Assembly: GCA_030835405.1 (NCBI GenBank)
Contig: JAURPG010000090.1
Span: 1 to 43,128, forward strand
DNA length: 43,128 nucleotides
From: Gammaproteobacteria bacterium
GTDB taxonomy: Bacteria > Pseudomonadota > Gammaproteobacteria > Eutrophobiales > Eutrophobiaceae
Direction of reading: 5' to 3'
The position numbers and the translations under genes were made by a program. This document shows positions 1 through 43,128 of this stretch, in pieces. The notes beneath the pieces are model-generated. The model did not search any database. It was not told where the DNA came from and saw nothing but the letters and a program-made list of their open reading frames with translations. How positions within the stretch are numbered: the first letter of the stretch is position 1; each line of letters begins with the position of its first letter.

Positions 1-626
1 AGAAAGTTTGATAATAGCTGTAAGCCACATTTTTGGCTTTTCTCGGGGTGAAATTGCACTGCAAACAGGTTGTCTCTGGCCACCACCGAGGTAAAGGGAA
101 AGATATAATCTGTTATGCCGCAGATATCATCCTGGTATTGCGGTTTGACGTAGTAACTGTGGACGAAGTAAAACCTGTCTTGTGTCCCAATGCCATTCCA
201 CATGTGGTGTGGTTTGTTCTGCTCCACCAGGTTCCAGCCCATATGCGGTATCTTGAATGCCTCATTATTTTCGTCTCTGCTGCCAGCAGGAAATCGCAAT
301 ACCTTGCCCGGGAGAATGCCTAATCCTTCAGTACCGCCATCTTCTTCACTGAATTCAAATAATGCCTGTAATCCCAGGCATAGACCCAAATAGGGCTTGT
401 GAAACACAGACTCTTTGATCACCTGGTCCAGGCCTTTTGATTTCAGGGAATCCATGCACTGTTTAATCGCCCCCTGACCAGGAAACACTATCTTCTCGGC
501 ACCAAAGATTACATCAGGGTTATCAGTGAGGACAATCTTGTATCGGGACGCAGAAACATGTTCCAGTGCCTTAACGACAGATCTGAGATTACTGGCCCCG
601 TAATCAATAACTGCGACTGACTGCAT
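1..626 (-). CDS. hisH: Imidazole glycerol phosphate synthase, glutamine amidotransferase subunit HisH (3' end cut off)
   Basis: HisH hydrolyses glutamine and passes ammonia to HisF to make imidazole glycerol phosphate and AICAR in histidine biosynthesis. The reading frame opens at ATG 626 (MQSVAVIDYGASN) and stays open to the window edge, giving 208 residues. The family is about 200-215 residues, so only a few C-terminal residues are missing. The class I amidotransferase triad is visible: the nucleophile Cys83 in LGLCLG, and His193 and Glu195 in QFHPEKS. The oxyanion-loop PGQGA is near residue 49. It starts 12 bases after the hisB stop on the same strand, so hisB-hisH are co-transcribed, and hisA and hisF would be expected beyond the left edge. 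Function is very secure. Confidence 0.96.
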   Translation of the reverse strand, partial: MQSVAVIDYGASNLRSVVKALEHVSASRYKIVLTDNPDVIFGAEKIVFPGQGAIKQCMDSLKSKGLDQVIKESVFHKPYLGLCLGLQALFEFSEEDGGTEGLGILPGKVLRFPAGSRDENNEAFKIPHMGWNLVEQNKPHHMWNGIGTQDRFYFVHSYYVKPQYQDDICGITDYIFPFTSVVARDNLFAVQFHPEKSQKCGLQLLSNF

Positions 627-638
627 AATGGTAAGGTC

Positions 639-1235
639 TTATAGAGTGCCCTTGGTAGAAGGCATAGCGTTGCCTAACCGCGGATCGGTGTCCACAGCCA
701 TTCTTAATGCCCGACCAAATGCCTTAAAAATCGTTTCTGCAATATGGTGGGCATTCCGACCGCGAAGATTATCAACATGGAGTGTCACCAGGGCATGGTT
801 GATAAACCCCTGGAAAAATTCAAATATCAGATCGATATCAAATTCGCCTACCCTGGCCCGGGGATAATTGACGTGATAATCAATACCTGGCCGACCGGAA
901 CAATCCAGTACTACTCGAGACAAGGCTTCATCCAATGGGACATAAGCATGCCCGTAACGATAAATCCCGGATTTATCGCCTATGGCTTTGGCGAAGGCCT
1001 GTCCAAGGGTAATGCCCACATCCTCTACGGTGTGATGGTCATCGATCTCAAGATCACCTTTGGCCTGAATATCGAGGTCAAGCATCCCGTGTCTCGCTAC
1101 CTGGTCCAGCATATGTTCAAGAAACGGAATTCCAATGTTCAAATTGGCCTTTCCGGTCCCGTCAAGGTCCAGGCTGACAGAAATGCTGGTCTCCTTGGTT
1201 TCTCTTTTTACGGTAGCTTTACGCGCCTTAGACAT
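639..1235 (-). CDS. hisB: Imidazoleglycerol-phosphate dehydratase
   Basis: This cytoplasmic manganese enzyme catalyses the sixth step of histidine biosynthesis, dehydrating imidazole glycerol phosphate to imidazole acetol phosphate. The protein is 198 residues, the length of the stand-alone dehydratase, so the N-terminal histidinol-phosphatase domain found in enteric HisB is absent. Both metal-binding repeats are intact: HHTVED at residues 67-72 and NAHHIAE at 161-167. FLEHMLDQ near residue 39 is also conserved. It is the first visible gene of a reverse-strand his operon and is divergent from hemF. The 100-base gap to hemF must hold both promoters, but I see no convincing -35/-10 pair. Confidence 0.97.
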
Positions 1236-1311
1236 GATTTAATCCTGTTATTAATATGATCTATAACAATACCACATGAAATAGGGTTAGTATTATCTGC
1301 ATAACACCTGA

Positions 1312-2256
<945 letters not shown>

Positions 2257-2268
2257 TTAACCAAAAAA

Positions 2269-2344
2269 TAGACAGGATTTACAAGATAAACAAGATGTAA
2301 CTAAGAATATTTTATAATCATCTAAATCTTGTTAATCCTGTCTA
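2269..2344. repeat. Inverted pair of the dispersed ACAGGATT repeat downstream of hemF
   Basis: The left arm begins TAGACAGGATTTACAAGAT at 2269. The right arm, ending at 2344, contains ATCTTGTTAATCCTGTCTA. The arms are complementary over most of their length, so the transcript could fold into a long imperfect hairpin around an AT-rich centre. A further half copy, TTGTCCTGTTCATCCTGTCC, lies at 2421-2440 between hemF and dtd. The genes on either side are convergent, so this may act as a weak transcription end. Confidence 0.7.
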
Positions 2345-2446
2345 TATATTACGCCGAACGAAACCAGGAAGGGTGTCCCCGATAATAAACTTAATGAAGG
2401 CACCCGAATAATATTATTTATTGTCCTGTTCATCCTGTCCAATCTT

Positions 2447-2884
2447 CTACACTTCCAGCCAGAAGGTCACCGGTCCATCATTGGTCAATGATACCTTCAT
2501 GTCCGCCCCAAACTCGCCGGCATGAACTTCCGGGAATACATCTTTTGCATAACCAACGATATGATCAAACAACGTCTGACCATGTGCAGGTGTGGCAGCA
2601 CTGCTGAAGCTTGGTCGAGTACCTTTTTTGGTGTCGGCGGCCAGGGTAAATTGCGGTACCAGTAATAGTTGGCCACGGGTGTCGTGAAGACTGTGGTTCA
2701 TCTTGCCCTCGTTATCTGGAAAGATGCGGTAGTTAAGGATTCGGTCAAGAAGTTTTTCTGTGCTGGCAGTGGAGTCGTGTTTTTGTACCGCTATAAGGGC
2801 AAGGATCCCCTGATGAATTTCTGCGATAGATATGCCGTCAACAGCTACCTGTGCATGACTTACCCTTTGTATCAGGCCTATCAC
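2447..2884 (-). CDS. dtd: D-aminoacyl-tRNA deacylase
   Basis: Dtd removes D-amino acids wrongly attached to tRNA, and also glycine from tRNA-Ala, as a homodimer. The two active-site motifs are present: SQFTLAAD-like PQFTLAADT and, near the C terminus, NDGPVTFWLEV. The frame is open further upstream, to 2944, but homologues begin at the equivalent of IGLIQRVSHAQV. I therefore choose GTG 2884, which gives 145 residues, the normal family length. The ribosome-binding site for that GTG is weak, so translation may be coupled to the small ORF that ends 13 bases upstream. It converges on hemF. Confidence 0.93.
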   Translation of the reverse strand: MIGLIQRVSHAQVAVDGISIAEIHQGILALIAVQKHDSTASTEKLLDRILNYRIFPDNEGKMNHSLHDTRGQLLLVPQFTLAADTKKGTRPSFSSAATPAHGQTLFDHIVGYAKDVFPEVHAGEFGADMKVSLTNDGPVTFWLEV

Positions 2885-2897
2885 ACGGCAGGTGAGA

Positions 2898-3050
2898 TTA
2901 TATGATGCTGAGGTAGTCCAGGATATTAACGCCAAATAAGGCAACAGCCGCTACCAGAACTGCCCATTCCATATTACGCCTGGCCAGGAAACCAGTGAAG
3001 TGTAAGACTAAAACGATAATCGACGCAATATAGACGATATAAAAATTCAT
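2898..3050 (-). CDS. Small membrane protein of 50 residues, function unknown
   Basis: A short open frame runs from ATG 3050 to TAA at 2898. It encodes two predicted membrane segments, roughly residues 2-20 (beginning MNFYIVYIASIIVLVL) and 28-48 (beginning MEWAVLVAAVALFGV), separated by an arginine pair (FLARRN). An AGGG ribosome-binding element lies about ten bases before the ATG. The stop lies 13 bases before the dtd start, so the two are probably one transcript. I do not recognise a family. The two-helix composition, the ribosome-binding element and the tight spacing support a real gene, but it is short and could still be chance. Confidence 0.5.
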   Translation of the reverse strand: MNFYIVYIASIIVLVLHFTGFLARRNMEWAVLVAAVALFGVNILDYLSII

Positions 3051-3180
3051 ATGTTTACCCTAGGGGTAGTCATTGTTATCTTTCGAAATGCTAATAATAA
3101 TTGGCTATATATGCAAGCTATAACTTATAAAATTTGAGTGATTTCACAACTATAAATTATTTTTGCGGAATGATTTGGGG

Positions 3181-3846
3181 TTACCGTTTAATTGTTTTAA
3201 CCTTGTTGTCATCTGCAATCAGCAGGATATCCGCGGGCCGGTGAGCAAATATACCGTTGGTCACGGTTCCGGTTATGGCATTGAGTCTGGTCTCCAGTTC
3301 AGGGGGGTTGAGTATCTTCAAATTATGGACGTCCAGGATGATATTTCCATTATCGGTGGTAAATCCCTGGCGTAATTCTGGTGCTCCACCCAGTTTTACA
3401 ATCTCCCTTGCCACATAGCTTTGTGCCATGGGAATAACTTCCACGGGTAATGGAAACTCTCCCAGTAAATCAACCAACTTTGAATCATCAATTATGCAGA
3501 CAAATTTTCGGCTTACAGCCGCAACAATCTTTTCCCGGGTCAGTGCGCCACCACCGCCTTTAATCAAGTGTAGATTAGATGTGGATTCATCTGCACCATC
3601 TATATATACCGGGAGTTCATCGACCTGATTCAGGTTGACCACGGGAATGCCATGCTTCTTCAGTCTTTGTTCAGAGACGATAGAACTGGAGACGGCACCA
3701 TCAATCCGGTGTTTAATTTCGGCCAGGTAATCGATAAAGTAATTTACTGTACTCCCGGTCCCCACTCCAACGATAGTATTATCTTCTATATAGTCGATGG
3801 CTGCCCGGGCAGCGGCCTGTTTTTTTTCATCAGGGGTCATTGGCAT
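3181..3846 (-). CDS. rpiA: Ribose-5-phosphate isomerase A
   Basis: RpiA interconverts ribose 5-phosphate and ribulose 5-phosphate in the non-oxidative pentose phosphate pathway, and in the Calvin cycle if that operates. The protein is 221 residues, standard for the family. Motifs are in the expected order: GVGTGSTV (phosphate-binding loop, near residue 27), YIDGADE (catalytic aspartates, near 81) and [11 protein letters not shown] (catalytic lysine and glutamate, near 95). The C-terminal part carries DNGNIILDV and [14 protein letters not shown]. It is a single reverse-strand gene. The repeat-rich stretch 3866-4074 lies upstream, and I cannot pick out its promoter. Confidence 0.97.
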
Positions 3847-3865
3847 TCCTCTTTACTACGTAATA

Positions 3866-4074
3866 GACAGGATTAACAAGATTTAAAAGGATTTACAGGA
3901 TAAATACAAAAATATTTTTTTCTATCTTGTGTATTTCATGGAAATACTGTTTGTCCTGCCAGGTTTGTTATTAAGAATTCTGACAGGATTAACAAGATTT
4001 AAAAGGATTTACAGGATAAAGATAATAATTCATTGTATCTTGTTAATCATGTAAAAATCCTGTTAATCCTGTCC
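3866..4074. repeat. Cluster of dispersed intergenic repeats, including an exact 39-bp direct repeat
   Basis: An identical 39-base stretch occurs at 3866-3904 and again at 3982-4020, beginning GACAGGATTAACAAGATT. At 4037-4074 the complementary form follows (ATCTTGTTAATC and, twice, ATCCTGTTAATCCTGT-like units). The second direct copy and the inverted arm can pair as a long hairpin. No open frame of note lies in this stretch. It fills the gap between the start of rpiA and the end of the EVE-domain gene, both on the reverse strand. Confidence 0.8.
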
Positions 4075-4089
4075 AGGTTTTTTATGAAA

Positions 4090-4548
4090 TTATTCCAACG
4101 ACAGGATGTACTCCCACTCCTTTTTCGTGACTGGCATGACTGATAGTCGATTACCCTTTTGCAGGAGCTTGAAGTCTTGTAACCTTATCTGCTCCCTTAA
4201 TTCGCTGAGGGAAATAACACGCTTGAATTTACGTTTAAATTTCACATCAACCAGAAACCAGCGAGGGTTATCGGGGTCACTCTTGGGATCATAATGCTTG
4301 TCCTGAAGGTCAAATGCGGTGTGATCCGGCCTGGGTTTACTGGCTATTTTCATGATGCCCACAATACCAGGCTGCTCGCAATTTGAATGATAGAAAAATG
4401 CCAAATCACCGGGCTTCATTTCATCACGAATAAAGTTCCTGGCCTGGTAGTTGCGAATACCGTCCCATGGTTCAGTCTGGTTGGGAATTTTTTTCAGGGT
4501 GTCAATACTGAACTCTTCGGGCTCAGATTTCATTAACCAGTAATTCAT
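4090..4548 (-). CDS. EVE-domain (PUA-like) protein
   Basis: EVE domains are small PUA-related folds thought to bind modified bases in RNA or DNA. No specific substrate can be read from the sequence. The protein begins MNYWLMKSEPEEFSID at ATG 4548, the classic start of this family, and has GIRNYQARNF, MKPGDLAFFYHSN, GIVGIMKI and DPDNPRWFLVDV in order, for 152 residues. The frame is open another 24 codons upstream, but that part is the 3' end of the 6S RNA gene, and AAGGGA precedes ATG 4548. Its place directly after zapA and ssrS is where enteric bacteria carry ygfA, which is absent here. Confidence 0.92.
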   Translation of the reverse strand: MNYWLMKSEPEEFSIDTLKKIPNQTEPWDGIRNYQARNFIRDEMKPGDLAFFYHSNCEQPGIVGIMKIASKPRPDHTAFDLQDKHYDPKSDPDNPRWFLVDVKFKRKFKRVISLSELREQIRLQDFKLLQKGNRLSVMPVTKKEWEYILSLE

Positions 4549-4565
4549 TTTACGTCCCTTAAAAT

Positions 4566-4752
4566 AAGAGGGTATCAACCATACTGTCGTGCAGACCTTG
4601 AACTTGAACCGCAGGTTCAAGTGGGAACAGCAGATGATATATCAGGCTTCCCGGTAAGGGGCATGCACACAATATCACGGTAAGTTCCCAGGGTGATGTA
4701 ATTAGGCTCAAGTTACATCAGTCTGGTATCGAGCAGTACAGAAGATACCCAA
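4566..4752 (-). ncRNA. ssrS: 6S RNA
   Basis: The reverse strand between zapA and the EVE gene has the features of 6S RNA, which binds sigma-70 RNA polymerase as a promoter mimic in stationary phase. The closing stem pairs GGGTATC near the 5' end (4750-4744) with GATACCC at the 3' end (4576-4570) and continues after a small bulge with TGTACTG against CAGTATG. Towards the 3' side is the characteristic hairpin CTTGAACC-TGC-GGTTCAAG. The length of about 185 bases and the position directly downstream of zapA both match the known gene. The exact ends are estimates from the closing stem. Confidence 0.88.
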
Positions 4753-4799
4753 GCTTCAATCTATCTGCCCCATTGGATACAGGGGGATAAAAAAACCGC

Positions 4800-5117
4800 T
4801 TACTGGTGTATTTCCAGTTGTTTACCGCTTGTTAACGCCTCATCCAGCTTGTTTTTAAGCCGCTGAATCGTTTTATCTATACTATTAGTATAGTCTGCGC
4901 TATGCCGTTTGTAAGCAAGAAGTTCATGGGAAATATTAAGTGCTGTCATGACGGCAACTCTCTCTGACCCAATTACTTTCCCGCTATCTTTAACTTCCTT
5001 CATTTTCATATTCAGGAAGGTAACTGCAGTATGTAATTGCTCACGTTCATCGTCATTGCAGGAAATCAGGTATTCTTTGTCGAGGATATTAACCGCCACG
5101 GGTTTGGTATTACTCAT
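4800..5117 (-). CDS. zapA: Cell division protein ZapA
   Basis: ZapA binds FtsZ filaments and bundles them at mid-cell. The protein is 105 residues, with the N-terminal beta-hairpin region (VAVNILDKEYLISC) and a long C-terminal helix that forms the antiparallel coiled coil of the tetramer. VMTALNISHEL near residue 56 is typical of the family. Its ATG overlaps the stop of the preceding coiled-coil gene by four bases (5114-5117), so the two are translationally coupled. 6S RNA follows on the same strand, the usual gammaproteobacterial order. Confidence 0.93.
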   Translation of the reverse strand: MSNTKPVAVNILDKEYLISCNDDEREQLHTAVTFLNMKMKEVKDSGKVIGSERVAVMTALNISHELLAYKRHSADYTNSIDKTIQRLKNKLDEALTSGKQLEIHQ

Positions 5118-5335
5118 GAGCGGGTCTCCATGGCCCGCAGCCGGGTAATCATGGATTCAATCCTGGTACGTGCCTGCTCGGTTTTTTCAATGAGGATGGA
5201 GCGTTCCTGTATCAGGTTTTCCTGTTGTGACCTCAATGCAGTATTTTCTGACTTCAGGTTGTCAATGGTATTAATCAGCTCATCTACCCTTGCTTCCAGG
5301 GCGGCCAGATCCGTAGAATCGTCATTATTATTCAT
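5114..5335 (-). CDS. Small coiled-coil protein preceding ZapA (TIGR02449-like)
   Basis: The protein is 73 residues and almost entirely predicted coiled coil, with a heptad pattern through LEARVDELINTIDNLKSEN and on to the C terminus. Proteins of this size and type commonly sit immediately upstream of zapA in gammaproteobacteria and have been grouped as a small family of unknown function. They resemble ZapB or SlyX in general character only. The four-base overlap with zapA suggests a joint role at the division ring, which is inference. The gene is divergent from ygfB. Confidence 0.8.
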   Translation of the reverse strand: MNNNDDSTDLAALEARVDELINTIDNLKSENTALRSQQENLIQERSILIEKTEQARTRIESMITRLRAMETRS

Positions 5336-5506
5336 AGGTAAACAATCTTATACTTATTCATTATTGTCAAGACTAGACAGCATTATTCAGGCAATATAGG
5401 ACTAGCAAGACACAGGGTCAACAACTTTGCTGAAATTTCACCCAGGGCTTGAACTAATGTGTCATCGCCCTGCAAAATAGTACTCAAACTACCCAATTTT
5501 ATTCTA

Positions 5507-6058
5507 ATGCTAGATTATAGAGAGTTAAACAATTTATTGGAAAACCTTCAGTCAGATGCAGATGCGGCCGATTGTCATGGTTTTATTTGTGGTCAAATCT
5601 GTGTAACTGAATTTCCATTACCGGAGATTTGGAAGGAATATCTGGATGTGGAGCCTGATGATAAGCAGTCAATTACTGAAGGACTGCAAGATCTTCAGGC
5701 CCTGGTTGCAGAAACCATGAAGTCATTTGAGTCTCCAGACTTTGATTTTTATCCGATGCTGCCTGATGATGATACACCTATAGATGAAAGAATCTGTGCG
5801 CTGGGCGAATGGTGTCATGGATTCCTTAACGGTTTTGCTATCAGCCAGGAAGCTAATTCCTGTCTTGAAGATGATGACAGCAGGGAGTTAATCGAAAATT
5901 TTACCCGTATATGCCATATCGGTGTCGGTGAAGAGCCGGATCAAAATGATGAGAAGGCTCTGTTTGAACTGGTGGAATATGTCAGGTTGGGGGCAATTTT
6001 TATGTATGACCAGTTGAGCATGAATATGCCTGGGAGAGCGCATGGGGTATACCACTAA
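5507..6058 (+). CDS. ygfB: UPF0149 family protein YgfB
   Basis: An acidic cytoplasmic protein of 183 residues from ATG 5507 (MLDYRELNNLLENLQ). The family mark is ADCHGFICGQIC near residue 20, followed by LGEWCHGFLNGFAI in the middle and EYVRLGAIFMYDQL near the C terminus. The molecular role of the family is poorly known. In some species YgfB-like proteins influence beta-lactam resistance genes. The frame is open 16 codons further upstream, but those residues are not family-like. The stop overlaps the pepP start by one base (TAATG at 6056-6060), which fixes the operon with pepP, ubiH and ubiI. Confidence 0.9.
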   Translation: MLDYRELNNLLENLQSDADAADCHGFICGQICVTEFPLPEIWKEYLDVEPDDKQSITEGLQDLQALVAETMKSFESPDFDFYPMLPDDDTPIDERICALGEWCHGFLNGFAISQEANSCLEDDDSRELIENFTRICHIGVGEEPDQNDEKALFELVEYVRLGAIFMYDQLSMNMPGRAHGVYH

Positions 6059-7374
6059 TGAATAGGCGTGAATTTCCCCGGCGACGAAAAAAACTCATGG
6101 ATATGATGGGTGATGATAGCGTTGCTATTATTCCCACCTCACCAGTCTATATCCGAAACCGGGACGTTGAATTTCCTCACCGACCAGACAGTGACTTTTA
6201 TTACCTGTCTGGTTACCCGGAGCCCGAGGCGGTTATGGTACTTATTCCTGACAGATATCATGGAGAGTTTGTATTATTTTGTCGGGAGCGAGATGAAAAA
6301 ATGGAAACCTGGACCGGTCGCCGTGCCGGGTTGGAAGGGGCGTGCGAACTTTACGGGGTCAATGACGCTTTCCCTATTGAAGATATGGACGATATCCTTC
6401 CGGGCATGCTGGAAGATCGGGAACGTATCTATTACACCATGGGTAATGACTCGTTATTTGACCAACGTGTACTGGGGTGGGTCAACCAGGTTAGAAAGCA
6501 GGTGCGTACCGGTATTAATGCCCCGGATGAATTCATTTCTTTGAACCACTTGTTACATGAAATGCGTTTATTTAAATCACGTCCGGAAATATCCGCGATG
6601 AAAAAAGCAGCAAAGATATCATGCCATGCCCATAAACGTGCAATGGAAGTATGTCGGCCGGGAATGATGGAATATCATATTGAAGCTGAATTGCTGCATG
6701 AATTTATGTCACAGGGTAGTCGGTTTGCAGCTTATCCATCCATAGTCGGATCAGGAGAAAACGGCTGTATTCTCCACTACACGGAAAATAACCGGCAAAT
6801 GTGTGATGGTGATTTGCTATTAATTGATGCCGGCGCTGAATTTGATGGTTATGCCAGTGATATTACCCGGACATTTCCGGTGAATGGAAATTTTAGCAAG
6901 GAACAAAAACAGATTTATAATATCGTGCTTGAGGCCAACCAGGAGGCAATTAAAGAGGTCAAGCCAGGGAATCACTGGAATGATCCACATGATGTTGCAG
7001 TTGAGATATTAACTGAAGGGATGTTGTCGCTAGGTATACTTAAGGGCACGCTAAAATCCCAGATCAAAGAGGCATCATATAAAAAATACTATATGCACCG
7101 CACCGGGCATTGGCTAGGAATGGATGTCCATGATGTTGGAGATTATAAGCTGGAGGGTGAATGGCGGAAATTGGAACCGGGCATGGTGACCACTATAGAG
7201 CCGGGCCTTTATTTTCAGCCTCAGCATGGGTTGGCAAAGAAATGGTGGAATATTGGTATCAGAATTGAAGATGATGTGCTGATTACCAATGACGACAATG
7301 AAGTGTTCTCAAAAGATGCGCCGAAGGCTGTTGATGATATTGAGGCTTTAATGGGCGCATCCATGGCAGCGTAA
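6058..7374 (+). CDS. pepP: Xaa-Pro aminopeptidase
   Basis: PepP is a cytoplasmic dimanganese peptidase that removes an N-terminal residue in front of proline. The 438-residue protein has the N-terminal aminopeptidase-P domain (RREFPRRRKKLMDMM, YYLSGYPEPEAV) and the C-terminal pita-bread domain. The metal ligands can be seen: Asp in LLIDAGAEFDGY, Asp in ASDITRTFP, His in GHWLGMDVHD, Glu in TTIEPGLYF and Glu in GIRIEDDV. Length and motif order match the E. coli protein. It shares the TAATG overlap with ygfB, and its 3' end is followed by a pair of dispersed repeats before ubiH. Confidence 0.96.
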   Translation: MNRREFPRRRKKLMDMMGDDSVAIIPTSPVYIRNRDVEFPHRPDSDFYYLSGYPEPEAVMVLIPDRYHGEFVLFCRERDEKMETWTGRRAGLEGACELYGVNDAFPIEDMDDILPGMLEDRERIYYTMGNDSLFDQRVLGWVNQVRKQVRTGINAPDEFISLNHLLHEMRLFKSRPEISAMKKAAKISCHAHKRAMEVCRPGMMEYHIEAELLHEFMSQGSRFAAYPSIVGSGENGCILHYTENNRQMCDGDLLLIDAGAEFDGYASDITRTFPVNGNFSKEQKQIYNIVLEANQEAIKEVKPGNHWNDPHDVAVEILTEGMLSLGILKGTLKSQIKEASYKKYYMHRTGHWLGMDVHDVGDYKLEGEWRKLEPGMVTTIEPGLYFQPQHGLAKKWWNIGIRIEDDVLITNDDNEVFSKDAPKAVDDIEALMGASMAA

Positions 7375-7380
7375 ATACAT

Positions 7381-7527
7381 AGACAGGATTAACAGGATTT
7401 TTGCAAGATTAACAAGATGTTTAGAAAATTAAAAAAAACTTTGTCGGGTTCAGGTTTGATTGCTTAATAAGTACTATATAATTTTTATACCCTGTAAATC
7501 CTGTTGTTATCTTGTCAATCCTGTCTA
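7381..7527. repeat. Inverted arms of the dispersed repeat between pepP and ubiH
   Basis: The left arm at 7381-7420 starts AGACAGGATTAACAGGATTT and carries a second unit GATTAACAAGATG. The right arm at 7491-7527 is the complementary form, ending ATCTTGTCAATCCTGTCTA. About 70 AT-rich bases separate them. It breaks the otherwise tightly overlapping pepP-ubiH operon. A transcript would have a long imperfect hairpin here, which could affect read-through or mRNA stability. Confidence 0.7.
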
Positions 7528-7544
7528 TTTCATATCATTAAAAA

Positions 7545-8777
7545 ATGAAAAACGAATTTGATATTGCAATCGTCGGCGGTGGCCCAGTGGGCGCCAGTCT
7601 GGCATGTTGTCTTGCGACCTCGGGTTACCGGATTGCCGTGCTGGAAAAAGTCCCGGTAAACGCGGACCAGCAACCCAGTTATGATGATAGGGGTTTGGCG
7701 CTGTCACTATCATCCTGCAGAATCTTAAAGGCTATAGGTGTTTGGCAGGATCTGGAAACAGGCTCTGTGCCGATAAAAAAGATCCATATTTCCGATCGTG
7801 GAAATTTTGGCATCGTTCGCCTTAATGCCCATGACCTGGGTATTGATGCCATGGGGTACGTGGTCATTGCCCGCACACTGGGACGGGCACTACTCAACAA
7901 GCTTGTGGCGTCATCAGATATTGAGTTTATTAATCCTGCAGAAGTTATTAGTCTTCACAGGGACCATTCAGGAGTTTCTTTGTCTATCGATAACGGCAAT
8001 ACAAAACAGGATATTACCTGTAAGCTTGTGGTTGCTGCAGACGGATCACAATCCAGGTTAAGAGACATGGCCAGCCTTAACGCAGAGATTAAAGATTATC
8101 ATCAGACAGCGATTGTCTCTAACATTACTGCAGATATCAGCGATAAATTTACCGCATTCGAGCGGTTTACCTCCCAGGGGCCGTTGGCGTTACTGCCGCT
8201 GGGCAATTCTGATTTTGTTTCTGTTTTTTGTGTAAGCAATAATAATTTTCAGCGATATATGGAATTAAGAGACGATATTTATATTGACCAATTGCAGGAA
8301 GTGGCAGGCAAACGCATTGGTAATATGAAAATGTTAGGTTCTCGTTATGCTTATCCACTTAAACTGGTAAGGACTTCACCGTCTTTTTCCGATCGAGTTG
8401 TCATGCTTGGTAACTCAGCACACTCCATTCATCCCAATGGCGCCCAGGGATTTAATCTAGGGCTAAGAGACACAGCCTGTCTCGCCGAAATATTGATTAA
8501 AAATCGAGGTTATCCAGAGTTTGACCCTGGAGCAAAGTCCAATTTGGAAGCTTACCAGGCCTTTAGAGAACATGATCAGGACCGGGTCATTGGTTTTTCC
8601 GACGGGTTAACAGGGCTTTTTTATTCACACAGCATGGTTAAAACGGTATTTAGAAATAGTGCCATGACATTATTTAACCTAATGCCGGATATGAAAAAGA
8701 AATTTGTCATGATGGCCATGGGTCTGGATGGCAGGCAGCCTTCACTTGTCAGAGGCCTGCAACTTGAACAGTTATGA
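7545..8777 (+). CDS. ubiH: 2-octaprenyl-6-methoxyphenol hydroxylase
   Basis: UbiH is an FAD-dependent monooxygenase that hydroxylates ring carbon 1 in aerobic ubiquinone synthesis. The 410-residue protein begins with the FAD-binding fingerprint IVGGGPVGASLA (residues 9-20) and has DDRGLALSLSS, the second flavin motif VVAADGSQSRLR near 165, FERFTSQGPLALLPL in the middle and GNSAHSIHPNGAQGFNLGLRD near 290. HISDRGNFGIVRL, close to the UbiH form HVSDRGHAGF, argues for UbiH rather than UbiF or UbiI. It overlaps the next hydroxylase by four bases (ATGA at 8774-8777). Confidence 0.9.
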   Translation: MKNEFDIAIVGGGPVGASLACCLATSGYRIAVLEKVPVNADQQPSYDDRGLALSLSSCRILKAIGVWQDLETGSVPIKKIHISDRGNFGIVRLNAHDLGIDAMGYVVIARTLGRALLNKLVASSDIEFINPAEVISLHRDHSGVSLSIDNGNTKQDITCKLVVAADGSQSRLRDMASLNAEIKDYHQTAIVSNITADISDKFTAFERFTSQGPLALLPLGNSDFVSVFCVSNNNFQRYMELRDDIYIDQLQEVAGKRIGNMKMLGSRYAYPLKLVRTSPSFSDRVVMLGNSAHSIHPNGAQGFNLGLRDTACLAEILIKNRGYPEFDPGAKSNLEAYQAFREHDQDRVIGFSDGLTGLFYSHSMVKTVFRNSAMTLFNLMPDMKKKFVMMAMGLDGRQPSLVRGLQLEQL

Positions 8778-10018
8778 AGACTGAACACACAGATGTGGTT
8801 ATTGCAGGTGGGGGGTTAACAGGTTACACCCTGGCTATATTGCTTGCACGTGGCGGGGTCTCATCGATTGTTGTTGAAGAGAGTGCGACGTTGGGTGGAG
8901 CGCCTGTCGTGCCTTGTGATCCCAGGGCTTTGTCAATCACACCCGGGACACAGCGGGTTCTGGATAGTATTGATGTATGGCAGTTACTGCCACCAGAGAA
9001 GGTAGGAAGGTTTGATAAAATCCATATCTGGGACGGGACAGGAGGTGAAGAAGTCCAGTTTGACTGCAGTGAAATTTGTTCACCGGTATTAGGGTATATC
9101 GTTGAGCAATCTGTGCTCCAGGCCGCACTTGCCAGGCAGGCAAAGGGCAGAGCCGGGATAGAGCTGCTTATGAATAATACAGTTATTGGATTCACGGAGG
9201 ATGCAGACAGCATAGTTTGTAAGCTGGCGGACGGCAGGATAATCAAATCCAGCTTGCTGGTGGGCGCAGACGGTATCAATTCTAGAATCAGGGATCTGGC
9301 GGGGATTGCTCAGGAGCGTATTGATTACCATCAAAAGGCTGTTGCCTGTATTATAGAAACCCAGCTTCCCCATAAAAATATTGCCCGACAACGGTTTTTA
9401 AAAGACGGTCCCGTTGCATTCTTGCCTTTGCCAGATGCAAACCGATGTGGCGTTGTGTGGTCAAACGGTCGTGATACTGCTGATGACTTATTGGCGTTGG
9501 ATGACCAGACATTCTGTGAGCAGTTAGAGACAGCATTTGAAGCCAGATTGGGTAAAGTTCTGGGTTGTGAATCAAGAGCAGTCTTTAATTTACAGCGGTC
9601 ACGGGTATTAAATTATTTCAACGGGCATTGTGTGCTGGTAGGTGATGCGGCCCATACCGTACACCCCATGGCCGGCCAGGGTGCAAATATGGGTTTAACA
9701 GATGCCGCCGTTTTGTCTGAATTGATACTTCATGCGAGATCAACTGGCAGGGACATTGCGTCCAGGCAGTTATTACGAAAATATGAGCGATGGCGAAAAA
9801 CTGAAAATAATAAAATGACATTAATACTGGAAGTATTAAAAAATATTTATGAAGATAACAGCCCATCGGTTTCCCTGCTGAGAGGAAATGGCATGATGTT
9901 GTTAAATCGGACTACTGTTATTAAAAATAAAATTATGAAATATGCAATGGGAATAACTGGTGATGTACCTGCTATTGTCTCCAGTTCCCTGTTTGAGGAA
10001 TTTAGTAATGCAGGATGA
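8774..10018 (+). CDS. ubiI: Ubiquinone-pathway FAD monooxygenase, UbiI/VisC type
   Basis: A second flavin hydroxylase of the same family, 414 residues, most probably the C5 hydroxylase of ubiquinone synthesis. It has [13 protein letters not shown] at the N terminus, [26 protein letters not shown] near residue 163, [15 protein letters not shown] in the middle and [21 protein letters not shown] near 290. The order pepP-ubiH-visC is the standard gammaproteobacterial operon, and that is the main reason for choosing UbiI over UbiF, since the family members are hard to separate by motif alone. It starts inside the end of ubiH and its last 11 bases overlap the glnS start. Confidence 0.82.
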
Positions 10019-11687
10019 CAAGCAACCGGTACAGACAAACTTTATACGTAAGATCATTGAATCTGATCTTGATAATAATCCGAATTTTCCGGAAATCATA
10101 ACCCGGTTCCCTCCCGAACCGAATGGATACCTGCACATCGGCCATGCCAAATCTATCTGCCTGAATTTTGGACTGGCAAAAGAGTTTGGCGGCTTGTGTA
10201 ATCTACGTTTCGATGATACCAATCCGGAGAAAGAAAACACAGAATACGTCGAATCCATAAAACAGGATGTGAAATGGTTGGGGTATGATTGGGAAGACAG
10301 ACTTTATTTTGCATCAGATTATTTTCAGAAATTATATGATTTTGCTGTTGAACTCATAAAGCATGACAAGGCATATGTGGATGGCCTGAGCGGTGAAGAA
10401 ATCCATGAATATCGCGGCACCTTAACCGAACCGGGTAAGAACAGCCCATGGCGCAATCGGGAGATTCAGGAGAATCTTGATCTGTTCGAGCGAATGAGAA
10501 ATGGTGAGTTCGATGAGGGTAGCTATGTTTTAAGGGCAAAAATCGATATGCGTTCGCCAAACATAAACATGCGTGACCCGGTGTTATATCGCATCAGAAA
10601 AGCGGCTCACCATCGTACTGGAGATAAGTGGAAGATTTATCCCATGTACGATTATGCCCATTGTCTGTCTGATGCGTTGGAATATATAACACATTCCGTC
10701 TGTACCCTTGAGTTTGAAGACCACAGGGCTTTATATGATTGGATTATTGATAATCTCCAGACGCCATCACGTCCATATCAGTATGAATTTGCAAGATTGA
10801 ACCTTGATTATACTGTTCTGAGTAAGCGGAAATTGATTAGCCTGGTAAATGAAGGGTTTGTCAATGGTTGGGATGACCCCCGCATGCCGACCATTTCCGG
10901 ATTCAGGCGGCGTGGCTTTACCTCATCATCCATCCGAAAATTCTGCGAGGTGATTGGGGTTACCAAAAATGATACCCGAATCGATCCGGTAGTAATTGAA
11001 ACGGTATTGCGCGATGAGTTGGGAGAAACCACACAGCGCAGGATGGCGGTTTTAGACCCGCTCAAAGTCGTTATTGAAAATTATCCGGATACCACAGAGC
11101 AGCTTGAGGCCATGAATCATCCGCAAAAACCAGAAATGGGAACTCGTAAAATACCTTTTTCAAAAACGGTATATATCGAAAAAGATGATTTTATGGAAGA
11201 TGCCCCAAAGAAGTTTTTTAGGTTATCGCCAGGCAGGGAAGTGAGGTTGAAGTATGCCTATCTCATTACCTGCACCGATGTCATTAAAAATGACCAGGGT
11301 GAAATTATCGAATTGAGATGCAATTATGACCCGGATTCCCGGGGTGGGAATTCCCCGGACGGCAGAAAGGTCAAAGGCACGATTCATTGGGTCGCAGAGG
11401 ATGGGGCTGTAGAGGCAGAGGTGCGATTATTTGATCGGATGTTCACATCGGCCATGCCCGATAAGGAAGAAGACTGGCGCGCAGATTTTAATGACGATTC
11501 CAAACAGATAAACAATACCAGCCTGCTGGAGCCTTCATTAAAGACGGCTGATAAGGCTGAGCGTTTCCAGTTTGAGCGATTAGGATACTTCTGTGCAGAC
11601 AGCGTAGATCACAGCAGTGAGTCACCGGTATTTAATCGTATTGTGACTTTGAGGGACACCTGGGCGAAGGTGAGTAAAGCAAGGTGA
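10008..11687 (+). CDS. glnS: Glutaminyl-tRNA synthetase
   Basis: GlnS charges tRNA-Gln directly with glutamine. It is a class I synthetase: [15 protein letters not shown] near residue 35 holds the HIGH motif, and VLSKRKL near 270 is the KMSKS-equivalent. The C-terminal beta-barrel anticodon-binding domain follows ([34 protein letters not shown]). I start it at ATG 10008 ([12 protein letters not shown]), preceded by GAGGAA, which gives 559 residues, close to the E. coli length. An upstream in-frame ATG at 9960 lies inside ubiI and is unlikely. Having GlnS suggests that the GatCAB route is not needed for glutamine. Confidence 0.97.
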
Positions 11688-11721
11688 GGAGTGAGGGGTA
11701 AGGCTTAGGGGTAACAGTCTT

Positions 11722-12507
11722 TTAAATGTTCCTGCCATAAAATATCTCCCGCATTTCTGTGAAAAGACTTTGCTCGATCTGTTCGCGACGTTCGACTTCC
11801 AGGTCCTCGGCATTAAGCTCAAACAGGTAGTTATTTAGGTCAAGATCATTCAACATCATTTTGGTGTGAAATACGTTTTCCTGGTAGATGTTAACGTCAA
11901 TCATCTGGTAGCGATCCTGCGTTTCCTGGTCAATATAGTTTTGGATGGAATTTATTTCATGATCTATAAAGTGCTTGTTTCCTGAGACATCTCGGGTGAA
12001 TCCACGTACCCGGTAATCAACGATAACAATATCGGATTCAAAACTGTGTATCAGGAAGTTCAGGGCCTTGAGTGGTGATATCATTCCACAGGTGCTGACA
12101 TCGATATCTACCCTGAAGGTGCTGATTCCATTATCCGGGTGGCTTTCGGGGTAGGTATGGACTGTTAAATGGCTCTTATCCAGGTGGGCGACCACCGCCT
12201 CCGGGGAAGGGCCTGGTTCTTCCTCATTATTGATATTAGGCATGGAAGATGTCTCTTCTGAAATGAGTACAGTTACGCTGGCGCCCAACGGGTCGTAATC
12301 CGCCTTGGCTATATTGAGAATATTTGCACCAATAATATTGGCAACATCTTCAAGGATCTGTGTCAATCTTTCTGCATTGTAGACCTCATCTATATAATCC
12401 ATATACTGTTTATTTTGGGCTTCAGAATATGCATAGCAGACATCATAGATATTAAAGCTGAGGGTTTTGGTCAGATTGTTAAATCCGTGCAGGCGAATTT
12501 TTTCCAT
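11722..12507 (-). CDS. speD: S-adenosylmethionine decarboxylase proenzyme (class 1A, enteric type)
   Basis: SpeD supplies decarboxylated SAM, the aminopropyl donor for spermidine. The 261-residue proenzyme cleaves itself to make its pyruvoyl cofactor. The cleavage site is Lys111-Ser112 in [16 protein letters not shown], at the same numbering as the E. coli enzyme, and the catalytic Cys140 is in [13 protein letters not shown]. This is the long enteric-type form, not the short thermophile/Bacillus type. It converges on glnS and is divergent from purC. No speE lies beside it. It draws on the SAM made by the metK product further along the window. Confidence 0.96.
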
Positions 12508-12658
12508 TCACGATACCTGGCAGAGGGTGATTTTATTTATATGAGGGCAGGCACATTACAACAGAGTGGAAAAATATCAAAGAAAAAAATACAAAGTCTG
12601 GTCGTATTTAGGCAGGTATGTAAAAATATCCCTAAAAGTTAATAAATAAGGACAACAG

Positions 12659-13552
12659 ATGGAATCATCAATAAACACTTTATATCGAACAAACCTAGAA
12701 AGTCTTGAATTGTTAAACAGCGGAAAAGTTCGAGATATTTATAATATCGACGATGATCATATGCTGATTGTTACGTCAGACAGGTTATCGGCATTTGACG
12801 TGGTGCTTCCAGATCCTATACCGGGTAAAGGCAAGGTCCTTACGGCCTTGTCTGAGTTCTGGTTTAACAGTTTTGAAGGCCTTGTTCCAAACCATCTGAC
12901 AGATATCTCCCTGGAAAGTGTATTAACGGATAGCGCAGAGCGCGGACCAATTGAAGGCAGGGGTATTGTAGTTAAAAAACTTAAACCATTGCCGGTAGAG
13001 GCTATCGTCAGGGGATATATCATCGGTTCAGGGTGGAAGGAATACCAGCAATCAGGCAGCGTTTGTGGCATACAATTGGAGCAGGGATTGCAGCAGGCAG
13101 ACAAGTTGCCAGAACCGATTTTTACACCATCTACCAAGGCAGAGATCGGTGAACATGATGAGAATATTAATTTCGAGTCAATGGTTGACCTGGTGGGGAG
13201 CGAACTCGCTGCCAAGGTCAGGGACATTAGCCTGGAGATCTATATACAGGGTGCACAATACGCCCTGGGTCGTGGCATTATCGTTGCTGATACCAAGCTT
13301 GAGTTTGGCCTGGACGGCGATGGTAAGCTTTACCTGATCGATGAAGTCCTGACGCCGGATTCATCCAGGTTTTGGCCCGTATCTGAATATCAGCCAGGGA
13401 TGAGTCCCCCCAGTTTTGACAAGCAATATGTTCGAGACTATCTGGAGACTCTGGATTGGGACAAGACTGACCCCGGACCAAGCCTGCCGGAAGATGTAAT
13501 ACGCAATACAGCGGCCAAGTACCGCGAGGCACAGGACATCCTGACGGCATAA
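12659..13552 (+). CDS. purC: Phosphoribosylaminoimidazole-succinocarboxamide synthase
   Basis: PurC joins CAIR and aspartate in an ATP-dependent step of purine synthesis. The protein is 297 residues, the longer form related to the yeast enzyme rather than the 237-residue E. coli form. Motifs: [11 protein letters not shown] near residue 21, [19 protein letters not shown] near 40, [18 protein letters not shown] near 113, [16 protein letters not shown] near 157 and [13 protein letters not shown] near 228. A TAATG overlap at 13550-13554 couples it to the following exported protein, an unusual partner for a purine gene. Confidence 0.96.
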
Positions 13553-14094
13553 TGAAGCGCTTGCTATTAGCAATATTCTGCTGGTGGAGTACCGGTGTAA
13601 GCTCACAGGTCTATGAAGAGCCGCCATGGTTACCGCCTTTACCCCCTCCTGTTGATGAGTATTGCGGTGAAATTGAGAAAGTCAGCGAACCGGTTATGTC
13701 ATACCAGGTGTCACAGGCCTGTGAAATAGAAGATATTCAGATCCTGGGAGAATATCAGTATGGTGCAGCCCAGGTAAGAAGAGAAATTCAAAATTTCTCA
13801 AAGAAGGAAATGGTGAAGAAGTTTGAAGATGATGAATTCCGCTTGTTTAATGAAGTAAAGATCGAATTACACCGGTCGACAGAACAGCCAGCGACCCTGG
13901 TATGCACAGTGGAAATGATGGGCAACAAGGTGGTCGATGCCATGATTCTAAGAACACTTAATAATGCTGCCAGCACCTCTTATAAATCAGAGCCGGTTAT
14001 TGTGGAGGACGGTAAACTACCAAATCTTGGCATTTTTACCTATACTAATGAGGTCAGGTACACAATAAACAACTGTCCTGAACACTTGCGGTAA
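13552..14094 (+). CDS. Exported protein of unknown function, coupled to purC
   Basis: I do not recognise a family. The 180-residue product has a short signal peptide ([18 protein letters not shown], likely cut before QVYEE), then a proline-rich stretch PPWLPPLPPP, then a mixed alpha/beta region. Four cysteines remain after processing (38, 57, 118, 175), enough for two disulfides in the periplasm. KKEMVKKFEDDEFRLFNEV in the middle is highly charged. The ATG lies in the TAATG that ends purC, and a lipoprotein gene follows 16 bases downstream, so the three genes form one transcript that ends at the terminator near 14353. Confidence 0.75.
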   Translation: MKRLLLAIFCWWSTGVSSQVYEEPPWLPPLPPPVDEYCGEIEKVSEPVMSYQVSQACEIEDIQILGEYQYGAAQVRREIQNFSKKEMVKKFEDDEFRLFNEVKIELHRSTEQPATLVCTVEMMGNKVVDAMILRTLNNAASTSYKSEPVIVEDGKLPNLGIFTYTNEVRYTINNCPEHLR

Positions 14095-14110
14095 TTCTCA
14101 GGAGCTAATT

Positions 14111-14332
14111 ATGAAATCATTATTTAATAGTCTTTTTTTCCTCGCCATTGCAACTTTGTACGGTTGCTCAGGTGGTGATGACATAGATACTGTCGTTGCG
14201 GATCAGCCAGAAGTGGAGGAAGTGGAAGAGGTGTCGCAGGCGCAAACCATGGAAGAGATCTGGGCATCTTCACTGGACCCGGCTGAGAAGGCCAGGAGAG
14301 TTCAGGAGTTGCTCGCGAGTCAACAGAATTGA
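14111..14332 (+). CDS. Small acidic lipoprotein, function unknown
   Basis: A 73-residue product with a typical lipobox: MKSLFNSLFFLAIATLYGC, with cleavage expected before Cys19. The residues after the cysteine are GGDDID, without an aspartate directly at +2, so outer-membrane sorting is likely. The mature part is short and acidic (EVEEVEEVSQ), followed by a predicted helix ending DPAEKARRVQELLAS. AGGAG lies about nine bases before the ATG. It is the last gene of the purC transcript. No family is recognised. Confidence 0.75.
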   Translation: MKSLFNSLFFLAIATLYGCSGGDDIDTVVADQPEVEEVEEVSQAQTMEEIWASSLDPAEKARRVQELLASQQN

Positions 14333-14352
14333 TTATCTGTTTAATATAATGA

Positions 14353-14379
14353 AAAAACCCCGCATTCAGCGGGGTTTTT
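14353..14379. terminator. Bidirectional Rho-independent terminator between the purC operon and fba
   Basis: A perfect stem CCCCGC-ATTCA-GCGGGG (14358-14374) is flanked by five or more A on the left and five T on the right, so it works as a terminator in both directions. It serves the forward purC-lipoprotein transcript and the reverse tkt...fba transcript, whose last stop codon lies only two bases away. Confidence 0.93.
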
Positions 14380-14380
14380 C

Positions 14381-15409
14381 TTATGCATCATTTTCCATGT
14401 CATCTGTATATTTGCCATTACAAGCCAGGCTGTTACATTTCTCCCGGTGTAGTAAAGCTTTCTGGGCCGCCCCGACATTTTCTGTTTTTCCTTCCCAGGC
14501 TTTCAGGCAAGGTTCCTGAAGTGCCCTTCCATAGGAAAAACTGAGTGGCCAGGGAAGGTCAGGATTAGCAGCGTTCATGGCATTGAGGTGGGCAGTGGCC
14601 AACTCGGCGCTTTGACCGCCAGAGAGAAATACAATGCCTGGCAGGGAAGATGGGACGGTGGCTTTTAGGCACTTCACCGTTTTCTCCGCAACCTCATCAA
14701 CACCCGCTTGCTCAGGGCAGAGCTTCCCGGATATGACCATATTTACCTTAAGAATGGTATGCTCAATGGTGACACCCTGATTCTCTAATTCTGAAAATAG
14801 ACTGTTGAGGGTTTTTTCAGTCACGTCATAACATGTGTCGATGTTATTGTCGGCATCCATCAGGGTTTCAGGTTCCACCATAGGTACAATACCTGCCTCC
14901 TGACATAAGGCTGCATAGCGGGCTAGAGCATGGGCGTTGGCGTGTATACAACCGTTGGTGGGAATACCCTTTCCAATTGTGATGACGGCACGCCATTTGG
15001 CAAATTTTGCACCAAGGTCGCGATATTCAGCCAGGCGTTCCCTTAATCCATCCAGGCCTTCAGTGACTTTTTCGCCGAGATGACCAGCCAGGTCCTTGGC
15101 GCCTTGATCTACCTTTATGCCCGGCATAATGCCCTGGTCGATTAATGCTTTTGAGAAAGGTATTCCATCGCTAGTGGCCTGTCGAATTGTCTCATCAAAC
15201 AGGATCATCCCGCTAATGTATTCAGCAGATCCGGGATTAGTAATCAAAAGGTCGCGATATGCGCGCCGGTTTTCTTCAGTTGATTCAATGCCTATGGATT
15301 TGAAGCGTTTCTCAATAGTAGGAAAGCTTTCATCTATAGCCAGGATCCCTTTACTCTGCGCCACCATGGCCTTTGCAGTTTGCTCTAATTGCTGAGAGTA
15401 ATCAGTCAT
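14381..15409 (-). CDS. Class I fructose-bisphosphate aldolase
   Basis: Cleaves fructose 1,6-bisphosphate, or condenses triose phosphates, through a Schiff base. The 342-residue protein is of the eukaryote-like class I type. The Schiff-base lysine is Lys221 in ILKVNMV, with the supporting residues Asp25 in LAIDES, Lys99 in GIKVD, Lys138 in FAKWR and Glu180/181 in VEPET. This class is metal-free, unlike the class II enzyme usual in gammaproteobacteria, and is found in several chemoautotrophic lineages. It is the last gene of tkt-gap-pgk-pyk-fba, ending at the shared terminator. Such a set serves both glycolysis and the Calvin cycle. Confidence 0.94.
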   Translation of the reverse strand: MTDYSQQLEQTAKAMVAQSKGILAIDESFPTIEKRFKSIGIESTEENRRAYRDLLITNPGSAEYISGMILFDETIRQATSDGIPFSKALIDQGIMPGIKVDQGAKDLAGHLGEKVTEGLDGLRERLAEYRDLGAKFAKWRAVITIGKGIPTNGCIHANAHALARYAALCQEAGIVPMVEPETLMDADNNIDTCYDVTEKTLNSLFSELENQGVTIEHTILKVNMVISGKLCPEQAGVDEVAEKTVKCLKATVPSSLPGIVFLSGGQSAELATAHLNAMNAANPDLPWPLSFSYGRALQEPCLKAWEGKTENVGAAQKALLHREKCNSLACNGKYTDDMENDA

Positions 15410-15447
15410 ATTTAATGCTCCTGTTTTTATTGCTTAATGAGATTCGA

Positions 15448-16887
15448 TTATTTGAGATTGGAGTTAGTATCAACCTTGACGATTTTCATATTATTGGTCC
15501 CGCCTCGTCTACCACTAAGATCGCCTCTGGTAATAATGACAGTGTCTCCATTATCGACATGCCCGCTATTCACCAGATCTTCAATAATTTTACGATTAAC
15601 TTCCGTGGTTTTGATTGTGGTTACATCAAAAAAAACCGGGTAGACACCGCGATATAATTTTATTCTTCGCATAGTACTTTGGTGACGGGTAAAGGCGAAT
15701 ATTGGGATCCCGGAGCTAATCCGGGACATCCAAAGGCAGGTTGAGCCTGTTTCTGTCAGCGACACGATAGCGCTGGCACCAATGTGATTTGCAGCATACA
15801 TGGTAGCCATGGCTACAGCTTCATCGATTTTTTCAAAGCGGGTATTTATGCGGTGGTCTGAGGTGCGAATAGAACGCTGTTTTTCTGTTTCTGCACAGAT
15901 CGTGGCCATGGTTTTAACGACTTTAACCGGGTAACGTCCAACACTGGTTTCACCAGATAACATAACGGCATCTGTACCGTCCAGTACTGCATTGGCCACG
16001 TCAAATACTTCAGCGCGCAATGGAGTCTGGCTGCCAATCATTGATTCCATCATCTGTGTGGCTGTGATGACGGCAGTATCCATTTCCCGTGCCAGACTGA
16101 TCAACCGCTTTTGAACTGGTGGCAAACCTGCATCCCCAATTTCCACGCCCATGTCTCCTCTGGCAATCATGATAGCATCCGACACATCAATGATTTCTTC
16201 AGCGTTATGGATCGCTTCTATCCGTTCAAATTTGGCAATAATCCTGGTTCTTGCCTTGAGTTTTCTTAACAGTGATCGAGTAGACTTTATGTCCCTCGCG
16301 CTTCTTACAAATGAAACGGCGATATAATCAACACCATTTTTGACTGCATGCTCAAGATCCAATTTGTCTTTGTCTGTTAATGCCTTGGCGGATAGTCCGC
16401 CACCAAGAAGGTTTATTCCTTTATTATTAGACAATCTTCCACCAACCACTGTCCGACAATGAATCTCCTGGTCGATGATTTTTTCAACCACCAGCTCAAT
16501 CCTTCCATCGTCTATTAATAATACATTTCCCTTGCGCACATCCTTGGCCAATTTTTTATAGGTCACACCTACGCGCTTCTGGTTGCCTGCACTGGGTGCC
16601 AGTGCAGTATCAATGATAAAGGGATCATCCTCCTTGAGTACAATGCTGCCCTTACGGAAACGCTCCAATCGTATTTTCGGACCTTGTAGGTCTGCTATGA
16701 TTCCGGTTTCCACACCCAGTTTTTTACATGTATCGCGAACATCTTTGATTGCCTGTTCATGGGATGCATGGTCCTGATGAGAGTAGTTTAACCTGAATAG
16801 ATCAACACCTTCCCGGACCAGTTTTTCCAGGGTAATGGGTTTACAGGAGGCGGGTCCCAGTGTGGCAATTATTTTTGTTCTTCTCAT
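15448..16887 (-). CDS. pyk: Pyruvate kinase
   Basis: Makes pyruvate and ATP from phosphoenolpyruvate. The 479-residue protein has the N-terminal RRTKIIATLGPAS, LFRLNYSH near residue 31 (usually RLNFSH), DLQGPKIR near 66, the B-domain, IMIARGDMGVEIG and TATQMMESM in the barrel, and the C-terminal allosteric domain. One departure is AKFERIEAI near residue 218, where most enzymes have AKIE followed by another residue; the catalytic Lys and Glu are kept. It lies 8 bases after pgk and 38 before fba on the same strand. Pyruvate kinase inside a cbb-like cluster is a known arrangement in autotrophic proteobacteria. Confidence 0.95.
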   Translation of the reverse strand: MRRTKIIATLGPASCKPITLEKLVREGVDLFRLNYSHQDHASHEQAIKDVRDTCKKLGVETGIIADLQGPKIRLERFRKGSIVLKEDDPFIIDTALAPSAGNQKRVGVTYKKLAKDVRKGNVLLIDDGRIELVVEKIIDQEIHCRTVVGGRLSNNKGINLLGGGLSAKALTDKDKLDLEHAVKNGVDYIAVSFVRSARDIKSTRSLLRKLKARTRIIAKFERIEAIHNAEEIIDVSDAIMIARGDMGVEIGDAGLPPVQKRLISLAREMDTAVITATQMMESMIGSQTPLRAEVFDVANAVLDGTDAVMLSGETSVGRYPVKVVKTMATICAETEKQRSIRTSDHRINTRFEKIDEAVAMATMYAANHIGASAIVSLTETGSTCLWMSRISSGIPIFAFTRHQSTMRRIKLYRGVYPVFFDVTTIKTTEVNRKIIEDLVNSGHVDNGDTVIITRGDLSGRRGGTNNMKIVKVDTNSNLK

Positions 16888-16895
16888 TTACTGGC

Positions 16896-18110
16896 CTAAT
16901 ATTCCCTTTCTGTCGACCGCCACGCAAGGGCGCATTCTTCCAATATGGCAATTGCCGGCAAGGTCTTGCCTTCCAGGAACTCAAGAAATGCGCCACCTGC
17001 CGTAGTGATATAAGAAATATCTGATCCTATATTAAATTTTGATATGGCCGACAAGGTATCGCCGCCACCGGCAACGGAAAATGCATCACTTTTTGCTATA
17101 GCATTACCCAGCGCTTCGGTTCCCTTTGCAAACTGATCAATCTCAAATACACCCAATGGGCCGTTCCAGATAATAGTCTGCGCATTGAGTAATTCAGCCT
17201 GGTAATTTGAAGCAGTCACAGGGCCGATATCCAGTATGAGATCATCATCGGCAAATTCCGAAAATGTTTTCACCACCGCTTCGGCGTTATTATCCACTGA
17301 TTTGCCACACACAACATCGACGGGAAGCGGAATGTCTTTCCCCTGTGCCATTGCAAGGTCCATGATTTCAGTAGCGGTTGGTATCAGGTCATCTTCGCAT
17401 AGTGATTTGCCAATATTTATTCCTTTTGCCTTGAGAAAGGTATTGGCAATACCACCACCTACGATTAATTTATCAACCTTCTCAAGTAAGGATTTAAGTA
17501 CTTCCAGTTTGGTTGATACCTTTGAACCGCCAACAATGGCGATTAACGGGTGTGCAGGGTTTTTAAAGGCACGTGTCAGGGCATCCATTTCCCTGACCAT
17601 GAGAGGCCCGGCGCAGACTACCGGAGCATATTTTGCAACCCCATAGGTTGAGGCATGGGAGCGGTGTGCAGCGGCAAAGGCATCGTTGACGTATATGTCA
17701 CATATGGATGCCATTAATCTGGACAGGCCCTCATCATTACTGGTTTCGCCTTTCTGAAAACGTACATTTTCCATCAGGATTACTCGCCGCGTAGTTTCAT
17801 CATTTACCCGTTCCCAGTCAGAAACGAATTTGACATCTTCGCCAATCAAGGTGGACAGGGCATTGGCTACCGGTAGCAGACTGCAGCTTTCCTCAAACTT
17901 GCCTTCCTTTGGCCTGCCCAGGTGAGACATAATGATCACCCTGCCGTTATTATTCAGGATTTGCTTGATAGTCGGGAGTGAGGCCTGTATCCGGGTATAG
18001 TCCAGTATATTGCTGTTTTCCATGGGGACATTAAAGTCAACCCTGACCAGTACCCGTTTCCCTGAAAGCGAGACGTCGTCCAGGGTGATAAAGTTATGTT
18101 GTTCTGACAT
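16896..18110 (-). CDS. pgk: Phosphoglycerate kinase
   Basis: Transfers phosphate between 1,3-bisphosphoglycerate and ATP, working in glycolysis or, in reverse, in carbon fixation. The 404-residue protein has the N-terminal signature KRVLVRVDFNVPM near residue 19, the basic patch MSHLGRPKEG near 62, HRSHASTYG near 149, the nucleotide-binding IVGGSKVSTKLEVL, the hinge WNGPLGVFE and the C-terminal SVAGGGDTLSAI. The start is ATG 18110. It is packed between gap and pyk with eight-base spacers, so co-transcription is clear. Confidence 0.97.
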   Translation of the reverse strand: MSEQHNFITLDDVSLSGKRVLVRVDFNVPMENSNILDYTRIQASLPTIKQILNNNGRVIIMSHLGRPKEGKFEESCSLLPVANALSTLIGEDVKFVSDWERVNDETTRRVILMENVRFQKGETSNDEGLSRLMASICDIYVNDAFAAAHRSHASTYGVAKYAPVVCAGPLMVREMDALTRAFKNPAHPLIAIVGGSKVSTKLEVLKSLLEKVDKLIVGGGIANTFLKAKGINIGKSLCEDDLIPTATEIMDLAMAQGKDIPLPVDVVCGKSVDNNAEAVVKTFSEFADDDLILDIGPVTASNYQAELLNAQTIIWNGPLGVFEIDQFAKGTEALGNAIAKSDAFSVAGGGDTLSAISKFNIGSDISYITTAGGAFLEFLEGKTLPAIAILEECALAWRSTEREY

Positions 18111-18118
18111 CTGCGGGC

Positions 18119-19132
18119 TTATTTTGCGTTGACCATTGCCAGGGTAGTATCCAGCATTCTGTTAGAGAATCCCCATTCATTGTCATACCACGCAATCACC
18201 TTCACCAATCGGTTTTCAATCACCTTGGTGAGAGCTGCATCATAAGTTGATGATGCAGGGTTATGGTTATAGTCAATAGAAACCAATGGTTCATCATTGT
18301 AATCGAGCACACCTTTGAGTTCATTTTCACTTGCGGCTTTAACCAGTTTATCGATCTCCTCTGCGCTGGTATCTCTGGCAGCTGTGAAGCTAAGATCGAC
18401 CATTGATACATTGATAGTGGGGACCCTGACTGCAAAGCCATCCAGTTTTCCATTGAGTTCAGGCAGAACCAGGCCAACAGCGGCAGCTGCGCCGGTCTTG
18501 GTTGGGATCATCGACATGGTGGCAGATCTTGCCCGCCTGAGATCTGAATGATAAACATCCGTTAATACCTGATCATTGGTATAGGCATGTATAGTTGTCA
18601 TCACGCCACCGATAATGCCGATACTTTCATGTAAAACTTTGGCTAGTGGAGCCAGGCAATTGGTTGTACATGATGCATTAGAGATGACAGTATGCTCAGC
18701 TTTCAGGACATCATGATTTACACCATAGACGACGGTGGCATCTACGTCCTTACTGCCTGGTGCTGAAATAATGACTTTTTTGGCACCGGCCTCAATGTGC
18801 TTTTGGGCCTTCTCCTTGCTGGTAAAAAAACCCGTGGACTCATGGACCACTTCCACACCCAGATCACCCCATGGCAGGTTGGTAGGGTCTCTTTCAGACA
18901 GGACACGGATCTTGTCGCCGTTAACAATCATGTAGTCACCTTCAACAGAAACGGTTCCAGGGAATTTGCCGTGTGCGGTGTCATACCGGGTTAAATGTGC
19001 ATTTGTTTTAGCATCGCCCAGGTCGTTAATTGCGACTATCTGAATTTCATCTGTTCGGCCTGATTCATACAGTGCGCGTAAGATATTTCTGCCAATTCGT
19101 CCATAACCATTGATTCCAATCTTTATTGCCAT
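18119..19132 (-). CDS. gap: Type I glyceraldehyde-3-phosphate dehydrogenase
   Basis: Interconverts glyceraldehyde 3-phosphate and 1,3-bisphosphoglycerate. The 337-residue protein begins [20 protein letters not shown]. The active-site motif is [12 protein letters not shown], with the nucleophilic cysteine near residue 156, and [12 protein letters not shown] closes the catalytic domain. After beta-2 the sequence is AINDLGD, and an aspartate there usually means a preference for NAD over NADP, although some autotroph enzymes accept both. It lies 32 bases after tkt and 8 before pgk. Confidence 0.97.
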
Positions 19133-19164
19133 TGATTTACTCCAAGTAGGTTTACTTTAAAAAA

Positions 19165-21159
19165 TTAAATAATCTGTTTTATCTTTGCTACCAGGTTATC
19201 TGTGGTAATTCCAAAATGTTCGTATACCTGTCCACCAGGCGCTGATTCACCAAAATTGGGTACGCCCAGTACCAGGCCATCCAGGCCCACATATTTTTGC
19301 CAGTAATCGGGTATTCCGGCTTCCACAGCGATGCGCTTACGGCAGCTGCCCGGCAGGACACTGTCTTTATATTCATCATCCTGCTTGTCGAAAACATCCG
19401 TTGATGGCATGGATACTACCCTGATATTGATACCATCACCTTCAAATTGTCTGGCCGCATTAATCGCAATCTCTACTTCAGAGCCGGTAGCGATGAGAAT
19501 CACATCAGGATCCGCAGCATCATTATGAATGACATAGCCGCCTTTACTGATATTAGCGATCGTTGAGTCAGATCGATTGATATGGGCAAGATTCTGGCGA
19601 GAAAAAAGCAGTGATGTCGGACCGGTATGGTTTTCCAGTGCTGCCGCCCAGGCAACAGCGGTTTCTACAGTATCGCATGGTCGCCAGGTAGACATATTAG
19701 GGATTAACCTTAAGGTGGCGGCCTGTTCTACTGCCTGGTGAGTTGGGCCGTCTTCACCAAGACCGATAGAGTCATGGGTAAAGACAAAGATATTGCGCTG
19801 CTTCATTAATGCCGCCATTCGAATGGCGTTTCTGGCGTATTCAGAAAAGATAAGAAACGTTGCGCCATAGGGGATAAAGCCACCATGCAGGGCAATACCA
19901 TTATTAATGGCACACATGGCAAATTCCCTCACGCCGTAGTAGATATAATTGCCTTCGGCGTTTTGTCGTCCAATGGGTTTTGAGCCAGACCAGATGGTCA
20001 GGTTTGAACCGGCGAGATCCGCCGAGCCGCCAATCAGTTCTGGAAGTTGTGGTCCGTAGGCATTTAATGAATTCTGAGAGGCCTTTCTGGAGGCAATGGT
20101 TTCGGCCTTGCTCACACAATGATTTATGTAGTTACTGACGGTTTGGGCCCAGTCTGCGGGTAACAAGCCCTCCATCCTGCGGACAAACTCACTGGCCAGT
20201 TGCGGATGCTTTTCCCGGTAGGCATCAAAACCGGCCTGCCATTTAGATTCCCGTGCAGCGCCTTTGTCGCGGGCATCCCAGGCCGTATAATAATCTTTGG
20301 GGATTTCAAATGGACCATGTTCCCAGTTAAGCTTTTTTCTCACCAGTTCGACTTCATCCTCGCCCAGCGCAGCGCCATGGGATGATTCTTTGCCCTGTTT
20401 GTTGGGGGAACCCCAACCAATAATGGTCTGGCAAATAATCAGACTGGGTTGTTCGGTATTTTCCCTCGCCTGGGTAATTGCCGCGGAAATTTCTTCCGGG
20501 TTATGACCATCCACATCGTCGATCACATGCCATTGATAGGCCTCAAAGCGTTTTTGAATATCTTCCGTGAACCAGCCCTGGACTTCGCCATCTATGGAGA
20601 TGTTGTTACTGTCGTATATGGCAATCAACTTACCCAGTTTCAATGTCCCCGCCAGGGAACAGGACTCGTGGGAAATGCCTTCCATCAGGCAGCCGTCGCC
20701 CACAGACGCGTAGGTATGGTGATCAACGATATTAAAGTCATCCCGATTGAACTGTGCTGCAAGTACCTTTTCTGCAATGGCCATTCCTACAGCATTGGCG
20801 ATGCCCTGACCCAGGGGACCTGTGGTGGTTTCAATACCTGGTGTATAACCATATTCCGGATGACCCGGGGTCTTTGAATGTAATTGCCTGAATGCACGGA
20901 TATCATCCATGGAGAGTTCATACCCGCTTAAGTGCAGCAATGAATATAACAGCATAGAGCCATGCCCGTTGCTCATGACAAACCGATCACGGTTATACCA
21001 TTTTGGATTGGCGGGATTATGGCTTAAAAAATCATTCCATAAGACCTCGGCGATATCGGCCATTCCCATGGGCGCGCCTGGGTGTCCGGAATTGGCCTTC
21101 TGGACTGCATCCATACTCAGTACGCGTATGGCATTGGCTAGTTCATGCCTGGTAAGCAC
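19165..21159 (-). CDS. tkt: Transketolase
   Basis: A thiamine-diphosphate enzyme of the pentose phosphate and Calvin pathways. I place the start at GTG 21159 ([19 protein letters not shown]), preceded by GGAG at a good distance. This gives 664 residues, almost the E. coli length. The frame extends 28 codons further upstream with no family similarity. Motifs: [32 protein letters not shown], the thiamine-binding [13 protein letters not shown] through NNISIDG, and in the second domain [14 protein letters not shown]. It is the first gene of the five-gene carbon operon and is preceded by two dyads at 21308-21373. Confidence 0.96.
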
Positions 21160-21307
21160 ATTATTCTCCAAATATTTGATGTGTGGTTGAAAAAAAGTCT
21201 GCGTCTTGAAGTCCTGCCTTTGCCGTTGGAATGTCGATGTCATCTACCTGTAAGCCAGTAGATTCAACCACGCAATCTAATTAACAATTCTGTTTATAAG
21301 GCGGGAT

Positions 21308-21373
21308 ACCCTGATACTCAGGGTTGCATATTGTCTCTCACAGCGCCTGGTTGAGCAAGCCTGTTGGACAGGC
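21308..21373. promoter_or_regulatory. Two perfect dyads upstream of the tkt operon
   Basis: ACCCTGA-TAC-TCAGGGT at 21308-21324 and GCCTGT-TGG-ACAGGC at 21359-21373 are perfect inverted repeats with three-base centres, about 35 bases apart. They lie between the redoxin gene and tkt, 150-215 bases before the tkt start. They have no T-run on the reverse strand, so they are not ordinary terminators. They could be operators for the carbon operon or processing hairpins. I cannot assign a regulator. Confidence 0.45.
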
Positions 21374-21435
21374 AGATAAAGGTTAAAAGACAGTTTACAG
21401 ACTAAACATGAGAACTTACTTTAAGTTCCAGGTCT

Positions 21436-21990
21436 TTACTCTCGCCATTTTATTGAACACCCCATACTGGCGGTCTGTTGCTCGGGCCCCTTACCGGTGT
21501 CAGCAATCATCTTCATGGCCTCCACCAGATCGCGTCGGGCATCGGGCGTCTTGTTTGATGGGGTCGTGTCATCCAGCCGCCCGCGGTATTGTAATTTCAG
21601 GTCCTTGTTGTAACCGAAGAAATCCGGTGTACACACAGCACCATAGGCCCTGGCGATCTCCTGGCTTTCATCTAACAGATAGGGAAACGGGTAGCTAAAT
21701 TGTTCGGCAGTTTTCTGCATATTTTCAAGGGAATCATCAGGAAATGCCACTGTATCATTAGACATGATGGCAACACTGTTTATACCTATTTCCTGAAGCT
21801 CCAGGGTATCCTGTACCAGTCTGTCCTGTATTGCCTTGACGTAGGGGCAGTGATTACAGATAAACATCACCAGGGTACCGTTTTCACCACGGCATTTCTC
21901 CAGGGTCCATTCCTGACCATCGGTTCCGGGTAATTTGAAATCAATCGCCGGGGCGTTAAATTCACAGACAGGGGGTTGCATTAATGCCAT
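21436..21990 (-). CDS. Thioredoxin-fold redoxin (AhpC/TSA-like), cytoplasmic
   Basis: A 184-residue peroxiredoxin/redoxin-like protein with no signal peptide. The N-terminal part has FNAPAIDFKLPGTDGQEWTL, as in AhpC/TSA proteins. The active-site strand is LVMFICNHCPYVKAIQ, giving a Cys-X2-Cys pair in CNHC. VAIMSNDTVAFPDDS and VCTPDFFGYN follow, the latter with the cis-proline. Proteins with CNHCPYV are widespread and mostly uncharacterised; thiol-disulfide exchange or peroxide reduction is the likely role. It is divergent from metK and upstream of tkt on the same strand, 276 bases away, so it is probably a separate transcript. Confidence 0.87.
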   Translation of the reverse strand: MALMQPPVCEFNAPAIDFKLPGTDGQEWTLEKCRGENGTLVMFICNHCPYVKAIQDRLVQDTLELQEIGINSVAIMSNDTVAFPDDSLENMQKTAEQFSYPFPYLLDESQEIARAYGAVCTPDFFGYNKDLKLQYRGRLDDTTPSNKTPDARRDLVEAMKMIADTGKGPEQQTASMGCSIKWRE

Positions 21991-22098
21991 TTATCTCTCC
22001 GTATTAAAATAGTGTATTAGAGCTAGAATGAGGAATATGTTACATTTTAGAGTATAGTATCGCCCCAATTTACAATATCAACAAAAGGATTTATTTAA

Positions 22099-23277
22099 AT
22101 GCAGAAGAATTTCCTGTTTACCTCTGAATCTGTTTCCGAGGGTCATCCGGACAAGGTCGCCGATCAAATTTCAGATTCTGTTCTCGATGGTTTATTGGCA
22201 CAGGATCCGGCATCCAGGGTGGCCTGCGAAACCATGATCAATACCGGCATGGTGGTATTGTCCGGCGAGATTACCTCCAGCGCCAGCATTGATTATGTTG
22301 ATATTGTCAGAAGTACTATCAGGCAAATTGGCTATACCTCTTCGGATATGGGCTTTGATGCAGACACCTGCGCTGTGTTGATCTCATTGGATAAACAATC
22401 AGTGGATATTGCCCAGGGGGTCAATGAAGGCCAGGGGCTGGATCTTGACCAGGGTGCCGGAGACCAGGGTCTGATGTTCGGTTATGCCTGTAATGAAACG
22501 GACGTGCTTATGCCATTTGCCATAACCTATGCTCACAGACTGGTAAAAAAACAGGCCGAGGTGAGAAAGTCGGGAAAATTAAGCTGGCTCAGACCCGATG
22601 CAAAATCCCAGGTCACTGTTTTGTATGAAGATGGTGTTCCCAGGTCGGTAGATACCATCGTCCTCTCCACCCAGCATGACCCGGACATAGAGCATAAGCA
22701 ATTGTCTGAGGCCGTGATTGAAGAGATTATCAAGCCCACCATACCGGCAGACATGATTACTGATAAAACCCGCTATCTTGTGAACCCTACGGGCAGGTTT
22801 GTCATTGGTGGACCTGTGGGTGACTGCGGTCTGACGGGCAGAAAGATTATCGTGGATACTTATGGTGGTGCTGCCCATCACGGTGGCGGTGCCTTCTCCG
22901 GCAAGGACCCGTCAAAGGTGGACCGTTCAGCTGCCTATGCTGGTCGTTATGTGGCCAAGAACATCGTTGCTGCCGGTCTGGCGGAAAAATGTGAAGTTCA
23001 GCTGGCCTATGCCATTGGTGTGGCAGAACCTGTAAGTTTAATGATTAATACATTCGGCACAGGCAAGGTGGATGAAGGTAGTATCGCTGCCATGGTCAGG
23101 GAACAGTTTGATCTCAGGCCCAAGGCCATTATTCAGACCCTGGATTTATTGCGCCCAATCTACCAGCAAAGTGCGGCCTATGGTCATTTTGGCAGGGACG
23201 ATGTTGACTTCCCATGGGAGCAAACTGATCGGGCAGAGGCCTTAAGAGAGTCGGCAGGATTAAATAACGCCGCGTAG
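22099..23277 (+). CDS. metK: S-adenosylmethionine synthetase
   Basis: MetK makes SAM from methionine and ATP. The 392-residue protein has [20 protein letters not shown] at the N terminus (ATP-binding His), [12 protein letters not shown] near residue 118, the flexible-loop lysines, and [19 protein letters not shown] near 258, all diagnostic. AAAGGA lies about ten bases before the ATG. I looked in the 108-base leader for a SAM riboswitch and found none. It heads a functional block with ahcY and metF, although ahcY has its own riboswitch and a likely promoter. Confidence 0.97.
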
Positions 23278-23317
23278 GAGGCGCTCGCTTCAGGCGTATT
23301 ATTTCTTTCAGCCAGTC

Positions 23318-23346
23318 TGGAAAAATTCATTATTCGCGTCTATACT
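23318..23346 (+). promoter_or_regulatory. Candidate sigma-70 promoter of ahcY
   Basis: TGGAAA at 23318-23323 and TATACT at 23341-23346 are separated by 17 bases. Transcription would begin near 23353, about 40 bases before the SAH aptamer and 130 bases before the ahcY start. The -10 box is good and the -35 box weak, as expected for a moderately expressed gene with additional RNA control. Confidence 0.5.
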
Positions 23347-23390
23347 CACTAGCCCTGCTGGTAAATCCTGCAGGCGATATATTTTTTCTG

Positions 23391-23457
23391 CATTCAAGGA
23401 GCGTTGCGACGGAACATCCGCCAGGCTTGAATGTAGTCTTCACTAGAAACGGCGCTC
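23391..23457 (+). promoter_or_regulatory. S-adenosylhomocysteine (SAH) riboswitch
   Basis: This stretch matches the known SAH riboswitch, which senses the product of SAM-dependent methylation and turns on ahcY. Stem P1 is exact: CATTCAAG (23391-23398) pairs with CTTGAATG (23426-23433). The conserved core GGAGCGTTGCGAC lies at 23399 onward and CCAGG at 23421-23425. After a 19-base linker the pseudoknot strand AACGGCGCTC closes the fold, with GAGCG (23399-23403) pairing with CGCTC (23453-23457). The ribosome-binding AGGAGG of ahcY at 23470-23475 follows 13 bases later, so control of translation start is likely. Confidence 0.93.
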
Positions 23458-23483
23458 GCTTAAATTGTTAGGAGGATAACAAG

Positions 23484-24899
23484 ATGAGCGTAGCGAGCCA
23501 GTCTATGTTTATAGATTTTCATGTAGCCGATATGGAGCTGTCCCAGTGGGGGCACAAGGAAATTCGGATTGCCGAAACGGAAATGCCCGGATTGATGGCC
23601 GTCCGCGAAGAATATTCAGGTGATGCCCCGTTAAAGGGGGCAAAAATTGCCGGTTCTTTACATATGACCATACAAACAGCGGTTTTGATAGAAACCCTGG
23701 TGGCCCTGGGTGCCGAGGTGCGCTGGGCTTCATGTAATATTTACTCCACCCAGGATCATGCGGCCGCTGCCATCGCAGATCAGCAAATCCCGGTGTTTGC
23801 CTATAAAGGCGAATCTCTCGAAGAGTATTGGGAGTATACCCACCGAATCATGGAATGGCCCGATGGTAGTCCGCCAAATATGATCCTAGATGATGGTGGT
23901 GATGCCACCATGCTGGTTACCCTGGGTTCTCAGGCAGAGCAAGATATCAGTGTATTGGATAATCCGGGAAGTGAGGAAGAGCAGTTCCTGTTTGCTGCCA
24001 TAAAGAAAAAACTGAAAACATCTCCGGGATGGTATTCGAAGATTAAGCAAAGCATCAAAGGTGTCACTGAAGAAACGACAACCGGTGTGCATAGACTCTA
24101 CCAGATGCAGGATGAGGGGAGCTTGCCCTTTCCGGCAATCAATGTGAATGATTCGGTGACCAAATCGAAGTTTGATAATCTCTACGGTTGCCGTGAATCC
24201 CTGGTTGATGGGATCAAACGCGCAACGGATGCAATGATCGCCGGTAAGATCGCTTTAGTTCTGGGATATGGAGACGTGGGTAAAGGTTGTGCGCAATCCC
24301 TCCGCGGACTGGGCGCAACGGTGTGGGTCACGGAGATTGATCCTATATGTGCATTACAGGCGGCGATGGAAGGTTATCGTGTGGTTAGCATGGATGAAGT
24401 CTGCGACAAGGTGGATATTTTCGTCACCGCAACAGGGAATTGCAGCGTGATTACCTTTGATCATATGCAACGAATGAAAAATCAGGCCATCGTCTGCAAT
24501 ATCGGGCATTTCGATAATGAAATCGACGTGGCAGACCTTGAGAAATGTGAATGGGAAGAAATCAAGCCACAGGTGGACCATGTGACCTTTGCTGATGGTA
24601 AAAAGATTATCCTCCTGGCTAAAGGCAGACTGGTCAACCTGGGTTGTGCAACGGGTCACCCGAGTTTTGTGATGTCCAATTCATTCACCAATCAGGTTTT
24701 GGCACAAATCGAACTATTCGCCCGAACAGATCAGTATGAAAACAAGGTCTATGTTCTGCCCAAGTACCTTGACGAAAAGGTGGCGAGATTGCATTTGCAG
24801 AAGATCGGGGCCGATCTCACAACCTTGACAGATAGACAGGCGAAATATATTGGTGTGGACGTCTCAGGACCTTACAAGCCGGAATACTACCGGTATTAA
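23484..24899 (+). CDS. ahcY: Adenosylhomocysteinase (SAH hydrolase)
   Basis: Splits S-adenosylhomocysteine to homocysteine and adenosine, relieving inhibition of methyltransferases. The 471-residue protein is the long bacterial form, with the internal insertion absent from the mammalian enzyme. It has [23 protein letters not shown], the [15 protein letters not shown] segment, [13 protein letters not shown] (catalytic lysine), the NAD-binding fingerprint [17 protein letters not shown] near residue 258, and the conserved C terminus ending [10 protein letters not shown] strong AGGAGG precedes ATG 23484. Its expression is expected to rise with SAH through the riboswitch just upstream. The homocysteine formed feeds the metF-dependent methionine cycle. 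Confidence 0.97.
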
Positions 24900-24947
24900 T
24901 CCTGGGTTTGATCGCATTATTTTTTATCGCCACCAGGTGACCTGAGC

Positions 24948-25799
24948 ATGTCTGCACAAGCGAAGTTTGAAAAAAAATTCAGTTTTGAATTCTTCCCGCC
25001 ACGCTCAGATGATACCCAACGTGTGCTGAATGAAGCCCAACAACACCTGGGTAGTCTTGGACCTGATTTTTTTTCTGTTACCTACGGGGCAGGTGGTAGT
25101 GACAGAGAAAAGACCCTGGAGACGGCTATCTCTGTACGGGATAATACTTCTATTCCAGTTGCGCCCCATATCTCATGCATTAATAGCAACCGTGATGAGA
25201 TTGCCGGGGTACTGGACCAGTACCAGGAACTGGAGTTTAAGCACCTGGTGGTGATTCGCGGTGATAGGGCAGAGGAAGGAGAAAATATAGGCGATTTTAA
25301 TTTTGCCAGTGAACTGGTGGAATTTATCAGGAGCCGGACCGGGGATTATTTTGAGATTGATGTCGCCTGTTATCCCGAGTTTCATCCTGAATCCATTAAT
25401 GCAAGGACGGAGCTGGAAAATTTTAAAAAGAAGGTTGATGCTGGCGCCAACGGCGCCATTACACAGTATTTCTATAATCCCGGCGCCTATTTCAGGTTCA
25501 TTGAGGACTGTGAAAAATTGAGTATTGATCTGCCAATTGTCCCCGGCATAATGCCAATTACTAACAGGGACCAACTGGTAAGGTTTTCACAAAGCTGTGG
25601 CGCAGAAATCCCACGCTGGATCCTTACCCGGCTGGAATCCTATGGTGATGATCTGGAGTCTATCCGCAATTTTGGCCTGGATGTGGTTAGCCAACTGTGT
25701 CAGGCACTACTGGATTTTGGTGCCCCGGGATTACATATCTATTCCATGAACAGACATGCCGCTGGCGAGAAAATCTGGCAAAACCTGGGGATCAGATAG
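24948..25799 (+). CDS. metF: 5,10-methylenetetrahydrofolate reductase
   Basis: A flavoprotein that reduces methylene-THF to methyl-THF for remethylation of homocysteine. The 283-residue protein has FSFEFFPPRSD at the N terminus (catalytic Glu in FEFFPP), FFSVTYGAGGS near residue 41, APHISCINSNRDEI near 72, HLVVIRGDR near 99, ITQYFYNP near 166 and GIMPITNRDQLVRF near 200. It lies 48 bases after ahcY on the same strand and probably shares the riboswitch-controlled transcript, which would link methyl supply to SAH level. Confidence 0.96.
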   Translation: MSAQAKFEKKFSFEFFPPRSDDTQRVLNEAQQHLGSLGPDFFSVTYGAGGSDREKTLETAISVRDNTSIPVAPHISCINSNRDEIAGVLDQYQELEFKHLVVIRGDRAEEGENIGDFNFASELVEFIRSRTGDYFEIDVACYPEFHPESINARTELENFKKKVDAGANGAITQYFYNPGAYFRFIEDCEKLSIDLPIVPGIMPITNRDQLVRFSQSCGAEIPRWILTRLESYGDDLESIRNFGLDVVSQLCQALLDFGAPGLHIYSMNRHAAGEKIWQNLGIR

Positions 25800-25953
25800 C
25801 CATCATTGCAATTGGTCATCTATAGAAATCGTTATAAAAATTCCTGTTTTCCCCGTATTTTGCTTGTCCCTGTGCACACATAATTGTATTTTGCACAATA
25901 TTATTTAAATTAAAAAAAATGCCGCTCGGACCAGGTATAGGAAATGGAACGTA

Positions 25954-26286
25954 ATGAAGAACCAGGTACTATTTGTAGATGATGACCCACTCATCGTGGA
26001 ATCGTTGTCCATTGCCCTGGATGATGAGTTTACTGTTCATGCTGCGGAAAACCGGGGGCAGGCCAAAAAATTACTAAATCGGATCCAGCAGAAGCTGTCC
26101 ATTGCCCTGGTTGATTTAGGTCTGCCTCCACACCCCCATCACCCTGATGAAGGTTTCAGATTAATAGAAGAGCTGGTGACTTATAATCCGAACATGAAAA
26201 TTCTGGTGTTGTCAGGTCAGAATGTAGAACTTCCAGCATCAGGACAAGGATTATTTGTTCCCGGTAGCCAAATAATTTTTGAATAA
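25954..26286 (+). pseudogene. Truncated response-regulator receiver, PrsR-like
   Basis: The 110-residue frame is the front of a receiver domain. The acidic pocket VDDDP, the phospho-acceptor Asp in VDLGLPP and the signalling Ser in VLSGQN are present. The text LGLPP....EEGF-like (LGLPPHPHHPDEGFRL) is typical of PrsR, the sigma-54-dependent regulator associated with PEP-CTERM exopolysaccharide loci. After SGQN the similarity stops. The fifth strand with its Lys-Pro is missing, as are any AAA+ and DNA-binding domains. A different frame near 26253 reads KDYLFPVAK, vaguely like the lost DYLxKPV, so a frameshift is plausible. I take it as the remnant of a longer regulator; a stand-alone receiver is less likely because Lys is lost. 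Confidence 0.65.
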
Positions 26287-26352
26287 GCGATTTCATATTA
26301 ATGATAAGTGGTTCAATGTATATTACATTATTATGGTTTTTCCGGTGAAATT

Positions 26353-27126
26353 ATGATGCCAGTAAATAAAACAACCACGATTGCATATTATACCTTCAGG
26401 GAAGCGACCCAGAATCAATTATTCGTATTGACATTAATCGGCCTGGTCTGTCTGCTTGGCGTGGCTGAATTTGTGGGTGACCTGGCAATATCGGAAACCC
26501 GGCAATTTCAGATCTCTCTGCTGGCCAATATTGGCAGATGGTTTCTGGTCATTACGGTTGCCTTGTTTGTCATCACCAGCATGATTAGAGAATTTAATGA
26601 TAAAGGTTGTGATCTAATATTATCATTGCCCGTTTCAAAACCTACTTATTATTTTGGCAAGTTATTGGGTTATTTTCTTCTAGGTTTGGTGATCGCACTG
26701 TCTTTATCGGTCCTGATGTTATTGTATGCGGATACTCAGGCATTAATGATTTGGTTGATATCGCTTGTTTGTGAGGCTGTTATTGTTATGGCGTTAAGCA
26801 TGTTATGCCTGTTCACCTTCAGCAATATCACAATCGCATTTATCGCCACCATTAGTTTTTATATGCTTTCAAGATCAATAGATGCCATACAACTGATTAG
26901 TGTTTCTCCAATATTGGAGACGAACACTATCTCCCAGGAATTCATGACATCATTGGTTAATCTCATCGCGTTTGTTCTTCCAGACCTCAGCAGGTTTACC
27001 CGTACTGAATGGCTGGTATATGGAGTTAATATTGATGAAATGGGATTTGTTCTGGTGCAAACGGCCATCTATTTGACATTACTGGTTGCTGCCGGGTTGT
27101 TTGATTTATCACGAAAGGAATTCTAG
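26353..27126 (+). CDS. ABC-2 type transporter permease
   Basis: A 257-residue integral membrane protein with six predicted helices: near residues 27-45, 64-83, 106-127, 136-155, 157-180 and 232-250. The arrangement is that of ABC-2 exporters of the NatB/YhaP kind, with AYYTFREATQNQLF as the amphipathic N-terminal helix and EFNDKGCDLILSLPVSKPTYYFGKLLGY as the cytoplasmic coupling region between helices 2 and 3. I use ATG 26353 rather than GTG 26308. No ATPase is adjacent. The likely partner is the ATPase at 30315-31037, beyond the broken cyclase and the pilin gene. The substrate is unknown. Confidence 0.8.
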   Translation: MMPVNKTTTIAYYTFREATQNQLFVLTLIGLVCLLGVAEFVGDLAISETRQFQISLLANIGRWFLVITVALFVITSMIREFNDKGCDLILSLPVSKPTYYFGKLLGYFLLGLVIALSLSVLMLLYADTQALMIWLISLVCEAVIVMALSMLCLFTFSNITIAFIATISFYMLSRSIDAIQLISVSPILETNTISQEFMTSLVNLIAFVLPDLSRFTRTEWLVYGVNIDEMGFVLVQTAIYLTLLVAAGLFDLSRKEF

Positions 27127-27143
27127 TAGTCGCCGTTATAAAG

Positions 27144-27881
27144 ATGAAGTTTTATATACTTAATAGTATCTCCAGGGAACGGCCTGTTAGTGTTGTTCCA
27201 AAGTGGGTCATGGCAATACTTGGCATTGCTATCATGGCCCAGCTGGTATTTCACGCTAATACTACCCGGTTAAATATCCGCGAAACTCTAATACCTGAAG
27301 CCCCTTCGCAGGCTGCATTGAATGTACTCAGTCTCGGTGATGAGATTGGCATATCAAAATTTATAATGCTTTGGTTGCAGGGGTTTGATCATCAACCCGG
27401 GATCAGTATTCCTTTTTCACGACTAGACTATGATAGTTTAATTAGCTGGTTGGACAGGGTGTTACAACTGGATCAGGATAGTCATTATGCGCTGCTTTCT
27501 GCATCACGTATTTATAGCGAAGTCCCAGATACAGATAAGCAGAGGAAAATTCTTGAATTTGTTTATGAAAAGTTTCTGGAAAAGCCGGACCAACGTTGGG
27601 TATGGATGGCACATGCTGTCTACGTTGCCAGGCACAAGGTGAAAGACAACCAGTTGGCGTTAAGATATGCCCGGCAATTACGAATTCACACCACCAGCAG
27701 TGTGGTCCCAAATTGGGCGAGACAACTGGAGTTATTTGTCTATGAAGATCTGGGAGAGCTGGAAACAGCGCAGATATTACTAGGGGGGTTGATTGAAAGT
27801 GGAGAAATAACGGATGAAAATGAAATTAACTTCCTGCTATCGAGGTTAGCTATCAATGAAGAAGAACCCCAGAAAAACTAA
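27144..27881 (+). CDS. Membrane-anchored TPR-like protein, function unknown
   Basis: The 245-residue product has one membrane helix near residues 22-40 (WVMAILGIAIMAQLVFHA). The rest is predicted helical hairpins resembling degenerate TPR repeats (for example LDRVLQLDQDSHYALLSASRIYSEV and LALRYARQLRIHTT, with WARQLELFVYEDLGELETA near 196). It follows the permease by 17 bases on the same strand, so the two are co-expressed, and the repeats may hold a periplasmic partner of the exporter. No named family is recognised. A pilin-like gene and an exporter ATPase lie further along. Confidence 0.7.
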   Translation: MKFYILNSISRERPVSVVPKWVMAILGIAIMAQLVFHANTTRLNIRETLIPEAPSQAALNVLSLGDEIGISKFIMLWLQGFDHQPGISIPFSRLDYDSLISWLDRVLQLDQDSHYALLSASRIYSEVPDTDKQRKILEFVYEKFLEKPDQRWVWMAHAVYVARHKVKDNQLALRYARQLRIHTTSSVVPNWARQLELFVYEDLGELETAQILLGGLIESGEITDENEINFLLSRLAINEEEPQKN

Positions 27882-27887
27882 AATCTA

Positions 27888-29101
27888 TTAGACAATTGAG
27901 ACTTCCATTTTCTTAATCATCGCAGAGTAGTAACCATCCTTTGGCCTCATTGTTCTTAATGTCTTAAATTCTTTTATCGCTGTTTCAGAATCTGAATTAT
28001 TGTAAGCCTCTAATGCTCGTTTATGCTTTAATAACCAATTATCCATATCTGCATTTGAGTCTGATACACTGCATAATGGTTGAAATAACCGGGTCGCGTT
28101 ATGTTTTCCCTTCACATGTACAGTATCTATCTCTCTGAATAAGATATCTTGGCATTCATTCCTGGTTGACTCACTTACCAATATAGGAACCTCATATCTT
28201 CTGGTTAAAGTCTCTATGCGTGATGCAACATTTACCGAATCGCCAATGACCGTATAGGCTATCCGGTGTTAATACCCACACCCATTTTAGGTCCCGGCCA
28301 ACCTTTCTTAATGAAACCATCTGATAATTCAGCGATCATTTGTATCATATCAAGTGAAGCCAGAACTGCATTTTGAGCATGGTCTTGTTGGGCAATGGGA
28401 GCACCCCAGAAAGCCATGATGGAATCACCGATGTACTTGTCTATGGTGCCCCCATAACGGAACAGAATCTCTGTCATCGCATCGAAATACTCATTCAGCA
28501 ATAAAGATAGCTGTTTGGGGTTTAATTGTTCAGCCACATTGGAAAAGTCCTGCAGGTCACAGAAAAATACTGTCATGATTCTTGATTCACCGTTCATGTT
28601 GACCTGGTCGGGATGTTTGCTGGTTTTGTTGATAATTTCCGACGGAACGAATTGACCAAAGGCCTGAATGATTTTGGTTTTCGAGTGAGTTTCAACAAAA
28701 TAGATTAACAGTGCATTCATGGAAAACAATACCAGGATAATTAACAGGCTATATTCCATGGGTAAAATCGTTTGTACCTGTTTGACAGTGATGTACAGGT
28801 ATAGATGCGGAAGGATGAGCAGAAAATTCATAATTGCGGCAATCATCGGTGTCACGACAGGTAATAAAAAAGACAATAACAGTCCGGTAAATATCATCAT
28901 TAAAAACGAGAGGGATACGCTGCTAACGGGTTCATTTATGATATGGGCTAATAATGCAGTGATGACCTGGCCATTAAAATTTAAATTTGGGCCATTGCGT
29001 AAATGAATATCGAGCGCGCCTGTACCATTTAGAAGATAAAAGAGAAAAATGATTAGCAGCAGAATGGTCTGGGTTTTATTTTGAAATAGTTTTTCTAACA
29101 C
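27888..29101 (-). pseudogene. CHASE2-type adenylate/guanylate cyclase, broken by deletions
   Basis: Class III cyclases make cAMP or cGMP. The 5' part (29101-28259, 280 residues) has an N-terminal membrane helix, three further helices near residues 63-140 and the start of the catalytic domain: FGQFVPSEI, VFFCDLQDFS (first metal Asp), and GDSIMAFWGAP (second metal Asp). It stops at GVGINTG. The remainder continues in another frame from about 28262 (RIAYTVIGDSVNVASRIE, with the transition-state Asn and Arg) to 27888. The stretch expected between NTG and RIAYT, roughly a dozen residues containing VGxMGS, is missing, and the join shifts frame. The extracytoplasmic CHASE2 region is also far too short. 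Not functional as it stands. Confidence 0.85.
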
Positions 29102-29346
29102 AGCTCAATATTTGAGGTGGTTTATTTACCCTGCAGTTTAACAGCCATGTTTGTACGGAAAAAACGATAATAACCATTTACAATCAGGAAATTAGGAATA
29201 ATCAACATACGCGCAACTAGGCACTATAGTTTTAAAATTTATCGTCAAATGTGACATAAGGTGTTGAAGTTTCGACACATTTGATAAAAAACTGACATTT
29301 CAGGCGATATTGTAGAGATATATTTTATAAAAATATTATATTTATC

Positions 29347-29386
29347 ATATAGATAAATATATAGATAAATATATAGATAAATATAT
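29347..29386. repeat. 12-bp tandem repeat upstream of the pilin promoter
   Basis: ATATAGATAAAT is present three times without a break (29347-29382), followed by a partial fourth copy. Its spacing puts each unit slightly more than one helical turn apart. It ends directly at the promoter-like element at 29386. The 343-base gap 29102-29444 otherwise holds no gene. A short reverse-strand frame rich in Tyr, Ile and Leu across it is only the translation of this repeat. Confidence 0.85.
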
Positions 29387-29402
29387 TGGCATATAATCTG
29401 CA
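29386..29402 (+). promoter_or_regulatory. Sigma-54-like promoter of the pilin gene (overlapping a TATAAT box)
   Basis: TTGGCATATAATCTGCA has GG (29388-29389) and GC (29400-29401) exactly ten bases apart, the rule for the -24/-12 elements of RpoN promoters. Pilin genes are often under RpoN. The same stretch contains a perfect TATAAT (29392-29397), so a sigma-70 reading is possible; no good -35 box lies 17 bases before it. The start of transcription would be near 29413 and the pilin ATG is at 29445. Confidence 0.6.
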
Positions 29403-29444
29403 TATTATTAGAGTAATAACAATCACACATGCGAGGAAAATAAT

Positions 29445-30209
29445 ATGAATAATAAAAAACAATCAGGTTTTACCCTGGTAGAAATTGCAATCGTGCTGGT
29501 AGTGATTGGCCTTCTATTGGGCGGGATATTAAAGGGACAACAGCTCATTAATAGTGCCCGGGTGCGTAACCTGGCGGATCAGAACTCTGGTGTCCAGGCC
29601 GCTTATTATGGTTTTGTAGACCGGTTCCGTAATTTACCTGGTGATATGGCACCTGCCGCTGCCTGTGCCGCCGTTGGCGCAGCAGTTGATACGGCATGTG
29701 GCGGTACGCCAACTATCGGTGGTGACGGTGACGGCAGGATTGAAAATGTTGCCGAGGCTGGCGCAGTATGGGCACACCTTTCGGTTGCTGGATTTATCAC
29801 AGGCACCTATTCGGGTGACCCAGCCAATGAGGCTGCTTACCGGGATACCAGTGTGGCAGCAGGACAGATACCACCAAATGCCTTCCAGGGGCCGATTTTG
29901 CTTGGTCATATGGATTACTATGTGGACGGTGCTTTAGCTTCTCAGGGAACAGTCACCCGATTGGCCTATTCGTTTGGCGGTAATATTCCAGTACCCCTGT
30001 TACGTGACCTGGACCAGAAGCTGGATGATGGCATTGCCGGTACCGGTGTGTTGCGTTCTGCAATGGGTGCGGCAACCGCCCCGACAACGGGATTCGATGC
30101 CATTGTTGGCTATACCAACTCTCCGGAATGTCTGGCCGATGTCTCTTACATTGCTAACTGGAATGTTGATAGTGCCAACCCGGAGTGTAACGCTATCTTC
30201 CTGTATTAA
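29445..30209 (+). CDS. Type IV pilin-like protein (prepilin-type N terminus)
   Basis: The product is 254 residues. The leader MNNKKQSG is cut before Phe9 by prepilin peptidase, and the mature protein begins FTLVEIAIVLVVIGLLLGG, with the Glu at mature position 5 that is needed for assembly. RFRNLPGDMAP near residue 56 places it in a group of long pseudopilins common in methylotrophs and nitrifiers. The globular part is Gly/Ala rich with four cysteines and DGDGRIENVAEAG. A GAGGA ribosome-binding site and a sigma-54-like promoter precede it, and a strong terminator follows, so it is a single-gene transcript. It sits within the exporter genes but no other pilus genes are near. Confidence 0.88.
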   Translation: MNNKKQSGFTLVEIAIVLVVIGLLLGGILKGQQLINSARVRNLADQNSGVQAAYYGFVDRFRNLPGDMAPAAACAAVGAAVDTACGGTPTIGGDGDGRIENVAEAGAVWAHLSVAGFITGTYSGDPANEAAYRDTSVAAGQIPPNAFQGPILLGHMDYYVDGALASQGTVTRLAYSFGGNIPVPLLRDLDQKLDDGIAGTGVLRSAMGAATAPTTGFDAIVGYTNSPECLADVSYIANWNVDSANPECNAIFLY

Positions 30210-30230
30210 AAGGCAAGTATGTTGAACCTG

Positions 30231-30262
30231 ATAAGGGCCCGCTTTGCGGGCCCTTATTTTTT
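30231..30262 (+). terminator. Rho-independent terminator after the pilin gene
   Basis: A perfect 12-bp stem, ATAAGGGCCCGC (30231-30242) with GCGGGCCCTTAT (30246-30257), has a TTT loop and a run of T on its 3' side. It begins 21 bases after the pilin stop. It separates the pilin transcript from the ABC ATPase gene at 30315. Confidence 0.94.
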
Positions 30263-30314
30263 GGAATAAGATAAAATATTATTACCTCCAGCATGGATAA
30301 CACAGATAAAGTTT

Positions 30315-31037
30315 ATGGACAACTCACCCTGTATTGAAATTAATAATGTCAGTAAACGTTATGGAAGCCAGAAAATACTGGATGGAGTTGACCTGGTTGT
30401 TAATGATAATGAAATCCATGGGTTGGTGGGAATCAATGGTGCGGGCAAGACAACACTGATTAAGTGTCTACTGGATTTGGTCTCGATTAATTCCGGTGAG
30501 ATTAAACTTTCAGGGATCAATAGTTCTGATAATGCTTCACGGAATTCACTGGCATTTCTGCCGGAAAAATTCACCCCGCCTTATTATTTGTCCGGCGAGG
30601 ATTTTCTGAAATATATATTAAAGCTTTACAATGTCAGCTACGATGAGCAGTTGATAGATTCTGTATTGTTGTCACTGGACTTTAATCCGCAATATTTATC
30701 CAAGCCGGTCCGGCAGCTTTCTAAAGGCATGACCCAGAAGCTTGGTTTGACTGCCTGCTTCCTCAGCAACAAAAATTTACTTGTGCTTGATGAACCCATG
30801 AGCGGCCTCGACCCCAGGGCCAGGGCCTATTTGAAGCAGCATATTCTTGATATGAAAAACAAGTCGGTAACAATGTTTGTATGTACTCACTTATTGACAG
30901 ACATTGAAGCCTTCTGCGATAAGGTCTCCATATTACATAATGGCTCTATCCACTTTACAGGGACCCCGGAGGAATGTTGCAGGCAATACAACACCACAGA
31001 TTTTGAGAGTGCATATCTTGCCTGTGTGGGCGCGTGA
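30315..31037 (+). CDS. ABC transporter ATP-binding protein
   Basis: A 240-residue nucleotide-binding domain. Walker A is GINGAGKTT (residues 39-47), the Q-loop region has FLPEKF where most have a Gln-Pro type sequence (LPE is usual for ABC-2 exporters of the Nat/CcmA kind), the signature is LSKGMTQK (135-142), Walker B is LLVLDEPMSGLDP and the switch His is His192 in CTHLL. The protein belongs with ABC-2 permeases. The only permease in view is at 26353-27126, so the two probably form one exporter although they are separated. Downstream of the ATPase is a repeat cluster. Confidence 0.88.
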   Translation: MDNSPCIEINNVSKRYGSQKILDGVDLVVNDNEIHGLVGINGAGKTTLIKCLLDLVSINSGEIKLSGINSSDNASRNSLAFLPEKFTPPYYLSGEDFLKYILKLYNVSYDEQLIDSVLLSLDFNPQYLSKPVRQLSKGMTQKLGLTACFLSNKNLLVLDEPMSGLDPRARAYLKQHILDMKNKSVTMFVCTHLLTDIEAFCDKVSILHNGSIHFTGTPEECCRQYNTTDFESAYLACVGA

Positions 31038-31050
31038 CATAGAAAAGATT

Positions 31051-31230
31051 AGACAGGATTTACATGATATATCTATTGGCTCTTTTTGAATCAAGTAAAT
31101 CTTGTTAATCCTATCCATTTTTTAAGTATCCTATTAAAAATATTAATGCCAGACATTTGGCTTAAATTGTCTGAAGTTGTAACGAAGCATTATAGATACG
31201 TCCTGTTTATCCTGTTAATCCTGTCTATTC
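31051..31230. repeat. Dispersed repeat cluster downstream of the ABC ATPase gene
   Basis: A forward-type unit AGACAGGATTTACATGAT at 31051 is followed by the complementary form AAATCTTGTTAATCCTATCC at 31098-31116, and then by TCCTGTTTATCCTGTTAATC at 31201, ending CTGTCTATT near 31230. The arms again pair imperfectly. They lie in the 239-base gap between the ATPase and DUF4124 genes. A TACAAT box just before 31277 may be the promoter of the next gene. Confidence 0.65.
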
Positions 31231-31276
31231 TTTTATCTATTCACCTGAAAGCGATAAATCGTCTACAATAGAAAGT

Positions 31277-31783
31277 ATGAAAATACTATTAATCATCCTG
31301 CCACTGCTATTAATTAGCCTCTTCGCCCAGGCCCGTATGTATCAATGGGTAGATCCGGATACCAATACCACACAATTATCTGGCAAGCCGCCATATTGGT
31401 ATCGCAACGGTGAGCCCGGGCCCAGGGTTATTATATTCGATAATGGCAAGGTCATAGATGACACGGGTATCCCTGTCTCAGATGTTGAGAATGAAAAATT
31501 TCGGCAACAGGCGTTGGTCATCGTGGAGCAGGACAGGTTGTCAGCTATAGAAAAACTCAGGCAGGCGGAGCTGCAAAAGGCGGCATTTGGAACAGAAGAA
31601 GAGGATGAAGAGCCGATGAAAATTATTCTCGATCCAGTTGTGGAAGAACGTGAGATTGAAGAAGGCAGACAGGTTGAAGCGGATGATTCACAAATAGAAC
31701 AACAGATGCGGGAATTACTTGAACAGTATGAGGCCCTTAAGACTCAAAGCGCTAAAGATGTTGTAGGTTCGTCTAACCAGTAA
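31277..31783 (+). CDS. DUF4124 domain protein, exported
   Basis: A 168-residue product with a signal peptide (MKILLIILPLLLISLFAQA, cut before RMYQW). The mature N terminus MYQWVDPDTNTTQLSGKPP is the typical DUF4124 strand pattern (YKWVDENG...). In this case the domain is longer, with WYRNGEPGPRV. The C-terminal half is acidic and helical with coiled-coil tendency (EQDRLSAIEKLRQAELQK and QIEQQMRELLEQYEAL). The function of DUF4124 is not known; such proteins lie in the envelope. The broken kinase gene follows on the opposite strand. Confidence 0.8.
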   Translation: MKILLIILPLLLISLFAQARMYQWVDPDTNTTQLSGKPPYWYRNGEPGPRVIIFDNGKVIDDTGIPVSDVENEKFRQQALVIVEQDRLSAIEKLRQAELQKAAFGTEEEDEEPMKIILDPVVEEREIEEGRQVEADDSQIEQQMRELLEQYEALKTQSAKDVVGSSNQ

Positions 31784-31798
31784 CCGTTTGACCTGAGA

Positions 31799-32250
31799 CT
31801 AACCGGAAAAAAACGATTTTATAGTATTTACAAACCCTGACTGTTTATTCTGCACAAATTGTCTGAGGCTAAGTAAGGCCTGATTTTTTGGATCAATCCT
31901 TAAGCCTATATCAACATAACTAGCGGTTTTCTCCAGTTCATTTTTAACCATGGCCTGTTCTGCCAGAACAGCATATTGGTTGGCAATATTGTAGATACCA
32001 TGGAGATATAGAACATGTTATTGGCAACGCCAATATCATATATGGTAATAATATTTGGATGGGACAGTGAGGCAATAATCCTGCCTTCCGCCATAAATCG
32101 CTCAATTAAGTCTTTTGATTCATCTGCATCGACATTATCGAGGATCTTAAGGCAGACAGAACGGGTGAGTGATTCCTGTGTGGCCAGGTATACCGTGGCC
32201 ATACCACCCTTTCCAATTTCATTTTTTATTATATAGCCAGGAATCTCCAT
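31799..32250 (-). pseudogene. Ser/Thr protein kinase with TPR tail, core deleted
   Basis: The 5' part from ATG 32250 is the N-lobe of a Hanks-type kinase: the glycine loop GKGGMATVYLA, the lysine in VCLKIL, the helix-C Glu in FMAEGRII and HPNIITIYDIG. It reaches MFYISM at about 32000. There similarity stops, and in another frame the same strand reads GIYNIANQYAVLAEQAMV and on through VDIGLRIDPKNQALLSL to a stop at 31799, clearly the final TPR repeats of a longer protein. The HRD catalytic loop, DFG and the rest are absent. An internal deletion has fused the two ends out of frame. The gene is dead. Confidence 0.82.
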
Positions 32251-32389
32251 TGGCTGATTATAAAACGAATTTTAGATAATGTTATATGTAACTGCTTAAT
32301 TTAATTAAGAAAACAGGGATTTGGATGGTTTTTCCATGATGATGGGCTGGAAACTGCAGTAAACGGATAAAAAACCAAGTGGACTTGAA

Positions 32390-32848
32390 TCAGTCCAGAG
32401 ACTCTGCTGCCCGGTGTTTTGCCTTGATATAGTTAGCATGGGAGACGTATAACAAATCAGCAATCTTGCGGATAAAATACTCCTCATACTTATCGATAAC
32501 ATTGTCTGCTACAGCAACACGCCAGAGTAATTCTATGACTGTTACTTTCTCTTCTGCATTTAGTTCATCATTCACAGTCCTGGTAAAATCATGCAGTGAA
32601 ATAGCATGATTGACTTCTACACGTGCGGTCTCAATGATGTCCTGGATTTCATCCTGAGCCAGATGAAAATTTAACGACATGGTCTTCTCAATAACCTTAA
32701 TTTCATCTTCATCAATACCCGAATCTGCTAGGGCAATCTCCAGCATGAGCACGGCCGCACAAAGCTCCAGGGTATGTGCTCTGGAACTGTTCTCGATTTC
32801 ACCATAACCCAGATGTTGGCCAAAAAATTCAGTTAATGAATTGAACAT
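32390..32848 (-). CDS. TerB-family protein
   Basis: A 152-residue helical cytoplasmic protein. LCAAVLMLEIALADSGIDEDEI near residue 29 and LLWRVAVADNVIDKYEEYFI near 104 are the two acidic, metal-binding-like repeats of the TerB/DjlA-like domain, each ending in a D-x-x-I/E pattern. This form is frequent in gammaproteobacteria apart from tellurite operons, and a role in tellurite resistance should not be assumed. It lies 9 bases downstream of hspQ on the same strand, so it is the second gene of that transcript. Confidence 0.85.
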   Translation of the reverse strand: MFNSLTEFFGQHLGYGEIENSSRAHTLELCAAVLMLEIALADSGIDEDEIKVIEKTMSLNFHLAQDEIQDIIETARVEVNHAISLHDFTRTVNDELNAEEKVTVIELLWRVAVADNVIDKYEEYFIRKIADLLYVSHANYIKAKHRAAESLD

Positions 32849-32857
32849 AGATATTGC

Positions 32858-33217
32858 TTAATTTTTTTGCCAGGAATGGTTGATATATTTGCCGCCTTGA
32901 AAATCATCAAAGTAGGTTAATATCATTGGATGGTCAATGGAATCTATGGATGTATCTGCCCGGAGGTTGCGTTCCGCGACATAGGTTTCATACAGTGAAT
33001 CATTTACCAATACCTTATACCAGGGGGCATTTTTGGGAGGTTTCGACTTCGCCATTTTCTGGTACCATTCTTCAGATCCAAGATAGATCGGGTCTATATC
33101 AACTATGACCCCGCGATAATCGAACAATTTATGGGTGATCAGCTGGCCAATATCGAATTTTGCCTCTTTTGGCATCAATTCTTGAATTTGCATGTTGCTA
33201 TTATCACTACTTATCAT
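32858..33217 (-). CDS. hspQ: Heat shock protein HspQ (YccV-like)
   Basis: A 119-residue protein with the SH3-like beta fold of the YccV family. KFDIGQLITHKLFDYRGVIVDIDP near residue 20 is the family signature, followed by APWYKVLVNDSLYETYVAERNL near 63. HspQ is known to stimulate Lon and to bind hemimethylated DNA in E. coli. The N terminus has about 18 extra residues with two alternate ATGs (33217 and 33193), and the later one would give a length nearer to the usual 105. It is divergent from rsmE and precedes the TerB gene. Confidence 0.9.
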   Translation of the reverse strand: MISSDNSNMQIQELMPKEAKFDIGQLITHKLFDYRGVIVDIDPIYLGSEEWYQKMAKSKPPKNAPWYKVLVNDSLYETYVAERNLRADTSIDSIDHPMILTYFDDFQGGKYINHSWQKN

Positions 33218-33277
33218 GGTTTATCCCTCAAAGTGGGGTATAAGTGATTTATTACAATTTAATATATAGTGTTTACT

Positions 33278-34006
33278 ATGAGAAAAACAAGGGTGTATGT
33301 TGAGAGTAACTTGACAGCCGGTAACCCGGTCACCATAGGTGATGACAGTTTTCATCATCTCAGTCATGTATTAAAACATCGTGAAGGCGATATGATACAT
33401 GCATTTGATGGTAATGGCGGTTATTTTGAATCAATCATCATATCCAAAAGTAAACGATCTATTACGATTCAGCCTGATATTTTTGTAAAAGATAATCGTG
33501 AATCAGACCTCAGGTTGACTCTGGCGCAAGGCATATCTCGTGGTCAGAAAATGGATCTTACCATACAAAAGGCCGTGGAACTGGGCGTTTATATCTTTGT
33601 TCCAGTTATGACAGAACGCGGTAATGTAAAGCTTGATGATGAACGTTCTGAAAAACGATTGAAGCATTGGCAGAAAATAATCATCAATGCATGTGAACAG
33701 TGTGGAAGAAATGTACTTCCCACCATTCTCGAGCCGGTAAAATTGGAAGAATGGATGGCTGTGGATGCTAATGCAATGAGATATGTATTGGATCCAATGT
33801 CAGATGTGTCAATCTCCAGTATAAGTCAGCAGGGATCTGAAATTTCTCTCATCTGTGGTCCTGAAGGTGGATTATGTGCTAACGAACTGGAACAGAGTCA
33901 GAATAACGGGTATTCACCCATATCTCTTGGTCCCAGGATACTGAGGACGGAGACCGCGGCCATTTCAGCATTGGCAATTTTTCAATCAAGATGGGGAGAT
34001 ATATGA
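33278..34006 (+). CDS. rsmE: 16S rRNA (uracil-1498-N3)-methyltransferase RsmE
   Basis: Methylates U1498 in the decoding centre using SAM. The 242-residue protein begins MRKTRVYVESNL at ATG 33278, which fits homologues; an in-frame GTG at 33269 is less likely. It has the N-terminal PUA-like part (FHHLSHVLKHREGD, FDGNGG) and the SPOUT knot: QGISRGQKMD near 90, VELGVYIFVPVMTERG, CEQCGRNVLP, LICGPEGGLCANELE near 195 and LGPRILRTETAA near 217. It is followed after 63 bases by gshA on the same strand. Confidence 0.94.
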   Translation: MRKTRVYVESNLTAGNPVTIGDDSFHHLSHVLKHREGDMIHAFDGNGGYFESIIISKSKRSITIQPDIFVKDNRESDLRLTLAQGISRGQKMDLTIQKAVELGVYIFVPVMTERGNVKLDDERSEKRLKHWQKIIINACEQCGRNVLPTILEPVKLEEWMAVDANAMRYVLDPMSDVSISSISQQGSEISLICGPEGGLCANELEQSQNNGYSPISLGPRILRTETAAISALAIFQSRWGDI

Positions 34007-34069
34007 TAAACGTGTTTTTTGAAATATCGAGAGTATAATTCCCATTATACTAATAATAAAAGGTAAGCC

Positions 34070-35374
34070 GTGAGCAAATCTGAATCACCCGTCCCCCACC
34101 TGACAACCTCTCTTTCCGGTCCATTGATGCACCTGGAAGAACAATTTATTAATCATCAAGCCAAAATAGAATCCTGGTTCAGAGAGCAGTGGCGGATCAC
34201 CCAGGCACCATTTTATTCTTCGGTGGATATCAGAAACGCAGGATACAAGATAGCACCAGTAGATACCAATCTGTTTCCCGCCGGTTTTAACAACCTCAAT
34301 CCGGAATTTGAGTCCCTTTGTATTCAAGCTATACAACAGGCAGTTGAACGGATCGACAAACCTGTTGATCGGATTATTTTAATTCCGGAAAATCACACAC
34401 GGAATAAGTTTTATCTTACCAATGTGGCTGTACTGGCATCATTAATATCCAAGGCCGGGTTTGAGATTAAGCTGGGTTCGTTAATGAATGATTTGACTGA
34501 GCCTGTCAGTATTCCACTGGATCAAGGTGAGGAAGTCACGCTATATCCAGTTATGCGGAATGATAATCAAATCTATGTAAGTGATGGTTTTTATCCAGAC
34601 TTGATATTATTGAATAATGATCTTTCTGCAGGAAGGCCCGATATCCTGGAAAATCTTACACAAACCATCACCCCCCCTTTGTCCCTGGGATGGTCCAACC
34701 GAATGAAGTCGGATCACTTTAAGAATTACCAGGAGGTTGCCAATGAATTTTCTTCCATATTTGACCTGGACCCCTGGTTGATCACACCTTTATATCGTAG
34801 CTGTGGTGAAATTGATTTTATGAAACGGGAAGGGAATAGCTGCCTTGAAAGCAACGTCAATGCATTGTTATCAGCTGTCCAGCAAAAGTATCAGGAATAT
34901 AATATTGAACAACGGCCTTATGTGGTGGTTAAGGCTGAATCCGGTACTTATGGTATGAGTGTTATGACGGCACATAGTGCTGAAGAGCTACTGGAATTGA
35001 ATCGCAAGGAACGCACCAGAATGTCCACGACCAAGGAAGGCCAAAAAGTCACCAGGGTATTGATACAAGAAGGGGTATTTACAAATGAAACCTGGGGGCC
35101 AGACAAGACTGTCGCAGAGCCGGTGGTATATTCCATAGACAAAAATGTAGTGGGAGGATTCTACCGGGTCCACTCAAAAAAAGGTGTGAATGAAAATCTC
35201 AATTCACCAGGGATGCGATTTGAACCTCTGGCATTCGATGATTGTTGCATCTCCCCGGATATAGACCAATCTCCGGACTCTCATGTTAACCGATTTTATA
35301 TTTACGGTGTTATCGCAAGACTCGCTACACTGGCTGCTGCCAGGGAAATAGTGGAGGGTTCAGTAGAAAGCTAG
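34070..35374 (+). CDS. gshA: Glutamate-cysteine ligase, Acidithiobacillus-type
   Basis: Catalyses the first step of glutathione synthesis. The 434-residue protein belongs to the form described in Acidithiobacillus ferrooxidans and found in many beta- and gammaproteobacteria (TIGR02049). It is unrelated by length and motif to E. coli GshA. Motifs: APVDTNLFPAGFNNL near residue 63, ENHTRNKFYLTN near 105, VVVKAESGTYGMSVM near 285, LIQEGVFTNE near 336 and GGFYRVHSKKGVNENLNSPG near 364. The start is GTG 34070 behind AAGGTAAG. No gshB follows. The next 545 bases hold no large gene. Confidence 0.92.
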   Translation: MSKSESPVPHLTTSLSGPLMHLEEQFINHQAKIESWFREQWRITQAPFYSSVDIRNAGYKIAPVDTNLFPAGFNNLNPEFESLCIQAIQQAVERIDKPVDRIILIPENHTRNKFYLTNVAVLASLISKAGFEIKLGSLMNDLTEPVSIPLDQGEEVTLYPVMRNDNQIYVSDGFYPDLILLNNDLSAGRPDILENLTQTITPPLSLGWSNRMKSDHFKNYQEVANEFSSIFDLDPWLITPLYRSCGEIDFMKREGNSCLESNVNALLSAVQQKYQEYNIEQRPYVVVKAESGTYGMSVMTAHSAEELLELNRKERTRMSTTKEGQKVTRVLIQEGVFTNETWGPDKTVAEPVVYSIDKNVVGGFYRVHSKKGVNENLNSPGMRFEPLAFDDCCISPDIDQSPDSHVNRFYIYGVIARLATLAAAREIVEGSVES

Positions 35375-35689
35375 AAGTAAAAAGAAAGTAAGAAGACCAA
35401 CCCATTTCCGTAAGAAGCCAATTACCATGATCTGGTTATTGAATAAAAAACTGTTCAACCTGGGCGTGTTATATAAACAAGATTACGATAAGGCAAGCAT
35501 CTGCCTCTCGCGCAGACGGGAATCAAGACTTAAATTAGTTGCCTGCGGGGCGATACTTCACAGGTGATGATTAAAGTCCCCCATAACTGATGGTCTGCCC
35601 ATGGTTTTTATCTATTAATTTCCAGGAATTTCACGCTGGTACACAACATTACTGTGCTGGAGACGTGCCCCGCCAAATGAATAATGAAT

Positions 35690-35845
35690 TTAATGTGAGA
35701 TTGATGCTGCGGATGCAAAATGCGGGTCCTGAGACAGGGAGACCACTCTGGTCGTGATTTCTACCAACAGGATGATGACAAATACCATTGTGACGCCGCA
35801 AATATATGGTAAAAAAGCCCCCTGGTTGTATTTATTCTCATCCAT
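35690..35845 (-). CDS. Possible small single-helix membrane protein (51 residues)
   Basis: In the 545-base gap between gshA and argH, the reverse strand has an open frame from ATG 35845 to a TAA at 35690. Its product begins MDENKYNQGAFLPYICG, has one hydrophobic helix (VTMVFVIILLVEI) and a short polar tail ending ASISH. The composition is protein-like, but I see no clear ribosome-binding site. A 46-residue forward frame at 35427-35567 looks less convincing. Nothing else is recognised in the gap. Confidence 0.35.
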   Translation of the reverse strand: MDENKYNQGAFLPYICGVTMVFVIILLVEITTRVVSLSQDPHFASAASISH

Positions 35846-35919
35846 TAAAAGCAAAACCATCATAGAATGCAGTATGTTACGTTATAATACCGACTTTAAG
35901 ACTTAGTGTTTTCTCGTAA

Positions 35920-37314
35920 ATGACATCCAAGAATACATCAGAAAAGCCCTGGGGTGGACGGTTTATCCGTACCACGGAACATTCTGTGGAAAAGTTCACA
36001 GAACCGGTTTCGTTCGACCACAGATTATATGGCTTCGATATCATGGGCTCCATCGCTCATACCAGGATGCTGGCCAGAGTTGGTGTGATTGAGGATTCAG
36101 AAGCCAAAACGATCATAAAAGGCCTGGAATCAATTGCTGAAGATATCGAATCAGGTGAGTTTGAGTGGAGGACCGAACTCGAAGATGTACATATGAACAT
36201 TGAGTCCGCATTGGTAAAGCGGGTAGGTGAAGTGGGCAAAAAGCTGCATACAGGCCGGTCCCGGAACGACCAGGTTGCCACCGATCTGCGGTTGTATCTC
36301 AGGGAAGAGGTTGACCAGTTACAGGAATCATTACACAAGTTAATGAATGCCCTTTGTGATCTCGCCGAAACAGAAGCAGACAGCATCATGCCAGGATTTA
36401 CTCATTTGCAGGTGGCCCAGCCTGTTACCTTTGGTCATCATTTAATGGCCTGGTTCGAAATGCTAAAACGCGATGATGAGCGACTGCTGGACTGTCGAAG
36501 AAGAATTAATCGAATGCCTTTAGGTGCGGCGGCATTAGCCGGCACCAGTTATCCCTTGGACAGGGAATACACGGCAGAGTTATTGGGGTTTGATGAAGTC
36601 GCAAAAAATTCAATGGATGCGGTCAGTGACCGGGACTTTGTCATTGAATTCTGCGCAACAGCGTCCATCATTATGATGCATCTGTCACGGTTTTCTGAAG
36701 AGTTGATCCTCTGGATCAACCCCATGTTCGGTTTTATTGATATCGATGACGCCTATTGTACCGGGTCATCCATCATGCCCCAGAAAAAGAATCCGGACAT
36801 CCCGGAACTGGTGCGGGGCAAGACGGCACGGGTATATGGTGACCTCATGGGTATGTTGACATTAATGAAGGCCCAGCCGCTGGCATATAACCGGGACAAC
36901 CAGGAGGACAAGGTCGCGTTATTTGATGTAGTGGATACCCTGCATGCTTGCATCAGTATCTATGCAGAAATGGTTCCAGCAATATCGGTAAATAGAGATT
37001 CTATGATGACTGCAGCAAAGCAAGGTTATGCCACCGCGACTGACCTGGCGGACTATCTGGTCAAGGCCGGTATGGCATTTCGTGATGCCCATGAGGCAGT
37101 GGGTAAAACGGTCAGTTATGCCATTGATAAGGGTAAAGAATTATCCGATCTGACACTGGATGAACTGGGGCAGTTCTGTCCTAATCTGGATGACGGAATT
37201 TACCAGTACCTGGAACTAACTGGTTCTGTGAATGCCAGAGATATTATAGGTGGTACCGCGCCGGCACAGGTCAGAAAAGCCATTGCATCAGGACGCGAAT
37301 ACCTCACAAAGTAA
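35920..37314 (+). CDS. argH: Argininosuccinate lyase
   Basis: Releases arginine and fumarate from argininosuccinate, the last step of arginine synthesis. The 464-residue protein has [16 protein letters not shown] at the N terminus, the [11 protein letters not shown] segment near residue 88, [19 protein letters not shown] near 108, [16 protein letters not shown] near 155 (catalytic His) and the fumarase/lyase signature [12 protein letters not shown] near 282, with the catalytic Ser in the preceding residues. It is a single gene with its own promoter region, and asmA follows 28 bases later on the same strand. Confidence 0.97.
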
Positions 37315-37342
37315 CACATAATATTACTAGGTAGGGACTTCT

Positions 37343-40300
37343 ATGAAATCGATCGTCAAGGTTTTTGGAGTACTGGTTGGGTTGGTGATAGTCATCCTGG
37401 CAGCCATTGTTATTTATATCTCTACCCTTGATCCCAATGATTACAAGGCCATGATAACGGATGGCTTTCAGGAGCAAACAGGCCGGACAATGTCCATCAA
37501 TGGTGATGTGGTGGTAACCATTTATCCCTGGCTGGGCGTGGAAATCAATGATGTTAGCATCGGTAATGCCCCAGGGTTTGGTGAGGCACCTTTTCTGGAG
37601 TTGCAACATACCATGGTCAGGATAAAGCTTATGCCACTGCTTCAGGAGCAATATGAGATTGATACCGTCCGTGTTCATGGCCTGACAGTCAACCTGATGA
37701 AAGACGCTTCCGGCACGACTAACTGGGCAGACATGGAAAACAGAATGGCAGGTCAAGAACGTTCTGATGCTGGCGGTATGTCACTTGCGGCCGTGGTATT
37801 GGGCGGGGTAGATATTCAGGATACCAGCCTCACCTGGGACGACCAATCATCAGGGACACGCTCGGCAATTTCCAATCTGAAAATGACCACGGGCGAACTG
37901 GTTTATGGCGAACCTATCGATTTAGACCTGAGCCTTGATGCTGTTTCCAATCAGCCGGAACTGGTGGCCGATGTGTCTTTGACCACTACCTTGAATTATG
38001 ACCTCGATAATGAAATCTATGATATTGCCCCGTTAAACTTTAACACCTTGCTGGCCGGACCCAATGTCCCGCAAGGCTCAACGGACATTACCTTGAGTTC
38101 CAATATACAGGTGGACATGGGGGATGAGACCCTGGTGATTAATGATATTAATTTCTCTGCCCTGGGGACCGAGATGACCGGGACGATACAGGCGGTGGAT
38201 ATTCGTGATGGTGAACCCACTGTCGAAACCAACATTAATCTGACGGGTAATGACCTGGCAGTACTGTTCAAGGTGGCCGAGATAGAACCACTGGCCACAC
38301 AGCTGGCAAGCCTGGGTAACCGGGCATTCAACTTTAACGCGGATATTACCGCAGATATGGCGAATGATGAGATGCGTATATCAGGTATGCAGGCCAGTAT
38401 GATCGGCTCACAGTTTAATGCCGATATCTCTACCCGGGGTACCCGCACCGGTTCTCCTGCCATTATTGGTAATATTGCGGCCACAGGTCCTGACTTGCCC
38501 ATGTTATTACAGGTGCTGGGCCAATTGCAGGGCGGTGCCGATTCGGGTCTATCACAATTGGCGGCGCAGTTACAGAATGTGCAAAATCGCCAGTTTAACT
38601 TTTCTGCCGATATCGACGCGGATATGGGTGACGGTGATTTCGATATCTCGGGCCTGAATGCCAGCCTGTTGGGATCTGATATAGCCGGGGACATTGTGGC
38701 CACGGAAATGAAATCTTCTGCCTCCACGATTCGAGGCAACCTCAACGCAGCGGGCCCTGATCTGCCTGCGTTAATGCAGTTAATGGGACAGCTCCAGGGT
38801 GGGAGCGATTCGGCACTGTCGATATACGGGCAACAATTGGGTCGAATGGGTAACAAGGCCTATACCATTGAGACGCGGTTTGATGCCAACATGGCTAATG
38901 GTGATATCAATATTCCGGCGCTTTCCATTGATGCCCTGGGGATCAGGATCAATGGCAACCTGGTGGCCAACGACATGCAACAGTACAATGGTTCCATTAA
39001 CGGCCAGTTGACCTTGAGCGGTAACCAGCTCGGACCCTTGCTCGCGGCCATAGACCAGGGTGAATTGGGCGATGTCATGCAGTCCCTTAATCTGACCGCC
39101 GCCGTTAATGGCACACGGACCAATTTAAATATCAGTCCATTGGAGCTGAATATGGTCTTTGCCGGTGAGCAGATCCCCAATTCCCCCATGCAAATGAATC
39201 TGTCCGCCAATACCCGTTTAAACCTAGAGACGGAATCCTTAAACCTGAATAATTTTCAGATGGCAGGCCTGGGCCTGAATGTTAGAGGCAATATTAATGC
39301 CGAGCAGGTCTTTGGGGCCAGGCAATTTCAGGGAGACATTGAGGTTGCCCCTTTTAGCCTGCGACAACTGATGGTTCAGTTAAACCAGGACCCGCCGGAC
39401 ACCATGGACACGCGTGCATATACGAATGTCGCACTGTCTACAGCATTTGACGGCTCAGCAAACCATCTAAATGTCAGCCGCCTTGCCATGGTGCTGGATG
39501 AAACGAATTTAAATGGCACCTTGTCCATAACGGATTTTGAAAATTCCGCCATACAGTTTGGTATCGATATTGATCAGATCAATGCGGACCGCTACCTGCC
39601 ACCTGCCGATGGTAATCAGCCGCGTCCTGTTACCCCGGAGACGGCTGTTGGGGCAGCCGCACAACTACCGCTGGAAACCCTGCGGTCTTTAAATAGCCAG
39701 GGTGAATTGAAGGTTGGCCAATTGATCATCTCCAATGCCAGGGTATCCGATGTGGTATTAGGCATGAACGCCAAAGATGGTCAAATCAATCTGTCGCCCG
39801 TATCGGCTAACTTGTACGAAGGCAATTACCGGGGTGACATTCAGCTGAATGCCACATCTGACCAACCCACATTGAGTTTTGATTCAGCATTGCAGGGGAT
39901 CAATATTGACCCGTTAATGGTGGATATGGTCGGCGCCTCCAGCGTCAGTGGCACCGGTAATATGGAAATTAAAGTTACCGCCAGTGGTATCGATACCCCG
40001 ACAATGATTAGAAACCTCAATGGCAATGGCAAAATATTTCTAGAGGACGGTGTGCTGCAGGGCGTGGACGTCGCCAGAGTGCTGGCCCAGGTGGAGATCA
40101 TGATCCAGAACCGACGGCCCATGCAGATCGACCGTGGCGAACAGACACCATTTGATACCTTTTCCAGTACTCTGGATATAAGTGGCGGAGTGGTCAGGAG
40201 TAATGACCTGATGATCAAGGCACCAGGTATCCAGGTAGCAGGTCAGGGCACGGTCATTAACCTGAACAATAATAATATCAATTATGACCTGGTGGCATCC

Positions 40301-40633
40301 GCCGATCAGGGCACCGCGACACGGGGAGAAGAGCAATATGATATCGGCGGTTACAGCATCCCTATCAAGTGTTCCGGTAATGCCAGTGATCCCAGCTGTC
40401 TGCTTAATGTGGAAAGGATCATTACAGAAGTCGTTCAACGGGAAGTCCAAAAACAGATCGGCAATGTCCTGCAACGGGCGTTGGGTGTTCCTGCAGAGCA
40501 AACCCAACAGGGTACAGACCCTGCCACACAACCACAACAACAGACCCAGCCGCAACAGCAGCAACCCACCCAGCAGGTGGATCCTGCCGAGGAAATACTC
40601 AACAGGGCACTGGAAGGTATCTTTGGCCGTTAG
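37343..40633 (+). CDS. asmA: AsmA-family protein with internal repeats
   Basis: AsmA proteins are inner-membrane anchored, span the periplasm and are linked to lipid transfer to the outer membrane. The product is 1096 residues, much longer than E. coli AsmA (617). It has an N-terminal helix (residues 6-29), the AsmA start ALDPNDYKAMI-like STLDPNDYKAMITDGF and MSINGDVVVTIYPWLGVEI near 50. Three related blocks of about 88 residues follow from near 323, 410 and 499 (see findings). The C-terminal AsmA domain (residues about 800-1010) is followed by a Gln/Pro-rich tail. It heads a run with the SRPBCC gene and mutY. Confidence 0.92.
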   Translation: MKSIVKVFGVLVGLVIVILAAIVIYISTLDPNDYKAMITDGFQEQTGRTMSINGDVVVTIYPWLGVEINDVSIGNAPGFGEAPFLELQHTMVRIKLMPLLQEQYEIDTVRVHGLTVNLMKDASGTTNWADMENRMAGQERSDAGGMSLAAVVLGGVDIQDTSLTWDDQSSGTRSAISNLKMTTGELVYGEPIDLDLSLDAVSNQPELVADVSLTTTLNYDLDNEIYDIAPLNFNTLLAGPNVPQGSTDITLSSNIQVDMGDETLVINDINFSALGTEMTGTIQAVDIRDGEPTVETNINLTGNDLAVLFKVAEIEPLATQLASLGNRAFNFNADITADMANDEMRISGMQASMIGSQFNADISTRGTRTGSPAIIGNIAATGPDLPMLLQVLGQLQGGADSGLSQLAAQLQNVQNRQFNFSADIDADMGDGDFDISGLNASLLGSDIAGDIVATEMKSSASTIRGNLNAAGPDLPALMQLMGQLQGGSDSALSIYGQQLGRMGNKAYTIETRFDANMANGDINIPALSIDALGIRINGNLVANDMQQYNGSINGQLTLSGNQLGPLLAAIDQGELGDVMQSLNLTAAVNGTRTNLNISPLELNMVFAGEQIPNSPMQMNLSANTRLNLETESLNLNNFQMAGLGLNVRGNINAEQVFGARQFQGDIEVAPFSLRQLMVQLNQDPPDTMDTRAYTNVALSTAFDGSANHLNVSRLAMVLDETNLNGTLSITDFENSAIQFGIDIDQINADRYLPPADGNQPRPVTPETAVGAAAQLPLETLRSLNSQGELKVGQLIISNARVSDVVLGMNAKDGQINLSPVSANLYEGNYRGDIQLNATSDQPTLSFDSALQGINIDPLMVDMVGASSVSGTGNMEIKVTASGIDTPTMIRNLNGNGKIFLEDGVLQGVDVARVLAQVEIMIQNRRPMQIDRGEQTPFDTFSSTLDISGGVVRSNDLMIKAPGIQVAGQGTVINLNNNNINYDLVASADQGTATRGEEQYDIGGYSIPIKCSGNASDPSCLLNVERIITEVVQREVQKQIGNVLQRALGVPAEQTQQGTDPATQPQQQTQPQQQQPTQQVDPAEEILNRALEGIFGR

Positions 40634-40635
40634 CC

Positions 40636-41199
40636 ATGGCCCGGGTGTTGCTATTGTTTGCCCTGATATCGGGGGATACCAGGGTATACAGTGGTGAAAT
40701 CTTAAACACCCAGGCCTTCCATACTAATTCGGATTTTGAAATCATCAGTTCTATGCTCATCCAGGGCGACAGCCGGGCAGTATTTAAAGTACTTACGGAC
40801 TATGAGAAGTTGGCAGAGATCAGTGATATCGTCCTGGATACAGCAAAAGTCACAAAAAATCTCTCACTCAAAGAGGGTCCTATCCGGGTCAGGATCAATA
40901 CCCGGACCTGTGTGCTGATGTTTTGCTTTAAGGCCAGGATTGTAGAAGATGTGGAAGTGACAGGGGACATGACTATCAAGGCTGACATTGTCCCGGAGCT
41001 GAGTGACTTTAAAGCTGATCAGATCATCATCCAGGTCCAGGACTATCCAGAAGGCAAGACACATGTGAAATTTGAAAGCCGGTTTACCCCGGATTTTTGG
41101 ATATCCCCAATCATTGGCCCAAAGATAGTGAAACACAAGGCCATAAAGACGACTACCAATACTATCTTTCAAATAGAAAAGCTGATTAACGATGAGTAA
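40636..41199 (+). CDS. Exported SRPBCC/START-like domain protein
   Basis: A 187-residue product with a likely short signal peptide (MARVLLLFALISGDTRVYSG). The rest fits the polyketide-cyclase/START-like helix-grip fold: SSMLIQGDSRAVFKVLTDYEKLAEI near 38 is the typical first helix, and the final helix is KHKAIKTTTNTIFQIEKL. Such periplasmic family members may bind lipids or coenzyme-Q-like molecules, which would suit its place directly after asmA. It begins two bases after the asmA stop and overlaps mutY by eight bases. The ligand is not readable from sequence. Confidence 0.75.
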   Translation: MARVLLLFALISGDTRVYSGEILNTQAFHTNSDFEIISSMLIQGDSRAVFKVLTDYEKLAEISDIVLDTAKVTKNLSLKEGPIRVRINTRTCVLMFCFKARIVEDVEVTGDMTIKADIVPELSDFKADQIIIQVQDYPEGKTHVKFESRFTPDFWISPIIGPKIVKHKAIKTTTNTIFQIEKLINDE

Positions 41200-42229
41200 T
41201 TTTTCCAGAGGGTTATTGAAGTGGCAGAGGGTTAATGGCCGCCATGGCCTTCCGTGGCAGCTAAATCCATCGCCGTACCGGGTTTGGATCTCAGAGATCA
41301 TGTTGCAGCAGACCCAGGTCAAAACCGTTATTCCATACTATCGACAATTCATGAAACAGTTTCCCAATCTAAAACGCCTAGCCAAGGCTGATCTCGATGA
41401 GGTGTTACACCTTTGGTCTGGACTGGGATATTACGCCCGTGCCAGGAATCTGCATAAGGCAGCAATCCAAATAATGGAAGTTCACAAAGGGAGGTTTCCC
41501 ACTGACATAGAGGAGGTAATCCAGTTGCCAGGCATAGGCCGTTCAACCGCTGGTGCAATCTTGTCTTTAAGCAAGGGCCAACGCCATCCCATCCTGGATG
41601 GCAACGTCAAGCGTGTCTTGACCCGGCATAGAGGTATAAATGGTTGGCCCGGTGATAAAAAGGTGGAAGACATATTATGGCAACTGGCAGATGAATTGAC
41701 ACCCAATCAACGGGTTGCAGAATATACCCAGGCAATAATGGATCTGGGCGCTACCGTTTGCACACGTAGCCGTCCTGCCTGCCAAGACTGCCCCGTGATG
41801 AATGACTGTTTTGCTTATAAACATCGCCAACAAACCATGTTGCCGTCTAAACGCATCAGGAAAACCATACCGGTGAAACAGGCCATATTCACCATCATCA
41901 AGAACCATCGTGGCGAGATATTACTGAAGCGGCGACCACCCACTGGAATCTGGGGAGGGTTGTGGAGCCTGCCAGAATGTCCCATGGATGAAGATATCAA
42001 GAAATGGATAGAGCAGCACTTTGCTAGTAAGGTGACTTCAGTGAAGGAAGGACCCATCATGCGGCATACTTTTAGTCACTTTCACCTGGACATCCAACCA
42101 GTTCAGGTGAATATTTCAGCAAAATCCATTGGCATTAAAGACAGCGGCGAAATTTACTGGTATAAACCTGAAGACAAGCTCAGTAAGGGAATCGCCACCC
42201 CGGTGGCCAGACTATTGCAGGATTTATAA
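41192..42229 (+). CDS. mutY: Adenine DNA glycosylase MutY
   Basis: Removes adenine mispaired with 8-oxoguanine. The 345-residue protein has the catalytic Glu35 in WISEIMLQQTQV, the helix-hairpin-helix QLPGIGRSTAGAIL near 111, catalytic Asp136 in ILDGNVKRVL, and the iron-sulfur cluster ligands Cys190, 197, 200 and 206 (C-X6-C-X2-C-X5-C). The C-terminal NUDIX-like domain (GIWGGLWSLPECP near 254, HTFSHFHLDI near 291) recognises 8-oxoguanine. It overlaps the preceding gene by eight bases and precedes yggX by 18, the common gammaproteobacterial pairing. Confidence 0.97.
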   Translation: MSNFSRGLLKWQRVNGRHGLPWQLNPSPYRVWISEIMLQQTQVKTVIPYYRQFMKQFPNLKRLAKADLDEVLHLWSGLGYYARARNLHKAAIQIMEVHKGRFPTDIEEVIQLPGIGRSTAGAILSLSKGQRHPILDGNVKRVLTRHRGINGWPGDKKVEDILWQLADELTPNQRVAEYTQAIMDLGATVCTRSRPACQDCPVMNDCFAYKHRQQTMLPSKRIRKTIPVKQAIFTIIKNHRGEILLKRRPPTGIWGGLWSLPECPMDEDIKKWIEQHFASKVTSVKEGPIMRHTFSHFHLDIQPVQVNISAKSIGIKDSGEIYWYKPEDKLSKGIATPVARLLQDL

Positions 42230-42247
42230 TTTTTTAAGAGGAAATCA

Positions 42248-42520
42248 ATGGCAAATAAAGTTGTGTGCGTAAAATTAAACAAGGAAGCAGATGGCCTTGC
42301 AAACCAGCCCTATCCAGGTGTTCTGGGTAAACGGATTTTGGAAAATGTATCCCAGGAGGCCTGGAATATGTGGTTGTCACACCAGACCATGTTAATCAAC
42401 GAATACCGCCTGTCATTGATGGAGGCCAAGTCAAGAAAATTCCTGGAAGAAGAGATGGAAAAGTTTTTTTTCGGTGATGGATCAGACGCTCCGGCTGACT
42501 ACGTCCCACCTGAAAACTAA
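42248..42520 (+). CDS. yggX: Fe(2+)-trafficking protein YggX
   Basis: A 90-residue protein that protects iron-sulfur clusters from oxidation. It has the conserved N terminus with one cysteine ([14 protein letters not shown]), YPGVLGKRI near residue 22, [19 protein letters not shown] near 37 and [11 protein letters not shown] near 66. AGAGGAAA precedes the ATG. It is co-transcribed with mutY, itself an iron-sulfur enzyme, which fits a protective role. Confidence 0.96.
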
Positions 42521-42659
42521 CCCAACTTGACGAAAGCCCAATCTAACTGTTTAATACGCTCTTTCTATAATAATAGTAGAAGTTAAATTTACCTGTAATT
42601 CTGTAAGATTTGGATGTATTAGTTCTTTTAACTTTCCACTTTATGCTTTCAACTAGATT

Positions 42660-42735
42660 GGCCAGGTAGCTCAGTCGGTAGAGCAGGGGACTGAAAATCC
42701 CCGTGTCGGCAGTTCGATTCTGTCCCTGGCCACCA
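42660..42735 (+). tRNA. tRNA-Phe (anticodon GAA)
   Basis: All four arms fold: acceptor GGCCAGG with CCTGGCC, D-arm GCTC/GAGC, anticodon stem GGGGA/TCCCC around the loop CTGAAAA (anticodon GAA), T-arm GGCAG/CTGTC with loop TTCGATT. The CCA end is encoded. It follows yggX by 139 bases. The remains of a tyrosine recombinase begin 41 bases beyond its 3' end. Confidence 0.97.
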
Positions 42736-42775
42736 TTAAATAACAATCAGTTGGTGTCACCTTGCCTGTTCCCTT

Positions 42776-43128
42776 TTAACTGATTGTGCTACTCGCGACC
42801 ATCTCCGAATATTTCACATGTGACCGGCAGTTAAGTTCGCGTAGCGTTGCACCATCGCTGGACATTTTCAACCCCCCCATTTCCTGTAACACCGAAAACG
42901 TAATGTTCGCTTAGGCGTGTTACGATGCCCATGTATGCCGTAAGTCACGAAATCCAAAGTCATTAATATCAGCTCGCTTACACGCTTTTGACCTGCCCCC
43001 AGTAACGGTACCACTTTCAAAGTTAGGATTTGGGTTTAATTGACTACTGTACTCCTTGATGTGTTGGCATGACAAGTCGTGGTGATTTTGTCTCTGTCAT
43101 CACTGTCTGCGGTGCCGGTGACCGGTAG
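42776..43128 (-). pseudogene. Remnant of a phage-type tyrosine recombinase (integrase), cut by the window edge
   Basis: The reverse strand reads SKACKRADINDFGFRDLRHTWAS and then a stop at 42920, where integrases read DLRHTWASWH. The similarity goes on with VLQEMGG near 42880. After a frame change at a run of seven G it reads CPAMVQRYANLTAGHM, and after another change KYSEMVAS before the stop at 42776. These are the box II RHxW and the RY segment near the catalytic Tyr of the family, in order, but with at least two stops and two frameshifts. No intact frame covers this 393-base end of the window. The 5' part lies beyond the right edge. Confidence 0.8.

Follow-up and report, generated by a model that had tools for sequence, protein, structure and literature searches.

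The pilin-bearing locus in the window (the whole 43,128-nucleotide stretch analysed here, which is contig C75 of a 2.8-Mb metagenome-assembled genome (MAG) of 136 contigs rated 100% complete) is very probably what erosion has left of an MSHA-class type IV pilus cluster that carried its own ABC transporter. A deletion of ~17 kb removed the AAA and DNA-binding domains of the response regulator, all of the assembly genes and the histidine kinase. The initial annotation had described the locus as a separate pilin and exporter module that lost its signalling genes alone; synteny with relatives identifies it instead as the tail of an MSHA-class cluster and rules out a stand-alone exporter. Downstream of metF, which ends at 25799, the window now encodes part of a receiver, an ABC-2 permease, the TPR-like protein with its single TM segment, a reverse-strand cyclase, a prepilin, an ABC ATPase, a secreted DUF4124-like protein and, again on the reverse strand, part of a Ser/Thr kinase, followed by a TerB/HspQ-like pair (Table 1).

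Table 1. Features of the remnant locus in the window, with the evidence for each
Feature	Position	Strand	Evidence
Response regulator 5′ remnant, ~90 codons, receiver only	25954..26225	+	PF00072 E 1.7e-8; full-length orthologues L076, L077, G009
Histidine kinase 5′ stub, ~25 codons, MKSLIQKLFGYREQIILVLMLEVLHS	26221..26296	-	Translation matches the N-terminus of histidine kinases in relatives
ABC-2 type permease, at least 5 hydrophobic segments	26353..27126	+	PF12698 weak, below cut-off; orthologues in nearly all relatives; hydropathy
Single-TM protein, helical TPR-like domain	27144..27881	+	A1 alignment; AlphaFold; Foldseek; 37/53 order genomes
Class III nucleotide cyclase pseudogene, membrane	27888..29101	-	37-bp deletion at ~28262 versus intact G009 orthologue; PF00211
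Sigma-54 -24/-12 promoter element TTGGCATATAATCTGCA, 42 nt 5′ of the pilin start	29386..29402	+	Box in 55/71 pilin upstream regions
Type IV prepilin	29445..30209	+	PF07963 above cut-off; A2 alignment
ABC ATPase	30315..31037	+	PF00005 77.5 bits; synteny
Secreted protein, weak DUF4124 similarity	31277..31783	+	PF13511 18.2 bits versus cut-off 22; syntenic orthologues in the order
PknB-like Ser/Thr kinase pseudogene	31799..32250	-	Intact orthologues in L045, L047, L109

Most of the initial assignments of the structural genes held. The prepilin carries a leader followed by GFTLVE, the N-methylation motif, together with two invariant cysteines and an invariant C-terminal tyrosine in the A2 alignment, and is likely to be the major pilin of the lost pilus; its structural model (pLDDT 66) is too poor for fold confirmation or a fold search. 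The motifs of the ATPase are intact (Walker A GINGAGKT, signature LSKGM, Walker B LVLDEP), and on grounds that include synteny it is the partner of the ABC-2 permease. Among solved bacterial proteins the ATPase is closest to the NosF type, and the permease had no match among PDB sequences. The membrane-anchored TPR-like protein was modelled with confidence (AlphaFold pLDDT 86, TM helix at residues 20-39), and TPR proteins make up most of the top Foldseek matches, weak as these are (best E 0.013); a TPR profile gave a single chance match among PDB sequences. Basic residues precede the N-terminal helix, so that by the positive-inside rule the TPR domain is probably periplasmic. As for the DUF4124 protein, a syntenic secreted protein is present, but its similarity to that family lies below the gathering score.

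To place the locus, we compared 53 genomes of the order, of which 37 encode the TPR protein, and extracted wide regions from the TPR-bearing genomes. The ancestral frame begins with SAHH-metF-response regulator-MshM-MshL-MshN-MshE-MshG-MshI-like-PilO-like-PilP-like-long pilin-like protein-minor pilin-histidine kinase (reverse strand), where the MshI, PilO and PilP labels reflect position and length with no family match, and continues with permease-TPR-cyclase (reverse strand)-pilin-ATPase-(FecR/OMP in some)-DUF4124-kinase (reverse strand)-TerB-HspQ-rsmE-gshA. G009, a member of the same genus, has the full set split over two contigs, SAHH to histidine kinase on C7 and permease to kinase on C3. 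T2SSE, T2SSF and Secretin domains bear out the assembly machine of the relatives, and their intact response regulators are 463-484 aa long. In G050, MshL scores 250.7 bits with TIGR02519 against the MSHA cut-off of 250.2, and MshE scores 57.4 bits with the c-di-GMP motif NF053729 (cut-off 38) and contains PF05157. The published MSH model treats mshA, E, G, L and M as mandatory and names no ABC transporter (PMC6668835). Both G009 and G050 have mshE, mshG, mshL and mshM, all four of which are absent from the locus in the window, so that the ancestral locus falls within the MSH class by these genes and the window copy does not; a prepilin with the N-methylation motif, a candidate for the mshA-type pilin, occurs in the window and in relatives. 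The initial remark that no pilus assembly genes lie near the pilin is thus true of the window, but only because these genes, present in relatives, went in the same deletion as the regulator and the histidine kinase.

The scar of this deletion can be read in the window. Just past the receiver, the reverse strand encodes MKSLIQKLFGYREQIILVLMLEVLHS, the N-terminus of the histidine kinases of relatives, which continues directly as antisense receiver sequence, and the in-frame tail of the receiver ORF, to 26286, is antisense histidine-kinase sequence. This abutment indicates that a single deletion joined regulator to kinase, with response-regulator codon ~90 fused to histidine-kinase codon ~26 at ~26221-26230; the size of the missing DNA was estimated from the coordinates of G009, which supplies the intervening genes. 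The reverse-strand stub at ~26221-26296, fused to the receiver, had escaped the initial annotation. The cyclase is broken by an exact 37-bp gap relative to its G009 orthologue, which drops MMNVGNMGSKYR and leaves both flanks open in the expected frames, suggesting a recent loss. In the Ser/Thr kinase, an internal deletion makes codons 1-84 (31999-32250) run directly, but in a different frame, into the 63 final codons (31799-31990), and the gene is ~1 kb shorter than that for the 482-aa G009 orthologue. The contrast drawn earlier between intact structural genes and damaged regulators holds gene by gene, but the whole assembly machine is gone as well. In relatives, undamaged genes for the cyclase, the Ser/Thr kinase, the response regulator and the histidine kinase occupy the same places.

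Two family labels given to the broken regulators did not stand. Although the truncated receiver resembles PrsR/NtrC, its intact orthologues reach 340 and 353 bits with the PrsR model TIGR02915, short of the cut-off of 502.6. The cyclase is of class III, but no CHASE2 domain was found in the intact relative, where Guanylate_cyc was the sole domain shown. Rubrivivax EmbRS, considered as the same two-component system, was also set aside, as it belongs to a PEP-CTERM polysaccharide system.

A -24/-12 sigma-54 box precedes the pilin gene in 55 of 71 distinct homologous regions, where shuffled sequences gave an expectation of 6.4, and it mostly lies 38-55 nt before the pilin start; the box in the window is correctly spaced. 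The same scan yielded 9/69 regions for the permease (6.9 expected), 18/59 for the ATPase (8.3 expected) and 27/86 for the TPR gene (12.6 expected), and the excess at the last two means that the enrichment is not confined to the pilin, although it is by far strongest there. Where the histidine kinase is present, 48 of 52 loci have a box near the pilin; where it is missing, 1 of 13 does, counts that are uncorrected for kinship. Past control by phosphorylation, as initially proposed, is well supported by the intact regulators of relatives and by the way in which the presence of the histidine kinase tracks the pilin box. Control by cyclic nucleotides, the other half of that proposal, is suggested by the position of the cyclase, and the position of the Ser/Thr kinase likewise hints at a role in this locus. 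RpoN and the pilin sigma-54 box are kept in the window genome, but with the regulator and kinase of the locus lost, the pilin is probably off or under another activator.

The association of the parts, initially drawn from proximity, extends well beyond the order. The TPR alignment, run against 84,980 genomes, recovered 190 relatives, of which 80 were kept; the sources of these 80 are MAGs, nearly all with beta- or gammaproteobacterial labels and one with the label Desulfobulbaceae. Far from never clustering, the permease lies directly upstream of the TPR gene in 75 of 76 loci, and the pilin (56/61) and the ATPase (37/55) follow downstream. A minor pilin is found upstream in 56 of 61 loci, a histidine kinase on the opposite strand in 54 of 67, and MshE/G/I within 10 kb in 43 of the 48 testable loci. 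The cyclase (22/63) and the Ser/Thr kinase (17/42) are lineage extras. In an even sample of 229 genomes of the class, the TPR protein occurs in 36, an MshE orthologue in 44 and both in 33; that is, MshE orthologues are present in 33/36 genomes with the TPR protein versus 11/193 without it (Fisher 6e-27, kinship uncorrected). An ABC-2 transporter with a TPR partner is fixed beside the pilin in most of the sampled MSHA-class loci.

On the usual view, type IV pilus subunits come via the general Sec/YidC route and prepilin peptidase, and a link between a dedicated ABC transporter and the handling of pilin is known mainly from Myxococcus. Searches of the open literature turned up no report of an ABC transporter in MSHA loci, although such a report may exist. 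In Myxococcus, PilG, PilH and PilI are described as an ABC exporter complex (PMC3546991, PMC3724824); they are reported to be indispensable for moving the pilin across the inner membrane (PMC3724824), and their genes are co-operonic with pilA (PMC3546991). The M. xanthus pilAGHI and pilSR genes resemble the present locus in placing a pilin beside an ABC ATPase, an ABC permease and an accessory factor, with a histidine kinase/response regulator pair (PMC3546991, PMC3724824), but they lie in a T4aP locus in the order pilA-G-H-I, and the likeness is one of gene arrangement. Since in the window and its relatives, too, the pilin gene has an ABC ATPase, an ABC permease and an accessory membrane protein as neighbours, as in a PilGHI-type transporter, we lean by analogy towards reading permease, ATPase and TPR protein as a pilin-handling ABC device of the MSHA-class pilus, one that would probably help the pilin to cross or leave the inner membrane. 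The role in Myxococcus, where the transporter is encoded with pilA and reported for pilin translocation, is what favours such a function. With these loci, the reason why certain pili depend on an ABC transporter can be put to the test in organisms other than Myxococcus.

Other known systems share parts of the locus. With the MSHA pilus of the Vibrio/Shewanella type the locus of relatives has in common MshM, MshL, MshN, MshE with its c-di-GMP motif, MshG, an MshI-like protein, minor pilins and the pilin, but it adds the ABC-2 transporter, the TPR protein, sigma-54 two-component control, the cyclase and the Ser/Thr kinase; 11 of the 44 MshE-bearing genomes in the class sample are without the TPR protein. 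The response regulator and histidine kinase resemble PrsR and PrsK of the XrtA/PEP-CTERM system, and the MshM of relatives resembles the PEP-CTERM ATPase (207 bits), but all three fall below the cut-offs of these families, and no exosortase gene stood out in the window. NosDFY offers a NosF-like ATPase, an ABC-2 permease and a probable periplasmic partner; here, however, the partner is TPR-like rather than NosD, and the setting is a pilus rather than nitrous oxide reductase.

By comparison with relatives, in the complete system the histidine kinase and sigma-54 response regulator pair would activate the pilin promoter, and the prepilin would then be inserted and matured. The ABC-2 permease, the ATPase and the membrane-anchored TPR protein would handle the pilin at the inner membrane, like PilG/PilH/PilI, before MshE, MshG and MshI with PilO- and PilP-like proteins polymerise it through the MshL secretin, with c-di-GMP input predicted to enter at MshE. 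A single deletion in the window organism took the regulator output domain, the assembly machine and the sensor kinase, smaller ones killed the cyclase and the kinase, and such a pilus is presumably no longer made.

Whether the retained genes still serve a purpose is a separate matter. The ratio of the branch length to the window over that to G009 is 1.14-1.22 for TPR, pilin, ATPase and DUF4124 versus 0.96-1.04 for neighbouring genes, so slight an elevation that decay is not demonstrated for them. The permease, TPR protein, pilin and ATPase could form a functional module, the ABC device handling an orphan pilin that would then either be assembled by whatever T4aP or T2SS machinery the genome still has or be put on display in the membrane. 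All four genes are intact in the window, and its pilin conforms at every column that is otherwise invariant. The genome still encodes one prepilin peptidase and RpoN; inspection of its sequences by eye also identified a T4aP-type PilB/PilC pair, minor pilins and a T2SS. Besides the window, G024, G281 and G282 and a small number of incomplete genomes have the group but no MshE orthologue, and its persistence in the three named genomes points to a possible independent function: in G024, from another genus, metF adjoins the permease and the same four genes alone remain, with no histidine kinase and no sigma-54 box, and in G281 they lie beside a PilU-like gene. Yet the group is wholly lost in three congeners and is nearly always accompanied by MshE class-wide; G048, which likewise is without MshE, has a broken TPR gene; and the window carries private changes at otherwise invariant columns in the TPR protein (4, the most for this protein among 21 genomes), the permease (3) and the ATPase (1). 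We regard a functional module as possible but unlikely, and the broader proposal of a self-sufficient pilin-handling device of MSHA-class pili, which is conserved over beta- and gammaproteobacteria, can outlive its machine and feeds the orphan pilin to another type IV filament system or the membrane surface, as unlikely too; the window copy is mainly a relic or near-relic. Export of a different cargo, for instance a polysaccharide or a small pilus-linked adhesin, by a transporter that is a mere regulatory neighbour would suit the generic types of the ABC-2 permease and the NosF/DrrA-like ATPase and a permease without a close solved relative, but is improbable given that the transporter genes flank the pilin in fixed order across beta- and gammaproteobacteria, with no biosynthetic genes among them in fully read loci.

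It is also highly improbable that the deletions are artefacts of assembly or binning. The three junctions were read from the MAG assembly alone, in a genome of 136 contigs, but they are coherent and lie within a single contig, and no MshE orthologue was found anywhere in this genome rated 100% complete, where a genome-wide search gave 39% paralogues as best matches (the G009 orthologue is 83% identical). Moreover, three congeners are likewise without the locus or most of it. In G007 the regulator is interrupted by a transposase and beyond it the kinase alone is kept, G010 retains an 85-aa kinase remnant, and in G008 nothing is left, so that metF adjoins TerB. Congeners thus span all stages from complete to absent, and the genus offers a stepwise series of pilus loss, from the complete cluster through a scar to nothing. 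Erosion is also seen in a third genus, where G048 has a transposase in mshM, a split TPR gene and no MshE.

The module of ABC-2 permease, TPR-like protein, pilin and ABC ATPase was also found apart from the remainder of the pilus locus. At the G024 locus, the machine, regulators, cyclase and kinase are all gone and these four genes are retained, a loss that is a separate event; no sigma-54 box was found there. G281 carries the module at a site different from that seen elsewhere, and an orthologue of the motor protein MshE is absent from its genome. In some relatives, FecR-like and outer-membrane-like protein genes lie between the ATPase and DUF4124 genes.

A stub in the window with 51% identity to a LytS-type histidine kinase (E 1.7e-7) occupies the gshA-argH interval, which in relatives contains a complete LytS/LytTR pair. 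No orthologue of the LytTR regulator was detected elsewhere in the window genome, where the matches were generic receivers only. Together, these observations indicate that LytS/LytTR, at a distance of 3 kb from what is left of the pilus locus, is a second two-component system that disappeared in a separate event.

Coordinates of the module in relatives and of neighbouring features
Feature	Source	Position	Strand	Remarks
Permease-TPR-pilin-ATPase	L146 (G281)	9224-12345		between PilU-like gene and ntrBC-like genes
Four-gene module, retained	L070 (G024)	8312-11395
FecR-like and outer-membrane-like proteins	L045	15608-17409		also in G050 region of L055
TerB-domain and HspQ-like protein pair	window	32390-33217	-
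LytS-type histidine kinase stub	window	35723-35839	-	39 codons; between gshA and argH

The position of the TerB-domain/HspQ-like pair is constant throughout the order, including genomes without the pilus locus. Two environmental MAG contigs, L109 and L179, bear the record titles Klebsiella pneumoniae and Bordetella parapertussis. The former label looks wrong, because L109 belongs to G009, of the same genus as the window; the pilus cluster is also present on L179, whose label is open to doubt.
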